Shown here: positions 1 through 64,000 of the stretch, one piece after another
Numbering within the stretch: the stretch's first letter is position 1
Layout of the letters: every line of letters begins with the position of its first letter
Assembly (NCBI GenBank): GCA_026129865.1
Contig: JAHCHG010000001.1
Span: forward strand, 310,001 to 374,000
Direction of reading: 5' to 3'
Source: Pyrinomonadaceae bacterium
GTDB taxonomy: Bacteria > Acidobacteriota > Blastocatellia > Pyrinomonadales > Pyrinomonadaceae
DNA: 64,000 bases
The notes under the pieces: model-generated
Told to the model about the DNA's origin: nothing
Database searches by the model: none
The model's input: the letters and a program-made list of their open reading frames with translations, nothing else
Made by a program: the position numbers and the translations under genes

Positions 1-129
1 GTATTGACGTCCCGCAGCTTTTTTCAAAATGCAACCCGGAAATTTCAGTAGTACGACTGAGTGATTCTCTAAAGTAATCGCCCCTTCATGATCTATAGAT
101 CAAGACCCGCGCCCTACGGTCGCCAACGC

Positions 130-748
130 AAGGGCAGAAACGCGACCGCTAGGGAGCGTGCAATTCTCCCGCAAATACAAGGGCAGAAACGCGACCGCTA
201 GGGAGCGTGCAGCACTCCCGCATCAACCAACTCTCGCAAACGCAAGGGAGCGTGCTCGACCCACACTTCGGAGATCACTTCCTAGTGATGCGCAATAGCG
301 CCACATTCAACATATTCGCATTTTCGGTACGCTCCACTTAACGGTCTCGCTTCTTAATTTTGTTTTGCGGAATTGTAAACTGCGAGCTTTCTGCACGCTC
401 CCTTGCAGTCGCGTTTCTGCCATTCGCTTCTGCCGAGTTGTATACTGCGGGCATTCTGCACGTTCCCTTGCGGTCGCGTTTCTGCCATTCGCTCTTGCCG
501 GGGATGTTTACTGCGGGCTTTTTGCACGCTCCCTTGCGGTCGCGTTTCTGCCATTCGCTTCTGCCGGGAAGTTTACTGCGGGCTTTTTGCACGCTCCCTT
601 GCGGTCGCGTTTCTGCCATTCGCTTTTGCCGGCATGTTTACTGCGGGCTTTCTGCACGCTCGCTTGCGGTCGCGCTTCTGCCATTCGCTTTTGCCGGGAC
701 GTTTAATGCGGGCTTTTTGCACGCTCCGTTGCGGTCGCGTTTCTGCCT
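130..748. repeat. Dispersed repeat array 1: two A-orientation copies, then six tandem B-orientation copies
   Basis: Two copies of a 28-base core that begins GCAGAAACGCGACC and ends AGGGAGCGTGC lie at 133-161 and 182-210, 49 bases apart (orientation A). After a spacer, six copies of the reverse complement (orientation B: starts GCACGCTCCCTTG, ends GTCGCGTTTCTGC) start at 393, 458, 524, 589, 654 and 719, a period of 65-66 bases. The inter-core sequences of the B copies are alike (all contain a TGCGGGC-type block), so this is tandem amplification and not a CRISPR. A copies have CTAG at the core centre and B copies CTTG. The overlapping open frames here are repetitive and not genes. I see nothing else in 1-129, 211-392 or 749-860. 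Confidence 0.9.
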
Positions 749-879
749 TTTTGATAGTCGCTGGCATACGCATTGCAGTTTAGACATCTAGAAGCAAAAT
801 TTACGGAGATCGTTCCAAATTCATACGATAATTCAAGTTTTGCAAACCGAAATTATAAATTAAAAGGAGAACAGGAAAT

Positions 880-1323
880 ATGTTGGTAAAAGATATTATG
901 GCGACAAACCCGGCTTGCTGCACGGCGGATTCGGGATTGCAGGAAGTTGCAAAGATGATGGTGCTCAACGATTGCGGCTGCATTCCGGTGGTCGAGGACA
1001 ACACGCACAATAAGCTTTTGGGTGTGATCACGGATCGCGACATTTGCTGCCGCGCTGTGGCTGAAGGAAAAAATCCGCTTGAATTGACGGCGAAAGACAT
1101 TATGACCGAAAAGGTTTTCACCGTTACGCCGCGGACTTCGGTCGAAGACTGCTGCAATTTGATGGAAGAAAAACAGGTGCGCCGCATTGCCGTAATCGAT
1201 GAAAAAGGCGGATGCTGCGGGATGGTCGCACAGGCTGATATTGCGATAAATACCGACCAAAGAAAGACTGCCGAGGTAGTTCAGGAAGTTTCCAAAGCGT
1301 CGGCAAGTTCACATTCGGCTTAA
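880..1323 (+). CDS. Cysteine-rich tandem CBS-domain protein
   Basis: A 147-residue protein with two CBS motifs (about residues 1-60 and 68-125), the adenosyl-ligand-binding Bateman module. It has no attached enzyme domain, so it is probably a soluble sensor or regulatory partner. The start is ATG 880 with AAAGGAGA upstream. Ten cysteines are unusual for this family: 13, 14, 32, 34, 56, 57, 91, 92, 112 and 113, mostly as CC or CxC pairs. Six of them recur at equal positions in the CBS protein at 1791-2246, which suggests metal or redox function (inference). The gene sits between two arrays of the same dispersed repeat. The CBS assignment is firm; the ligand and partner are unknown. Confidence 0.9.
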   Translation: MLVKDIMATNPACCTADSGLQEVAKMMVLNDCGCIPVVEDNTHNKLLGVITDRDICCRAVAEGKNPLELTAKDIMTEKVFTVTPRTSVEDCCNLMEEKQVRRIAVIDEKGGCCGMVAQADIAINTDQRKTAEVVQEVSKASASSHSA

Positions 1324-1347
1324 GACTTCCCAAAATCAAAACTTTAT

Positions 1348-1385
1348 AGACCGCTCGCCAGCTAAGGCAGGCGGTCTTTTTTTTG
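1348..1385 (+). terminator. Rho-independent terminator after CBS gene 1
   Basis: AGACCGC (1348-1354) pairs with GCGGTCT (1371-1377), with an inner GCC/GGC stem, followed by an uninterrupted T run to 1384. Confidence 0.85.
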
Positions 1386-1431
1386 GGGACTTGATTGCAT
1401 AGACAGAGAAGCTACCTCGCTAATCAAAGGC

Positions 1432-1662
1432 TGAAACGCGACCGCTAGGGAGCGTGCAGAAAGTGCGCAGATCGTTAAGCTCCAGGTACACAACATTTTC
1501 AAGGCACGCTTCCTGGCGGTCGCGTTTCTGCCCTTTTTGGCTCGGAGTTATTTTATTGCGGGAGTTTGGCACGCTCCCTGGCGGTCGCGTTTCTGCCACT
1601 CTTGGCTCGGAGTTGTTTTATTGCGGGAGTTTGGCACGCTCCCTGGCGGTCGCGTTTCTGCC
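1432..1662. repeat. Dispersed repeat array 2: one A copy, then three B copies
   Basis: Same family as the array at 130-748. One A copy (1432-1458) is followed by B cores starting at 1504, 1569 and 1634, again exactly 65 bases apart. The B cores here read CTGG at the centre where array 1 has CTTG. The spacers (ending in a TTGCGGGAGTTT block) are recognisably related to those of array 1 but form their own homogenised set. The A copy and first B copy are about 45 bases apart and could fold as a long imperfect hairpin. Confidence 0.88.
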
Positions 1663-1790
1663 TTTGATTACGGCGGGGTTTTTAGGTGCGGTACGCAGTT
1701 TGCAGAAGTAATTTGTACACGGATATTTTTCACGGCAAAATGCCTTAAAAAGATACAGGTGAATTCTGAAACTGGATACGAGGTGAATTG

Positions 1791-2246
1791 ATGTTGATAA
1801 AAGATGTTTTGTCGGACGCGTCTGCCGTCTGCACGATGGAAACTTACCTGCCGGATGTCGCTCAAAAAATGGCGGAAACGCGGAGCGGCTGCGTTGCGAT
1901 CGTAGAAAGTATGTCGCACAGAAATCTGATCGGAATCGTTACGGAACACGATATTTGCGAACGCGCAGTTGCAAAGGGATTAAACCTGCAGCGGACGACC
2001 GCCGGCAGAGTTCTGAACAGCAACTTTAAGACGATCGGTGATAATGTTGAGATCGAAGAATGCTGTCGTAAGATGATCGCCGACGATATTAAATATCTCG
2101 CCGTTTTGAACAGCAAAAATCAATGTGTCGGCTTGATCACGCGTGATCAGATCTCCAATTGGCTGCCCGCGACCTATTCCGGCAGCTTTCCAAATCCTGC
2201 AGCAGAACAGCGGGAACCGATAAATTATACAGACCGCATTTTTTAA
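1791..2246 (+). CDS. Tandem CBS-domain protein with conserved cysteines
   Basis: A 151-residue two-CBS protein, paralogous to the one at 880-1323. ATG 1791 is preferred over the in-frame TTG 1788 because GAGGTGA lies just upstream. Its six cysteines (14, 34, 56, 91, 92, 112) all fall at positions that are also cysteine in the first paralogue, when both are numbered from ATG. The C-terminal 30 residues are Pro- and polar-rich with no recognised domain. The gene converges on atpC, from which it is separated by a bidirectional hairpin. The role is probably regulatory; the partner is unknown. Confidence 0.88.
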   Translation: MLIKDVLSDASAVCTMETYLPDVAQKMAETRSGCVAIVESMSHRNLIGIVTEHDICERAVAKGLNLQRTTAGRVLNSNFKTIGDNVEIEECCRKMIADDIKYLAVLNSKNQCVGLITRDQISNWLPATYSGSFPNPAAEQREPINYTDRIF

Positions 2247-2253
2247 AATAGAT

Positions 2254-2277
2254 AAGGCGAGCCGAAACTCGCCTTTT
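2254..2277. terminator. Bidirectional terminator between CBS gene 2 and atpC
   Basis: GGCGAG (2256-2261) pairs with CTCGCC (2268-2273). AA precedes the stem and TTTT follows it, so it can serve both converging transcripts. Confidence 0.7.
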
Positions 2278-2297
2278 CCAATAAAATTCCAAAGATT

Positions 2298-2699
2298 CTA
2301 GCGTCCGGCTGCGAGCTGCAGTTGGGCGTTTGCCTTTTCCAAACGTTCCGATTCGATCTCAAAATCTTCGGCTGAACCGTCTTTCCAGGATCCGAGCACC
2401 TTTTCGGCTTCGGCTTTCGCAGCGCGTGCCGACTCAACATCGATCTCGCCGGATTTTTCCGCGATATCCGTCAAAACCGAAACTTTGTTCGAGCTGACCT
2501 CGACAAATCCGCCCGAAACAACCATCTTTTCAACCGAACCGCCTTTGCTGACGGATAAGATACCAGGTTTTAACGCAGAGATAAGCGGCGCGTGATTTGA
2601 AAGAATTCCAACTTCGCCGGTCGCCGTCGGAACGGTAACCGAATCGACCGTATCTGAAAGCACCATTTTCGCCGGTGTAACAATTTCTAAGTTCAACAT
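2298..2699 (-). CDS. atpC: F1 ATP synthase epsilon subunit
   Basis: This is the epsilon (central stalk, regulatory) subunit of F1Fo ATP synthase, about 133 residues. The family's N-terminal beta-sandwich is visible: LNLEIVTPAK at the start, then TGEVGILSNHAPL around residues 30-42. A helical Ala/Glu-rich C-terminal hairpin follows. I chose ATG 2699 because it gives the family's usual N-terminus; an upstream in-frame TTG (2714) would add five residues. It is the second gene of an atpD-atpC pair, separated from atpD by about 90 bases with inverted repeats. Confidence 0.95.
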   Translation of the reverse strand: MLNLEIVTPAKMVLSDTVDSVTVPTATGEVGILSNHAPLISALKPGILSVSKGGSVEKMVVSGGFVEVSSNKVSVLTDIAEKSGEIDVESARAAKAEAEKVLGSWKDGSAEDFEIESERLEKANAQLQLAAGR

Positions 2700-2706
2700 A
2701 TCGTTA

Positions 2707-2780
2707 AAGTTCAAGGTTGAAAGTTCAAAGCTCCAAGTTCAAAGCATTTTTACCTTGAACTCGAAACTTTGAACTTTAAA
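2707..2780. repeat. GTTCAAAG-type inverted repeats between atpD and atpC
   Basis: AAGTTCAAGGT (2707-2717) is complementary to ACCTTGAACT (2752-2761). Further GTTCAAAG blocks within the interval can pair with CTTTGAAC near 2768. In the atpDC transcript this would be an intercistronic hairpin of the kind that tunes the beta:epsilon ratio (inference), or a dispersed repeat. Confidence 0.6.
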
Positions 2781-2788
2781 CTGCTTCT

Positions 2789-4327
<1,539 letters not shown>

Positions 4328-4366
4328 TCAAAAAATGGTGTGTTAACAAAGGAGAGAGATTATCAT

Positions 4367-4525
4367 ATGCGCAATAAAGTTGGCAAAGACGGCATAGAAA
4401 AAAGTTTCGTATCAAATTCCGGTACAAAATTGCTTCTACGCGGAGCGGCGTTTTGGCAGGAATTGTCCATTTCTGCGGCGGTGGCACTATATTTGTTTTA
4501 CAATCGACACTATGAAATGGATTAG
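4367..4525 (+). CDS. Possible small protein upstream of the sterol-desaturase gene
   Basis: A 52-residue frame from ATG 4367, preceded by AAAGGAGAG (spacing about 12, rather long). The C-terminal third is hydrophobic (SISAAVALYLFY) and could be a membrane segment. It overlaps the next gene's start by 14 bases. No homology is recognised. It may instead be leader sequence. Confidence 0.2.
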   Translation: MRNKVGKDGIEKSFVSNSGTKLLLRGAAFWQELSISAAVALYLFYNRHYEMD

Positions 4526-5288
4526 CGGAATTTTAACGGTCGGAACGTTCGCGGTTTTGTATATTTTTGAGAAAAAGAGACCACTTCGTAAACAGATCGA
4601 GAACAAAGAGATAAGCACCGTCCGAAATCTTGCGATCGCTTCCGCGGCTGGACTTGCGATCGGATTGTTCGAAAAGCCGGTAACCGACAGGCTTACGAAG
4701 TATGTCGACAGCAGCGATTTTGGGTTATTAAAGTTGTTTAAATTGCCGAGATTCCTTGAAACCGCCCTCGCGGTAGTTTTGCTCGATTACACACTTTACA
4801 TCTGGCATGTCCTAACGCATAAAATTCCCTTTTTATGGCGTTTTCACAAGATCCATCACGCCGATCTCGATTTAACGGCATCAACGGCGATTCGATTTCA
4901 TTTCGCGGAAATGACGATTTCAGTTGTCTTTCGCGCCGGGCAGATCTTGCTAATTGGAGTGTCGCCAAAAGCTCTCCAGATATGGCAAAGCCTGCTGTTC
5001 CTGAGCGTATTTTTTCACCATTCAAATGTGCGTCTTCCGAAAGAGTTTGAAGAAAAGCTCGAAAAAGTGATCGTTACGCCGCGGCTTCACGGCATTCACC
5101 ATTCGGAGAAAAAGGAAGAAATGGATTCAAACTGGTCGAGCGGTCTTAGCATTTGGGATTATCTGCATCGAACTTTTCGTAACGATATACCGCAACACGA
5201 GATCAGGATCGGTGTTTCGGGTTTCGATTCCGAAGATGACGTAACGATCCGAAAAATGCTGATCGAGCCGTTTAAAAGCGAGAGATAA
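4512..5288 (+). CDS. Sterol desaturase / fatty acid hydroxylase family membrane protein
   Basis: A 258-residue integral membrane protein of the fatty-acid hydroxylase superfamily, non-haem di-iron oxygenases that hydroxylate or desaturate lipids. The histidine clusters are clear: HVLTH, HKIHH, a single H (RFHFAE), HHSN and HGIHHSEKKEEMDSNW, giving the 8-His ligand set. The hydrophobic N-terminus and central segments fit the membrane topology. It diverges from atpD. The substrate cannot be told from sequence; a sterol, carotenoid or fatty acyl chain is possible. Confidence 0.9.
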   Translation: MKWISGILTVGTFAVLYIFEKKRPLRKQIENKEISTVRNLAIASAAGLAIGLFEKPVTDRLTKYVDSSDFGLLKLFKLPRFLETALAVVLLDYTLYIWHVLTHKIPFLWRFHKIHHADLDLTASTAIRFHFAEMTISVVFRAGQILLIGVSPKALQIWQSLLFLSVFFHHSNVRLPKEFEEKLEKVIVTPRLHGIHHSEKKEEMDSNWSSGLSIWDYLHRTFRNDIPQHEIRIGVSGFDSEDDVTIRKMLIEPFKSER

Positions 5289-5307
5289 GAGTTTAGGTCA
5301 ACGACTG

Positions 5308-5438
5308 GAGCGCAATCCGTCCCGGTTGCAGCCGCCGCGCAAGCCGCGGAAAGATGTTCGAGTACGAGGAACTTTATTTAGCGCAAAGGCGTTTTCGCGT
5401 CGAAGCGACGATAATTGCAGCCGGGACTGATTGCGCTC
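5308..5438. repeat. Long inverted repeat between converging genes
   Basis: The left arm (5308-5332, starting GAGCGCAATCCGTCCCGG) and right arm (5414-5438, ending ACTGATTGCGCTC) are near-perfect reverse complements over about 25 bases. The roughly 80-base interior contains smaller GC-rich stems. It fills most of the gap between the desaturase-like gene and the SDR gene. It could be a mobile palindromic element or an RNA processing/termination structure. Confidence 0.7.
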
Positions 5439-5453
5439 GGGTTAAATTTATTT

Positions 5454-6437
5454 CTAACCCGCCCGCGTTTCGCCGCCTAAAAGCGTCATAACCTCGCCCG
5501 TGATGTAGCTTGAGTCCGCGTCCGACGCGAAAAAAACGTATGCCGGCGCAACTTCTTCGGGTTGTCCGGGACGCTTCATCGGTGTATCAGCACCATGTTT
5601 GGCTACTTCTTCCGCCGATTTATCGGCGACGTTCAACGGCGTCCAGATCGGTCCCGGAGCGACGCAATTGACGCGAATTTTCCGCTTTACCAGCATTTGC
5701 GCAAGCGATTTTGAAAATGCATGGATCGCTCCCTTCGTCGATGAATAGGCGAGCAGATCTTTGTTCCCTTCCAAGCCTGTGATCGAACCGGTATTGACGA
5801 TCGCGCTTCCCTCGCCCATATGCTCGAGCGCGTATTTAACCATGTAAAAATATCCGTAAATGTTGGTCTTAAAATGCTTGTCCCAGTCGTCGAACGAGAC
5901 CTCTTCGAATGATTCCTGATGTTTCTGGAACGCAGCGTTGTTGACTAAAACATCGAGTTTTCCAAATTTCTTGACGACCTTTTCAACAGCTTTCTTACAA
6001 AACTTCTCATCTTTGACATCACCGGGTATCAAAAGCGATCTTCCGCCTTCGTTTTCGATCTGCCGCGCCGTTTCTTCTGCATCGCTTCGTTCTTCTTTTA
6101 GGTAAACGATCGCGACATCGGCGCCTTCGCGGGCATAAAGCACCGCAACAGCCCGCCCGATCCCCGAATCGCCGCCGGTGATAAGCGCCGACTTTCCTTT
6201 TAGTTTGCCGGAACCTTTATAATTCGGCGCTAGATATTGCGGACGCGGATCGATCTCCGATTCGATGCCGGGACGCGGCTGATGCTGCTTCGGCAACGGG
6301 CTTTTCGGTTTCGAACCATTCTGGTTCTTCGGCGTTTTCCCGCCGTTCTTTTTCGATACGCCGCTGTCCGTTTTCGTTCCTTTCGCCGAAGTAGCCGCGT
6401 TTCGTTTCGCTACAGACTTTTTGTTTTCGGATTTCAT
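5454..6437 (-). CDS. SDR-family oxidoreductase, general-stress type, with basic N-terminal tail
   Basis: A 327-residue short-chain dehydrogenase/reductase. Residues 1-80 are a Lys/Asn/Pro-rich, low-complexity basic tail. The Rossmann domain follows: TGGDSGIG at 87-94, then NNAA, GSITG...YSSTK (Ser-Tyr-Lys catalytic set) and VAPGPIWTPL. Sequence features match the group annotated as glucose/ribitol dehydrogenase or general-stress SDRs, which usually carry a shorter tail. The substrate is not determinable. It lies 7 bases after a small basic protein gene, probably one operon. Confidence 0.93.
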   Translation of the reverse strand: MKSENKKSVAKRNAATSAKGTKTDSGVSKKNGGKTPKNQNGSKPKSPLPKQHQPRPGIESEIDPRPQYLAPNYKGSGKLKGKSALITGGDSGIGRAVAVLYAREGADVAIVYLKEERSDAEETARQIENEGGRSLLIPGDVKDEKFCKKAVEKVVKKFGKLDVLVNNAAFQKHQESFEEVSFDDWDKHFKTNIYGYFYMVKYALEHMGEGSAIVNTGSITGLEGNKDLLAYSSTKGAIHAFSKSLAQMLVKRKIRVNCVAPGPIWTPLNVADKSAEEVAKHGADTPMKRPGQPEEVAPAYVFFASDADSSYITGEVMTLLGGETRAG

Positions 6438-6444
6438 AAATGTT

Positions 6445-6633
6445 TTAAATTATTGACGATGACTTTCTTCGCCGGACAGGTCGTCGGCGTTTATCGAAAA
6501 GGAAATCGGGAATCTCGAGCGCCGGACATTTCACCTCTTTGAAATTGCCAAGGGGTTTCGAGTCTTCCATTTGGCGAATTTTCTCATCGGACATTTTTTC
6601 ACCGGCGATTGCTTTTTGCTGAATACTGATCAT
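6445..6633 (-). CDS. Small hypothetical protein upstream of the SDR
   Basis: A 62-residue product from ATG 6633, preceded by a clean AGGAG (spacing 7). I prefer this to a longer upstream frame. The N-terminal half is acidic/polar (SDEKIRQMEDSKPLGNF) and the C-terminus is strongly basic (FDKRRRPVRRRKSS). No family is recognised. With only 7 bases to the SDR start it is very likely co-transcribed, and the SDR also carries a basic tail. Confidence 0.6.
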   Translation of the reverse strand: MISIQQKAIAGEKMSDEKIRQMEDSKPLGNFKEVKCPALEIPDFLFDKRRRPVRRRKSSSII

Positions 6634-6838
6634 TGGTTTTCTCCTAAAACTAAACCAAAGGGGATTTTCTTTTGCCCGATTTTGGATAAGCAAATTCGGT
6701 GCGCTTGTTTTTATAGAGTTAGAAGATGCAATGAACGTGCCCCAACCGATACCGGAGGATTTTATTGACAGAGCAAAACGGTTTTAGTAGCCTCGTTCTT
6801 GTTCAATAATTCGATTATCAGAGGAAAAATTTTTTAAT

Positions 6839-7789
6839 TTGAACAATTCAAAAAAGATAGAACTCCCGCCGCAAGGTCTGAAAACGCTATTCGGCGTTCA
6901 AGATCAAAATATTAAATATCTGGAAGCCCTTCTCGATATCGACATCAGCGCTCGCGGGAACGAACTGATGGTCGATGGCGACGAAAAGGACATCGAAACG
7001 GTCGAGAAAATTTTGAAGGATTTTGCCGAGCTTTTTGACGAGGGAAATCAATTTTCCGATAAAGAGCTTCGCGATGCGTTCAAACAGATAGCCGAAGACC
7101 GCGCTTATTCGCTTCGCGACTATTTTAAAAATTCCAGATTCAATCCTTCGGGCAAAAAGCAGGTCGCCCCGAAAACCGCGAACCAGCGAAAATACATCGA
7201 GGCAATTCAGGACAAAGATCTTACCTTCGGGATCGGTCCGGCGGGCACCGGAAAATCGTTCCTTGCCGTTGCGGTTGCGGTTCAATCGCTGTTTGCAAAG
7301 CAGGTTGAGCGAATCGTTCTCACTCGTCCTGCAGTCGAAGCCGGCGAAAAGCTCGGGTTTCTTCCGGGCGATCTGCAGGAAAAGGTCGATCCTTATCTTC
7401 GTCCGCTTTACGATGCGCTTTTCGATCTCGTCGACACGGAACGCGTGACGAAAATGCTGGAAAAACGGATCATCGAGATCGCTCCGCTGGCATTTATGCG
7501 AGGACGAACTATAAATAATGCGTTTATTATTCTCGATGAAGCACAAAACACGACCGGCGAACAGATGAAAATGTTCCTCACGCGAATTGGTTTCGGGTCA
7601 AAGGTCGTTGTGACCGGCGACGTTACGCAGATCGATCTGCCGCGCGGTCAGCACAGCGGTCTGCGCGAAGCAGAACGCGTTTTGAGCGGAATCCCGGAAA
7701 TTGAATTCATATTTTTTGACAAAAAGGACGTCGTTCGTCACCGGTTGGTTCAGCTGATCGTTGAGGCTTACGAAAACGATTCCGAATAA
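6839..7789 (+). CDS. ybeZ: PhoH-family ATPase (PhoL/YbeZ type)
   Basis: A 316-residue PhoH-like P-loop protein. There is an N-terminal KH-like region (about 1-100), then the ATPase: [16 protein letters not shown] (Walker A), [30 protein letters not shown] (Walker B) and [14 protein letters not shown]. Translation probably starts at TTG 6839, since GAGG lies 14 bases upstream and no ATG occurs before residue ~50. In many bacteria this ATPase is encoded next to ybeY and works with it in ribosome maturation and rRNA quality control; the adjacency here supports that. Confidence 0.93.
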
Positions 7790-7796
7790 ATTTTCA

Positions 7797-8228
7797 ATGA
7801 TCGAGATCGTCAACAAACAGCGAAAGGTAAAGTTGGAAATTTCGACGATCGAAAGCTTTGTCAAGAATTCTCTCGAATTGATCAAAGAATCCGGAAATAG
7901 GGCGCCGGTCGTTGTTTTTGTCAGCGATGCAAAGATGAAGTCGCTAAACAGCGATTTTCGCCGGATAGATCACACGACGGACGTTCTGTCGTTTCCATTT
8001 GAAGCTGAAGAATTTGAAAAAGAAAGCGCGCCGCTCGGCGATATTGTAATTTCCGTCGAGCAGGCTGCGCGTCAGGCGGCGGAAAATGACCTGTCTTTTG
8101 AGCTCGAATTAAAACAGCTAATTCTTCATGGCATTCTCCATCTTTGCGGTTACGATCACGAAATCGATAATGGAGAGATGGATGCACGCGAAGGCGAATT
8201 GCGGAATCTGCTGAAAATTGAAGATTGA
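7797..8228 (+). CDS. ybeY: Endoribonuclease YbeY
   Basis: The UPF0054/YbeY metal-dependent endoribonuclease used in 16S rRNA 3' maturation and ribosome quality control. It is 143 residues long from ATG 7797, which follows the phoH stop by 7 bases; an upstream in-frame start would overlap phoH and lacks support. The signature HGILHLCGYDH gives the three zinc-binding histidines near the C-terminus, and TDVLSFPFE is also typical. Confidence 0.95.
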   Translation: MIEIVNKQRKVKLEISTIESFVKNSLELIKESGNRAPVVVFVSDAKMKSLNSDFRRIDHTTDVLSFPFEAEEFEKESAPLGDIVISVEQAARQAAENDLSFELELKQLILHGILHLCGYDHEIDNGEMDAREGELRNLLKIED

Positions 8229-8560
8229 TGCCAAGTCCGCTTTTTCTACGACCCTTAAATAGCCTTTCTTGCCGACTGTGTTTTAGATTGACTGTTCAAT
8301 CTCTCATTCCACTTCCCCGTTTAGAGTTGTTGGTAGTTCTCTCATTTTTTATATTCTAAAAGCTTTTTTGCCTGACAGCGCATTTTAAGTTTATTAATCA
8401 AAAGCGGTCGCAACCGACGATTGACGGGCATTTTTGCCGAACGCGGGATCTTCCGTATAGACAGAAGCTGATTTAAACTCGGACCGAAAAACGCCGCCCA
8501 GGTATCATAAATAGGTTATTTATGCTCAATTATGTGCTAGTCTGAATTCTCAAACTTTTT
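8229..8560. other. Intergenic region between ybeY and zwf
   Basis: About 330 bases, AT-rich and rich in pyrimidine runs. I see no convincing gene, tRNA or strong terminator. It presumably contains the zwf promoter, but no element can be assigned with confidence. Confidence 0.5.
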
Positions 8561-10072
8561 ATGAGTCAAACAGAAAAGACAGCAGAACCATGCGTCATGG
8601 TCATTTTCGGCGCGACCGGCGACCTGACGAAACGGAAACTGTTCCCCGCACTCTATAATTTAGCCAAAGACGGGCACTTGCCCGACAATTTCGCGATCGT
8701 CGGCGTCGGTCGGCAGGAACTCGAATGCGGCGATTTTCGCAGCAAGATCATGGCTGATCTAAAGGAGTTCGTGCCAAACACGCCGGATAAAAAACTGATC
8801 AAATGGTTTGAAGAAAGGACATATTATACAGGCGGCGATTTCGACGACGATAAAAAACTGTTTAAGGACATTAAGGAATTACTTGAAGAAGTTTGCACTA
8901 AGCATGATATTCCTGAAAATTTCTTCTATTACATGGCAATCCCACCGTCGCTTTTTGCAAATGTATCGGCAAAAATAGTAAAGAACGGGCTTGGAAAGGA
9001 AGAGAACGGCAACTGGCGAAGGTTCATTTACGAAAAGCCGTTCGGTTCGAATTTCGAATCGGCAAAGGCGCTCAATGCGAGCCTTTTACGAATTTTGAAA
9101 GAGCGTCAGATCTATCGGATCGACCATTACCTGGGAAAAGAAACCGTTCAGAATATCCTTGTTTTCCGGTTTGGAAACCTGATTTTCGAACCGATCTGGA
9201 ATCGGAACTTTATCGATCACGTTCAGATCACGGTCGCTGAAAGCCTCGGCGTTGAATCGCGCGGCAATTATTACGAAAAATCGGGCGCCCTGCGCGATAT
9301 GGTTCCAAACCATATATTTCAGTTGTTGACATTGACGGCGATGGAGCCGCCCGTATCCTTTGAAGCCGATGCGGTCCGCGACGAACAGGCAAAGATACTT
9401 GCCGCGATCCAGCAATTTTCGCCCGAGTCCGTCATCCATAAAACCGTGCGCGGTCAATATGACGCCGGAAAGATCGACGGAAAGGAAGTTCCGGCGTATC
9501 GAAATGAAGAATCGATAGCGCCGGATTCAAATACGGAAACCTTTGCCGCGCTTGAACTTTCGATCGACAACTGGCGTTGGGGCGGCGTCCCGTTCTATGT
9601 CCGAACCGGAAAGCGAATGCCGGGCAAACATTCAGAGATCGTTATTCAATTTAAGAAAGCGCCGTTCGTATTGTTTCGCGAAACTTCGATAGAAAAACTG
9701 ACGACGAACCGGATCGTAATTCATATTCAGCCCGATGAAGGAATTACTCTGCATTTCGGCGCCAAAATTCCGGGTCCGATCGTAAACATGGGTGCGGTCG
9801 ACATGGATTTTGATTATTTTGAACATTTCGGCGAGAACATCAGTACCGGTTACGAGCGGCTGCTCTTCGATGGAATGATCGGCGATGCGACGCTTTTCCA
9901 GCGCGCCGACATGGTCGAATCAAGCTGGCAGATCGTAACCCCCGTGATAGACGTGTGGAATGCGATCCCGGCGCGCGATTTTCCGAACTATGAAGCGGGA
10001 TCCTGGGGTCCGAAGGAATCGGAAGAACTTCTCGAACGAACAGGTCGACGTTGGAAGAACGAAATTACATGA
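8561..10072 (+). CDS. zwf: Glucose-6-phosphate 1-dehydrogenase
   Basis: The first enzyme of the oxidative pentose phosphate pathway (glucose 6-phosphate + NAD(P)+ to 6-phosphogluconolactone). 503 residues, usual length. The nucleotide site FGATGDLTKRKLFPAL is near residue 16, the substrate-site signature RIDHYLGKE is mid-protein, and EKPFG and GEAR-like C-terminal blocks are present. The stop overlaps the pgl start as ATGA, so the two are translationally coupled. Confidence 0.98.
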   Translation: MSQTEKTAEPCVMVIFGATGDLTKRKLFPALYNLAKDGHLPDNFAIVGVGRQELECGDFRSKIMADLKEFVPNTPDKKLIKWFEERTYYTGGDFDDDKKLFKDIKELLEEVCTKHDIPENFFYYMAIPPSLFANVSAKIVKNGLGKEENGNWRRFIYEKPFGSNFESAKALNASLLRILKERQIYRIDHYLGKETVQNILVFRFGNLIFEPIWNRNFIDHVQITVAESLGVESRGNYYEKSGALRDMVPNHIFQLLTLTAMEPPVSFEADAVRDEQAKILAAIQQFSPESVIHKTVRGQYDAGKIDGKEVPAYRNEESIAPDSNTETFAALELSIDNWRWGGVPFYVRTGKRMPGKHSEIVIQFKKAPFVLFRETSIEKLTTNRIVIHIQPDEGITLHFGAKIPGPIVNMGAVDMDFDYFEHFGENISTGYERLLFDGMIGDATLFQRADMVESSWQIVTPVIDVWNAIPARDFPNYEAGSWGPKESEELLERTGRRWKNEIT

Positions 10073-10815
10073 AAATCCCAAAAAACGTGAATATATTTCC
10101 TGATATCGATGCGCTGAGCGCTGCGGCGGCGAATGAATTTGTCCGTCTGTCCGCCGAATTTATCAAGCAAAACGGGCGTTTTACCGTTGTTCTTTCCGGC
10201 GGATCGACACCCGTGAAGCTCTTTAAATTACTGGCTTCCGAAGATTACCGGTCGAAAGTTGATTGGGAAAACGTTTGTTTTTTCTTTGTCGACGAACGCG
10301 ATGTTTCGCCGGCGTCCGATCAAAGCAATTTTAAGCTCGCTTCCGAAAATCTTTTCAAACCGCTGGGCATCGATCGGACGCAGATCATAAGGTGGCAAAC
10401 AGAAATAATTGATGCCGCCGGCGTCGCCGCTCAGTTCGAAACGACCGTCCGGAAATTTTTAAAACTCCCTGCCGACGAATTTCCGGTATTCGATCTCATT
10501 TTCCTGGGTCTCGGCGCTGACGGTCATACGGCTTCGCTGTTCCCGCATTCAAAGGCGCTGACCAATACGACGAACATTGGGGTTGCGAATTTGGTTGATA
10601 AATATCGCGCGTTTCGTTTGACGATGACCTTCCCGGTTATCAATCGAGCAAAGAACGTGATCTTTATGGTCAACGGCGAGGAAAAAGCCGAGATATTGTC
10701 AAAAGTATTTCACGGCGAGAAGGATATCGATAAATATCCCGCGCAGGGCGTGTCGCCGAAGAACGGCGATCTTAAATGGTTTGTCGATGAAGCCGCAGCC
10801 GCGCTGCTTAAGTGA
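10069..10815 (+). CDS. pgl: 6-phosphogluconolactonase
   Basis: Hydrolyses 6-phosphogluconolactone to 6-phosphogluconate, the step after Zwf. 248 residues from ATG 10069, whose A precedes the zwf TGA (ATGA overlap); an upstream TTG (10051) is less likely. Family motifs: VVLSGGSTPVKLF, FVDERDVSPASDQSNF and LGLGADGHTASLFP. With zwf it forms a two-gene oxidative PPP operon. Confidence 0.95.
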   Translation: MKIPKNVNIFPDIDALSAAAANEFVRLSAEFIKQNGRFTVVLSGGSTPVKLFKLLASEDYRSKVDWENVCFFFVDERDVSPASDQSNFKLASENLFKPLGIDRTQIIRWQTEIIDAAGVAAQFETTVRKFLKLPADEFPVFDLIFLGLGADGHTASLFPHSKALTNTTNIGVANLVDKYRAFRLTMTFPVINRAKNVIFMVNGEEKAEILSKVFHGEKDIDKYPAQGVSPKNGDLKWFVDEAAAALLK

Positions 10816-10866
10816 AACCGGGAAATTTACTAATCCGCTCGGTGAAACTAAAATTATCCCCTAACT

Positions 10867-12180
10867 ATGGAAATTGAACTTTCGATATCGATCCTGATCC
10901 TGGTTGTTTTAACGGTTCTCGCGACGGTCGATATGGCGTTTTCACAGCTAAGCGATGTTAGTCTTCGTCGTTTGTCTTCGGATCATGAAGAAAGCGCGAA
11001 GGTTAAAACCTTGAAATTTCTCCAGGAAATTCAGGAAAACCGCCCGAGATTTCGATTTGCGATCTCGGCTGCAATTCAGATCCTGCTTGTAATTTTTTCC
11101 GTCCTCGTAACCATCGTTACTTTTCATTTTTTCCAGACAAAGTTTGAACTTCTGTCGATCTCGCTTGCGGCTTGCCTGATCCTTTCGATCGTTTTCCGAC
11201 AGATCATTCCGCGACTGTTGACGAGGAATAATCCGGAAACGCAGTTGATCTTTATGCTTCCGATCGTTCGTCCGTTTTACGGATTGCTATCGGCATTGTC
11301 CGACCCGTTTCAGGTTTTCACGAAACCCGAAACAGATCTCGAAACCTCGGTCGTTCCAGCAGCACCAAGCGAGGAAGAGCGGATGGATTACGCTGAAGAT
11401 CTTCAGGCACTGATCGAAATGGGAGAAGCGGAAGGGATATTAGAAGAGAACGAACGCGAATTGATCGAAACGATGGTCGAATTCAGCGAGACCAAAGCCG
11501 GCGAGATAATGACTCCGCGAACTGAAATCACTGCACTTCCGTTTGATTCAACGGTCAAGAACGCGCGTGATCTGATAATCGAAGAAAAGTATTCCCGGCT
11601 TCCTGTTTATAAAGATTCGATCGATCATATAGAAGGCGTAATTTACGTCCGCGATCTGATGAACGCATGGTCCGAAGGTAAAGAAGAAGAGCCTATAAAG
11701 TCTCTGCTTCGTCCGGCGTATTTCGTTCCGGAAACAAAATCTGCGTCGGATCTGCTCAAGAACATGCAGACAAATCATGTTCAGATCGCGATCGTTATTG
11801 ATGAATACGGCGGAGTTGCTGGCTTGATAACGGTAGAAGATATTTTAGAGGAGATCGTCGGCGAGATCGAAGACGAAGATATCGAAGAAGAGATCGTCGA
11901 AATAATCGAAGCCGGCGGCGGCTACTATGACGTTCTCGGTTCGACCGAGATCGGCAAGATCGAACGGCTGTTCGATATCGAGATCGAAGACGACGATTTC
12001 ACCACTATCGCCGGGCTTGTTACAAGAGAAGCGGGATATGTCCCAAAGGTTGATGAAAAGCTGGATTTTCGCGGACTCGCGATCGAAATTCTCCGCGCCG
12101 ACGAGAAGAAAATATCGCTTCTGCGTATCCGAAAACGGGACCCGGAGGAATTGGTCTCCGACGTCGAATTGCCGGAATGA
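10867..12180 (+). CDS. CNNM/CorC-type hemolysin-family membrane protein
   Basis: 437 residues. An N-terminal hydrophobic region of about three to four segments (1-150, CNNM/DUF21 type) is followed by an acidic helix (EERMDYAEDLQALIEMGEAEGILEENE). The paired CBS module starts at VGEIMTPRTEI-like EIMTPRTEITALP (~residue 215) and runs through IVIDEYGGVAGLITVEDILEEIVGEIEDE. A CorC_HlyC transporter-associated domain ends the protein. Relatives are implicated in Mg2+/Co2+ efflux. The first hydrophobic part is less canonical than in CorB, so membrane topology is less certain than the rest. Confidence 0.9.
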   Translation: MEIELSISILILVVLTVLATVDMAFSQLSDVSLRRLSSDHEESAKVKTLKFLQEIQENRPRFRFAISAAIQILLVIFSVLVTIVTFHFFQTKFELLSISLAACLILSIVFRQIIPRLLTRNNPETQLIFMLPIVRPFYGLLSALSDPFQVFTKPETDLETSVVPAAPSEEERMDYAEDLQALIEMGEAEGILEENERELIETMVEFSETKAGEIMTPRTEITALPFDSTVKNARDLIIEEKYSRLPVYKDSIDHIEGVIYVRDLMNAWSEGKEEEPIKSLLRPAYFVPETKSASDLLKNMQTNHVQIAIVIDEYGGVAGLITVEDILEEIVGEIEDEDIEEEIVEIIEAGGGYYDVLGSTEIGKIERLFDIEIEDDDFTTIAGLVTREAGYVPKVDEKLDFRGLAIEILRADEKKISLLRIRKRDPEELVSDVELPE

Positions 12181-12260
12181 CGGTTCTGAATTGTTCGGAT
12201 TCGTGATATAAATTAAGCATTCAACGACAAGATTTTAATCAAGGAGATGGGATGATGAAT

Positions 12261-12480
12261 TGAAACGGTGGCGATTATACTCTGATGTTGAAAGAAAGCA
12301 TTGGAGTAGAGAAGCAAGAAGCTGAATGTTTTTATGCGGCATGACCGCGAAAAGGAGATTAACTCCAATTAGCTTCTCGCGTCGAACCGCCACCATGAGG
12401 CAGAAGCTGGAAAAGCTCAGACCTCGAATAGGAGTTTGGCATAAAAGCCACCGTAAATCTATTCCAAAGCGAAGTGAAAA
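12261..12480 (+). ncRNA. Candidate IS110 bridge RNA in the 5' non-coding end
   Basis: Bridge RNAs of IS110-group elements are made from the non-coding end upstream of the transposase. Here that stretch is rich in pairing. GGTGGCG (12267-12273) pairs with CGCCACC (12388-12394), and overlapping CGGTGGC can alternatively pair with GCCACCG (12447-12453). GAGAAGC (12309-12315) pairs with GCTTCTC (12372-12378). Inside are hairpins GCGG/CCGC (12336-12348) and GGAG/CTCC (12354-12366), and the 3' part has GGC...GCC (12438-12449). TTGGAGTAGA at 12301-12310 recurs in the element's right end (13533-13542), as expected if a loop recognises donor DNA. RNA boundaries are a guess. Confidence 0.45.
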
Positions 12481-12505
12481 AAGACACTTTATGGAGGAAT
12501 AGAAA

Positions 12506-13519
12506 ATGAAAAGATATATCGGAGTAGATTTACACACAACGCAAGTGACGGTTTGTTATTTGAAAGAAGACGAAGAGATTTCTTTAGGCAAGTATCAGCT
12601 TTGTGAGATCGAGAAGTTTGTTTCAGGACTAAAGAAAACTGACGAAGTGGCGGTTGAAGCGACAGGCAACACGCGTTGGTTTTGTGAGCAGTTAAAAGTT
12701 CCCGGATTGAAAGTGCGGATAGTGAATCCGCGAGCCTTTGAAGTAATCAAGAGTTCGGCGAAGAAAACCGATGAGGAAGATGCGATCAATTTGGCAAAGT
12801 TCTTAAAAGCGAACCTTTTGCCGGAAGTTCGTCGGAAAAGCGAGGAAGCGGAAACGGTTTCTAGGATGAACGAAACGAGGACAAAGTTTGTGCGATTGCA
12901 GACTTCGCTCAAGAACAAACTGCATGCTCTGGCAGTATCGCGAGGGTGGAAGTTAAAGAAAGCGAGTCTTTCATCAGACAAAGGATTGAACAGATTGTTT
13001 GATTTGGAATGGACAGAGATTGAGCGAGCAGAGATTGAAATAATCATTGAACAAATGGGGTCATTGAAACAGAGCATAAAGAAATTGGAAAAGGCAATCG
13101 AACCGTTAGCGAAAAAACTGCAAGGATATGAAAACTTGATCTCAATGACGGGAATCGGAAGTCGTTCGGCGGGAGTGCTATTGGCAATAATTGGAGATGT
13201 TCAGGATTTTCCGACGAAAGATAAATTGGCAAGTTATTTCGGGATCGTTCCAAGAGTTTCAAATTCAAATGAAACAGTCAGGCACGGACGAATCACGAAG
13301 TTGGGAAGCAAAACGGGCAGAACGACTTTGGTGCAATGCAGTTTGGTAGCAATGAGAGGAAGTCGGTATTTAAGAGATTATTACGAACGGATCAAGAAAA
13401 GAAAAGGACACGGCAAGGCAAAAATAGCATTAGCCAGAAAGTTCTTAGGAATAATCTATGACACCTTACAGAATGAATGGGTGTTTGAAGATTTTAACAA
13501 TTTCGTATTGGCAGAGTAA
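12506..13519 (+). CDS. IS110-family DEDD transposase
   Basis: 337 residues. The N-terminal RuvC-like DEDD domain has YIGVDLH (D8), VAVEATGNT (E51) and KKTDEEDAINLAKFL (D89/D92). The C-terminal Transposase_20 domain starts around ISMTGIGSRSAGVLLA and includes the serine-bearing stretch VPRVSNSNETVRHG followed by the basic GSKTGR motif. IS110 enzymes act as RNA-guided recombinases with a bridge RNA. The frame is intact and preceded by GGAGGAATAG, so it could be active. Codon choice (many AGA/AGG) differs from its neighbours. Confidence 0.95.
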   Translation: MKRYIGVDLHTTQVTVCYLKEDEEISLGKYQLCEIEKFVSGLKKTDEVAVEATGNTRWFCEQLKVPGLKVRIVNPRAFEVIKSSAKKTDEEDAINLAKFLKANLLPEVRRKSEEAETVSRMNETRTKFVRLQTSLKNKLHALAVSRGWKLKKASLSSDKGLNRLFDLEWTEIERAEIEIIIEQMGSLKQSIKKLEKAIEPLAKKLQGYENLISMTGIGSRSAGVLLAIIGDVQDFPTKDKLASYFGIVPRVSNSNETVRHGRITKLGSKTGRTTLVQCSLVAMRGSRYLRDYYERIKKRKGHGKAKIALARKFLGIIYDTLQNEWVFEDFNNFVLAE

Positions 13520-13566
13520 GAAAACTTTGCTTTTGGAGTAGAAATTCATCATAGGAGTAAAAAATT

Positions 13567-14223
13567 ATGGCTATCAGATTAGGAGACACGGCGCCGGATT
13601 TTACGGCGCAGACAACCGAAGGCGAAATTAATTTCCATGAATGGCTCGGCGATAAATGGGGCGTCCTTTTTTCGCATCCCAAAGATTACACGCCCGTTTG
13701 TACTACCGAACTCGGAATGGCTGCCAAATTAAAACCGGAGTTCGAAAAGCGCGGCGTTAAAGTGATCGGATTAAGCGTCGACCCTGTCGATTCGCATAAG
13801 GGTTGGGAAAAGGACATCGAAGAAACACAGGGCTCAGCGGTCAATTTTCCGATGATCGCAGACGACGATCGAAAAGTTTCGGATCTATACGACATGATCC
13901 ATCCGAACGCCAACGACACGCTCACCGTGCGTTCGGTATTCGTGATCGATCCGAACAAGAAAGTCCGGTTAACATTGACCTATCCGGCGAGCACAGGTCG
14001 TAATTTTGATGAAATTCTGCGGGTCATCGATTCGCTGCAGCTGACCGATAATTTCAAGGTCGCAACGCCCGTTAATTGGAAAGACGGCGACGACTGCATT
14101 ATCGTTCCGGCACTTTCAGACGAAGAAGCCGCGGAAAAGTTCCCTGCCGGATTTAAGAAGGTCAAACCTTATCTTAGAATAACGCCGCAGCCGAACAAAG
14201 CGGAAAAATCGGTAACGGTTTGA
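13567..14223 (+). CDS. Peroxiredoxin, 1-Cys (Prx6) type
   Basis: A thiol peroxidase of 218 residues that reduces hydroperoxides in the cytoplasm. The peroxidatic Cys45 is in DYTPVCTTELG. Length, the extended C-terminal domain (residues ~165-218, YLRITPQPNKAEKS) and the lack of a typical C-terminal VCP motif all fit the Prx6 class. GGAGTAAAAAATT precedes ATG 13567. The IS110 element ends within about 15 bases of the start, so its promoter may now be supplied or disrupted by the insertion. Confidence 0.95.
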   Translation: MAIRLGDTAPDFTAQTTEGEINFHEWLGDKWGVLFSHPKDYTPVCTTELGMAAKLKPEFEKRGVKVIGLSVDPVDSHKGWEKDIEETQGSAVNFPMIADDDRKVSDLYDMIHPNANDTLTVRSVFVIDPNKKVRLTLTYPASTGRNFDEILRVIDSLQLTDNFKVATPVNWKDGDDCIIVPALSDEEAAEKFPAGFKKVKPYLRITPQPNKAEKSVTV

Positions 14224-14242
14224 TGTTTGCACGTAGGTTTCA

Positions 14243-14285
14243 AGCATAGATGTTGAATTAAAGGTCAACATCTATGCTCTTTTTT
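14243..14285 (+). terminator. Strong rho-independent terminator after the peroxiredoxin
   Basis: A perfect 14-base stem: AGCATAGATGTTGA (14243-14256) pairs with TCAACATCTATGCT (14265-14278) across an 8-base loop, followed by CTTTTTT. It isolates the ATPase gene that follows. Confidence 0.92.
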
Positions 14286-14308
14286 AAAATGTCAAAGCGA
14301 TCCGGATT

Positions 14309-15517
14309 ATGGATAATTCGCCATCTCAAGTCATAAGAAATGTTCCAAGAATCGAACATTTGCGCGTCAAAAATTTTCGTGTCCTAAAGGACCTAGAACT
14401 CAGAGAAATAAAACCGCTATCTGTATTTCTAGGCAGAAACGGCAGCGGGAAATCAACTGTTTTCGATGTTTTTGCCTTCCTCGCCGACTGTTTTTCGATC
14501 GGATTACGAAAGGCAGTAGATAGCCGCGGACGATTTAGAGAATTACGAACCAGAGGTTCTAGCGAACCGATTGTGATCGAGATAAAATATCGTGAAAATA
14601 AAAACTCATCGCCAATTACCTATCACTTGGCGATAGATGAGAATGAAGGTTTTACGGGGGCATTCGTCAAAGAAGAATGGCTTAGCTGGCGCCGCGGACG
14701 ACGGTATGGACAACCATTTAGATTTCTTAATTTCAGTATGGGGCGCGGGCAGGTCATCTCCGGCGAAGACCCCGATGAATCGGCTCAGCGAATTGACCAA
14801 ACGCTTTCTTCGCCGGAAATATTAGCTGTAAATGCTCTTGGACAATTAGCAAGCCATCCGAGAGTAACAGCCTTAAGAGAATTTATCACGGGTTGGTATC
14901 TGTCTTATCTGACTGCCGAAACATCCAGAAATCAACCTGAAGCCGGTCCGCAAGAAAAACTTTCGGTTACAGGAGACAACCTTGCTAATGTAATTCAATA
15001 TTATAGAGAGCGTCATCCCGAAATTCTAAACAAGATATTGAATACACTCTCCGCAAGAATCCCGCATTTGGAAAAGGTTGAAGCCGATATGATGCCCGAC
15101 GGCAGATTACTGCTTCAGATCAAGGATGCTCCCTTTGCCCGACCGATTCAAGCAAAATACGTATCCGACGGAACCTTGAAGATGTTAGCTTACCTCACGG
15201 TACTCTATGATCCGAATCCGCCTCAGCTAGTTGGAATAGAAGAACCTGAAAATCATCTATATCCGCATTTGCTGCCCGAATTGGCAGACGAATGCAGAAT
15301 TGCGTCGGCTAATTCTCAGCTGATGGTTTCAACTCATTCGCCGTTTTTCGTAAACAACGTAAATCCTGAGGAGGTCTTTTTTCTTTTCCGCGATAAAAAC
15401 GGATTCGCGAAAGCCGAAAAGCCCCTTAAATTACCCGGCGTGAAGGAAATGCTTGAGTCCGGAGCAAATTTAGGAGATTTATGGATGGAAAACTATCTTT
15501 CGGAGGTTCAAAAGTAA
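14309..15517 (+). CDS. AAA family ATPase (AAA_21/OLD-like), defence-type
   Basis: A 402-residue ABC-like ATPase with an SMC/RecF-style fold. Walker A is LGRNGSGKST at 41-50. An ABC-signature-like VSDGTLKMLAYL lies around 285-296, followed by Walker B LVGIEEPENHLYPHL and the H-loop-like STHSPFF. The family covers OLD nucleases and the ATPase halves of two-gene phage-defence systems. The C-terminus lacks a TOPRIM domain, but the next gene, starting at the base after this stop codon, supplies a TOPRIM-like protein. AGA/AGG arginine codons are frequent, hinting at horizontal origin. Confidence 0.88.
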   Translation: MDNSPSQVIRNVPRIEHLRVKNFRVLKDLELREIKPLSVFLGRNGSGKSTVFDVFAFLADCFSIGLRKAVDSRGRFRELRTRGSSEPIVIEIKYRENKNSSPITYHLAIDENEGFTGAFVKEEWLSWRRGRRYGQPFRFLNFSMGRGQVISGEDPDESAQRIDQTLSSPEILAVNALGQLASHPRVTALREFITGWYLSYLTAETSRNQPEAGPQEKLSVTGDNLANVIQYYRERHPEILNKILNTLSARIPHLEKVEADMMPDGRLLLQIKDAPFARPIQAKYVSDGTLKMLAYLTVLYDPNPPQLVGIEEPENHLYPHLLPELADECRIASANSQLMVSTHSPFFVNNVNPEEVFFLFRDKNGFAKAEKPLKLPGVKEMLESGANLGDLWMENYLSEVQK

Positions 15518-16135
15518 GTGCACATCGAATTCTTACTTGAGGAAGCCTCTGCCGAAATTGTATTAGGAGAAATTGTTCCCAAAATTCTTGGCGGTAACGT
15601 TACTTTTCGGTTTATAAATCTTCGAGGAAAACAACGATTACTAAAACATTTGCCCAATCGGTTAAAAGGTTACAGAAACATACTGGAAATTCACAAAGAC
15701 TGGCGAATAGTTGTTTTGGTTGACGAAGACCGGGAAAATTGCGAAATCTTAAAGGAGAAGCTCGAACAATTTGCTTACGATGCAAATTTGTCGACGCCCG
15801 CACGAACCGAAACTTTCCAAGTATTGAATCGAATTGCGGTCGAAGAACTTGAAGCATGGTTTTTTGGCGATATCGATGCCTTAAGAAATAATCATCCCCG
15901 CGTTTCGGAAAATTTGACACAACGAAAAAGCTATAGAAATCCGGATGCAATAAAAGGCGGGACATGGGAAGCTTTAGAACGGGTATTAACAAATGCCGGG
16001 TATTATAAAAAAGGCTTTACGTCTAAGATTGAAGTTGCGAGGAAGATCGCCCCGTATATGAATCCCGATAAAAATTGTTCTCAAAGTTTCCAGGTTTTTA
16101 AGAATGGTCTGATGTTATTAGCTGAACAAGAGTGA
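15518..16135 (+). CDS. DUF4276 family protein, TOPRIM-like
   Basis: 205 residues starting with GTG directly after the ATPase stop (no gap), so translation is coupled. The N-terminus has FLLEEASAE and later [11 protein letters not shown] and [10 protein letters not shown]. Acidic residues arranged as E...DxD...E resemble the TOPRIM metal site, and DUF4276 proteins are proposed to be TOPRIM-like. Together with the upstream ATPase this looks like a split OLD-type effector pair comparable in logic to PARIS or AbiL. Nuclease activity is inferred, not shown. Confidence 0.82.
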
Positions 16136-16136
16136 G

Positions 16137-17267
16137 ATGGCAAAGAAAAAAAGTAGATTTTTAGGCGGCAAACGGATCGATCCGACGCCGATCGACAAAA
16201 ATACGGCGCTTGCCGACCTTGTCGATGAGTCTTTTATGGCGTACAACGCCGCGCGTCTGCGCGAAGCTTGCCGTTTGTTTTCGGGCAAAATGCTCGAAGA
16301 CGACGTAACTATCGGAGTTACGCTGACCGGTGCGCTGACACCAGCCGGTTTAGGAATCTCGGCGATAATTCCGTTGATCAAAGCCGGGTTTATTGACTGG
16401 ATCATTTCGACCGGCGCCAATCTTTATCACGATACCCATTTCGGGATCGGTTTGAACCTTCATCAGGGAAACACTCTGATCTCGGACGTCGTGCTGCGCG
16501 AAGAAGAAGTCGTCAGAATTTATGACATTTTCTTCGATTATTCCGTTTTGCTTGATACCGATTCGTTTTTCCGCCGTTTGATAGAACATGACGAATTTCA
16601 AAGATCGATGTCATCTGCCGAATTTCATTATCTCTGCGGAAAGTACGTACGTGAAAGGGAAAAGAAATTGGGGATCAAAGAAAAATCGCTTCTCGGTGTT
16701 GCTTACGAATACGGCGTACCGATATATACCTCAAGTCCGGGCGATTCTTCGATCGGCATGAATATCGCCGCGAAAGAATTGCAGGGCGGAAAGCTTGTAT
16801 TAAATCCTAACTTGGACGTAAACGAGACTGCTTCGATCGTTCTGGCAGCAAAACGCGGCGTGGTTCATTCCGGTAAGAAAACGAAAAAAGGCGGAAAATC
16901 GGCAATATTTATACTTGGGGGCGGAAGTCCGAAAAACTTTGCGCTCCAAACCGAACCGCAGATTCAGGAAGTTCTCGGAATAGATGAAAAAGGTCATGAT
17001 TACTTTCTGCAGGTTACGGACGCGCGTCCCGACACCGGCGGTTTGAGCGGTGCAACACCCGGTGAAGCCGTCAGCTGGGGCAAGGTCGATCCGGATAAAC
17101 TTCCCGACGCAGTTGTTTGTTATGTCGATTCAACTGTTGCATTGCCGATCATTACCGCTTACGCGCTCGCCCGTCATGAAAAAAGGAAACCGAAACGTCT
17201 GTACGATCGCCGGGGCGAATTTATGGATCTTTTGAAGAGTGAATACGAAAAATCCGAACGGCGCTGA
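16137..17267 (+). CDS. Deoxyhypusine synthase-like protein
   Basis: 376 residues of the deoxyhypusine synthase (DS) family, NAD-dependent enzymes that transfer an aminobutyl group from spermidine. The motif [10 protein letters not shown] contains Lys266, matching the catalytic Lys of GGGLPKHH in eukaryotic [23 protein letters not shown] (substrate site) and [17 protein letters not shown] are also recognisable. Bacteria use EF-P, not eIF5A, so the acceptor is not eIF5A; homospermidine formation or another polyamine role is possible. It starts one base after the DUF4276 stop and 15 bases before the biotinyl protein. Confidence 0.88.
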
Positions 17268-17282
17268 GATCCGATTATTAAG

Positions 17283-17789
17283 ATGAAATTAAATGCCGAG
17301 CTCAATGGCGAGCATTACGAAATTGAACTTAGATCGATCGAAGGCAAGTTATTCGCAAAGGTTGACGATCGTGAATACGAGCTTGAATCAAGTCAGCCCG
17401 AACCTAATGTTTATCTCTTCAAAAACAAAGGCGAAATTACGCAGATCTTTGTGTCGCCGCAGTTGAAATCAGGGGATCCATTCGTAGTCAATGCAGTCAA
17501 TGAACAATTTACTATAACGATCACGGACCCGAAAAAGCTGCGAAGTTCGTCGGCTGCCGGCGCAAATGCCGACGGAATTGCGGAAATAAAAACCGCAATG
17601 CCCGGAAAGCTGGTCCGAGTGCTTGTTGATGAAGGTGCAGAGGTTTCTGCGGGCGACGGAATTTTGGTCGTCGAAGCGATGAAAATGCAGAACGAAATGA
17701 AATCGCCGAAAGACGGTGTAGTCAAAGAAATTCGATTTACCGAAGGCGCTACGGTTAATGCCGGAGACGTTCTTGCAATCATTGAATAA
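17283..17789 (+). CDS. Biotin/lipoyl attachment-domain protein (acyl-CoA carboxylase carrier)
   Basis: 168 residues. The C-terminal biotinyl domain (~100-168) has AMPGKLVRVLVDEG and EAMKMQNEM with the biotin acceptor Lys134. The N-terminal ~90 residues match the extension seen in carrier subunits of propionyl- or acetyl-CoA carboxylases. No carboxylase or carboxyltransferase gene is adjacent, so its partner must be encoded elsewhere. Confidence 0.9.
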   Translation: MKLNAELNGEHYEIELRSIEGKLFAKVDDREYELESSQPEPNVYLFKNKGEITQIFVSPQLKSGDPFVVNAVNEQFTITITDPKKLRSSSAAGANADGIAEIKTAMPGKLVRVLVDEGAEVSAGDGILVVEAMKMQNEMKSPKDGVVKEIRFTEGATVNAGDVLAIIE

Positions 17790-17797
17790 CGTTGAAT

Positions 17798-18325
17798 ATG
17801 AAAAACAATTTAGTCTTGCCGGTTTTAGTATTTATCGCCGCCGCAGTTTTTTCCGGTTGCCAGACGACGTCTACATCCGAAAATTCCGAATTTGCCGCAG
17901 CATCGCCGTCTGCTACATCGGCTCCCGACGCGGTTTCAAAAGCGGGTGAGGCGAAAACGCCTGAAAGCACTCCGGCTGTTGAGAATAAAGCAAATGAAAA
18001 GGACGCGGATCCATCCGAAACCGAATCCAAAGTCGAAAACAGGTGCGGCTGGTTTTTTAATCCAACGCCTGCCAACGCCTGGCTCAATGACAAAGACGGG
18101 CAGTGGATAATAGCTGTTCAAGACGGTCATCAGGCTGAAGGCGATTGGGCGGAATTTTCCGACGACCAATGGGTCGCGACCAACGGAAACTACGGCTACG
18201 GATGCGCTTGTATGCGCGTGATCGTCGATAAAAAGAATATGCGCGTCCTGAAGATCGTTAGCGCACGGTCCAAAGCGCTCTCCGCGTGTCGCCGCGACAA
18301 GGCTTTGAACGAACCGATCGATTAA
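17798..18325 (+). CDS. Lipoprotein with DUF4087 domain
   Basis: About 175 residues from ATG 17798 (an upstream TTG is less likely). A lipoprotein signal, VFIAAAVFSGC, is followed by a Ser/Ala/Glu-rich linker (~25-85). The DUF4087 domain follows: RCGWFFNPTPANAWLNDKDGQW, HQAEGDWAEF, then CACM and a C-terminal cysteine. Cysteines after residue 85 may form disulfides. Probably periplasmic and membrane-anchored; the function of DUF4087 is unknown. Confidence 0.85.
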   Translation: MKNNLVLPVLVFIAAAVFSGCQTTSTSENSEFAAASPSATSAPDAVSKAGEAKTPESTPAVENKANEKDADPSETESKVENRCGWFFNPTPANAWLNDKDGQWIIAVQDGHQAEGDWAEFSDDQWVATNGNYGYGCACMRVIVDKKNMRVLKIVSARSKALSACRRDKALNEPID

Positions 18326-18337
18326 ATTTTTGAAAAT

Positions 18338-19102
18338 ATGAACGCGCCGCTTCACGAAAATTTCGGCGGATCCGCAAGGATCGATCCTGCAAAGATAAAG
18401 ATCCTGCTTTGGGATATCGATGGAACATTAATACGTTCGACGGTCGCCGGCGCTTACAGAACATATTTTTCAGCGACGATGATCAAGCTTTTCGGAAGCG
18501 ACGGTCGTCTGAGCGAAATTACAGCGTCCGGAATGACGGATTCACAGATAATGTATGAAGCTCTGCGGCTTGAGGGCTTCACACCGGAACGTATTCTGAA
18601 ACAGAGAAACGAATTGCTGGCGGTCTTTAAGGCTGAAATGACCCGAGTTCTCTCCGAATGCGAAAAGCCCTACGAAGTTTTGAACGGCGTTCGTCCGATC
18701 TTGAAGCAGACTCATGAAGACCCGCAATTCATTAACGGTTTGCTGACGGGAAATCTATCGGTCGCGGCAGAAATAAAACTGAGCGCGGTCGATCTTTGGC
18801 AGTATTTTTCGGAAGCGCCGAATGCGTTTGGCGAAATTTCGCATGAACGCCGCGAGCTGGCTGTTGCAGCCGGACGGCAATTTTCCGAATTTTACCAGTT
18901 TCCCTTTTCTCCGCAGCAGTTTATCGTCATCGGCGACACGCCGAACGACATTGCCTGCGCTCGGCATTTCGGTGCAAAAGTAATATCGGTCGCGACCGGA
19001 CGAAATCATTCTGCGAGCGATCTGACAGGACATAAACCGGATGCGGTTTTAAACGATCTGTCGGACTCCGAAACAGTTTTAGGTTTATTTCAAAAGCTTT
19101 AA
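18338..19102 (+). CDS. HAD-superfamily hydrolase (phosphoglycolate phosphatase-like)
   Basis: 254 residues. HAD motif I LLWDIDGTLI begins near residue 24, motif II is LLTGNLS, and motif IV is IVIGDTPNDIACA, with a helical cap between. The architecture is that of small-molecule phosphatases such as phosphoglycolate phosphatase; the substrate is uncertain. Last gene of the plus-strand run that began at 14309. Confidence 0.9.
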   Translation: MNAPLHENFGGSARIDPAKIKILLWDIDGTLIRSTVAGAYRTYFSATMIKLFGSDGRLSEITASGMTDSQIMYEALRLEGFTPERILKQRNELLAVFKAEMTRVLSECEKPYEVLNGVRPILKQTHEDPQFINGLLTGNLSVAAEIKLSAVDLWQYFSEAPNAFGEISHERRELAVAAGRQFSEFYQFPFSPQQFIVIGDTPNDIACARHFGAKVISVATGRNHSASDLTGHKPDAVLNDLSDSETVLGLFQKL

Positions 19103-19105
19103 GAT

Positions 19106-19822
19106 CTAGCTTTCCAGAATCTCGCGAAAACGGACGGCGTCTTTGAACATTTCCGAATTATTGAAGAAGACGTACGCGAGTTTGTTATTCGGCACTATTT
19201 CGGCGAGGTCGTTCAGCTCGTCGTCGGAGTATTTATAGCGCCAGCCGGTTAATCCGTGAAGCCGAAAATAGCATTTTTCCGGCGTAACGGTTCGAACCTT
19301 AAACGGATCGACAACATGCCAAAGGTCGTTTTGCCCGCAAATTTCTTTTACGACCTCCAAGTCCCAATCGCCGCGCGGCTCCCAGACGAAATTCATGTTT
19401 TTTCGCTCAATTCGTGCAAAAAATGCGTTCAAATTTTTGATGTTGTACTCGTACGGTTTAAAACTAGCCGGACATTGAAACAGGATAGTCCGGGCACCGA
19501 GTGCTTTGGCGCTTTCGAGCGTTGCTGCCAATCCATGATCGACGACTGCAGTGGGTTTGAAGGAACCTGCGTCCTCGCGCTGCTCCGGCGTCAGCTCGAG
19601 TTTTAAGCGACGGTAAGTGGGGCTTTTAATTTGATGAGTGATGAGCTGCCAGGCTTTGACGGTAAATTCAAACTCGTCCGGCATTTCGGCGCGCCATTTT
19701 TGAAGGGTTTCGATCTCGGGTGGTTGATAAAAAGTATGCTGAATTTCAACAACGGAAAGCGCTTTTGAATAATCCGTCTTTTTCGTCCGACCGAACCCGC
19801 ATGTACCGACCTTTACTTTCAT
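19106..19822 (-). CDS. DUF72 family protein (YecE-like)
   Basis: 238 residues from ATG 19822 (VGTCGFGRTKK...VVEIQHTFYQPP). The family's TIM-barrel motifs are visible, including the FYQPP start, PPRGDWD-like EPRGDWD and YFRLHGLTGWRYKYSDDEL near the C-terminus. Biochemical function is unknown. The start is 5 bases after the ion-channel stop, so the two are probably co-transcribed; a longer N-terminal version would overlap the channel gene and is not favoured. Confidence 0.9.
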   Translation of the reverse strand: MKVKVGTCGFGRTKKTDYSKALSVVEIQHTFYQPPEIETLQKWRAEMPDEFEFTVKAWQLITHQIKSPTYRRLKLELTPEQREDAGSFKPTAVVDHGLAATLESAKALGARTILFQCPASFKPYEYNIKNLNAFFARIERKNMNFVWEPRGDWDLEVVKEICGQNDLWHVVDPFKVRTVTPEKCYFRLHGLTGWRYKYSDDELNDLAEIVPNNKLAYVFFNNSEMFKDAVRFREILES

Positions 19823-19826
19823 AACT

Positions 19827-20645
19827 CTAAAGACGTTCGGAGCAATATTTGCAAAAAAGTGCGTCGGCGTCGTGCCCCTCGGCGGAACATGACGGGCAAT
19901 GCTGCGTGGAACGGGCAGATTTTGAAAGTTCGACGGTAACAATACCGGTCGGAACTGCGATGATCCCGTATCCGAGGATCATTACGATCGAAGCAAAAAA
20001 CTGCCCGAGCCCGGTTTTCGGCGCTAGATCTCCGTAACCCACGGTCGTTAAAGTTACGATCGCCCAATAGATGCTTGTCGGTATGTCTTTGAACCCGTTT
20101 TGCTCGCCTTCGATAACATAGATCAGCGAGCCAATGACAGTTACGAGCGAAAGTACGGCAAACAGAAAAACGCCGATCTTTCGGGCACTTGCGCGAAGTG
20201 CGGTCGTAAGAATATGGGCTTCGGATACATATTCCGTTAATTTAAAGACTCTGAAGATCCTGAGAAGACGGAGAATTCTAACCGTCAGCAGATATTGAAC
20301 GCCCGGGAAAAGCAAACTCAAATACGTCGGCAGAATTGAAAGAATATCGATCCACCCGAAAAAACTCCCCGCGTATCGAAGCGGTCGGCGGACGCTGAGC
20401 AAACGAAAAACGTATTCGATGGTGAAAAGAATGGTAAAAAACCATTCGGCAGCGTAAAGAAATCCGCCGAACTTCGCCTGATAACTGCCGACGCTGTCTA
20501 AAATAACGACAACGACACTTAAAACGATCGCGCAGATCAGGACAACGTCAAACGCTTTGCCGGCGGGCGTATCGGCTTCGAAGATTATCTCGTGAAGCCG
20601 TTTCTGCCACTGCCGGTCCGGAATTTCGCCGTGTTTAACTCTCAT
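19827..20645 (-). CDS. Voltage-gated potassium channel-like ion transporter with C-terminal zinc ribbon
   Basis: 272 residues with a six-transmembrane Kv-like core. The S4 voltage sensor is RILRLLRIFRVFKL, the pore/selectivity filter is TLTTVGYGD, and S6 (SIVMILGYGIIAVPTGIV) follows. After S6 is a CPSC...FCKYC zinc-ribbon tail of about 25 residues facing the cytoplasm. No RCK domain is present. Gating voltage and ion preference are inferred from TVGYGD (K+). Confidence 0.92.
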   Translation of the reverse strand: MRVKHGEIPDRQWQKRLHEIIFEADTPAGKAFDVVLICAIVLSVVVVILDSVGSYQAKFGGFLYAAEWFFTILFTIEYVFRLLSVRRPLRYAGSFFGWIDILSILPTYLSLLFPGVQYLLTVRILRLLRIFRVFKLTEYVSEAHILTTALRASARKIGVFLFAVLSLVTVIGSLIYVIEGEQNGFKDIPTSIYWAIVTLTTVGYGDLAPKTGLGQFFASIVMILGYGIIAVPTGIVTVELSKSARSTQHCPSCSAEGHDADALFCKYCSERL

Positions 20646-20660
20646 TGACTTCGATCTGAT

Positions 20661-22631
20661 CTAGGTTCGATGAAAACCCCGTTCAATATCCTTCATTGTC
20701 AGCCGCAAAATGACCGGGCGCCCGTGCGGGCAGGTCGTTGGCGAAGAGGTTACGAGCAAACGGTCGATGAGCCAATGCATTTTTTCCGGCGTCAGTTTCA
20801 TATTTATTTTGACCGCAGCCTTGCACGCCATCGTCGCAGCGATGTTGTCACGAATAGTTTCTCGTGCATTTCCGCGTTTTTCGCTTTCAGCCGTGTCCAG
20901 GATCTCGGCAAAAAGATTCCGCAGTTCGGAAGGCGGCAGATCGGTCGGAACGCTCTTGATCGCAATAGTTCGACCGGAAAGCCGCATCAGACCGAACCCG
21001 CAGCTTTCCAATTCTCTTTCGACAAGGTCAAATGCCGCGCTCTGCGCAGGTGTCAGATCAAAAGTCTCCGGCAGAAGAAGATTTTGCGCTTCGACACGTC
21101 GCTCGTCTTCCCGCTTTCGAAATTTATCGAAAAGGATACGTTCGTGCGCGACATGCTGATCGATGAGCAATAACCCTTCGTCATCGACGGCAATTATGAA
21201 ACTTTCATGAAGTTGACCGATAGGTTTTATCTTGGAACCGGAAACTTCATCGACCTCGACGGAACGCGGAATATTTTCAGCCGAATCGACCGGCGGAAGA
21301 ACAGCGTAACCGATGCCTGCAAAGTCATTCCGATCAGAAAGCGGCGATTTGACGGGTTCGACGCGTTCTTTGCGAACGGCGAGATCTTCGAAATCGTTTG
21401 AGGAAACGGGAATTTCAAATTCATCCGACGCAAACGGCGACCGGTCATTTTCCGCCGACGGTTGATTTGCAATTGCCGTTTCGATCTTTGTAGCATCGAT
21501 AGCCGAAGTCTGCGCTTCCGATTGAAACTCGATCACCGTCTGGCTCGGTGAATGTTCAATATTCGCCTCATTCGTCGGCTCAATTTCGCGCGCCGGTTCG
21601 TCCGATTCCGGAACCGAGAAAGTCCGCTCGACCCCAATTCCCGAACGCTGCAAAGCTTCTCTAACAGCTTCTGCAATAACATCTTTTACTGCCTGCGACC
21701 GTCGAAATCGGATTTCCGTCTTTGCCGGATGAACGTTGACATCAATCTCTTCAAGAGGAATATCGAGAAAAAGAAACGCAACCGGATATACGCCGTGCGG
21801 CAGAACGGAGCGGTAACCTTCGAGCAATCCGCCTGCGATCACCTTATCGCGAACGAATCTGCCGTTTATGAAAAAAAATTGTGCATCGCGCGTCGTCCGG
21901 CGTTCCCGCGGCGCTGAAATATAGCCGCCGATCTTGGCTACATATTCCCTGCCGCCGCTTACCGGGATCAAACTTTCGAGAAGATTGCCGCCAAAGATCT
22001 GATATGCGCGTTCGCGCAGATCTTTTGCCGGCGTCAGTCTGAAGCTTTCGCGACCGTTGTTCGTTAAGGAAAAGAATATCGGAGGATTTGCCAACGCATA
22101 ATGCGTCGCGATGCTTGTGATATGAAAATTTTCGGTGGCTTCCGAGCGCATAAATTTGCGCCGTGCCGGAGTGTTAAAAAAAAGATCGCGAACCGTGATC
22201 GTCGTTCCGGTCGCACGACCGGCGTCGCTGACGTCGATCAGCTTTCCGCCCTCGATCAGAACCTTAGTTCCCGCGTTGTTATCTTCTGTTTTTGTAACGA
22301 GTTCGACCTTTGCGACCGAAGCGATGGATGCAAGGGCTTCGCCGCGAAATCCGAGCGTCGCTATTTTTGCGAGATCTTCAAGAGTTTTTAATTTCGACGT
22401 TGCGTGCCGTTCGAACGCAAGGATCGCGTCATCGCGCTCCATTCCTTCGCCGTCGTCGGTGATGCGCATCAGACGACGACCGCCAAGCTCAATTTCTATT
22501 TTAATGTTCTTTGCACCGGCATCGATAGAATTTTCGACAAGCTCCTTGATAACGGACGCAGGACGTTCGACAACCTCGCCGGCGGCGATCTGATTTGCGA
22601 GGTTATCAGGAAGTATTTTGATCTTATTCAT
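20661..22631 (-). CDS. mutL: DNA mismatch repair protein MutL
   Basis: 656 residues. The GHKL ATPase N-terminus has IAAGEVVERPASVIKELVENSIDAGA, DDGEGM and GFRGEALASIASV. The C-terminal dimerisation domain has LIDQHVAHERILFDKF, ACKAAVKI and CPHGRPVI, the metal-site motifs of endonuclease-type MutL; the final acidic residue of the DQHA(x)2E(x)4E motif is Asp here. A Glu/Ser-rich linker (~340-460) separates the domains. mutS is not adjacent. Confidence 0.97.
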   Translation of the reverse strand: MNKIKILPDNLANQIAAGEVVERPASVIKELVENSIDAGAKNIKIEIELGGRRLMRITDDGEGMERDDAILAFERHATSKLKTLEDLAKIATLGFRGEALASIASVAKVELVTKTEDNNAGTKVLIEGGKLIDVSDAGRATGTTITVRDLFFNTPARRKFMRSEATENFHITSIATHYALANPPIFFSLTNNGRESFRLTPAKDLRERAYQIFGGNLLESLIPVSGGREYVAKIGGYISAPRERRTTRDAQFFFINGRFVRDKVIAGGLLEGYRSVLPHGVYPVAFLFLDIPLEEIDVNVHPAKTEIRFRRSQAVKDVIAEAVREALQRSGIGVERTFSVPESDEPAREIEPTNEANIEHSPSQTVIEFQSEAQTSAIDATKIETAIANQPSAENDRSPFASDEFEIPVSSNDFEDLAVRKERVEPVKSPLSDRNDFAGIGYAVLPPVDSAENIPRSVEVDEVSGSKIKPIGQLHESFIIAVDDEGLLLIDQHVAHERILFDKFRKREDERRVEAQNLLLPETFDLTPAQSAAFDLVERELESCGFGLMRLSGRTIAIKSVPTDLPPSELRNLFAEILDTAESEKRGNARETIRDNIAATMACKAAVKINMKLTPEKMHWLIDRLLVTSSPTTCPHGRPVILRLTMKDIERGFHRT

Positions 22632-22738
22632 GGTTCTAGAGGCTGTTCCCTAATTATCCATAAATTCGATTTTATTCAAAGCAGGCAGTTTACGGTAGCA
22701 GCGGCAAGACGGTAAGAATCTTTCAACTAACATCTCCG

Positions 22739-22792
22739 ATCTATAATCTATTCCGAAGATGCTGCAACTAAAATTCGATATAGATTATAGAT
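22739..22792. repeat. Perfect 13-base inverted repeat downstream of argH
   Basis: ATCTATAATCTAT (22739-22751) and ATAGATTATAGAT (22780-22792) are exact reverse complements with a 28-base loop. It may stop argH transcription or stabilise its 3' end; there is no strong U run, so termination is uncertain. Confidence 0.55.
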
Positions 22793-22812
22793 TAAAGATC
22801 ATAGAAATACGG

Positions 22813-24288
22813 CTATGACGCCAGATGCTGTTCGACCAGCGCATTCAGTTTTTCGCCTCCCGCGCGCAAGAAGTCAGTCTTTTCAGTGAAGAAAAGTTCA
22901 TCGATCGATTCGTGGTCGCGCTCGACTGACAACGCGCGTCGCGTTTCCGAAGGAGCGGTTCCGCCGTAAATGGTTCGGACATTCACGAAATTTTCGGGCG
23001 ATAATGTTTCATTCAATTCCGCTTCCGTCATCGAAATCTCGCGTCCCAGAACTTCTATCGCGGCGGTTTGCAAAATGGAATGCGTGACTTCGCTTTCGTT
23101 TTCGATCGCCGCGCGCACCGATTTTCCGACAATGCTATGAGCGATGCGGAAAGATAAATTTTCGCGTCGAACAATCGTGTCGGCGAGTTCCGTAACGGTG
23201 ATGAAATTTTCTCCGGCGCGTTTTTTCAAAGTTTCGAGTTTGAATGTCGCCGATTCAAGCGTACCCGCAAATAAAGCAACGGCGCGGTTTGCGTCGCGCA
23301 CTGCGCTGTAAATCAGCGGTTGGAGATCATCTTCTACATCGTTTATGTCGCCAAAAGGCGTGTTATGAATGCTCGTGAAAACGCCGAGAGTTTGACCGAG
23401 AGCCTTGCTGCCGATGGCGCGAATATGTTCCAGAGCGACCGGATTTCGCTTTTGCGGCATGATCGAAGAGCCTTGCACGTAACCGTCAGGAAGGCGAATC
23501 ACGTCGAATTCCTTCATTGCCATCAAGAGAAATTCCTGTGCGAATTTTCCGATATTGACGAGAAGCGCGGCGGTCGCGCCCAAAGTTTCAGTAAAATAAT
23601 CAACCGAAGCGATCGAAGCGTAGGAATTTATGGTCGGCGCATAAAAACCCAAAAGTTCGGCGACTCGTTCGCGGTTGATCGGAAATCCCGTCGTCGTGAT
23701 CGCGCCTGATCCGAGCGGACACAGATTCATATTGTCGAAAGCCCTTTGCAAACGCTTGATGTCGCGCCCCAAATTTTCCGCCATTCCCAATAAATAATGC
23801 GCTAAAGTAGAAGGCTGTGCGGGCTGCGTATGCGTGTAAGCCGGAATCAAAGTTTCGTGATGTTCAGCAGCGAGATCAAGAAATACTTTTCGCAAATCCA
23901 TCGCGGAACGCAAAAGTTTTAGAACCTGTTTCCGCAGATAAAGTCTGTAAATGGTTACGTCAATATCATTTCTGCTTCGCGCAGTATGAAGTTTTCCTGC
24001 CGTATCAACGTCGCAGTTTTTAGTAATTTCGCGCTGCAGATAATAAAACAGATCTTCAAAACTCCCGTCATATTCGGCTTGTTTTATTGAATCCAAATCC
24101 AAACTTTTTAACGCTTTCAACAACGCTTTTAGCTCATCTTTTGTAATTATTTCTTGTTCGGCAAGCATCACGACGTGCGCGAAATCTACGTCAATGTAAG
24201 GCTGCAAAAAATATCGTTTGGCATCTTCAAAACAATCTGCCAAAACATTTTCTTTATAGATTCGCGCCGGAAATTTTTCTTCAGTCAT
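22813..24288 (-). CDS. argH: Argininosuccinate lyase
   Basis: The last step of arginine synthesis (argininosuccinate to arginine + fumarate). 491 residues, slightly longer than the usual ~460. Motifs: LHTARSRND, THTQPAQPSTLAHYLLG and the fumarase/aspartase signature GSSIMPQKRNP. No other arg genes are nearby. Confidence 0.97.
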   Translation of the reverse strand: MTEEKFPARIYKENVLADCFEDAKRYFLQPYIDVDFAHVVMLAEQEIITKDELKALLKALKSLDLDSIKQAEYDGSFEDLFYYLQREITKNCDVDTAGKLHTARSRNDIDVTIYRLYLRKQVLKLLRSAMDLRKVFLDLAAEHHETLIPAYTHTQPAQPSTLAHYLLGMAENLGRDIKRLQRAFDNMNLCPLGSGAITTTGFPINRERVAELLGFYAPTINSYASIASVDYFTETLGATAALLVNIGKFAQEFLLMAMKEFDVIRLPDGYVQGSSIMPQKRNPVALEHIRAIGSKALGQTLGVFTSIHNTPFGDINDVEDDLQPLIYSAVRDANRAVALFAGTLESATFKLETLKKRAGENFITVTELADTIVRRENLSFRIAHSIVGKSVRAAIENESEVTHSILQTAAIEVLGREISMTEAELNETLSPENFVNVRTIYGGTAPSETRRALSVERDHESIDELFFTEKTDFLRAGGEKLNALVEQHLAS

Positions 24289-24296
24289 TTATTTGT

Positions 24297-24377
24297 CCAC
24301 AGATGAACACAGATAAACACAGATTTTCAAGATAAATTAAGCTAAAAATATCCTTGTGAATCTGTGTCTATCCGTGG
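24297..24377. repeat. CCACAGAT/ATCTGTG-type inverted repeat between PIG-L gene and argH
   Basis: CCACAGATGAACACAGAT (24297-24314) is complementary, with a few mismatches, to the stretch AATCTGTGTCTATCCGTGG (24359-24377). A further AACACAGATT copy follows the left arm. This is the form of a commonly dispersed intergenic repeat in many bacterial genomes and may fold as an mRNA-end hairpin. Confidence 0.6.
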
Positions 24378-24381
24378 TTAA

Positions 24382-27012
24382 TTATTTCTTGTCCGCTTTC
24401 GGCAAGCTCAACATATTTGCAAAAATTCGATACGCACCTTGATTTCCGACCGGAAGCTGTCTGAACCATGAATAAGATGTGTAAATAAATTTACCTTTAC
24501 CGATTTCGGCGTAAAGCATTCCGCCTTTGCTTTCAGGTTCGCCTTCATCGTGCGTTTCGAGCAGAGGCGTATATTTCGATTCGTCCCACGAAGTCAGCGT
24601 GTAAAGATTCCGTTCCTGAATCCAGTTTGCAAAATCCGCGTCGGTGATCTTATTTGGAAAATTAAAGATCGGATGATTCGGCTCAAGAATTTTCACGGGC
24701 GCGTTTTCATCAACCGTTCTGGTGTTTCCTTCCATTTTTGCCGGATATGGCGGCAGATTCATCCTGGCGTACTCCTGCTGTTGATACTGCACAATCAAAG
24801 TTCCGCCGTTCTGCATAAATTCGTTTAATCTGCCGTTATTTGCAACGTAATCGGGACGAACTTGCGATGCGCGGATGCCGACGATGATCGTGTCGAATTG
24901 GTTCAGATTTCCCGTCGAAAGTGCTTTTTCGTCAAGCATCGTGACATTCAGACCCAAACGCTGAATCGCCTGCGGAACTTTGTCGCCGCTGCCCATTATG
25001 TAGCCGATCTTGACGGGCGAAACTTTCAGATCGAGAACCTGCGCTTTGACATCTGCTTTTGAATAAAGCCTGTGCGTTTGTATATGCGGATACGCGATCT
25101 CCTGCATTTGCAAATCGTAATTTTTGCCTTCGACCGTTGCGGTTGCCGTCAGATTGTAACTGTCCGCTTTTGTATTTGCCGGAATCGTAACTTCAAACGC
25201 AAGCGCGGTTTTATCGCCTTTTTGAGCGAGCGAAAATTCCGCCGTTTTCGGCGAAAGCGTCCAGCCGTTCGGAAGGTTGAATGTTCCAGTTCCTTTTATC
25301 GCATTCGGCGCATTATTCCTAACAGTCATTACGAGCCTGTGTTTATCGGCTTTTGATGAAACAGGCGCGATTAAAAGGTCTGATTCCAAACCGACCGTCG
25401 CAAGCGGAACGATATTCAGATCGCGGCGTAATTCTCCGCGAATGTCGTCTGCATAACGATACTGAACTTCCCTTTCCACCGTAATTTCCTGCCCGCCGAT
25501 CTCCATTTTGACTTCTGCTGTAACGAGCGGTTTTTGAAACGGTAGATTTTTTGAATCTTTATCGTTCCAATCAAATGTAAAATTCGGATTTCGCGGATTT
25601 TCAAGCCAATAAGGTTCGGTCGGTTTCGCGTTTTCGGGCGCGGTCAGATTAAAAAACGAAGCGTTGAACGCATCTTCATTGCGCGGACGAAAACCCGTTT
25701 CCTGCCGAATCGGTTCAGGCGCAGTTTCCGCCGTCCAGCCGTTCGGAGTTTTCAGCGAAACATTCTTAATTTTGACATCGGCATTTTGCGGCGCAAAAAC
25801 GCGCACTGCAACATTGGACGAATTTCCGGCAACCAGTGTGTCCGTGTCTGCCAAAGCGTCAACTACAACTCCGCCGGCAAGTTGCAAGGCTTTTATAAAT
25901 TCGGATTGTTTTTGCTTTAATAAAAATTTCGCGTCCGCGTTTTGTGTTGATATTTCCGCGTCAACCGCTTGTTTATAGCCTTTCGCCAAAACGGAAACGA
26001 GTTTTTGTGGATTATACGGCTCGTAGCTTTTCAAAGCCGTTTCCGCAGTTTCCTGCAATTCGGCGAGTTTTTTCGCAAAATTTTCATCGGAACTATTCGT
26101 CAACGATGCGATTCCCTTGATCGAAGTGTCAATACCGTCGAAAACGCTCGTTTCGTTTTCAACCTTCGGAACATTACTTTCCATCAAGCGCATTCCCGAA
26201 ACAAACTTTCCGCGGAGTTCCAAAACGCCCATTTCCTGCGATTTATGCTGGCTTCTGCCTTCCATCGCAATTTCAAAATAACTGCGTCCGATCAGCGGAT
26301 CATATTCGCCGGTATTCAAAAATAGAGTCGGTTCATTATTCGGATTCGCGCGAAAACCTTGTCCCATATAAAGTTTTTTCGCTTGCCACGGACGCAGACC
26401 TTCCTGAAAATGTTCGGGAAACATCGCCGGATCAGCCGCAGCTTTAAAGGCAATCGGCGTTAAATAACCGGCAAGCTGATGTTGTCCGTGTCCGTCTGCC
26501 GGAGTTCCCGAAAAGCGCGAGATAATTACCATCGGGCGATACATTCTGATCGCTCTGACCATATCGCCGAGCGTCAATTGTTCGCCCCAAATTCGTGCGG
26601 CTTCGGCGCGTGTTTTAGAAAATCCGTAATCCATTACGCGCGTAAAAAGCTGATCGCCGCCGTCCAATCTTCGCGCTTGCAGAAGTTCTTCAGAACGAAT
26701 CACGCCGAGCGGTTCAAACAGTTCTTCGCCGATCACATTCTGTCCGCCGTCGCCGCGATTCAATGACAAATAAACTGCGCGAGCCTGTTGTTTTCTCGCT
26801 AAATAAGCCATTAACCCCGAATCTTCGTCGTCGGGATGTGCGCCCGTGTGCATTGCGCTCGCGGTCGTTTGAAGCCGCTTTAACATTTGTCCCAAACCGA
26901 TCGCGCCCATATCGTAAACCGGGCGAACCTGCGATCTAACGGAAAATGGACAATGGATAATGGAGAATAAAACCAATACCGCAATTATAATTTTTGAATT
27001 TGAAATTTTCAT
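24382..27012 (-). CDS. Secreted PIG-L (LmbE-like) deacetylase, large multidomain form
   Basis: 876 residues with an N-terminal signal ([21 protein letters not shown]). The LmbE/PIG-L Zn-dependent deacetylase domain has [12 protein letters not shown] and later HGQHQ as metal ligands. About 500 further residues include beta-sandwich regions with NEW3-like character and a C-terminal segment resembling a ThuA/GATase-like fold. Members hydrolyse N-acetyl groups of sugars or related amides. Its start overlaps the symporter stop by 4 bases (ATGA). It is not BshB, which is a small cytoplasmic protein. Confidence 0.88.
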
Positions 27013-28697
27013 TTTGAATCCTCAGGAACCGTCAAACTGATCAAATATCCAGCCGCGACCGTTACAACACAACCGACCACGTTAAACCACAAAAACTCGA
27101 TATCCGTATAATTGCTCGCGATCCAGACCGAAGCAATTCCGAACAAAAGTCCAAAGAACGCGCCGCGCGCGCGGGCACGTTTTACACCAATGGCTAAGAC
27201 GAAAACTCCTAAAAGAGATCCGTAAAAAAACGAGCCGAATTTATTAACCACCTCGATCAGCGATCCGAGATTTGTTGCGTAAATAGCGACGATACACGCA
27301 AAAATTCCCCAAATAAACGTTGCGATGCGACCGAACATGACAAACTGTTTGTCTGTCCCTTCTTTATTGAAATGCCGCCGGTAAAAGTCGATGGTTGAAG
27401 CAGTTGCCAACGCATTCAATTCCGAAGAAATACTTGACATTGCCGCCGCGAAAATAGCCGCGATGATCAACCCGATTATTCCCATCGGCATGTTCTGAAT
27501 GACGAACATTGGAAAGACATAATTTACATCATTAAAACTTGAGTTCTTATTGGTCGTTTTGACAAACTCCGTGGCTTCCTTGCGAACCGCCAAAAACTCC
27601 TTATTTGCCTTCAGATAACCGTCGCGAGCCGCATCAAGAGCTGCTTTATCCGTTTCTTTTTGCGCCCTGACAAATTCAACTGCCGCCGTCTTTCGCTGTT
27701 CATGGATCTGTTTGTAATTTCCCTCAAGCGCTCCATAATCCACCGAACGCGTCGCTGCAGCTTTTTTCGCTTCGACGTCGTTAAAGATCATCGGCGGAGC
27801 ATTAAATTGATAAAAAACAAAGACCAGAACGCCGATCAGCAAGATCAAGAACTGCATCGGAATTTTCAAAAACGCACTCATCAACAGTGAAGTTCGTCCT
27901 TGAGCCACCGATTTAGCGGTCAGAAACCGCTGAACCTGCGATTGATCGCAGCCGAAATATGACAAGAAAAGGAACAGAGCGGCGAAAAGCCCGGACCAGA
28001 TCGTGTATTTTTCCTTTAGATCAAAGCTGGTGTCGATCGTAGTTAGTTTTCCGCTCGCTCCCGCCAAATATAATCCGTCCGTCAGACTAACGTCCGCCGG
28101 AAAACTGGTCAAAATAATGAACAGGACTACACCTAAACCGACGAAGATCAAAACCATCTGCTTCACATCGGTCCAGGTTACCGCCTGAACGCCGCCGAAC
28201 ATTGTATAGATCGTCGTCGTCAAACCGATCGCAAAGATCGTTGCGATCTCGCTCCATCCCAACACGATTGAAAGAATAACTGCCGGCGCTGCAATAATTA
28301 CGCCAACTCCAAGCCCGCGGGAAAGTAAAAAGAACAAGCTTGTCAGCGTTCGAGTTTTAACATCGAAACGCTTTTCAAGATATTCATAAGCCGTGAACAC
28401 CTTTGCGCGGTAGAAAAACGGCACTACCGTGATGCAAAGGATTATCATTGCGAACGGCAGCGCGTAGTAAAACTGCAGAAAGCGCATTCCGTCCGAATAT
28501 GCCTGTCCGGTCGTGCCGACCAGCGTGATCGCGGACATCTGCGTCGCCATTACTGACAACCCGACAGCCCACCATGGAAGATTCCGGTTAGCGAGAAAAA
28601 ATCCCTCGACATTATCGCTTCCTTTGGTCATACGAATGCCATCCCAGATGACATAAGCCAAATAAGCCGCGACGATCGCCCAATCTAAAAATTGCAT
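27009..28697 (-). CDS. Sodium:solute symporter family transporter
   Basis: 562 residues of the SSS family, about 13 transmembrane helices. Signature-like blocks: [30 protein letters not shown] and the R/K-rich loop [21 protein letters not shown]. Between two helices (~300-385) is an unusual hydrophilic, Ala/Lys/Glu-rich helical insert ([21 protein letters not shown]...). The substrate is unknown; sugars such as sialic acid are common for relatives. Co-transcribed with the PIG-L gene by overlap. Confidence 0.92.
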
Positions 28698-28703
28698 TTG
28701 TTT

Positions 28704-28844
28704 TTAGCTAGAAAAGTATTGCGAAAATGCCCAAAGAAGCGCTATCACGATGACCGTAGTAACTGCTACTGCGGCATAAACACGATACCACCACGAATCG
28801 GGCAATTCCTTGTCGATCTTTACTTCTGATTCTTCTTTATTCAT
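28704..28844 (-). CDS. Small single-pass membrane protein next to the symporter
   Basis: A 46-residue frame from ATG 28844: an acidic N-terminus with Glu/Lys, then DSWWYRVYAAVAVTTVIVI and ALLWAFSQYF, one clear transmembrane helix. It ends 6 bases before the symporter start codon, so it is almost certainly in the same operon. Several SSS transporters have small accessory subunits; that role is inferred. It is too short for standard gene-length cut-offs. Confidence 0.65.
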   Translation of the reverse strand: MNKEESEVKIDKELPDSWWYRVYAAVAVTTVIVIALLWAFSQYFSS

Positions 28845-28854
28845 GGAAAGCTTT

Positions 28855-28895
28855 GGCTGCGACGCAAAAATCAGTTTTTGCGTCGCAGCCGTTTT
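28855..28895. terminator. Perfect 16-base stem hairpin downstream of the TonB receptor gene
   Basis: GGCTGCGACGCAAAAA (28855-28870) pairs exactly with TTTTTGCGTCGCAGCC (28875-28890) over a 4-base loop. On the minus strand no U tail follows, so it may be a processing/attenuation hairpin ahead of the small membrane-protein gene; on the plus strand GTTTTT follows. Confidence 0.75.
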
Positions 28896-28904
28896 TCGGC
28901 GGTC

Positions 28905-31850
28905 TTAAAACTTGAATTTGAATCCAAGCTGGAAGAGCCGTGCATCGAGCGAAGAAACCGGTCGATTTCTGATCGTCGGAAGATCGCCTGTCGGATTTCC
29001 GAGTGCATCTGTCGTCACCGATGAATTGTTCAACTGAAAAATGCTGTTGATGTTGAAAACATTGATGAATTCACCAAAGATCTCAAGTTTGAATCTTTCA
29101 GTAAATGAAACAAATCGCGAGTAACGCAGATCGACGTTGACCTGTTTGGGCGTCGTGCCGGAGTTTCTTCCGATTCCGACAGGATTGTCTGAGCCGGAGA
29201 AACCGTCGAGATTTATGTCCGTTGCAGCAACGATATTGTATCTCTCTCCGCTGTTCGCCGTGGCGATAAAGCTCAATTGATTGTCATTGAGAATATATCG
29301 CAGCGTACGATTTTCGATGTCGAAAACCGGGCGGGCAACGAAACTGGTGACAAAAGTATGCCGCTGATCTGCAAGCGAAGGACCGAAATCGCGGGCGCGA
29401 TTTGTCGGATCCTGCTGAACCAAGCTGCTTGCAGCGACAAGATTTTGCTCGGGAGCGTCGTCTTCAGCCTTTGAAAGCGTGTAATTCATGCTGAATTGAT
29501 AGCCTTTCGACATACGCTTTGTGAGCTGAACGGTCATCGCATTATAGCTCGAATTTCCAACCGATTCCGCCTGAAGAATATTGTTGAACCGCGGATCGAT
29601 TCGCGTAGCCGCATTGACCGCGCTTGAATAGATCGGTCTTCCATCTGCAAGACGTCCGGCAGTCGGAATTCGGTTAATATTTCTGTAAACCGGAATATGA
29701 CGCCCGTTCGAGTGAATAAAGCCCAGCGTAACAGAGATGTCCGAAGTCAATCCCTGTTCAACCTGTGCGTTGTAATGGATCGCATACATCGTGTCGAAAT
29801 CGGGCGCGACCGTTTCAATACTTTGAACCGGCAGCACCGTTCCCGGCGGAAGCGAACCCAATGTATTCGGGAAGTTCGGAGCCGCCGTGTTCGTCGGACC
29901 GAACGAGAAATTGAAAAAACGCGGGCTGCCGTTGTTTTGGATCGCACGACGGTACATATCCAGGAACGGCTGATCGTAATACATTCCGGCGCTTGCGCGA
30001 AGGATCGTCGCATATTTTCCGTCGCGCGCGCCGTAAACGATGCCTAAACGCGGCGCAAAATTGTTCTTATCGATTCGAAAATCCTGCGACGCCGCGAAAA
30101 GCGAATCGCTTCTGGCTTCAGGAATGTCGTAAAGATCGTATCGAACTCCGTAATTGACCTTTAAATTCGGCGTGATCTTCCAATCGTCCTGCGCGAACCA
30201 ATTGTAAAAAGTGGATTTGTAGCTCAGATCCGGATCACCGAACGATTCGGTATAGTTTGTATAGCTTCGCGGATTTGCGCCCGTCCGCGCCTGGTTATAG
30301 GCGGCAAGCGTCGCAAATGTATATCTAGCAAAAACTCCCGAGCGGCGGACATCGTCGACGATGTTAAAGCCGCCGCCGAATTTCATCGTGTGATTACCGG
30401 TCGTCCAGGTAAAGTTATCCAAAACCTGAGTCATTTCTTCGAGCGGCGCGATCGTATTGGCATTTTCCGGAGCACCGAAATTTGCGCCCTGCGAACCGGT
30501 GCGCGTCGGATCTATTCGTGTAATAACGATCGACGGACCTGTGCCCGAATTTCCATTTGATAAATTCTGAGAATTTCGTTTTGCATATTGAAAACGAAAC
30601 TCGTTCAAGTGGAATGGCGAAAATGCAGAGATCAGCTGGACCGCCGGTGCCCACGAAATATCATCAAAATCAATACTTCGTTCAAGTGTCGTGGTGCCGC
30701 CGCCGATGTTGTTCGGGGACAAATTCTTAAACCAGTTCAAACGTCCCGTTAAACGATGGACGTCGGTCAGCTGGGCATCCGTTCTAATAATAAAAAAGTT
30801 TACTTTTTGCGTAGCCGGAATTGCGTCAGGGAGCGCCGAAGCGGAAAGTCCCGATGCGATCAGATCCTGACGGTCGGCTTCGATGAACGAGAGCGTGCGC
30901 TGAGACGAAAGGTCTCTTTGAACCCATTCGTAGCCGCCGTAGAAATGCCAGCGGTCTTTGATGATCGGTCCGCCGATAGCGCCTGTTATGTTATCGACGA
31001 TCGTGTCCGGTTTCTTCGAAGTCGGCGATGTATTAAAGGCTCTCGACGCCCACGCCGTTCGCTGCAGCCGGTAGCTTGCCGATCCGTGAAAACCGTTAGT
31101 ACCTGACGGTGTAATAGCGTTCATGATCAAACCCGGAGTGTTTCCGAATTCGGCTGAAAAGCCGTTCGTTACCAATTGAACTTCGGAAACGAAAGTTTCG
31201 GAGATCGGCATTAAACGAATTCCGCCGCGGTCTGCCTGTGTATTTGTATTACCGTCAAGCTGGTAATTTGTTCTGCGCGCGTAACCGTTGGCATTGATAC
31301 GCGGAACCCCAAACTCAGCGTTCGGGCGACCGGTGACATTAGCCTGTAAAAGTGCAAAATTATATGGATTGCGGGCAACAAGCGGAAGATTTTGAACTTC
31401 TTCGGGGTTCATAACGCGACCGACATCGATCTTTCCGGGATCAACGATCGGTGCATCTGAAGTAATTGTTACCGTCGCCGAAAGTTCACCCAGCTCAAGC
31501 GTTAAATTGACGGTTGCCGTTTGACCGGCAGTCAGCGTAATACCTTCACGAACGAGACGTTTGAAATTGGCGGCTTCGACCGTAATGACAAATGAGCCAA
31601 GCGGAAGCAAAGGAGCACGGTAAACCCCTGTGTCTCCCGTTACAATTACACGCTCGGCGCCTGTCTGCACACTTTTGACGGTTATCGTCGCGTTGGGCAC
31701 AACCGCACCGTTCGTGTCTGTCACGACACCTTCGATCTGCGCATTGAGAGCCTGCGACTGTCCGTTAACAAATGTACCGTTAACTGCGAATACAGCAATT
31801 AACAAACCGTAAAACAGAACCAGTCTCGATAGACTCGATAGTTTTATCAT
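28905..31850 (-). CDS. Oar-type TonB-dependent receptor
   Basis: 981 residues. A signal peptide is followed by a carboxypeptidase-regulatory-like Ig fold (IEGVVTDTNGAVVPNATITVK, ~37-115), a plug domain (about 130-250) and a beta-barrel ending in aromatic LFQLGFKFKF. This is the Oar-like class abundant in Acidobacteriota, which takes up large substrates. AGGAGAAAATC precedes ATG 31850. It is the first gene of the minus-strand group with the small membrane protein, symporter and deacetylase, suggesting an uptake route for an N-acetylated compound (inference). Confidence 0.93.
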   Translation of the reverse strand: MIKLSSLSRLVLFYGLLIAVFAVNGTFVNGQSQALNAQIEGVVTDTNGAVVPNATITVKSVQTGAERVIVTGDTGVYRAPLLPLGSFVITVEAANFKRLVREGITLTAGQTATVNLTLELGELSATVTITSDAPIVDPGKIDVGRVMNPEEVQNLPLVARNPYNFALLQANVTGRPNAEFGVPRINANGYARRTNYQLDGNTNTQADRGGIRLMPISETFVSEVQLVTNGFSAEFGNTPGLIMNAITPSGTNGFHGSASYRLQRTAWASRAFNTSPTSKKPDTIVDNITGAIGGPIIKDRWHFYGGYEWVQRDLSSQRTLSFIEADRQDLIASGLSASALPDAIPATQKVNFFIIRTDAQLTDVHRLTGRLNWFKNLSPNNIGGGTTTLERSIDFDDISWAPAVQLISAFSPFHLNEFRFQYAKRNSQNLSNGNSGTGPSIVITRIDPTRTGSQGANFGAPENANTIAPLEEMTQVLDNFTWTTGNHTMKFGGGFNIVDDVRRSGVFARYTFATLAAYNQARTGANPRSYTNYTESFGDPDLSYKSTFYNWFAQDDWKITPNLKVNYGVRYDLYDIPEARSDSLFAASQDFRIDKNNFAPRLGIVYGARDGKYATILRASAGMYYDQPFLDMYRRAIQNNGSPRFFNFSFGPTNTAAPNFPNTLGSLPPGTVLPVQSIETVAPDFDTMYAIHYNAQVEQGLTSDISVTLGFIHSNGRHIPVYRNINRIPTAGRLADGRPIYSSAVNAATRIDPRFNNILQAESVGNSSYNAMTVQLTKRMSKGYQFSMNYTLSKAEDDAPEQNLVAASSLVQQDPTNRARDFGPSLADQRHTFVTSFVARPVFDIENRTLRYILNDNQLSFIATANSGERYNIVAATDINLDGFSGSDNPVGIGRNSGTTPKQVNVDLRYSRFVSFTERFKLEIFGEFINVFNINSIFQLNNSSVTTDALGNPTGDLPTIRNRPVSSLDARLFQLGFKFKF

Positions 31851-32087
31851 CTGATTTTCTCCTATTTTTGAAATTGCAACTTCGGATTGGAAGATGCTTC
31901 GAACATATCACACTAGTACACGACCTTCACCACAAAAGTTTAGATATTTTTAGGATCGTTAAGAAATATTTCAGCCAAGCTGATTAAACGTTAATAGCCT
32001 GCGGGTTAACGGCGTTTGTAAAGATTTGTAAACCGGTAATAAATCGACTGTGATGGTGAAAAAAAAGCAAAGAATTTGTCCGATAAA

Positions 32088-33770
32088 TCATAGAAATATA
32101 ATTCTGTGTCCGTCATCATCGAGATCGATCGCCTGATATAGCCAGTCGAAAAAATATACACCGTGGCGGTTTACGAACTGACTCACGTTAAATGACCGTT
32201 CCTGGAGCGCCTTGTGCGGATATAAAGACGCGAATGCCGTCTCTATCCTCCGATTGATCGTTTCATCCTTGCGGATCTGAGCGTTGTGAAACTTCGATCG
32301 AATATTCGAAATATGATAGAGGATCTTTCGCCTCCGATTTGCAAGGCTGTCCGCAAGTGTCGGTTCGAGTTCAAACAGGTTCTGATCTAGTCGGTTCAGC
32401 TGCTTATTAATGTTTTCTTCAACTTCGGCAAAGACTTTAGCCATTTCACGGTTCAAAAATTGTTCAACGATCTTTGGCAGCAAAACTTCGATTCCCTCGA
32501 ACACATCCCTGAACTCAAGTTCATATTTATCAAGAGTTTTTCCATGTTTCGATTCGACGATCGTAAAACTCTGGCGGTGAAAAATAGGCGTAACCGGTCG
32601 GTCAAGCAATCGATAAACTTCAGAAGACTGAGCAAAATAAGCTATTTCTGCGGCGCCGCCGAAGTAACATACCGTCGGCAGCAGATAGTCCTGAACAACT
32701 GAGCGCAAAACAACGCTTGGCGAAAAGCGCTGAGGCTCTTCCGCGGCAAGATCGGCGAGTTCGTCGATGGTGAATTCGCGCTCTATGTCTCTGGTTTTGA
32801 AGGTACCGGTCGGACTCTTTTTTAACGCATGGCGAGTTCTGTCCTTAGCCTGCCAAAATAGCGGAAAATAATCTTCTCCGACAAGCACTTGCGCATGGTA
32901 TCCTTCCGACTCCAGCTCATCGCTGCGCTTTCGCAATGCTTCCACGATCTCATCGGAGCGTCGAATAGCATTAACGTAAATTGGCGTCGCTAACTTCTTA
33001 AGTCTGACATCAAGCGGACAAAGTACGATCAGTCCAAATTTACCGAGAAATTTTGTCAAGAGCCGGGCAAAAGCGTCGCCGTAATCTTCGCCGGGGGTCC
33101 AAGAGTTTTCGATCATTTCGCGAAGCTCATCGGTAAACTCGGTTCGCGGAAGACTTTCAAATAGTTCGTCGATCGTCTCCTTGATGGATTCGTCCAGTTT
33201 TACGTAACCTACCGGAAGATTTTCATAACAGTATTTCGGCTCGCTCTTTATTGTTCGTGACTTTCCGTCCGACGAGATAACTTCGATCTTTGAGACTTCT
33301 TCAAAATCATGATCTTCCGTGGCGATCCAAAAAACCGGCACAGCCTTAAAGCCGCGTCCCCGCAGACATTCTGTCATTTTTACCGCGGAAAGCGCCTTAT
33401 AGATCGTGTACATCGGTCCAGTGAAAAGACCGGCTTGCTGCCCGGAAACAACTGCGACGCAATCGTCGTCGCGAAGCATTTCAATATTTTTCAACGTCGC
33501 ATCTGTCGCTCCGTTTCTGCGGTTCGCTTCTTCGAGAACATCGCAAAGTACGGCGCGGTCGGTTTTGTATTCAGACAAGATCCGATCGATATGTTTCGAT
33601 ATCTCTGTATGAGAATTGACTGCCAGAGGGTAATATTTCCGCAGACTTTCCGGGTCGTTTTGATAATCGCGAAAAAGCTTGGACTGGTGGGGTATTTCGG
33701 TGAAAGACAGACTTTCAGTTTGAAGTACTACATTTCCGGAAGGACACGGACAAACGATTTCTTCTTTCAC
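32088..33770 (-). CDS. bshC: Putative cysteine ligase BshC (bacillithiol synthesis)
   Basis: About 560 residues. The family motif SGQQAGLFTGPMYTIYKA lies near residue 115, followed by PVFWIATEDHDFEE and the C-terminal coiled-coil region (KQLNRLDQNLFELEP...). BshC adds Cys to GlcN-malate in bacillithiol synthesis. AGGAGA followed by 6 bases and GTG at 33770 marks the start; the TTG at 33791 lies upstream of this ribosome-binding site. bshA and bshB are not adjacent, and the large PIG-L protein at 24382 is not BshB. Confidence 0.93.
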   Translation of the reverse strand: MKEEIVCPCPSGNVVLQTESLSFTEIPHQSKLFRDYQNDPESLRKYYPLAVNSHTEISKHIDRILSEYKTDRAVLCDVLEEANRRNGATDATLKNIEMLRDDDCVAVVSGQQAGLFTGPMYTIYKALSAVKMTECLRGRGFKAVPVFWIATEDHDFEEVSKIEVISSDGKSRTIKSEPKYCYENLPVGYVKLDESIKETIDELFESLPRTEFTDELREMIENSWTPGEDYGDAFARLLTKFLGKFGLIVLCPLDVRLKKLATPIYVNAIRRSDEIVEALRKRSDELESEGYHAQVLVGEDYFPLFWQAKDRTRHALKKSPTGTFKTRDIEREFTIDELADLAAEEPQRFSPSVVLRSVVQDYLLPTVCYFGGAAEIAYFAQSSEVYRLLDRPVTPIFHRQSFTIVESKHGKTLDKYELEFRDVFEGIEVLLPKIVEQFLNREMAKVFAEVEENINKQLNRLDQNLFELEPTLADSLANRRRKILYHISNIRSKFHNAQIRKDETINRRIETAFASLYPHKALQERSFNVSQFVNRHGVYFFDWLYQAIDLDDDGHRIIFL

Positions 33771-33832
33771 ATTTATTCTCCTAAATTTCAAATTATAGGT
33801 TTCCTACCTCTAACTGCCAAACTCAAAACAAA

Positions 33833-33863
33833 AAAAACGGCGCATGAGAGCACCGTTTTTTCG
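33833..33863 (-). terminator. Terminator of the BNR-repeat gene
   Basis: An AACGG...CCGTT stem with GC/GC inner pairs, A-rich on the left and TTTTTT on the right of the plus strand. It can terminate minus-strand transcripts from the gene ending at 33881 before bshC. Confidence 0.65.
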
Positions 33864-33880
33864 CTAGTTTATCGATCGGA

Positions 33881-36007
33881 TTAGTTTCCCAGACGAGTGT
33901 CTCCACCGGTTACTTCGCGAACCTCAGCTGCAACGCTGCTGCTTTTTCGTTCGATCATGTAAACGCCGGATGAATGCGTTCCGGCAAAGATCCGGTTCGA
34001 ATCGACCGGATCGAACGCAAGCGTCCAAACGCGATGACTCGGCAGCCCGAGATTTTTCGAATCGATGCGCTTCCAGTTTTGTCCTGCGTCCTCCGAAAAA
34101 TAAATTCCGCCGTCAGCCTGCAGCGCACTGGAAACGTAAACTTCATTAGTATTTCGCGGATTGATCAAAATACTTGTGTAATTTCCCAAAGGGAGATTTC
34201 CGCCGCGTCGAACCCACGAATTACCACCGTCGCGCGTCAGGTACAATGTCTGAAGCGTGCCGACATAAACCTTTTCGGGATCCTGCGGGTCAACTCTGAT
34301 CGAACTGATCGGAATTCCTTCCGGAATGCCCTTAACTTTCCGCCACGTCGTTCCGTTGTCTTCCGAAACCAACACACCTGAAATTGATGTTCCTGCCCAG
34401 ATCGTTCCAGGCAGCTGCGGATTGGTCGTAATAACAAAAATGTTATTCGCAATTCCCACCCCGAGATCGAGTTTCTCCCAGCCCTGTGAAATATCATAAC
34501 TGCGGTACAAACCGCTGTCCGTCCCGGCTAAAAATCCGTTTTTCCCATCCTGCGTGTACGCAAGAACCTTAACCTTTTCGGTCAATGCAGGAACTGTCGA
34601 AACCTTAACCGGCTGCGGTGCCGCTTTTGTTCGCGAACTGCGTTTTGTCGAACGCGCCGCACGGACCGGCTTGGGAGCAGTGACCTGAAACCAGTTGACT
34701 CCGCGGTCAACAGATTTAAAGATGCCCGTATTTGATCCCATATAGAGGATCTTTGGATCAACTCTATCCTGAATGATCGCGAACGGCGACACGCGCGTGA
34801 CATCTAGATTCTTTGACTGTTCCCAAGTTCTGCCCGCATCTGAACTTATGAAAACAAATCCACCACCGGTCGCCGTGTTATGCGTCGTCGCGTACAATCT
34901 GCCCGGTTCTTCCAGATCTGTTGTGATCGAATAAGTAAAGCGGCTCGTGAACCGGTCGTTTGTCTGCGAAAAATTTCGACCGCCGTCGTTAGAAACCATC
35001 ACGCCATAATTGTTGGTCGCGATAAAAACCTTGTTTGGCTCACTCGGATGAACAGCGATAGAATTTATCTCAAGATTTCGCTGCGTCGTCATCGACCAGG
35101 TTTTTCCTCCATTCGTTGAGAGCCAAAAGCCTTCTGTCGTACCGGCGTAAATAACACCCTCGAGCGACGGATGCTGAACGATGTCCCGCGTTCTACGCGA
35201 TTGAGACGGAATTCCCTGGATCTTTGCCCATTTTTCACCGTTGTTGAACGATTCGTAAATGCCGCTGCAGGCAGAGGCTACAATATGATCGGGATTTCGC
35301 GGATTAACCGTTATCGCAAACACATCCGAATCGTCGATCATTCCGTCTTTGATCAACCGCCAGGTTTTCCCCGAGTCGGTGGATTTATAAGCGCGCCACC
35401 ATGTCCCGGCAAAAATGGTGCTGTCGTCGCGCGGGTCGATCGCCATTGAATCGATGTTTATCGGCATCGTGTCGGACTTGATCTTCTTCCATGAATCGCC
35501 TTTGTCTTTCGATTCCCATACGCCGTTGATCGTTCCGACCATTAAAATATTGGGATTATTTAACGATTGCGTCATCGAATGTATCGATTCGCTTTTGAGC
35601 TCTTTAGCTTCCTTCCACGTCTTGCCCGCATCAGCCGACTTAAAAAATCCGCCTGCTTCTTTATGGCGATGTCCCGAAGCGTAAATAATATTTGAATCCT
35701 GCGAATCGACAAACAGTTGGTCAAGTACTAACTGCGGACGATTTAAATTGACCAATAGCGACCAGGTATTTCCGCCGTCACCCGAAGTGTGAATTTGTCC
35801 GTCGAGCGTACTCACATACAGCCTGTTCTTATTACGCGGGTCGATGGTTACGACTCTGACATCGCCTCCGTTAGGTCCGACGATCGACCAATCGTCAAAC
35901 TTTTTTAGATCGTTCGACGCAGCCGTAATCACAGCCGATGTAAGAACGATCATCGTCAACGCATACAATTTCTGTAAAGTCGAACCAAACTTATAATTTG
36001 CTTTCAT
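33881..36007 (-). CDS. Secreted BNR/sortilin-like beta-propeller protein
   Basis: About 708 residues from ATG 36007, which begins a signal peptide (LYALTMIVLTSAVITAAS). At least ten repeats of the BNR/Asp-box type follow (S-D-G-G-K-T-W, e.g. SGDGGNTW, SADAGKTWK, STDSGKTW, STNGGKTW, SNDGGRNF), the VPS10/sortilin and photosystem-II-stability-factor-like fold. A Ser/Lys/Pro linker interrupts the series around the RSTKRSSRTKAAP stretch. Probably periplasmic or extracellular binding or hydrolysis; no catalytic residues can be assigned. Confidence 0.88.
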   Translation of the reverse strand: MKANYKFGSTLQKLYALTMIVLTSAVITAASNDLKKFDDWSIVGPNGGDVRVVTIDPRNKNRLYVSTLDGQIHTSGDGGNTWSLLVNLNRPQLVLDQLFVDSQDSNIIYASGHRHKEAGGFFKSADAGKTWKEAKELKSESIHSMTQSLNNPNILMVGTINGVWESKDKGDSWKKIKSDTMPINIDSMAIDPRDDSTIFAGTWWRAYKSTDSGKTWRLIKDGMIDDSDVFAITVNPRNPDHIVASACSGIYESFNNGEKWAKIQGIPSQSRRTRDIVQHPSLEGVIYAGTTEGFWLSTNGGKTWSMTTQRNLEINSIAVHPSEPNKVFIATNNYGVMVSNDGGRNFSQTNDRFTSRFTYSITTDLEEPGRLYATTHNTATGGGFVFISSDAGRTWEQSKNLDVTRVSPFAIIQDRVDPKILYMGSNTGIFKSVDRGVNWFQVTAPKPVRAARSTKRSSRTKAAPQPVKVSTVPALTEKVKVLAYTQDGKNGFLAGTDSGLYRSYDISQGWEKLDLGVGIANNIFVITTNPQLPGTIWAGTSISGVLVSEDNGTTWRKVKGIPEGIPISSIRVDPQDPEKVYVGTLQTLYLTRDGGNSWVRRGGNLPLGNYTSILINPRNTNEVYVSSALQADGGIYFSEDAGQNWKRIDSKNLGLPSHRVWTLAFDPVDSNRIFAGTHSSGVYMIERKSSSVAAEVREVTGGDTRLGN

Positions 36008-36225
36008 ATTGTCACTCTCTGATCCTTTGGGATTGGACGAATTTAATGGTGTTCGGATGCAACCGCTTCGTCGTGGCTTTGATGAACTAAAACAGTTCAT
36101 TGTTTGCTTTGAAATCTTGTTAACTCGAATAAAAAGGCAGGTGAACGTAAAACGTCCACGTCATATTGACACTATAGTACAAAAGAAACGAAGATTTTTC
36201 AAAACATTTAAGCTTTCAATTAAGA

Positions 36226-36270
36226 AAAAGCAGGTAAGTCGTCCAATAAAACGACTTACCTGCTTTTGTA
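36226..36270. terminator. Perfect 17-base stem, bidirectional terminator
   Basis: AAAAGCAGGTAAGTCGT (36226-36242) and ACGACTTACCTGCTTTT (36251-36267) pair exactly with an 8-base loop. It serves the minus-strand OMP gene that ends at 36301. A shorter CATATC/GATATG stem lies alongside. Confidence 0.9.
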
Positions 36271-36300
36271 ATTTCATATCAATGATATGAAGTTTATTGA

Positions 36301-38706
36301 CTACGGGGTCGGAGGCGTTGCACCAGCCGGAACGATCCAAAGATTGCTCTTCAATCCTTCGCCGGTGTTGCCGCCGTTGACGAACGTGATTCGTCTTCCG
36401 TCAAAGTTTCTGAACGCGATGTGATTCTTCATCAGTTTTTCGCGAGCAGCAACATCTCTCGGTGTGCCGTAGTTGATGATGTAACCTGTTGCATTCGGAT
36501 CAGCCTGAAGTGTTTCAAAGAACTGGTCCATACGCTGGCGAACATCGTCGTTAGCGATCTTGCCGAACTGATCCTTAAGGATCGATTCAGGAATATCACG
36601 AATGATCGCGACTTCCGAAGCCGAAAGATCACCACAGCTGCAGTCAGGTTCTGAGCGAACCACAACCGTTGCGGTAACATTGCTTCCTGCCATATCCGGC
36701 GAGGTCGAAACCGTGATCGACGAAGTACCCTGACCGCTTGTGATAGTTCCCTGTGAAACTGACCAGTTGTAGGTCGAAGTACCGCTGCCGTCCGTTACGT
36801 TCGCGGTGAATGTAATGTCATCGCCGCCGTTAACCAATCCTGACGGACCGATCACCGAAAGACCAGACGGACAACTGCAAACCTGTTCGCATTCGCATGC
36901 TTCAACAACGATCGTTTTGGTCTGCGTCGTTCCGCAAACTCCGCAGCCGTCATCAACGCCCGCGGTGATCGTATATGTTCCCGGCGTTACGCCGCTGAGA
37001 TCCCAACTTACATTGGCACCCTGACCGACAACGCGACCGCCTGTAACGGTATAGTTGTAGGTAAGAACGTCATTTTCCGGATCAACGGCGGTCGTCGAAA
37101 CATTTACAGCCATTGAATCGCTGCAGCTCGTTCCTTCTTTCGGACGCGTTCCCGGAGGACACGGCGTTTTCACCGTAGTATCCGACAAATTAAGAGCAGT
37201 TACGTTAGCAAATTCATTCTTTATCTGTCCGTCGGTTCTCGCATTTCTACGACCCGCTGTCAGCTGGAAAAGAAATCCATGTCCATCGGACGAAGGCACG
37301 AAACCGTTCGGAATACCCGAGAACGAACTCTGAAAAGGAGTCGTGCTGCCTGCGATAGCAACTGTTCCGCCGAACGACTGCGAATCGAAGTAGCCTGCAT
37401 CTTGCTGGTTAAAGTGATAGCGGTAAGCCGCTCCGATACTCATCCAACGCGTCGGGTAAACTCGTGCGCCTGCTAAACCTTCGATCGGACTGTTTTCGAA
37501 AGCATTCGGTGTACGACCGCCAACATATTGAGTCGATCGGAATTCTAAGATTGGCTGGAAAAACTTGTTAACAGGAAAATCGACTCCGATACCTGCCAGA
37601 AGTTCGTCCGGACGATCGAGCAGTGTTACGTCCGCACTCTTGATGCTGCTGTTATAGATGTAACCAACGTTTGCAGAAATGTTGATCCATTTGCGAAGAC
37701 GAGCGTCAGCAAATGCTACTACACCAAAATCTCCGCGGTTTCCGCCCGGGCTCGCGCCGCGTTGGAGCTGATTAAAGCCGGTAAAGTCGTTAGCCGAATC
37801 AGCGTAAAAACGATAGAACGGAATGATTCCGACTCCAACCGGATTATTCGGTCCGGTGAAGCGAATCTTACCGCCGACCGTAAATGTGCTGAATGCAGAT
37901 TCACCGTATGTACGATTAAGAAGTGGAGCATCCGGTAAATACGAAGGTTGAAGCGTGAAAACGGTCGGAACCGTACCACCGGCTGAACCGTTCGGGTTAG
38001 TAACGTTAACAGTCGACAATACTAAGCCCGGAAGGATGCTGCCGTATACAGAACCGATACCCGGAAAGTTTGCTGCTGAACTGCCGGTGCCGCCATTAGA
38101 CGGTCCCAAAAGCGCAAAGCCGCCCGAAAAACCGAAGATCGTACCGGCGTTAGCCGGCGAGATCACACCAAATGTCCCGGCATTTCCACCGGAATAAGGA
38201 AACTGAACGAACGGCGCAGTTCCCGCGGGGCGATAAACTGCCGCGTTACGATACTGATTGTTTCCGGGTCCATTCGGAGCCAAAACAATTGCCGGTGCGC
38301 TAACATAGTTGGCGCCGATCAGCACTCTGGAATTCGGCAGGTAAAAACCCGACAAATTTCGCGGTGAGTTTACCTTGATGCCGCGATAAGCGTCTGTGTT
38401 GAAAAACAATTCAACATAGTCGCTTAAACCGATTTGAAAACTGACCGGAACTTCAACGATGTCAACATCGCCGGGATCGCGGTCGTAATTGCTGTAAGCA
38501 GCACTAAAAGTGAACTCTCCCTTTCTCAAGGTTTGTCCGTCATAAATTGTAAAAAGACCTGTCGGACCCCCCGGAGGACCTCCGGTTCCTACGGTCGGTG
38601 CCGTATTCCGTGGGTCATCATTTGATCGTAAAGTCTGAGCTGACGCCGTAATAATCAGTGTCAGCATTATTAGCGTAGTTAAAAACGCCGATTTCGCGAG
38701 TTTCAT
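36301..38706 (-). CDS. Outer-membrane beta-barrel protein with Cys-containing Ig-like/PKD repeats
   Basis: About 801 residues from ATG 38706, preceded by GGAGG. The signal peptide AFLTTLIMLTLIITASAQ leads into a ~450-residue barrel-like region rich in Gly/Phe/Tyr, then a repeat region (~520-700) with PKD/Ig-like domains (VDPENDVLTYNYTVTGG, DDITFTANVTDGSGTSTYNWSVS). These carry cysteine motifs (CECEQVCSCPSG, DCSCGD). The C-terminal ~100 residues (ESILKDQFGKIANDDVRQRMDQ) resemble an OmpA-like peptidoglycan-binding region in size but only weakly in motif. Confidence 0.85.
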   Translation of the reverse strand: MKLAKSAFLTTLIMLTLIITASAQTLRSNDDPRNTAPTVGTGGPPGGPTGLFTIYDGQTLRKGEFTFSAAYSNYDRDPGDVDIVEVPVSFQIGLSDYVELFFNTDAYRGIKVNSPRNLSGFYLPNSRVLIGANYVSAPAIVLAPNGPGNNQYRNAAVYRPAGTAPFVQFPYSGGNAGTFGVISPANAGTIFGFSGGFALLGPSNGGTGSSAANFPGIGSVYGSILPGLVLSTVNVTNPNGSAGGTVPTVFTLQPSYLPDAPLLNRTYGESAFSTFTVGGKIRFTGPNNPVGVGIIPFYRFYADSANDFTGFNQLQRGASPGGNRGDFGVVAFADARLRKWINISANVGYIYNSSIKSADVTLLDRPDELLAGIGVDFPVNKFFQPILEFRSTQYVGGRTPNAFENSPIEGLAGARVYPTRWMSIGAAYRYHFNQQDAGYFDSQSFGGTVAIAGSTTPFQSSFSGIPNGFVPSSDGHGFLFQLTAGRRNARTDGQIKNEFANVTALNLSDTTVKTPCPPGTRPKEGTSCSDSMAVNVSTTAVDPENDVLTYNYTVTGGRVVGQGANVSWDLSGVTPGTYTITAGVDDGCGVCGTTQTKTIVVEACECEQVCSCPSGLSVIGPSGLVNGGDDITFTANVTDGSGTSTYNWSVSQGTITSGQGTSSITVSTSPDMAGSNVTATVVVRSEPDCSCGDLSASEVAIIRDIPESILKDQFGKIANDDVRQRMDQFFETLQADPNATGYIINYGTPRDVAAREKLMKNHIAFRNFDGRRITFVNGGNTGEGLKSNLWIVPAGATPPTP

Positions 38707-39014
38707 CACATTCCTCCGCCGAAAATATTTAATAAAAAATTTAAATTTCAATAGTAGTTAGTCAAGATAAAATCAAAAACTTCAATATATTAACTAAACT
38801 ACCCAATTATTGCATACGCCGAAAAACATTCAAGTAACAAAACCCGAATTAATCTTCAGCGCAACAAAAAAGTTTAAGTCATTCGTTGTGATCTGTCTGG
38901 AAACAATCCCAGCTAAGTCATCTGTGCTTCAAACTACTTAATCACAACTCCGTAAAACATTACTTTATCTTTAACTCAAAATCAAGTGTTTTTAATAAAT
39001 TACCTGATTTTTTG
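38707..39014. other. Intergenic region upstream of the OMP gene
   Basis: About 308 AT-rich bases between gdhA (its 3' end) and the OMP start. No gene or RNA seen. It must hold the OMP promoter; no box can be assigned with confidence. A TTATGCATAAA palindrome overlaps the gdhA stop. Confidence 0.5.
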
Positions 39015-40304
39015 TTATGCATAAATGCCTCTCATTCTGGTGTCATATGCGACACGGTCGATCGCTAACATATAAGCAGCGGTTCGCGTGTCAACCTTGT
39101 GCAATTCCGCAAGTTGGCTGAGTTCATTAAAACTTGCGACCATTTTCTCTTCTAATCGCTGATTAACTTCGTCTTCGCGCCAGAAATATCCCATTCTGTC
39201 CTGAACCCACTCAAAATAGGAGACGGTAACCCCGCCGGCGTTCGCTAAAATATCAGGGATAACAAAAACGCCGTTCTTAAAGAGGATCTTATCGGCTGCC
39301 GGCGTGGTGGGACCATTTGCTCCTTCTGCTAATATCTTGCACTTTATCTTTGAAGCGTTATGCGACGTGATCTGGTTTTCAGTAGCACACGGCGCCAGAA
39401 CGTCGCATTCGATCTCAAGCAGTTCATCATTTGCCAGATGATCGGCATCAGCGTAACCCTCGAGCGATTTTGTTCGGTCCAAGTATTCCAACACTTCGGG
39501 AATATTTAACCCTTTCGAATTATAGATCGCACCGTGAATGTCGGAAATAGCGATCACCTTGTACCCTTGATCGTACATTAAGCTCGCACCGATGCCGCCG
39601 ACGTTGCCCGACCCCTGAACGACAACCGAAGTTTGTTCCGGTGTCAGATTAAATCGTTTAATAGCCTCATTAACCGTAAATAAAACGCCGCGCCCTGTGG
39701 CTTCGCGCCGCCCGAGCGATCCGCCGAGCGCGACCGGTTTTCCGGTTACAACTGCAGTTACGGTATGTCTTGCATGCATCGAATAAGTATCCATTATCCA
39801 AGCCATCGTCTGCTCGTTGGTATTCATATCCGGCGCAGGGACGTCGCGGTCGGGACCGATAAAATCGATCAATTCGGCAGTATAACGACGCGTCAATCGT
39901 TCGAGTTCTCCAAGTGACATTTGGCGCGGATCGCAAATAATACCGCCCTTACCGCCTCCGAAAGGTACGTTCACAACCGCACATTTCCATGTCATCCAGG
40001 CAGAGAGCGCTTTCACTTCGTCTAGAGTTACATCGGGTGCATATCTGATTCCGCCTTTCGCCGGTCCGCGCGCAAAGTTATGCTGCACCCGAAAACCTTC
40101 GAAAACCTCAATATGTCCCGAATCCATTTTAACCGGAATATAGACCTTGATCTCACGGCTCGGGACACGCATTACGGCGTAAAGATCCGGTTCGAGACCG
40201 AGTAGTTGCGCGGCTCGGTCGAATCGTTCGCTCATTGCTTCAAAGGGATTCTTCTCGTCGCTTCCCTTAAACCGCCGCTGTTCGTCAGCCATTGGGTTTG
40301 CCAT
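39015..40304 (-). CDS. gdhA: Glu/Leu/Phe/Val dehydrogenase (glutamate dehydrogenase)
   Basis: 429 residues. It reversibly deaminates glutamate to 2-oxoglutarate and ammonia. Substrate-binding block [40 protein letters not shown] contains the catalytic Lys; the Rossmann site is [10 protein letters not shown]. It starts 2 bases after the larE stop on the same strand. The gene symbol is by family; NAD or NADP preference is not decided. Confidence 0.95.
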
Positions 40305-40306
40305 TT

Positions 40307-41197
40307 TTACAAATTTTTCTCCGATCTATCTATTTGCTGATTTTTAGAATTCGATTCATTTAAAGAGCCGCTGCGAAATTCGTTTAGATCGATCGTAACA
40401 AAACGAAATTCCAGTTCAGCGAATGCTTTTTTAAGAGTGCCGTCCGACGCCATTTGAAATGCTCTGGGAAGTTCTTCGCCGGCGAATTCGAGTCTTGCGA
40501 GATCGCCGTGAACACGAACTCGAAACTCGCGAAAGCCGAGTTTTCGAAGTTCATTTTCGCCGTGTTCGATCTTAGAGAGACGTTCTATCGTCACCGGAAC
40601 GCCGTAGGCGATGCGGGAAGACAAGCAGGGACTCGCTGGCTGATCCCAGGTCGGAAGACCTTTTTGTTTACTAAGAACGCGAATTTCAGCTTTTGTCATT
40701 CCGACTTCGGCGAGCGGACTGCGGACGTTTCGTTCCGATGCCGCCGCGCGACCCGGACGATAATCTTTTAGATCCTCAAAATTCGTCCCGTCGACAAGAA
40801 ATGCCGATCCGATCCGTTTACGTTCAACCTCGAGTTTGTCGTAAAGTTCCGATTTGCAGTGATAGCAGCGATTATTTGGATTCGCAGCATAATTCGGATC
40901 GTCAAGTTCATCCGTTCCGAGGAAACTGTGCGCAAAGCCGAATTCGTTTGCGATCGAAACCGCATCGGCTCGCTGTTTTTCGGAAACGCTGGGAGAAATT
41001 CCGGTAATGCAAACCGCGTCAGAGCCAAGCTCTTCTTTAGCAATTAACGCCAGATAGGTCGAATCGACGCCCGCGGAAAACGCTACCAACACCGAACCGA
41101 ATTCCCGCATCAAACGACGCAGATTCAGTTCCTTTTCAAGAATTTCTTTCGATATCGCTTGCTTTGCGTTTTTTTGTGACCGAGAAGTCTTTGTCAT
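40307..41197 (-). CDS. larE: ATP-dependent sacrificial sulfur transferase LarE
   Basis: 296 residues. PP-loop [13 protein letters not shown] near residue 39, [12 protein letters not shown], and [11 protein letters not shown], whose Cys is the sulfur donor in LarE of the nickel-pincer cofactor pathway. Neither larB nor larC is in the window. It directly precedes gdhA. Confidence 0.92.
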
Positions 41198-41483
41198 TTA
41201 ACCTTAATAATTTCCGATAATGGTCAATGCCGCTTATCGACAGTGCCGCATAAAGAGCAAATGTTATCGTAGCCGAGCGAGACGACGCAACTGAATCAAG
41301 TGGAAATTGGAAAATTTGATCGCGGTTATGGAAAGCACGGGTTGCGAGCGGTACTAATCGACTTTTCAGCGAAATATTTGAAGCAATTATTGTAATATCT
41401 TAGTTGTAATTGATTTTTGTTCCGTAGGTATGTACCGAAAAATCTTGAAAAAATATAGACCGAAAAAACCACGAAGGGCGTTA

Positions 41484-42884
41484 ATGAAGCTGCCGTCCGC
41501 AGCGTCGATCCTGTTGGTTCTTGCTTTTCTGACGATGTTTGCCGGAAGTTTCAGTGCGCAGGACACCGAAGAACCCGATCCGGTTCTGCTTTTTAACGAA
41601 GGTCAAACCGCACACGAAAAAGGTGATTTTGAAGCGGCGCTCCGATTATATGATGCTGCATTAGAGATCATCCCGGAATTTCCCGAAGCCGAATTTCAGC
41701 GCGGCAACGCCCTCGTTTCACTTAAACGGACGGACGATGCGGAAAAAGCTTTTCGTCGGGCGCTCGAATTGCGCGAAAACTGGACGCTGCCGATGACCAG
41801 TCTCGGTGTCTTACTCGTTCAAGCAAACCGGTTTGACGAAGCTGAAAAACTTCTATCGAAAGCGATCCAGCTTAGCGGAATTAATTTTCTTGCGTATTCC
41901 GCGTTGACAGATCTGCGAATCAGGACAAACGCTTCGCCGGACGTTCTAAAGCCGCTGCTGGCGAAGATCCAGTATCTTACGACCAAAGCAAATCCGACCG
42001 CGTCGTTATGGGCGTCCCGCAGCGCGCTCGAGCGTGCGCTCGGAGACAAACGTTCGGCGCGGATAAGCATTACCCGTGCGATCGAACTCGATCCGCTTGA
42101 CAGAACTTCGCTGCTCGAACGATCCGAACTTGCCCTTGCGGACGGCGACATCGAATCTGCGCGGACTGATCTGGTAAAGCTAAAAGGCATCGACCCGAAT
42201 TCATCCGTTATTCAATTTTTGGAAGCGAGGATCTTCGCCGGAGGCGGAGAATTCGAGCGCGCGATCGAGATCATTGACACGATAAAACCTTCGCAGCCCG
42301 AAATACTTGCATATCGTGATAAAATCCTGGCATTGAGTTCAAACGATATCGGTGAATTAGAGGCGAAGCTTTCCGGTGATCCGAAAAATCCGGCGATCCT
42401 CGGCAGACTTTGCGGGCTCTTAAGAACCGAATCGCCGTCCAAGGCACTGGATTATTGCCGAAGAGCGAGCGAGGCTGAACCGGAAAATCTAAATCATGCG
42501 ATTGGTTACGGAGCGGCGCTTGTTCAGGCAAAGAAATTCCCGGAAGCCGTGTCGCTTTTTAAAAGGTTATTAGAGATAACGCCGGAGAATTTTACGGTTC
42601 ACACAAATCTCGCAACTGCCTATTTTCAGATGCAGCAGTTTGCCGAGGCTAAAGAGCAGTATATTTGGATTCTGAAAAAGCAGCCCGACCTGGCGATCGC
42701 CTATTATCTGTTGGCGATCTCGCACGACAGACTTGAAGAATATATCGATGCTGCGGCAAATTATCAGCAGTTTTTAAGGGTTGCGGACAACGAAAAGAAT
42801 CAATTAGAGATCGAAAAGGTAAACCTTCGAATGCCCGCGATTCAAAAATTGATCAAACAAGGTAAGGGAAAGAAAAATGGTTGA
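41484..42884 (+). CDS. Secreted TPR-repeat protein
   Basis: About 466 residues from ATG 41484 (AAGGG precedes it); a start at 41430 would add 18 basic residues. A signal peptide (ILLVLAFLTMFAGSFSAQ) is followed by TPRs throughout (FNEGQTAHEKGDFEAALRLYDAALEI..., FPEAEFQRGNALVSLKRTDDAEKAFRRALEL). It probably acts as a periplasmic scaffold. The stop overlaps the next gene by 8 bases, so three genes (41484, 42877, 43469) form an operon. Confidence 0.87.
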   Translation: MKLPSAASILLVLAFLTMFAGSFSAQDTEEPDPVLLFNEGQTAHEKGDFEAALRLYDAALEIIPEFPEAEFQRGNALVSLKRTDDAEKAFRRALELRENWTLPMTSLGVLLVQANRFDEAEKLLSKAIQLSGINFLAYSALTDLRIRTNASPDVLKPLLAKIQYLTTKANPTASLWASRSALERALGDKRSARISITRAIELDPLDRTSLLERSELALADGDIESARTDLVKLKGIDPNSSVIQFLEARIFAGGGEFERAIEIIDTIKPSQPEILAYRDKILALSSNDIGELEAKLSGDPKNPAILGRLCGLLRTESPSKALDYCRRASEAEPENLNHAIGYGAALVQAKKFPEAVSLFKRLLEITPENFTVHTNLATAYFQMQQFAEAKEQYIWILKKQPDLAIAYYLLAISHDRLEEYIDAAANYQQFLRVADNEKNQLEIEKVNLRMPAIQKLIKQGKGKKNG

Positions 42885-43461
42885 CGTTAAAGAGCGCAAA
42901 GTGTTTTCAGACGAAACAGTTTCAAAGACGCGATTGCGGTGCTTTGAACTTTGCTTCGTGCTCTTTTTATTTTCCGTCTGCTTTTCACTTGGTGCCGCGG
43001 CGCAGGACATTCCCGACGACGCAGAACCGCCGCCGTTAAAGGTTATTTCGAAAGAAGAGCGCGAAAAGCTTTTTTCCGAAACGAAATTGAAAGACCGCAC
43101 AAAGCTTTCGCTCGAATTAATGGACGTTCGCCTGCAGAAAGCCGAACAGCTTTTGTCCGAAAAGAAATACGCGGAAATGTTTAAGGAATTAGGACGCTTT
43201 CACGCGCTGGTCGATAACGGGCTTGCATTTCTTAGCCGAAACAACACCGGACGCGGCAAAGTTCTCGATAGCTTTAAACGCTTAGATATCGGACTTCGTG
43301 CGTTCCTGCCGAGACTTGAGTTGATACGCCGCGATCTTCCTTCAAATTTTGAATTTTACGTCAGAACACTTATCAAAAATGTTCGTGAGGCTCGCAGTAA
43401 TGCGGTTGATCCTTTATTCGGCAACACGGTTTTGCCCAAAGGTCGAGATCGGGAAAATTAA
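42877..43461 (+). CDS. Secreted hypothetical protein
   Basis: 194 residues. A hydrophobic signal follows a basic N-terminus (CFELCFVLFLFSVCFSLGAAAQ). The mature part is alpha-helical, Lys/Glu/Arg-rich (SKEEREKLFSETKLKDRTKLSLELMDVRL...). It looks distantly related in composition to the next gene's product (DPxxx then helical, about 160 residues), but I cannot prove homology. No domain recognised. Confidence 0.75.
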   Translation: MVDVKERKVFSDETVSKTRLRCFELCFVLFLFSVCFSLGAAAQDIPDDAEPPPLKVISKEEREKLFSETKLKDRTKLSLELMDVRLQKAEQLLSEKKYAEMFKELGRFHALVDNGLAFLSRNNTGRGKVLDSFKRLDIGLRAFLPRLELIRRDLPSNFEFYVRTLIKNVREARSNAVDPLFGNTVLPKGRDREN

Positions 43462-43468
43462 TTTTTTT

Positions 43469-44095
43469 ATGAAAGTTAAAGCAAATCGTTTGGTGTTGAG
43501 TTTGTTCACCGTCATTCTGTTTACGATGTTTTGCGGTCAAATAAATGTTCGAGCACAGGTCCGCGATTATTTTACCGAAGCCGAGATCGAACTCGTTCGC
43601 GATGCAAATGAGATCGACAAACGAATAGATGTTTTGACAAAAGCGATCGACCGCCGCTTTTTAGTTATCGAGAAAGACACGTCTCAGGATAAACAGGTTA
43701 AAAAAGATGAGGGCAAATGGGGCGAACTTCCCTCCGGCACGCGCGCAGAACTTTTAAGCGATATCGCCAGAATTCTTCAGAAAGCTATCGACGACATCGA
43801 CGATCTCGTTGCCCGAAAAGAGATGAATGAAAAACTCAAGAAAGGCGAAGTTAAAGACGATCTCGACAAGATCACGCAAAGTATTTTGCGGAAAAATGAC
43901 GAGCGGTTCCCGATGGCGGTTCATAACTTAGCCGATGCTGCGCGCAGATATCTTCCTAAACTCGAATCGCTCGGCAATGGAGAGATCGACCAGCGCGAAC
44001 GCGGCGCGATCGACAGATCGGTCGAATCCTGCGAAGCAATAATCGAGGCATCAGACCGAGTTCCGAAACCGACTGGAAAAAGCAAAAAAAGCTGA
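43469..44095 (+). CDS. Secreted hypothetical protein
   Basis: 208 residues from ATG 43469 (upstream in-frame starts would overlap the preceding gene). A signal peptide (LVLSLFTVILFTMFCGQINVRAQ) and then a charged helical region with repeated I/L spacing (DYFTEAEIELVRDANEIDKRI...). Third gene of the TPR operon; unknown family. Confidence 0.75.
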   Translation: MKVKANRLVLSLFTVILFTMFCGQINVRAQVRDYFTEAEIELVRDANEIDKRIDVLTKAIDRRFLVIEKDTSQDKQVKKDEGKWGELPSGTRAELLSDIARILQKAIDDIDDLVARKEMNEKLKKGEVKDDLDKITQSILRKNDERFPMAVHNLADAARRYLPKLESLGNGEIDQRERGAIDRSVESCEAIIEASDRVPKPTGKSKKS

Positions 44096-44118
44096 CCGGT
44101 CAAACGGCAATAAAAGCG

Positions 44119-44146
44119 AAACGGGCGCTCTGCCCGTTTTTATTTT
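44119..44146 (+). terminator. Terminator of the TPR operon
   Basis: ACGGGC (44121-44126) pairs with GCCCGT (44132-44137) over a 5-base loop and is followed by TTTATTTT. Confidence 0.85.
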
Positions 44147-44200
44147 GCCCGCCGCGAAAAATAAACTAAACTTTTCAATATTTTGAAACCGAGGAAATCT

Positions 44201-45478
44201 ATGAAAATCTACCTGTCTTTGTTTTTGGTCACAATTTTTTCGATCGCTTCTTTTGGTCAAGCAATGCCGAAGGACGCCGACCCGGCGATCTGGCAAAAAG
44301 CTCTGAAAATTCACCGAAGCGCGATAATTATTGACGGTCATAATGACATTACATCGCCGATGGTCGATGACGACTTCGATCTTTCGACAAATTCCATCGG
44401 CAAATATCACAATGACGGCGACCCTTATCATACCGATCTGAATAGATTGAAGCTGTCCGGCATCACCGGCGAATTCTTTTCGATCTATGTTTCCGGCAAC
44501 ACTCTGAAAACCGGCGGATCTATGCGCCGTGCGATGGATCTTATCGACGCGACCTATCGCGAGGTTGAAAAGCACCCGGAAAGTTTGAAAATGTGTTTCA
44601 CGGCTGCGGACATCGTAAAAGCCAAGAAGGACGGCAAGATCTGCGCGCTGATGGGAATCGAAGGCGGGTACGCCATTGAAAACTCTCTTTACGCATTGCG
44701 CAACTTTTATCGTCTCGGCATTCGGTACATGACGCTGACGCACAACGTTACGCACGATTGGGCAGACGCGCACAATGATGAAAAACGCAATAACGGATTG
44801 TCCGACTTCGGCAAAGAAGTCGTTAAGGAAATGAACCGGCTCGGCATGCTGATCGATATTTCGCATGTTTCCGTCAAGGTCATGGACGACGTTCTGGATA
44901 TTTCCACCGCGCCGATCATCGCTTCGCATTCTTCTGCTCGCGGCGTTGCGAATCATACCCGGAACGTTCCGGACGAAATTCTAAAACGCGTTGCAAAGAA
45001 CGGCGGCGTTATGATGATCAATTTTTATCCCGCGTTTTTGGACGACGAATACAACAAAGCCGAAAACGAAAGATCTGCACGGTTAAAGCCGCAGATAGAC
45101 GCTTTGAAAGAAAAATTTAAGGATGACCGTTTGGCGTTTAACGAAGCGGAAAGAAAGCTTTTTGCAGAAAATCCTATTCCGGTTCCGAGCTATACGCGCA
45201 TCGTCGATCATATCGATCATATGAAACGCGTCGCGGGAATTGACATTGTCGGCATCGGATCCGATTACGACGGTGTTCCGCTTCTTCCAGCGGGAATGGA
45301 AGGGATGGAAGATCTCGTTCTGGTTACTTATGAAATGCTGAAACGCGGATATACAGAAACCGAGATCAAAAAGGTCCTCGGCGGCAATTTTTTAAGAGCT
45401 TTTCAGCAGGCTGAAAAGGTCGCGAAGATAAATACCAGAAAGATCAGCGCGGAAGGACGCTTGAGGAAGATTAAATAA
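44201..45478 (+). CDS. Membrane-dipeptidase family (M19) peptidase
   Basis: 426 residues from ATG 44201 with GAGGA upstream. A signal peptide (LSLFLVTIFSIASFG) shows export. The M19 metal ligands are visible: IIDGHND (HxD), GIEGG (Glu), DISHVS and SHSSARG (His), and GSDYDG. The family cleaves dipeptides, and some members beta-lactams. Monocistronic as far as seen. Confidence 0.94.
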   Translation: MKIYLSLFLVTIFSIASFGQAMPKDADPAIWQKALKIHRSAIIIDGHNDITSPMVDDDFDLSTNSIGKYHNDGDPYHTDLNRLKLSGITGEFFSIYVSGNTLKTGGSMRRAMDLIDATYREVEKHPESLKMCFTAADIVKAKKDGKICALMGIEGGYAIENSLYALRNFYRLGIRYMTLTHNVTHDWADAHNDEKRNNGLSDFGKEVVKEMNRLGMLIDISHVSVKVMDDVLDISTAPIIASHSSARGVANHTRNVPDEILKRVAKNGGVMMINFYPAFLDDEYNKAENERSARLKPQIDALKEKFKDDRLAFNEAERKLFAENPIPVPSYTRIVDHIDHMKRVAGIDIVGIGSDYDGVPLLPAGMEGMEDLVLVTYEMLKRGYTETEIKKVLGGNFLRAFQQAEKVAKINTRKISAEGRLRKIK

Positions 45479-45540
45479 GCGTTCCGACATTTCGTAAATC
45501 GTGTTGGTTAAATTCCAAAGAGAATCGATACGGATTTAGA

Positions 45541-45725
45541 ATCGCTGAAAGCGATAAATATTAAAGCCCCGCGAGAATCGCGGGGTATTCTTATTTAAAG
45601 CAACCCGCCGGTGAAGCCGACGAATAAGATCTGCGTGCTTATTCGTCGGCTTCACCGACGGATTTTCTATTCTTGTTTGAACCACCGATTCTCGGAGGGC
45701 TTTAATATCCGTCGCCGTTGGCGAC
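45541..45725. repeat. Nested palindromic element
   Basis: A symmetric intergenic unit. Terminal hairpins are ATCGCT/AGCGAT (45541-45555) and GTCGCC/GGCGAC (45711-45725). Inside these, a ~23-base outer inverted repeat runs from 45558 to 45580 (ATATTAAAGCCCC...) and from 45686 to 45708 (complement, two mismatches). The left outer arm itself contains the stem CCCCGCGA/TCGCGGGG (45567-45585). At the centre GGTGAAGCCGACGAATAAG (45610-45628) pairs exactly with its complement (45638-45656). No protein is encoded; frames across it are low-complexity. Confidence 0.88.
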
Positions 45726-45747
45726 AAATTGGAAAACTAAGCCCGAA

Positions 45748-47481
45748 TTACAACCCCAACATTTCCTTAACATATTTCGGAGCCGGAGAACCGAAGCTGA
45801 GCATTTCATCGTGCATTTTTAGAACATCAATTTTGCCTTTATGCTTTGCTTCATACGCTTTTCTTATCTCGTTAACCTCGACCGAGCCGACATAATATGT
45901 CGAAAGCTGCGTTGACGAAAGCTGCGCCCGTTTCCATTTTCCGGCGGCTTCGCCTTCTTCCTGAAAACCCTCGTTCATCATGAAATCAACGGCTTCCTTT
46001 TCGGTCATCCCGTCCGTATGGATCTTCTGATCGATGATCGCATTGATTATCACGCGAAGCTTCATCTTCAGCTGCTGCATCTGAACTTCGTCGCCGCCGT
46101 AACCGTTTTCCGCCATCACCTGTTCGGCGTAAACCGCCCAGCCTTCGGTGAAAGTTCCGCTTCTAAAAAGCGAACGGATCATCGTCGGCGCCTTAAATTT
46201 ATTCGAATGCATTATCTGAAGATAATGTCCGGGCATTGCTTCATGCACCGTCAGGTTTTTCAGCATGTAATCGTTATATTCTTTATAGAAACTTTCTTTC
46301 CTTGCATCGCTCCAATCTTTCGGAGTGGGCGAAATGGTGAAAAATGTCTCGTTCTTTTTTTCAAAAGGACCGGCAGAATCGAAATAAGCGACGGCGGTTC
46401 CGCGGGCAAATTCCGGCATTTCTATCACCTTGACCGGTTCGGTCGGAACCGTAACAAGATTTTTCTTCTTTACGAATTCCGTAGTTTCTTTCAGATCTTC
46501 ATTTGCCTGCGCAACGATGGTTTCGTTGTTCGGACGCTTTTCAGCAAGTTCGCCGAGGACGATCTTCGCAACCGCCCGCGGATCCATTCGGACCAGAGTG
46601 TAATCGATATCGGGATGCATCTTTTTATAAAGACGCCAGGCGACCTCGAACATCTTTTCCTGCGTTTCTTTCAGATCGCCCATTCCGTATTCGAGTATCT
46701 GTTCCTTCGAAAGATCGGACTGCAGCGCAAATTTTAATTTTTTGCGAAACTTATCGTCGCCCAGACGAAAGTCCGCGTTCGAACGCGGCAGCAGATCTTT
46801 TTCCATCCATTTGCCGAAATCTTCCAGCGCGGCTATCGCTATCTTCTGCGCGGGCGCCATTTCTTCCTGCATTCCCGCCTGGTCGATGAACATCTGCAGA
46901 TCGCCGTTGATCAGATTTATCGTGCCTTTGTTTTGCGCTATCGCGGTTTCGGTATAAACCTTCGGCGGGTTTTTAAGATTTGCCTTGGCGGCGTTAACGA
47001 CCGCAGGAATTCCCAAAAGACGTTTCTTCGCGTTTTCAAGACGTTCCTTGAGCGGTCCGAAATCGCGCGAGATCAAACTATTTATCGCGCTGCCGACGTT
47101 ATACGACATCGGATTCCACTCATGCTCCTTCAAAACGTCTATCCGGAACAAGGTGTATTCCAGATTGTGCCGCATAATGCGGTAATCGACGTTGTTCACC
47201 TTGCTCAGCTTGTCCGCCTGGATCTTATTGAGTTGTTTCAGATAATTTTCGGCAAATTCACGATCTTTTTTGACCGCGGCAGCGCTGTAATCATCCAGCC
47301 GACCGTCGTACTTATGTTCGCCAAGAGCGGTCGCCCACTCCGGGCTTCTTTCCATAAGTTCGGCGATATATTTATTCGCGAGTTCTTCAAATTGTCTATC
47401 TTCGCGGGAGAAGTTAGTTGCCATAGCCGTTTGCATGAAAACAACACAAACAAGCAATAAAACCGATATTCTTGAAAACAT
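45748..47481 (-). CDS. DUF885 family secreted peptidase-like protein
   Basis: About 577 residues from ATG 47481 (signal VLLLVCVVFMQTAMA). The C-terminal half has HEAMPGHYLQIMH, a HExxxGH zinc motif, followed by FTEGWAVYAEQVMAE. DUF885 proteins are presumed metallopeptidases; substrate unknown. A longer start at 47508 has no support. Confidence 0.9.
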   Translation of the reverse strand: MFSRISVLLLVCVVFMQTAMATNFSREDRQFEELANKYIAELMERSPEWATALGEHKYDGRLDDYSAAAVKKDREFAENYLKQLNKIQADKLSKVNNVDYRIMRHNLEYTLFRIDVLKEHEWNPMSYNVGSAINSLISRDFGPLKERLENAKKRLLGIPAVVNAAKANLKNPPKVYTETAIAQNKGTINLINGDLQMFIDQAGMQEEMAPAQKIAIAALEDFGKWMEKDLLPRSNADFRLGDDKFRKKLKFALQSDLSKEQILEYGMGDLKETQEKMFEVAWRLYKKMHPDIDYTLVRMDPRAVAKIVLGELAEKRPNNETIVAQANEDLKETTEFVKKKNLVTVPTEPVKVIEMPEFARGTAVAYFDSAGPFEKKNETFFTISPTPKDWSDARKESFYKEYNDYMLKNLTVHEAMPGHYLQIMHSNKFKAPTMIRSLFRSGTFTEGWAVYAEQVMAENGYGGDEVQMQQLKMKLRVIINAIIDQKIHTDGMTEKEAVDFMMNEGFQEEGEAAGKWKRAQLSSTQLSTYYVGSVEVNEIRKAYEAKHKGKIDVLKMHDEMLSFGSPAPKYVKEMLGL

Positions 47482-47639
47482 ATGATTTTTTTCCTTTTTT
47501 ATATGCAAGGATTATGTAAATTTGCGCGTAAAAAATCCAGTAGAGATCACCGCCCAGCGCGTATTAACTGAATTTTTCCGGCAATCCGGTTAATGGATGC
47601 TGAAATTGACCGATTAGTTGAATACGCTCTGTAAATAAG

Positions 47640-47866
47640 GCAGAAACGCGACCGCTAGGGAGCGTGCCGCCACCGCAAATAGGGCAGAAACGCGACCGCT
47701 AGGGAGCGTGCAGCCACCGCAAATAGGGCAGAAACGCGACCGCTAGGGAGCGTGCCGCCACTACGCGTTCCCGGAATTGTCTGAAAGCGAACCTATTTGC
47801 ACGCTTGCTTGCGCGCGCGTTTCTGCCCTTTGTTTTGCACGCTTGCTGGCGCGCGCGTTTCTGCCA
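47640..47866. repeat. Dispersed repeat array 3: three A copies, then two B-like copies
   Basis: A cores start at 47640, 47684 and 47728, period 44, with spacer CGCCACCGCAAATAGG-like. Two degenerate B copies begin at 47799 and 47838 with the core changed to GCACGCTTGCTTGCGCGCG. The A-then-B order again matches arrays 1 and 2. It lies upstream of the glycosyltransferase gene. Confidence 0.88.
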
Positions 47867-48003
47867 TTTGTTTCACTCGCCTGCTTGCGGTGGGCGCTTA
47901 GAATTTAGACCGCTAACTTCCTGCAAACACAAAACCAATCAATTGTTATACTTCTCCGTTTTCTGCTATTTTAGAAAAACCTTTTTTATTAATTCTCCAA
48001 AAT

Positions 48004-48819
48004 ATGCTCAACGGGAAAAAGATCATCGTCGTCATGCCCGCGTATAATGCTGCAAAGACGCTGCGCCGGACGGTTGCGGAAATTTCGCGCGATATTGTTG
48101 ACGACATTTTGCTTGTCGACGACGCAAGCGCGGACGAAACCGTCAAGATCGCGAAGGAACTTGAGTTAAAGGTTTACCAGCACGAAGAAAATTTCGGGTA
48201 CGGGCGAAATCAAAAAACCTGTTATCGCGAGGCGCTAAAGCTCGGTGCGGATATTGTCGTAATGGTTCACCCGGATTATCAATACTCGCCGAAGCTAATT
48301 GTGCCGATGGCGGGAATGGTCGCGTCCGGTGAATACGATGTTGTGTTGGGGTCGCGAATTTTGGGAAACGGAGCTCTCGACGGCGGCATGCCGGTTTATA
48401 AATATATCGCCAACCGCTTTCTGACCCTGATTCAAAACATTCTGATCGGGCAAAAGCTGAGCGAATATCACACGGGTTTTCGTGCGTTTGCGCGAAATGT
48501 GCTTGAAGATTTACCGCTTGAGGAAAATTCGGACGATTTTGTCTTCGATAATCAAATGATCGCACAAGCTGCGTATTTCGGTTTCAGGATCGGGGAAATA
48601 TCCTGCCCGACACGATATTTTGCCGAGGCTTCGTCGATCAATTTTTCCCGCAGTGTGAGGTACGGATTAGGCGTTTTAGCTACTTCGCTCCGGTTTCGCC
48701 TGCAAAAATCCGGGATAAAACGTTCGCGGATCTTTGGCTTGCGCGGACGAAAGCTGTCGGAAGGCTACTATCGCTCGATCAAAGCTGAAGAAGCAAAGGT
48801 TACCGTTAAATCAAATTAG
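48004..48819 (+). CDS. Glycosyltransferase family 2 protein
   Basis: 271 residues. The GT-A Rossmann start [50 protein letters not shown] and VHPDYQYSP (metal-binding Asp) identify a dolichyl-phosphate-sugar-synthase-like GT2. No transmembrane segment. Precedes two membrane proteins resembling O-mannosyltransferases, which could use its polyprenyl-sugar product (inference). Confidence 0.9.
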
Positions 48820-48865
48820 AAGCCCGGCTTTCGCAGCCTTTGCGGGAGCAATGATCCGTTAATTA

Positions 48866-50866
48866 ATGGCAAGAAAACGAAAAACAGCTGGAGAAAAACC
48901 CTCTCCGCCGCAGAATAAAACCGAAACAGCACGGGACGATGGCGGCAGAACCCTGAATTTGCCGGTCAATAGGTCGAAATATCCGGTTTTCGCAGCGCTT
49001 GCAGTACTTTGTTTGATCATTTATGCCCAGGTTTACAGTTTTGATTTCATAAATATCGACGACGACCAGTATGTTTATGAAAATTCGTTCGTTGCAGGCG
49101 GATTGAAACTTGCCAATGCAGTTTGGGCGTTTACCGCGTTTCATTCTTCAAACTGGCATCCGCTGACATGGATCTCGCACCAGGTCGATTCTTCTCTTTT
49201 TGGATTAAATGCCGGCGCTCATCATTTGATGAACGTGTTGTTTCATGCGGTCAATTCGTGTCTATTATTTGTCGTCGTAAAAAAATTGACCGGTGCTTTC
49301 TGGAGAAGTGCGCTTGTTGCCGCCATATTCGCCGTCCATCCCGCACATGTCGAATCCGTCGCCTGGATCGCCGAGCGAAAAGATGTTTTGAGTACTTTGT
49401 TTTGGCTGTTGTCCGCGTATTTTTATATCGGCTACGCACGCGATACTTGGCGAAAGAATTCTTTATGGATATCGCTCATATTTTTTGCGTTTGGGCTGAT
49501 GGCAAAACCGATGCTGGTCACATTGCCGTTTACATTTATTCTTTTGGATTACTGGGCGCTTGAAAGATTTGAGAAATGGAACGCAGCGAATCTTTTGCCG
49601 CTGATGAAGGAAAAACTTCCATTCTTTGCGCTTTCGTTAATTTCCGCAGTGATAACGATTTTTGCGCAAAGTTCCAGCCGTGCAATCCAATCGTTCGAGC
49701 AAATCCCGCTTTCAGATCGGTTGGTGAATGCGCTGGTGTCTTACGCAAAGTACATCGCAATGCTGTTTTATCCGATGAATCTCGGCGTTTGGTATCCGTT
49801 TAAGAACGATCATTCAGTGGCGCAGATAGTCATCGCTTCAATCGTTGTTTTGGGCATCTCCGCCGTCGCCGTCCTGCAAATTTACAGAAGAAAGTATCTT
49901 TTTGTCGGCTGGTTCTGGTTTCTGGGAACACTCGTTCCTGTTATCGGCATTTTGCAGGTCGGCGGTCAATCGCTTGCCGACCGGTATACATATATTCCCT
50001 ACATCGGATTATCAATTGCCGTCGTCTGGCTCGCCGGTGAACTTTTCGAAAAGTATGATCTTAATAAGAATGCGGTCGCAGCGCTCTGCGGCGTCATAAT
50101 TGTACTTTTTACGGCACTGTCCTTTCGTCAGACTTCGTATTGGAAAGATAATGAAACGCTTTTTGCGCGAACGCTGGCGATAACCGAAAACAATTATTTT
50201 GTCGAACATAATCTGTGCATTGCGCTTGAAAAGAAAAACTTGCTCGATCAAGCCGAGGCGCTCTGCAATGCGTCGATAAAAAGCAATCCCAAGCTTGCGG
50301 ACAGCTACAACACGCTCGGGACGATATATCTGAAGCAAAACGATTTAAACGCGGCAGGTGAAAATTTCCGCAAAGCGATCGAAGTGGATGCGAATTTTGT
50401 ACTTGCTTATGCCAACCTCGCCATTTCGGAAACCAGATCGGGCAATATAGAACAAGCGGGTCGATATTTGGATCTCGCCATTGAAAAAGATGACCGCGGG
50501 TTCTTCGACGATCGAAAAAAATTCGATGCCTTTACGACGATCGGGCTTGAATCGCTTAAAAAACAGGATTATCCGACCGCGGAATCGTATTTGAAAAAAG
50601 CGCTTTCCATTGTCCCAAACGATCTGGACGCCCGGCGAAATCTTGCGATAGCGCTGCACTCGCAAAATAGATCTGATGAGGCAATAGACACTCTTCAAAA
50701 CGCGATCCGCGAGTTTCCTAATTCTGCAGAGGCATATAACAGTCTAGGTTTGATTTATGCGGAACAAAATAAAAAGCAGCCGGCGATCGAAATGTTTCAG
50801 CAAGCATTAAAGATAAACCCAAATTTTGCGCCTGCGAGGAATAATCTTTCGCGCATCGCGCGGTAA
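48866..50866 (+). CDS. TMTC-like multispanning membrane protein with C-terminal TPRs (copy 1)
   Basis: 666 residues. About ten membrane helices occupy 35-420, with the conserved loop NIDDDQYVYEN, SSNWHPLTWISHQ and FAVHPAHVESVAWIAERKDVLSTLFWL, as in TMTC/PMT-like glycosyltransferases. TPR repeats follow (YNTLGTIYLKQNDLNAAGENFRKAIEV...). The acceptor is unknown. Closely followed (3 bases) by a paralogue. Confidence 0.9.
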   Translation: MARKRKTAGEKPSPPQNKTETARDDGGRTLNLPVNRSKYPVFAALAVLCLIIYAQVYSFDFINIDDDQYVYENSFVAGGLKLANAVWAFTAFHSSNWHPLTWISHQVDSSLFGLNAGAHHLMNVLFHAVNSCLLFVVVKKLTGAFWRSALVAAIFAVHPAHVESVAWIAERKDVLSTLFWLLSAYFYIGYARDTWRKNSLWISLIFFAFGLMAKPMLVTLPFTFILLDYWALERFEKWNAANLLPLMKEKLPFFALSLISAVITIFAQSSSRAIQSFEQIPLSDRLVNALVSYAKYIAMLFYPMNLGVWYPFKNDHSVAQIVIASIVVLGISAVAVLQIYRRKYLFVGWFWFLGTLVPVIGILQVGGQSLADRYTYIPYIGLSIAVVWLAGELFEKYDLNKNAVAALCGVIIVLFTALSFRQTSYWKDNETLFARTLAITENNYFVEHNLCIALEKKNLLDQAEALCNASIKSNPKLADSYNTLGTIYLKQNDLNAAGENFRKAIEVDANFVLAYANLAISETRSGNIEQAGRYLDLAIEKDDRGFFDDRKKFDAFTTIGLESLKKQDYPTAESYLKKALSIVPNDLDARRNLAIALHSQNRSDEAIDTLQNAIREFPNSAEAYNSLGLIYAEQNKKQPAIEMFQQALKINPNFAPARNNLSRIAR

Positions 50867-50869
50867 AGA

Positions 50870-52804
50870 ATGGATAATAAATTTACAGCCTTCATCGAAC
50901 GAAACCGCAGGCAGATAATTCTGACGATTCTGGCGCTGCTTGTGTTAGCGGTCTACTGGCAGACAACAGGTCATGAATTTATAAACTTTGACGACAATAT
51001 CTATGTTTATGAAAACCCCGCCGTTGCGGGCGGTCTGACGCGCGAGAACGTTATCTGGGCGTTCACGCAGTTTCACTCGGCAAATTGGCATCCGCTGACA
51101 TGGATGTCGCATCAGCTTGACGTTTCGATGTTCGGTTTAAGAGCCGGATCGCACCACGCAACCAACGTTTTTCTGCATTTGGTAAACTCGATCCTGGCTT
51201 TTTTTGTTTTTGCAAAACTAACGGGTTCGGAATGGAAAAGCGCAATTCTCGCGGCGCTCTTTGCCGTTCACCCGGCGCATGTGGAATCTGTTGCCTGGGT
51301 CGCGGAAAGAAAAGACGTGCTTTCGACAATGTTCTGGCTGCTGTCCATGTGGGCGTATATCGCGTTCGCTCAGCGTCGGATGGCTTCGAAAGGTTCGGCT
51401 TTATTCTATATCGGTTCGATACTGCTGTTCGCACTTGGGTTAATGGCAAAACCGATGCTTGTAACGCTTCCTTTCGTGTTTTTATTACTGGATTTCTGGT
51501 CGCTGGAGCGGCTTAAAAAACTGGGCGATCTTCCCCGCTTGATCCTCGAGAAACTTCCCTTTTTCGTTCTTGCCGGTATTTCTTCTTATATTACGATCCT
51601 TGCACAGCGTTCCGGCGGCGCGGTTATGTCGCTCGAGCGGCTGCCGCTTTATGAACGATCCGCAAACGCCGCTGTCGCATATGTTCAATATCTGATAATG
51701 CTCGTTTATCCGGTCGATCTGAGCGTTTGGTATCCTTATGCTAAAAACATTTCGCCAGTTGAGATCGCGGGGGCACTGATCGTGCTTTTGGGAATTACGG
51801 CATTTTGCGTCTGGCAGATGAATCGGCGGAAATATCTGCTGATGGGATGGCTTTGGTTCGTCGGAACGCTTGTTCCCGTAATTGGTATCGTGCAGGTCGG
51901 TGTTCAGTCGCACGCCGACCGGTATACTTATGTTCCTTATTTTGGTTTATTTATCATGATCGTTTGGGGCGTTAGCGAACTTTTCAGCGATCGAGTGAAG
52001 ATCCCTTCGATGATTGCCGCGGCGGCGATAGCTATTTTCGCTGTGCTTTCGTTTAATCAGACCGCGCTCTGGAAAAATAATGAAACGCTTTATCGTCATT
52101 CCATTGCGGTTACCGACGGCAATTATTTGCTGATGCAGAATCTTTGTTTCGACCTAACACTGAAAGAAAGGCTGGACGAAGCTGAAATTCAATGCCGGAA
52201 CGCCATCGATGCCAATCCCGAATATGCCGAATCATACAATTCGCTCGGAATCATTCAAATAAAACGCCGCCAGTACCCGGACGCCGAACAAAATTTTCGC
52301 AAAGCAATAACGGCGCGACCGGATTTTGGAATGTACCGCGTGAATCTTGCAATTGCACTGACGAATCTCGGGAAACCGGCTGAAGCGGAAGAAAGCATGA
52401 AAGCGGCGGCGGCGACCGTTTCTTATCGCGAAAATCAGGAGATCTGGATCTCTGCGATCAAAGGCTTGGCAACGGCATATGCGGCGGAGAATAATTTATC
52501 GAAAGCGGAAGAAAATTTGAACAGGGCACTCAACATTTCGCCGCGGGATCTTGAAATACGCAAATCGCTCGCTGCTGTTTTGCTCGCGCAGAACAAACTT
52601 GAAACCGCGGAGCGGGAAATTAAGACCGTGCTCAGTCTCGATCCGAACCTGGCGGAAGCGCATAATCTTTACGGCGTAATCCTAATGAACCAGCAGCGCA
52701 GCAAGGAAGCAATTTCGGAATTTGAAAAGGCTTTGCAGATCGAACCAAATTCAATAACGGCACAAGAAAATTTAAAGGCATTAAAGGATGGTACAAAAAA
52801 ATGA
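50870..52804 (+). CDS. TMTC-like membrane protein with C-terminal TPRs (copy 2)
   Basis: 644 residues, the same architecture as the preceding gene, with matching blocks (NFDDNIYVYENPAVAGG, SANWHPLTWMSHQLD, FAVHPAHVESVAWVAERKDVLSTMFWLLS). It is a tandem duplicate that has diverged, since the TPR parts differ more than the membrane domain. The stop overlaps the amidase start (ATGA). Confidence 0.9.
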   Translation: MDNKFTAFIERNRRQIILTILALLVLAVYWQTTGHEFINFDDNIYVYENPAVAGGLTRENVIWAFTQFHSANWHPLTWMSHQLDVSMFGLRAGSHHATNVFLHLVNSILAFFVFAKLTGSEWKSAILAALFAVHPAHVESVAWVAERKDVLSTMFWLLSMWAYIAFAQRRMASKGSALFYIGSILLFALGLMAKPMLVTLPFVFLLLDFWSLERLKKLGDLPRLILEKLPFFVLAGISSYITILAQRSGGAVMSLERLPLYERSANAAVAYVQYLIMLVYPVDLSVWYPYAKNISPVEIAGALIVLLGITAFCVWQMNRRKYLLMGWLWFVGTLVPVIGIVQVGVQSHADRYTYVPYFGLFIMIVWGVSELFSDRVKIPSMIAAAAIAIFAVLSFNQTALWKNNETLYRHSIAVTDGNYLLMQNLCFDLTLKERLDEAEIQCRNAIDANPEYAESYNSLGIIQIKRRQYPDAEQNFRKAITARPDFGMYRVNLAIALTNLGKPAEAEESMKAAAATVSYRENQEIWISAIKGLATAYAAENNLSKAEENLNRALNISPRDLEIRKSLAAVLLAQNKLETAEREIKTVLSLDPNLAEAHNLYGVILMNQQRSKEAISEFEKALQIEPNSITAQENLKALKDGTKK

Positions 52805-54405
52805 GATTAAAACGCAGAGATTTTCTAAAAACGTCCGCGGTCGGCGGGATCGGGATTCTGGGGACAAAAATGACAAAAGGCAACGATAGAGACGCGGCAG
52901 ATCGATCTTCTGATTCGTTTGAGTTCGAAGAAAAAACCGTCATGGAACTTCAAGAGATGATGAAGTCGGGAAAATTGACGTCAAGACAATTAACTCAAGC
53001 CTACATCGACCGTATCAAGACGATCGACGGGAAGATAAATTCCGTCCTCGAGATCAATCCCGATGCTCTGAATCTCGCGGAAAACCTAGATAAAGAGCGC
53101 AAAAACGGTAAAATTCGCGGAATGATGCACGGGATCCCGGTTTTGCTGAAAGATAACATCGACACCGCCGATAAAATGAAAACGACGGCGGGCAGCCTCG
53201 CTCTTTTGGACGCACCGGTGCCGAAACAGGACGCATTTATCGTTTCGCAGCTGAGAAAAGCCGGCGCAGTGATCCTGGGCAAAACGAATTTGTCGGAATG
53301 GGCAAATTTTAGGTCGGACAATTCTTCGAGCGGCTGGTCCGGTCGCGGCGGACAGACAAGAAATCCTTATATTTTAGACCGCAGTCCGTGCGGATCGTCT
53401 TCGGGATCCGGCGCAGCGATCGCCGCAAATCTTTCGGCAGTCGCGGTTGGAACGGAAACGGACGGCTCGGTCGTTTGTCCTTCATCCATTAACGGTATTG
53501 TCGGCATTAAACCGACTCTGGGACTCGTTTCCCGCAGCGGTATAATACCAATCGCGCATAGTCAGGACACCGCCGGACCGATGACCCGCACCGTTTCCGA
53601 CGCCGCTGTTCTATTGAACGCGATGACCGGCGAAGACAAGTCCGACAACATAACCTCGCAATTCAAAACCAAGGGCTCGGCGGATTATACAAAGTTTTTG
53701 GACAAGAACGGATTAAAGGGCGCAAAGATCGGCGTTGTGCGGCAGTACTTCGGACGCAACGCAAAGGTCGATGAATTGATGGAGCAGAATATTTCGATCC
53801 TAAAACGCGAAGGCGCTGAAATAATCGACGTACAGATTCCGACGCTCCGCCAGTTCGGCGATGCGGAGTTTGAAGTGCTCCTTTACGAATTTAAAGCCGA
53901 TTTGAACAAATATCTTTCAAACCGAGGCGGAAAAATTAGATCGCTTCAGGATGTTATTGATTTTAATGAAGCAAATAAGGACAAGGAAATGCATTATTTT
54001 GGACAGGATATCCTGCTCAAGGCGCAGCAGAAGAACGATCTGGACGACCGGGAATATCGTCTGGCGCTGCTGCAAAGTAAGGTTTTGACGCAGGACAAAG
54101 GTATTGACTCGGTGATGGACAAAAACAAGCTGGACGCGCTCGTCGCGCCTTCGAACGCGCAGTCCTGGATGATCGATCTGATAAACGGAGATTCTCCGGC
54201 AAACTATGTTTCAAGCTCATCGATGCCTGCAGTTTCGGGTTATCCGAACATAACCGTACCGGCGGGATTTATCAGCGAATTGCCGATCGGAATATCATTT
54301 TTCGGAAAAGCGTTTACGGAACCGACGCTGATCAAGATCGCATACGCGTTCGAACAGGCGACGAAAGCGAGGAAAAAACCGAAGTTTTTGGAAACATTCA
54401 ATTAA
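52801..54405 (+). CDS. Tat-exported amidase (amidase signature family)
   Basis: 534 residues. N-terminal RRDFLKTSAVGGIG is a Tat signal. The amidase-signature domain has LLKDNIDTADKM (catalytic Lys), GSSSGSGAAIAANLSAVAVGTETDGSVVCPSS (Ser) and typical glycine-rich loop. GatA-like in fold, but the export signal argues against a tRNA-amidotransferase role. Coupled to the TMTC copy 2 by a 4-base overlap. Confidence 0.93.
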   Translation: MRLKRRDFLKTSAVGGIGILGTKMTKGNDRDAADRSSDSFEFEEKTVMELQEMMKSGKLTSRQLTQAYIDRIKTIDGKINSVLEINPDALNLAENLDKERKNGKIRGMMHGIPVLLKDNIDTADKMKTTAGSLALLDAPVPKQDAFIVSQLRKAGAVILGKTNLSEWANFRSDNSSSGWSGRGGQTRNPYILDRSPCGSSSGSGAAIAANLSAVAVGTETDGSVVCPSSINGIVGIKPTLGLVSRSGIIPIAHSQDTAGPMTRTVSDAAVLLNAMTGEDKSDNITSQFKTKGSADYTKFLDKNGLKGAKIGVVRQYFGRNAKVDELMEQNISILKREGAEIIDVQIPTLRQFGDAEFEVLLYEFKADLNKYLSNRGGKIRSLQDVIDFNEANKDKEMHYFGQDILLKAQQKNDLDDREYRLALLQSKVLTQDKGIDSVMDKNKLDALVAPSNAQSWMIDLINGDSPANYVSSSSMPAVSGYPNITVPAGFISELPIGISFFGKAFTEPTLIKIAYAFEQATKARKKPKFLETFN

Positions 54406-54460
54406 CAAAAGGAGATTTTGCGGTAGATTGAGAGCCGCCCGCTTACGCCCGCGGTTCTGA

Positions 54461-55474
54461 CTAAAAAACGCCTTCTCCAAGGAAGTTTTCGCGAAGATAA
54501 CGTATCGTATCCATCAAAGTCTCCTGCGGATCGCGGGTTTCGAATCCGAGTTCTTCGACGGCTTTATCGGAATCGAAATACCAGAAATGCTCGCCCATCT
54601 CGACTTCTGACGCTTCGAAAGGCGCCGGCTTGTTCCGGTGTTTATAGAACGAATCGATAAGATTGGAACCGAAAACCGCGACCGATTTAGGAACGCTGAG
54701 CATCGGCGCGGAAACGCCGGAAAGCCTTTCGAGCCGCGCAAAAAACTCCTTGACCGTCCAGTTTACCGCGCCCAAAAGATATCGTTCCCGGTGTCTTCCG
54801 CGATCGAGCGCGTTCATAAACGCTTTTGACGCATCGCGGGCGTCAACAAAATTCAAACCGCCTGTTGGCGTGATCGGCAGCTTTTTCGCCATGAAATCAA
54901 GAACGACCTTAGTCGAACTAAGACGTTCGTCGCCGCTTCCCAAAAGAAGAGAAGGATTAAGAATAACGAGCCGGTCGCCGTCATCTTTGTAAATTCCGAG
55001 CGCAGTCTTTTCCTGATAATATTTCGAAGCGTAATAAGCCCATTTCATCAGGATATCGACCGGCTGCGGATAATTCTCATCTGTAATTTCGCCGTCTTCG
55101 GTGATCGCACTGGTCCCGCTGGACGAGGCGAGAATGAAGTTTTTAACTTTATTTTCCTTAGCGGCTTCGCACAATAGCCGCGTGCCTTCGACATGAATCT
55201 TGTTCATCTGCGCCGCGCCGTCATAAGCGAACGACACCTTGCCCGCAAGATGATAAACGGCTTCACAATTTTTCGTCGCCGCCGCGACATCTTCCTTTTT
55301 CGTTACCGAACCCGCAAACGGTTCGACACCCGAATCGGTCATCCATTCGGGAACGGACGAAGCCATAACGCGAAGATTCTTTGCGCCATTATCGAGGAAA
55401 TCCTTAACCAGATGCGTTCCCAGAAAACCCGTCCCGCCGGTAATTAAAATTTTCTTGTCCGATTTCTTTGCCAT
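54461..55474 (-). CDS. NAD-dependent epimerase/dehydratase family protein
   Basis: 337 residues from ATG 55474. Rossmann GGTGFLGTHLV at about 12-22, and the YYASKYYQE stretch supplies the YxxxK catalytic pair. Extended-SDR family; dihydroflavonol-4-reductase-like relatives act on varied substrates. The M16 peptidase gene is upstream on the same strand, about 200 bases away. Confidence 0.9.
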   Translation of the reverse strand: MAKKSDKKILITGGTGFLGTHLVKDFLDNGAKNLRVMASSVPEWMTDSGVEPFAGSVTKKEDVAAATKNCEAVYHLAGKVSFAYDGAAQMNKIHVEGTRLLCEAAKENKVKNFILASSSGTSAITEDGEITDENYPQPVDILMKWAYYASKYYQEKTALGIYKDDGDRLVILNPSLLLGSGDERLSSTKVVLDFMAKKLPITPTGGLNFVDARDASKAFMNALDRGRHRERYLLGAVNWTVKEFFARLERLSGVSAPMLSVPKSVAVFGSNLIDSFYKHRNKPAPFEASEVEMGEHFWYFDSDKAVEELGFETRDPQETLMDTIRYLRENFLGEGVF

Positions 55475-55571
55475 CAATCTAAATCTATCTTAAATATCTA
55501 TCGAAAGAAAAGCGGCGCGGCTTTTCAACGCGATTCTTACGCACAGTTTTAACCTTGCAAAAATATTTATT

Positions 55572-55664
55572 CGGAATAAGTGGGAAGGGATAAGTGATAG
55601 GTGAAAAGTTTTACTATCTAAAATTCCCTTTTCACTTTACCCTTATCCCTTTTCCCTTACTCCG
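55572..55664. repeat. GGGATAAG-type inverted repeat
   Basis: The left arm (55572-55608, CGGAATAAG...GGTGAAAAG) and right arm (55628-55664, its complement) match at 29 of 37 positions by hand alignment, with a 19-base loop. It lies between the M16 peptidase stop and the epimerase. Confidence 0.6.
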
Positions 55665-55681
55665 AAAAACCCGGTACAAAT

Positions 55682-58504
55682 TTATTTATTTATCAAAACG
55701 GGTTCGCCAAAACCGAGTTCCTTCAAACGCGGCAGCTGGGTTTTCGCGTCGCCGACGACTAGCCAGTACATTTTGCCGGAATCCAGGTATTTGCCGGCGA
55801 GGGTTTTTATTCGGTCGATGGTCATTTCGTTGACTATCTTTTCCCGACCTTTGACATAATCATATTTCCAGCCGAATTTGCTGATATTTTCGAGCATATT
55901 TAGTTTTGCAAACGCTGTTTCAAAAGCGCGTGCGTTGCTTTTGATCAAAAAGCTTTTCGTTGTGTCCAGGTCGCCGGCGGAGTAGTTTTTTCCGTAATCG
56001 TCCAGGATCTCTTTGATCAATTGCAGGGATTCGAGCGTTACGTTCGACCGAACGCCGCTTGAGATCGCAAATGCGCCGGGCGATCTTGTTCCCTCGAAGC
56101 CGGAACGGATGCCATATGTATATCCTTTGCCCTCGCGAAGCTGCTGTGTCAATTGCGATGCAAAACCACCGCCGCCAAGAATGTAATTCATCACGACAGC
56201 CGGATAAAAATCTTTGTCCGTAGCCGCGAGCGCAGGATATCCGAGCCGTAAGACCGATTGTTTTGCATCGGGAACGTCATAGAAATAGACGACCGATTTT
56301 TCCGGCGGTTTGGGCGTTTCGAGCTGCGGTATTTCAACCCTTCGCGAATTCCATTTTTTATTAAGATCCTCCAGAGGTTTTGTTACGGACGCTTTATCGA
56401 GCGCTCCGACAACATGCATCCGGGCAACGGATGGCGAAAGATTCTTTTCATAAAACGCCTTCAGATCATCCATGGTGATCGAATTAACGGACTCGACCGT
56501 ACCCAAAATGTTCTTCGACCGAATGTCGTCCTTGCCGTATATCAGCCGGTTAAAATTGTTCAGCGCCAGCGCGTTCGGATTTGCTTCCTGCTGTCGAATC
56601 TGGCTGATCGTACTTTGTTTTGCGAGTTCGAATTCTTTCGCGTCCCAGCGCGGTTCGAGCAGGATTTCCTCAACCAGGTCAAGCGTCGCCTGGTAATTTC
56701 GCGAAAGCGTGTTTACGCGAAGTCGGATATCTTCCGTATCGGCACTGACGTTTATTGTCGCACCAAGAAGTTTTATAGCATCTTCGAGTTCCTGAGGCGT
56801 CCGATTTTTCGTCCCTTGAGTCATCATCTGCGCCAGCAGATTCGCGACGCCAACCTTTTTCGGATCTTCCAGCAGCTGACCGCCGTCGATAACGATTTCA
56901 AACGTCGCGAGCGGCACTTCGCGATTCTCGATACCGTAAACGCGCATTCCGTTTTTCAGGGTTTGCTCCCAAATGGCAGGGATCTTCACCGCCGGAGTTT
57001 CGCCATACGGAGGTTCCTTTGACCGGTCAAAAGTTGAAGGAGTTTTTTCATACTCGGCGTTCACTTCAGGATCGACGTCTTCTTCAGCACCCTGAACGAT
57101 CTTTTCTTCTGCTACCTCTGCCATTTTCGAACCTTCGAGCGCCAGTTCCTTTTGACCTTTCGGAACGAAACTCGCAGCAACGTAAGTTTTTCCTTTGATA
57201 TATTTTTCGTAAACGCGTTTAACGTCCGCCGGAGTTACCGCGAGAATATTTTTGATCTCGGTTTCGATGCAGCCGGGATCGCCGGTCAAATAATTGCACT
57301 GTGCCAGCTGAGCGCCTTTGCCCAAAACGCTTGAAAGCGAGCTGTAAAACTGCGTTTCCTGTCCTGCCTTAATTCGATTGAGATCGGTTTCGGAAATGCC
57401 CTCTTTTTCAAATTTTGCGAACGCTTCGTTGACAGCCGACGCAACCGTGTCAAGATCTTTTCCTTGAAATGCACGAACCTGAAGCATGACCTGTCCCGCG
57501 AGCTCCGAGGAGTAATTGAACATTTCCGCGGTTGGCGCAAGCTTTTTCTCCTCGACCACAACCTTATAAAGCGGAGCGCTTTTACCTTCCGAAAGATAGG
57601 TCGTTAAATAATCTAACGCATATGAATCGGGATGAAACTGTTCTACGCCGACCCATGCAAGGGTCAGTTCCGGCAGCCGCGCAAAGTTGTCTTCGTGATA
57701 AAGTTTAACGGTTTCTTTCAATAAACCCGATCGCTTTTCGAGCGGCTTGACCTCTTCGCCGCGCTTGATCTCGCCAAAATATTTTTCAACCCATTTTTTC
57801 GCTTGAACCGGATCGAAATCTCCGGTAATGATCAGTGAAACATTATTCGGGACATACCATCGGCGGAAAAATTCCTTCACGTCGGACAGAGTCGCGTTTT
57901 GCAGATCTTCGAGCGACCCGATGACCTGCCAGTTGTACGGGTGATCTTTCGGATAAAGATTTTTATCGATCACGTAAAACGTGTGTCCATAGGGATTATT
58001 GTCATAGCTCTGGCGCTTTTCGTTCTTCACGACCTGTTTTTCTTTCGCCAGAACAGGTTCGGTAACGGTATTGATAAACCAGCCGAGCTTGTCGGCTTCT
58101 GCCCAGATCATTTTTTCCAAAGCATCCTTCGGAACCGTCTGTAGATAATTTGTCCGATCGCGCGAGGTCGAACCGTTCGCGCCCGAACCGCCGATGCGAG
58201 CCGTCATCTTATCGAGTCCGCCTTTTCCCAAATTTTCCGATTCAAGAAATAAAAGATGCTCAAAAAGATGTGCAAATCCCGTTCGTCCTTCTTTTTCGCG
58301 CGCCGAACCGACATGCGCCGTCAAATTAACCGCGACGACCGGATCGCTGCGGTCGATGTGAAAAATAACATCCAATCCATTCGACAGAGTGAATTTTTCA
58401 TACTCGACCTTAAACGAAGGCGAACCTGCATTTTTCTGCGCAAAAACGCCGAGCGAAGAGATTAAAAGACAAGAAACGACAAGAAACGTTTTAATAAAAT
58501 TCAT
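55682..58504 (-). CDS. M16 family metallopeptidase (insulinase-like), two-domain
   Basis: 940 residues with a signal peptide (TFLVVSCLLISSLGVFA). The first M16 domain has HLFEHLLFLES (HxxEH) and, downstream, the typical E-rich helix. The C-terminal half repeats the fold without a second HxxEH, as usual for pitrilysin-type pairs. Probably periplasmic. Confidence 0.93.
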   Translation of the reverse strand: MNFIKTFLVVSCLLISSLGVFAQKNAGSPSFKVEYEKFTLSNGLDVIFHIDRSDPVVAVNLTAHVGSAREKEGRTGFAHLFEHLLFLESENLGKGGLDKMTARIGGSGANGSTSRDRTNYLQTVPKDALEKMIWAEADKLGWFINTVTEPVLAKEKQVVKNEKRQSYDNNPYGHTFYVIDKNLYPKDHPYNWQVIGSLEDLQNATLSDVKEFFRRWYVPNNVSLIITGDFDPVQAKKWVEKYFGEIKRGEEVKPLEKRSGLLKETVKLYHEDNFARLPELTLAWVGVEQFHPDSYALDYLTTYLSEGKSAPLYKVVVEEKKLAPTAEMFNYSSELAGQVMLQVRAFQGKDLDTVASAVNEAFAKFEKEGISETDLNRIKAGQETQFYSSLSSVLGKGAQLAQCNYLTGDPGCIETEIKNILAVTPADVKRVYEKYIKGKTYVAASFVPKGQKELALEGSKMAEVAEEKIVQGAEEDVDPEVNAEYEKTPSTFDRSKEPPYGETPAVKIPAIWEQTLKNGMRVYGIENREVPLATFEIVIDGGQLLEDPKKVGVANLLAQMMTQGTKNRTPQELEDAIKLLGATINVSADTEDIRLRVNTLSRNYQATLDLVEEILLEPRWDAKEFELAKQSTISQIRQQEANPNALALNNFNRLIYGKDDIRSKNILGTVESVNSITMDDLKAFYEKNLSPSVARMHVVGALDKASVTKPLEDLNKKWNSRRVEIPQLETPKPPEKSVVYFYDVPDAKQSVLRLGYPALAATDKDFYPAVVMNYILGGGGFASQLTQQLREGKGYTYGIRSGFEGTRSPGAFAISSGVRSNVTLESLQLIKEILDDYGKNYSAGDLDTTKSFLIKSNARAFETAFAKLNMLENISKFGWKYDYVKGREKIVNEMTIDRIKTLAGKYLDSGKMYWLVVGDAKTQLPRLKELGFGEPVLINK

Positions 58505-58569
58505 AATGACAGTAAAAGTTAAGATTCTTTAGATATTGGGTTTACGGAGAAACTTAGATAATTAGTTTC

Positions 58570-58592
58570 AAAAGTTGAATGCAACTTTGTAT
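58570..58592 (-). terminator. Possible terminator of the DUF4265 gene
   Basis: AAAGTTG (58571-58577) pairs with CAACTTT (58582-58588), loop AATG. It lies just beyond the stop of the gene ending at 58606. Short stem, so moderate support only. Confidence 0.4.
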
Positions 58593-58605
58593 ACAAATTT
58601 ACAAT

Positions 58606-59082
58606 TCATTCCGAAGAACTGTCGAAATCGTTTGGATTTTCCGATTCACACGTTTCAAAATCCAACACGCCGTTTTGTTCAAGTTCGGTCAATCTGTCAT
58701 ATACCGCATCATAATTGCCATCAGGTTCAATTCCAACAGCAACATAGATTTCGTCAGATCTCTCAATTTCGACCCTATACTGCTTCAATTCTTCAAAAAG
58801 TTCTTCCTGATTTGATTCATCAAAACCATCAAAAAAACAAATTCTTAAAGTGCTAAAACCGCTTGGTTTAATGACTTCTAATACATGTGGTTTTAATTGT
58901 TGGTTGCTTGAATCAACCTTTACAACATCAAGATAATTCAAACCATATGCGAAAAAAGGGATGTTGTGGATTTCGTATAGATCATCGCCGAGAGGCTTTG
59001 CCCAAAGAGATTCGCCGCCAGTCGCCCAATGATTTGGCAAATCTACATATACTTTTTCTAATTCTTCAAGCTTTTGGCTCAT
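58606..59082 (-). CDS. DUF4265 domain-containing protein
   Basis: 158 residues. The family pattern NHWATGGESLWAKPLGDDLYEIHNIPFFAYGLNYLDVV is clear. Soluble, acidic C-terminal tail. The function of DUF4265 is unknown; members are frequent in immunity/toxin-neighbour contexts in my recollection, but that is not evident here beyond the adjacent TA genes. Confidence 0.85.
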   Translation of the reverse strand: MSQKLEELEKVYVDLPNHWATGGESLWAKPLGDDLYEIHNIPFFAYGLNYLDVVKVDSSNQQLKPHVLEVIKPSGFSTLRICFFDGFDESNQEELFEELKQYRVEIERSDEIYVAVGIEPDGNYDAVYDRLTELEQNGVLDFETCESENPNDFDSSSE

Positions 59083-59088
59083 TAATTT

Positions 59089-59169
59089 TACTCATCAATT
59101 ATCGAGCCTTGTTTGCGATTTTCCCGGCGTTCGGCTCTCATTTTTTCTGGCGGTGGCGGGCATCAAATC
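59089..59169 (-). repeat. Direct-repeat copy of the 3' end of the megagene
   Basis: This stretch resembles 59831-59911, the last ~80 bases of the megagene. Shared blocks include TACTCATCAAT, TTGTTTGCGA and ATTTTTT; the rest is diverged. Read on the minus strand it gives RAERRENRKQGSIIDE against KAERRKTRKQEPVIDE at the gene's C-terminus. The repeats are 742 bases apart and flank the PIN toxin/antitoxin pair. Confidence 0.65.
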
Positions 59170-59174
59170 ACATT

Positions 59175-59562
59175 TCATTTCAGACACGGCACATCGTAAT
59201 TAATTATTTGCGAATCAACAGTTACAATCGTTAAATGATTTGCCAAAGCCTGACAGATCAAAATTCGATCAAACGGGTCGCGGTGTAAAGCGGGCAGGTT
59301 TGGCAATTCCTTGATCGCATTTTCGTGAAGCGAATGACTTTTGATTTGATGCCTTCGTCGTTCATTTGGGATGAACATTTCAGGCGTTTGAGGAAGCGGC
59401 AGTCTGCCGAGATTGTATTTGATTATTATTTCCCAAAGCGAAACGACGCTCAGAAACACGTCGTTTTCCGGTTCACGAATCGCATCGCGGAAATGCGCGG
59501 GCAGACGCGCGTCGGCGGTGATGAACCATAAAAAATATATGCGTGTCCAAAAGCAATTTCAT
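59175..59562 (-). pseudogene. PIN-domain toxin (VapC-like), frameshifted
   Basis: From ATG 59562 the frame reads MKLLLDTHIF and then runs out of register at a run of six A (59530-59535; T on the coding strand). Removing one base restores HIFLWFITADARLPAHFRDAIREPENDVFLSVVSLWEI, a standard PIN N-terminus. The rest (FLSVVSLWEIIIKYN...HRDPFDRILICQALANHLTIVTVD) is intact to 59175 with PIN acidic residues. Either a disabled toxin, a slippage-expressed one, or a sequencing error. Confidence 0.8.
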
Positions 59563-59792
59563 CAATTTTCAAAATCCGCCAAAACCTCTTCCGGCAGAGG
59601 CGCGTCGAAATCTTCCGGTACGACGAAATCGTTTTTGCTCAAACCGAATGGACGCTGTGTTTTCGTTTTTGGTTCTTCATCCAGGATTGTCACAATCACG
59701 TTGATTTGTTTATCGGCTTTCGCTTCATCCGGCGCTTCGTCCTTCCATTCCAATTGATTGCCGTTCAATGTCGCTTTGTATGTTTGAAGCAT
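59562..59792 (-). CDS. Antitoxin of the PIN-toxin module
   Basis: 76 residues (MLQTYKATLNGNQLEWKDEAP...). Its TGA overlaps the toxin ATG by one base (TGATG), the usual TA arrangement. GAGGAAAA precedes ATG 59792. No DNA-binding fold can be named with confidence; size, charge and position support the antitoxin call. Confidence 0.72.
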   Translation of the reverse strand: MLQTYKATLNGNQLEWKDEAPDEAKADKQINVIVTILDEEPKTKTQRPFGLSKNDFVVPEDFDAPLPEEVLADFEN

Positions 59793-59829
59793 AATTTTTT
59801 CCTCACACTTGCAATTTTACAACAAGTTT

Positions 59830-62800
59830 CTACTCATCAATCACCGGCTCTTGTTTGCGAGTTTTCCGCCGTTCCGCTTTCCATTTTTTGCGAACCGCCG
59901 CGACGTCAAATTTATCGCGTTTTCCGTCGCGAAGATTTTCGACCTCGTGCTGGACGCGGGCGGCGACAAGGCGATAAGCTTCCGTGTTCGGAACGCCTTC
60001 GGTCATTTCCGAGAGTTCTTCGTAACTTAAAAAACGACCGACTTTTGCGCCGATTTTCGCGCCGATGCTGGTTCGGGGCGGAATCGTCATTCCTTTTGGA
60101 AACGCTTCGTAAGTTCCCCAGAGATAGATGGGGAGAATTCCGATTTTATCGTTGAGCGCGAGGTAGCCGATGATCGGTTTGAATTCACTGATTTTTCCAG
60201 ATTCCTGACGACCGCCTTCGGGAAAGATCAGCGCGTTGTAACCTTCGCCTAAGATTTGCGTAACGTGGCGCAGAGATTGGCGCAGACTGCCCGTGCGTTC
60301 GATGGGAACGAGCGTTGTGAAATTGTTCATATACGCGCGTTTGTATTTCGTGTCGAACCAGTAATCCGCCGCCGCGACCGCGACCGTTTGTTCCGCCGCG
60401 TCTTTGCCGAGTGCGCGTTTGACCAAGCCTGTATCGAGATGCGATGTGTGATTCGGCGCGACGATGAAATTTGTGTGAACCGGAACATTCGATTCGCCTT
60501 CGATCTTTGTTTCGAGGACGTTTTCGTACAATTTTTCCTGCGCAAAATCGACGAGCGAATTTCCGACCCGGCGGACGATCGATGGAATGTAAAGATCGTC
60601 ATCCTTTTTCTCTTCTTGCTTCGGTTCGTCAACGATCTTTTTCGATTTATCAATTCGCTGAACCGCGGCGATGAGTTCGCGAACGGTTTGCGCCTCATTA
60701 AGCGTGTCCGGCGATAAAACCTTCCCTCCGGCGTCTTCGACAGCCGCTTGCAGTTCGACAAACATCAGCGAGTCGAACCCGAGTTCCGGCAAAGTAGATT
60801 CCAGCGCGACTTCGGAAAGCGGCTGATTTGCGACGCTTGCAACGATCTTTCGCAGCCATAGCACGTTGTCGTCGCCCTTCGATTCGACCGCGATCTTGGT
60901 CCGTTTTCGCGATTTATCTTCCATCGCGAGCAGCATTTCAACCACTTCCGGTCTTTTAACCTTACGCGTCGCAGTTCGCGGCAATTCGAACGGTGTCAAA
61001 TGCAGAACTTTTACACGTTTGAAAAACGGCAAGCCGGCAGAAACTTCGCGAAAATGATTTTCGACCTTTTGATTGGTTTGGGCGCGTGTCAGCGCAATGT
61101 CCTTTTCATAATCCGGCACGACAAGAGCCGCGATCTTCTCGCCGCCGTCCTGGTCGGGCAGCCCGACAACCGATAATTCCTTAATAAAATCGAATTTGGA
61201 ATAAACCTCTTCTATCTCATCCGGATAAATATTCTTCCCGTTCGAATCGATGATCACATCTTTCGAACGCCCGACGATGTAAAGGTTTCCGTCATCGTCC
61301 AGTTTTCCGAGATCGCCGGTTTTAAGCCAGCGGTCCTCTAAAACGGCTTCGGTCGCATCGTCGTTGTTATAATACCCGAGCATAATATTCTGCCCGCGGG
61401 CAAGAACTTCACCGACGCCGTTTGCGTCCGGATTATCGATCTTTACTTCCACTCCCGGAAGCGGTTTTCCGACACTTCCCTTCAGCAGTTTGTTTCCCGG
61501 ACGCGCAACGGTCAGAACCGGAGAAGATTCGGTCAAACCGTAACCTTCCAAAACCGTAAACCCAAGACCGTGAAGATCTTTCTGTACTTTTTCGCTCAAT
61601 GCCGAACCGCCCGAGATCAAATACCGCATCTGTCCGCCCATGCCTTCGTGGATCGGGAAAAAGATGATCGGACCGAGGTTAAACGGCGTGTTGTCGCGAA
61701 TCCAGGCGTTAAATTCGATAACGTTATCGGCGAGATCGGCAAACCAATCGCCGCGTTCTCTGAGGCGCGACTTGATCCGACGATGGAGCATTTCCCAAAG
61801 CGCCGGAACGCCGATCATTCCGGTAACGTGATTGTTCTCGATAGCCCGCGCGAGTTCTTCGGATGAAAGCTCGTCTAAATAAGTGATCTGCGTGCCGTTT
61901 GCAAAAGGAGTCAAAAATCCCGCGGAAAATTCAAATGTATGATGCATCGGAAGAACCGACAAAATTCCGTCCGTAATGTCCATTTCAAGGACGGACGAAA
62001 GCATCGAGACCATATGTGTGAAATTTTTATGCGAAAGCATAACCGCTTTCGGCGTTCCGGTCGTTCCGCTGGTAAAGATAAGCGACGCGACAGCGTTTGC
62101 AATAGCTTTATCCGGAAGCAGCGCATTGCGCTTCGCTTCTTCGGTTTCCGACTGAAGTTCAAAAACCTCGTCAAACGACCAAACTTTAATTTTTAACTTT
62201 TCCTTCTTGAATCTATCAGCCAGGTCCGGATTTTCTTCTGCTAATTTCGGCGAAAGAATGATCGCCGAAGCCTCGCCGGTGCGGGCAAAATTTACTATTT
62301 CATCGATCGAGCTCGCCGGATCGATCGGAATAGCGGTCGCGCCGGCTTTTAATATCCCAAAATATGACAATCCCCATTCGGGCATATTATGGGAAAACAG
62401 TATGACGCGGTCGTTCGGTTCGATCTTGTTATGCGCCAAAAAAGCCGCAGCGCGCGTGGCTAGTTCGCGTGCATCCTGAAAAGTGTATTGTTCTTTTTTA
62501 CCGTTTCGCTCGATGCGCATTGCAACGCGTGTCGGAAAACGCTTCGTCGCGGTATCGAATAGATCGACAAGGTCGCGGTAAGTGTAAGCACGGCGCTCCT
62601 GAACTTTCAGATCTTCTTCAAGCTGCGGCAGAACCCATTTTTTCATTCCCGGAAAATGGACTTCGAGCCAATAGTTATACCAATCGATCTCCGCCGGATA
62701 CCACGGAAGCAAGTCTTTCTCGCCGTTTTTCACAACAGACATCAAAGCGTGCACATTATCTGCGCGGTAATGATATTCATTATCGATCATGAACGGTTTG

Positions 62801-64000
62801 AAAAGCTCAAACGCCTGCATCGTTTCCCGGGTTGTATGCTCGAACGACCTAGCCGATTTCTTCAGATCTGAAACGATGTTCCCGATCCGCCCGCCGCCCC
62901 AGTTCGGTGCGGCTTTTTCGAGCGCGCTGTTCGCGACTTTGGCAAGTTTATTGAACATCGGCGCGCTTGTCATTTCATAAGCTTTTTGCGTCACCGGAGT
63001 CGCCTCGACCATCGAATTTACGCGGTTGACCAGCTTGTTTCCGGTTTCTTTGTCTTTGAAATAGCGGCGTTTATAAAGCCCGACCAGCCCGACAATGCGC
63101 TTCATATCGTTCGGATTCGAATCGCCGGTGCATGCCTGGAAAACAAGCGGCGGTTTATCGTCGATCAACGCATTCATCGCCGCGCCGAGCATCGCGCCGG
63201 CGACCATATCGACCGGAATTATATCCAGGACCAGCTTTTCATTGACAGGAAAGATCGGCTGTCCGCGAAGCGCGATAAGTATTAATGGTGCGGTCGTCGT
63301 AAATCCTTCGTTCCAGCCCGGAAACGGGTAGTTCAGCGAGGATTCGACGATCGAAGGGCGGACGATCGTTTTAACGATATCGTCCTGCTGGGCGATTATC
63401 TGCTCGGCGAGCGATTTCGAGTATGTGTAAATATTCGTCCAGCCCCAGTAAAGCGCGCGTTCTTCACCGAGTTCCGTTGTTCTTTCGCGAATCCACATTT
63501 TCCGTTCACGGAAAATGGCGGATTTAAGCGCGGATTCGTCGTCCGGATCGCGACCTTCTTCGATAAATCGCTCGCGGGCGAGCTCTCGAAATTTTGCAAT
63601 TTGAACGGCGTCATCAGCTTCCTGACGCGCTTGCTCGGAAAGCCGCGCACAATCGGCAACCTCTTGATTAACGTCAAAAGTAGTGCCGACCAGCTCGTTC
63701 TTTCGCGGAAAATATCCAACAACAGGTTCGTTTTCCCATATCGAACCGCTTCGTTTTCCGGCGACGAAACAGGTCGAAACATGTACCAGACAAGGACGCT
63801 TCATCATCCGAGCAAGATTGAGAACATTATTTGTCCCGACAACATTTGTCCTCAAAGCGCTTTCAAGCGGCGGGTTGAATGTAACGTTGCCGGCGGAATT
63901 GATGATCACATCGCATTCCTCCATTATCCCGCGCGCCTGATCTTCGCTCATGCCGAGAAATTCATTGCCGACATCGCCGTTTACCGGCACTACCTTTTCG
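59830..64000 (-). CDS. Multidomain lipid enzyme: fatty-acyl-reductase-like / AMP-ligase / ACP / PlsC (ElbD-like), 5' truncated
   Basis: At least 1386 residues; the N-terminus continues past the window end (the frame stays open to 64000, reading ...KVVPVNGDVGNEFLG). Order, numbered from the GTG at 63990: NAD-binding_4/fatty acyl reductase part (~1-330, with YTYSKSLAEQI supplying YxxxK); linker; adenylation domain (~500-960: LIFTSGTTGTPKAVMLSH, GYGLTESSP, WLKTGDLG, GRSKDVIIDSNGKNIYP); acyl carrier domain (LGFDSLMFVEL, Ser for phosphopantetheine); PlsC-type acyltransferase (~1160-1386: NHTSHLDTG, FPEGGRQE). The combination resembles ElbD of myxobacterial ether-lipid synthesis; this link is from memory and should be tested by alignment. 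Confidence 0.9.
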   Translation of the reverse strand, partial: EKVVPVNGDVGNEFLGMSEDQARGIMEECDVIINSAGNVTFNPPLESALRTNVVGTNNVLNLARMMKRPCLVHVSTCFVAGKRSGSIWENEPVVGYFPRKNELVGTTFDVNQEVADCARLSEQARQEADDAVQIAKFRELARERFIEEGRDPDDESALKSAIFRERKMWIRERTTELGEERALYWGWTNIYTYSKSLAEQIIAQQDDIVKTIVRPSIVESSLNYPFPGWNEGFTTTAPLILIALRGQPIFPVNEKLVLDIIPVDMVAGAMLGAAMNALIDDKPPLVFQACTGDSNPNDMKRIVGLVGLYKRRYFKDKETGNKLVNRVNSMVEATPVTQKAYEMTSAPMFNKLAKVANSALEKAAPNWGGGRIGNIVSDLKKSARSFEHTTRETMQAFELFKPFMIDNEYHYRADNVHALMSVVKNGEKDLLPWYPAEIDWYNYWLEVHFPGMKKWVLPQLEEDLKVQERRAYTYRDLVDLFDTATKRFPTRVAMRIERNGKKEQYTFQDARELATRAAAFLAHNKIEPNDRVILFSHNMPEWGLSYFGILKAGATAIPIDPASSIDEIVNFARTGEASAIILSPKLAEENPDLADRFKKEKLKIKVWSFDEVFELQSETEEAKRNALLPDKAIANAVASLIFTSGTTGTPKAVMLSHKNFTHMVSMLSSVLEMDITDGILSVLPMHHTFEFSAGFLTPFANGTQITYLDELSSEELARAIENNHVTGMIGVPALWEMLHRRIKSRLRERGDWFADLADNVIEFNAWIRDNTPFNLGPIIFFPIHEGMGGQMRYLISGGSALSEKVQKDLHGLGFTVLEGYGLTESSPVLTVARPGNKLLKGSVGKPLPGVEVKIDNPDANGVGEVLARGQNIMLGYYNNDDATEAVLEDRWLKTGDLGKLDDDGNLYIVGRSKDVIIDSNGKNIYPDEIEEVYSKFDFIKELSVVGLPDQDGGEKIAALVVPDYEKDIALTRAQTNQKVENHFREVSAGLPFFKRVKVLHLTPFELPRTATRKVKRPEVVEMLLAMEDKSRKRTKIAVESKGDDNVLWLRKIVASVANQPLSEVALESTLPELGFDSLMFVELQAAVEDAGGKVLSPDTLNEAQTVRELIAAVQRIDKSKKIVDEPKQEEKKDDDLYIPSIVRRVGNSLVDFAQEKLYENVLETKIEGESNVPVHTNFIVAPNHTSHLDTGLVKRALGKDAAEQTVAVAAADYWFDTKYKRAYMNNFTTLVPIERTGSLRQSLRHVTQILGEGYNALIFPEGGRQESGKISEFKPIIGYLALNDKIGILPIYLWGTYEAFPKGMTIPPRTSIGAKIGAKVGRFLSYEELSEMTEGVPNTEAYRLVAARVQHEVENLRDGKRDKFDVAAVRKKWKAERRKTRKQEPVIDE

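Follow-up and report, generated by a model that had tools for sequence, protein, structure and literature searches.

The window, a stretch of 64,000 nucleotides from a Pyrinomonadaceae bacterium, contains at positions 45541-45725 a 185-bp palindromic element, which is very likely a non-autonomous, tnpA-less copy of a family of IS200-like Y1/HUH single-strand transposons, i.e. an HUH-type MITE. In long members of this family the same ends enclose a tnpA gene located between the inner hairpins, and the 185-bp element therefore corresponds to those ends without the gene. It lies within the 269-bp gap that separates two convergent genes, encoding a dipeptidase on the left (end at 45478) and a DUF885-like protein on the right (minus strand, end at 45748). 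Our analysis confirmed the original prediction, made from the letters of the window, that the element encodes no protein.

The palindrome is real and far beyond chance: its folding energy is -94.8 kcal/mol on the plus strand (z -10.4 versus shuffled sequences) and -101.6 kcal/mol on the minus strand (z -12.7), and none of the shuffles matched the real fold on either strand. The outer arms (45542-45580 and 45686-45724) are 39 nt long and 77% complementary, while the central arms (45602-45628 and 45638-45664) are 27 nt long and 93% complementary, with about 20 nt perfectly paired, in agreement with the perfect 19-base central stem noted earlier. The element is not the fully symmetric palindrome described earlier, as its left and right outer hairpins differ in stem (ATCGCTgaaAGCGAT versus GTCGCCgttGGCGAC). 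The order of parts is HP1-linker-HP2-spacer-HP3-loop-HP3'-spacer-HP2'-linker-HP1', and the conserved unit is a set of six local hairpins, not one long cruciform. The features are listed below (G000 denotes the genome of the window, other G numbers those of its relatives).

45541-45555, plus strand: left HP1, the terminal hairpin ATCGCT-GAA-AGCGAT with a 6-bp stem (from the sequence and the family covariation in HP1)
45556-45566, plus strand: linker AAATATTAAAG; HP1 and linker make up the 28-nt end motif that ends in A-G-C, family consensus ...TATAGC (from the invariant A25 G26 C27)
45567-45585, plus strand: left HP2, CCCCGCGA-GAA-TCGCGGGG; followed by the tail ATTCTTATTT, it is also predicted to be an intrinsic terminator (from the sequence and terminator scoring)
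45606-45622, plus strand: left HP3, a diverged repeat of HP1 that forms the inner hairpin CGCCGGT-GAA-GCCGACG with one mismatch (from the arms and HP3 covariation)
45629-45637, no strand: 9-nt loop, the position of tnpA in autonomous elements (from comparison with G000:C4:55812-56455, G023, G003 and G026)
45644-45660, minus strand: right HP3, CGTCGGT-GAA-GCCGACG as read on this strand (from the arms and HP3 covariation)
45682-45698, minus strand: right HP2, CCTCCGA-GAA-TCGGTGG with one mismatch (from the sequence)
45711-45725, minus strand: right HP1, GTCGCC-AAC-GGCGAC (from the sequence and the match to a relative's end)

The right end (28 nt, 45698-45725) recurs unchanged in another genus, as an end that adjoins tnpA (G008:C26:23006-23033). 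Left HP2 and the ATTCTTATTT that follows it (45566-45586) look like an intrinsic terminator of the upstream dipeptidase gene.

A DNA search of the own genome with the whole element revealed no second copy, only the element and its own reverse complement, a misleading result that the short end motif corrected; the same whole-element search of relatives from the same family gave both full-length and partial matches. The first search motif, built on HP2, was discarded, as it matched the element alone because HP2 varies. With up to 3 mismatches allowed, the end motif of 28 nt, GTCGCYNNNRGCGACNNAYAWTANAGCC, matched the own genome at 14 places. Across 60 genomes it matched more than 100 further times, mostly in a small number of genomes, whereas the reversed control pattern gave 0 matches in the own genome and 0-3 in the others. 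Copies at unrelated sites, which the original prediction had proposed to look for, are thus present both in the own genome and in relatives, and the genomes that match belong to Pyrinomonadaceae, Acidobacteriota. The fetched ends form facing pairs: 27 pairs 183-249 bp apart, which come from about eight genomes, one 89-bp pair, and five pairs 624-684 bp apart. In four of these long pairs an intact tnpA lies between the innermost HP3 hairpins, and the fifth (in G022) holds a related tnpA with one in-frame stop. One of the four is the autonomous copy in the own genome (G000:C4:55812-56455, 644 bp), which carries its tnpA at C4:55917-56366, and one end of this copy is 87% identical to the right end of the 185-bp element over 78 aligned bases; the closest other IS to the element's ends is found in G023 (73-79% identity). 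The copy number of the family in the own genome is low. In ten genomes of other phyla, searched with an exact pattern, we found mostly isolated ends and two pairs of tnpA length, and no miniature copies. Elsewhere in the own genome, at L037:2003-2885 on G000:C18, HP1-HP2 units of this family are repeated in tandem next to a second related tnpA, an arrangement that resembles BIME-like amplification.

The intact tnpA encodes a 150-aa IS200-like Y1 (HUH) protein, recognized by the Pfam Y1_Tnp model (102 bits, cut-off 23) and the NCBIfam IS200 model (80-82 bits, cut-off 55), in which H55 and H57 of the HUH motif and Y115 and Q119 of the Y-x3-Q motif are invariant among eight members. With Y-x3-Q-x2-HH, WQ, a length of ~148 aa and a C-terminal tail, it has the sequence signature of TnpA-Y1 subclass 1.2 as given in Table 1 of PMC6006769. 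The family also has features of REP/BIME/REPIN doublets spread by a class-2 TnpA-REP (RAYT), namely short intergenic hairpins arranged in inverted pairs, a tnpA of low copy number together with many copies that lack it, and the tandem arrays on C18. We nevertheless regard such an origin of the element as unlikely, since the cognate enzyme reaches only 27-29 bits with the NCBIfam REP_Tyr_transpos model (cut-off 80) while it passes the IS200 model, and it carries the tyrosine motif Y-x3-Q-x2-HH where class 2 has Y-x3-NP. Furthermore, tnpA resides inside the element, not beside it, the CGTC sequence is inside a stem rather than unpaired, and the GTAG tag is absent 5' of the hairpin in the flanks and linkers that we looked at. 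The class-2 RAYTs of the own genome have other flanking repeats, which suggests that they do not act on these ends.

Other hairpin families are present in the same genome. One of them, GGCAGAAACGCGACCGCYAGGGAGCGTGC, is a palindrome family unrelated to that of the element and much more abundant: it matches the own genome at 104 places (up to 3 mismatches; control 0) and occurs in the window at 1400-1700 and 47630-47870. At C15:6888-8412 facing GGCAGAAACGCGACCGCYAGGGAGCGTGC copies surround a Y1_Tnp gene (C15:7558-7776), so the product of this gene is the probable cognate RAYT-like enzyme of GGCAGAAACGCGACCGCYAGGGAGCGTGC. The other Y1 genes at G000:C19:146095-146520 (L035), G000:C2:134180 (L040) and G000:C12:118340 (L042) each have a flanking hairpin family of their own (CGTGGGTTTTAACCCACG, CGCGGACGGCTCGTCCGCG, CGCAGGCTGCCAGCCTGCG).

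Comparison of family members revealed that the hairpins covary. Two-sided changes were found in 5 of the 6 pairs of HP1 (32 distinct ends, in which A25, G26 and C27 are invariant) and in 6 of the 7 pairs of HP3 (25 distinct sequences), with 100% pairing in both, a value favoured by the fact that HP1 and HP3 were chosen as hairpins, which does not create two-sided changes. With 14 ends in its own genome and covarying hairpins, the element is neither single-copy nor lacking in covariation. Within a single element, HP3 often has different stems on the two sides (GCTCGC versus CGTCGC), and together with the local covariation this means that selection appears to keep each local hairpin rather than a long cruciform. 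Such local conservation is what a hairpin-binding enzyme acting on single strands would require.

The term MITE usually implies a DDE-type transposase, and the long inverted ends would suit a MITE of the ordinary kind, which a DDE enzyme mobilises by its terminal inverted repeats. This explanation is largely refuted and we give it hardly any credence: the hairpins covary locally, not end with end, the sole gene found inside these ends encodes a Y1/HUH transposase, and no target duplication was found in 32 copies (a single 3-bp match was rejected). The suggestion of a MITE-type element made in the original prediction therefore stands as far as copies at unrelated sites and a tnpA gene with the same ends in the same genome are concerned, but the enzyme is of the Y1/HUH and not of the DDE type.

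Presence of the copies varies between relatives. G053 lacks both the 214-bp and the 89-bp copy of G032 at the matching sites. The two convergent genes that flank the element are conserved in G018, where the gap between them holds other sequence instead. The relatives are ~69-75% identical at the polymorphic sites, and for this reason the exact empty site and the cleavage position were not obtained; apart from A+T richness, the flanks of the 32 copies showed no conserved target motif. IS200/IS605 elements transpose strand-specifically as single-strand circles, use guide sequences to choose their cleavage sites and have a specific target tetranucleotide; guides of the IS608 type were not identified here. 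The 89-bp mini-copy (L100:1613-1701, on G032:C17) comprises only HP1-HP2-HP1', without HP3, and its absence at the matching G053 site suggests that HP3 may be dispensable for movement.

The same comparisons bear on the idea that the element is mainly a functional part of the convergent gene pair, i.e. a bidirectional terminator or a structured RNA, and that its mobility belongs to the past only. Its location between convergent genes would fit such a role, a terminator score is reached both by left HP2 with its ATTCTTATTT tail and by a hairpin on the minus strand, and the region 45400-45800 contains 4 predicted terminators versus 0.6 expected. We consider this idea very unlikely, as G018 retains the convergent neighbours without the element, and the same sequence family is found at unrelated sites and around tnpA. 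A structured RNA, which the original prediction had offered as a second possibility, is unlikely to be the primary nature of the element: its matches to Rfam remain below the gathering score (best 28.5 of 82 and 23.1 of 50 bits), so that no Rfam family can be assigned, and its presence varies between orthologous sites. It is possible that HP2 is used as a terminator after insertion, which is compatible with the element being a transposon derivative.

In this family each end comprises HP1, a linker ending in ATAGC, HP2, ~20 nt and HP3, and the opposite end is that set inverted; the autonomous copies have the 150-aa Y1 gene between the two HP3 hairpins, and the miniature copies retain the ends alone. 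For the movement of such Y1/HUH elements we propose the following scheme. The TnpA of an autonomous copy would bind hairpins exposed on single-stranded DNA, at a replication fork or by supercoil extrusion, and its catalytic tyrosine would cut at or near the feet of HP1. Either strand would offer equivalent hairpins because the ends are inverted, and the element would have moved without target duplication, in the manner of IS200/IS605 enzymes. Judging from the sequence features, single-strand transposition is the most likely way of movement.

To estimate how general this arrangement is, we analyzed the flanks of related tnpA genes. Related proteins (E < 1e-30) are present in 53 of the 97 genomes searched, with a maximum of 8 per genome, and TnpA relatives are present also in other phyla. 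When the upstream flank was compared with the reverse complement of the downstream flank, the 167 loci with enough flank gave a median score of 39, while mispaired loci reached 12 and a set of 34 ordinary genes from the window 11 (maximum 20); 74% of the loci were above the 95th percentile of the mispaired null. The density of hairpins beside tnpA is ~2 per 150 nt on both sides (0.2-0.3 in shuffles), and a stricter HP1-linker-AGC-HP2 detector was positive on both sides in only 28% of tnpA genes and in 0% of shuffles. All these figures are estimates because the set includes some duplicates. Ends and tnpA are inherited together: along the protein tree the GTCGC-type ends show 3 changes versus 19.2 with shuffled labels, as is expected of cognate ends. 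Subclass 1.2 was listed by Quentin et al. (2018) as devoid of REP and not IS-like, and as found mainly in Cyanobacteria and Bacteroidetes (PMC6006769); among the literature searched, we found no other work that names this subclass. We find that predicted inverted hairpin-rich ends accompany most of the 167 subclass-1.2-like genes, in several phyla, and thus the published trait of lacking REP- or IS-type end structures does not hold at most of these loci. The association of subclass 1.2 enzymes with composite inverted hairpin ends looks new. It is fairly probable that these enzymes are transposases of widespread single-strand elements in Acidobacteriota, Bacteroidota, Planctomycetota and Verrucomicrobiota, with three-hairpin inverted ends and tnpA-less palindromic derivatives; such elements would form a link between IS200/IS605 and REP/RAYT.

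The unexplained palindrome thereby becomes part of a defined transposon system, and the family points to the DNA on which a widespread, previously "orphan" Y1 branch probably acts. This large, uncharacterised branch of Y1 HUH enzymes gains candidate DNA substrates that are directly testable, which bears on how inverted hairpin doublets (REPs/REPINs) are mobilised. As one genome contains both the form with tnpA between its inverted ends and the form without it, the family may show an intermediate between IS200-type elements and domesticated REPs.

The element is a variant within a known kind; what is newer is that composite inverted hairpin ends are assigned to subclass 1.2 transposases. Among known systems, the IS200/IS605-derived MITEs of haloarchaea (PATEs) are palindrome-ended, tnp-less derivatives of Y1 elements, from which our family differs in the host domain. 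For the hairpin CCCTGAAAGGG, nothing relevant was found among the literature matches listed, which concern mostly NF-kappaB. The TIRYTs/TIRtrons of Di Nocera et al. (2013), which include Acidobacteria, are tyrosine transposase genes located between inverted repeats, some of them self-complementary, and solo repeat pairs exist as well; however, most TIRYTs fall into subclass 2.1 and have HTH tails and GGGGWSAS repeats (PMC3733652), and they differ from our family in both subclass and repeat sequence. REP/BIME/REPIN sequences with class-2 RAYTs (PMC8266576, PMC3733652) share the inverted hairpin doublets, the intergenic location and the excess of tnpA-less copies over tnpA, but have a different class of enzyme and a GTAG tag, whereas here the gene is inside the element and each end has three distinct hairpins. 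Members of IS200/IS605 (IS608, ISDra2; TnpA-Y1 subclass 1.1; PMC6006769) resemble our family in the short single-domain HUH Y1 transposase (150 aa here), in the subterminal hairpins near both ends and in the absence of target duplication. They typically have no terminal inverted repeats, while the ends described here are long inverted repeats of three hairpins each; moreover, our family has no tnpB between the ends, a low copy number, and a TnpA with the Y-x3-Q-x2-HH motif and a C-terminal extension. Published subclass 1.2 (Quentin et al. 2018, PMC6006769) agrees with our family in protein length (148-152 aa), in the HUH, WQ and YIKNQKEHH signatures, and in low-copy, diverged copies; what sets the genes described here apart is that they are flanked by inverted hairpin-rich ends, have tnpA-less derivatives and are common in Acidobacteriota.
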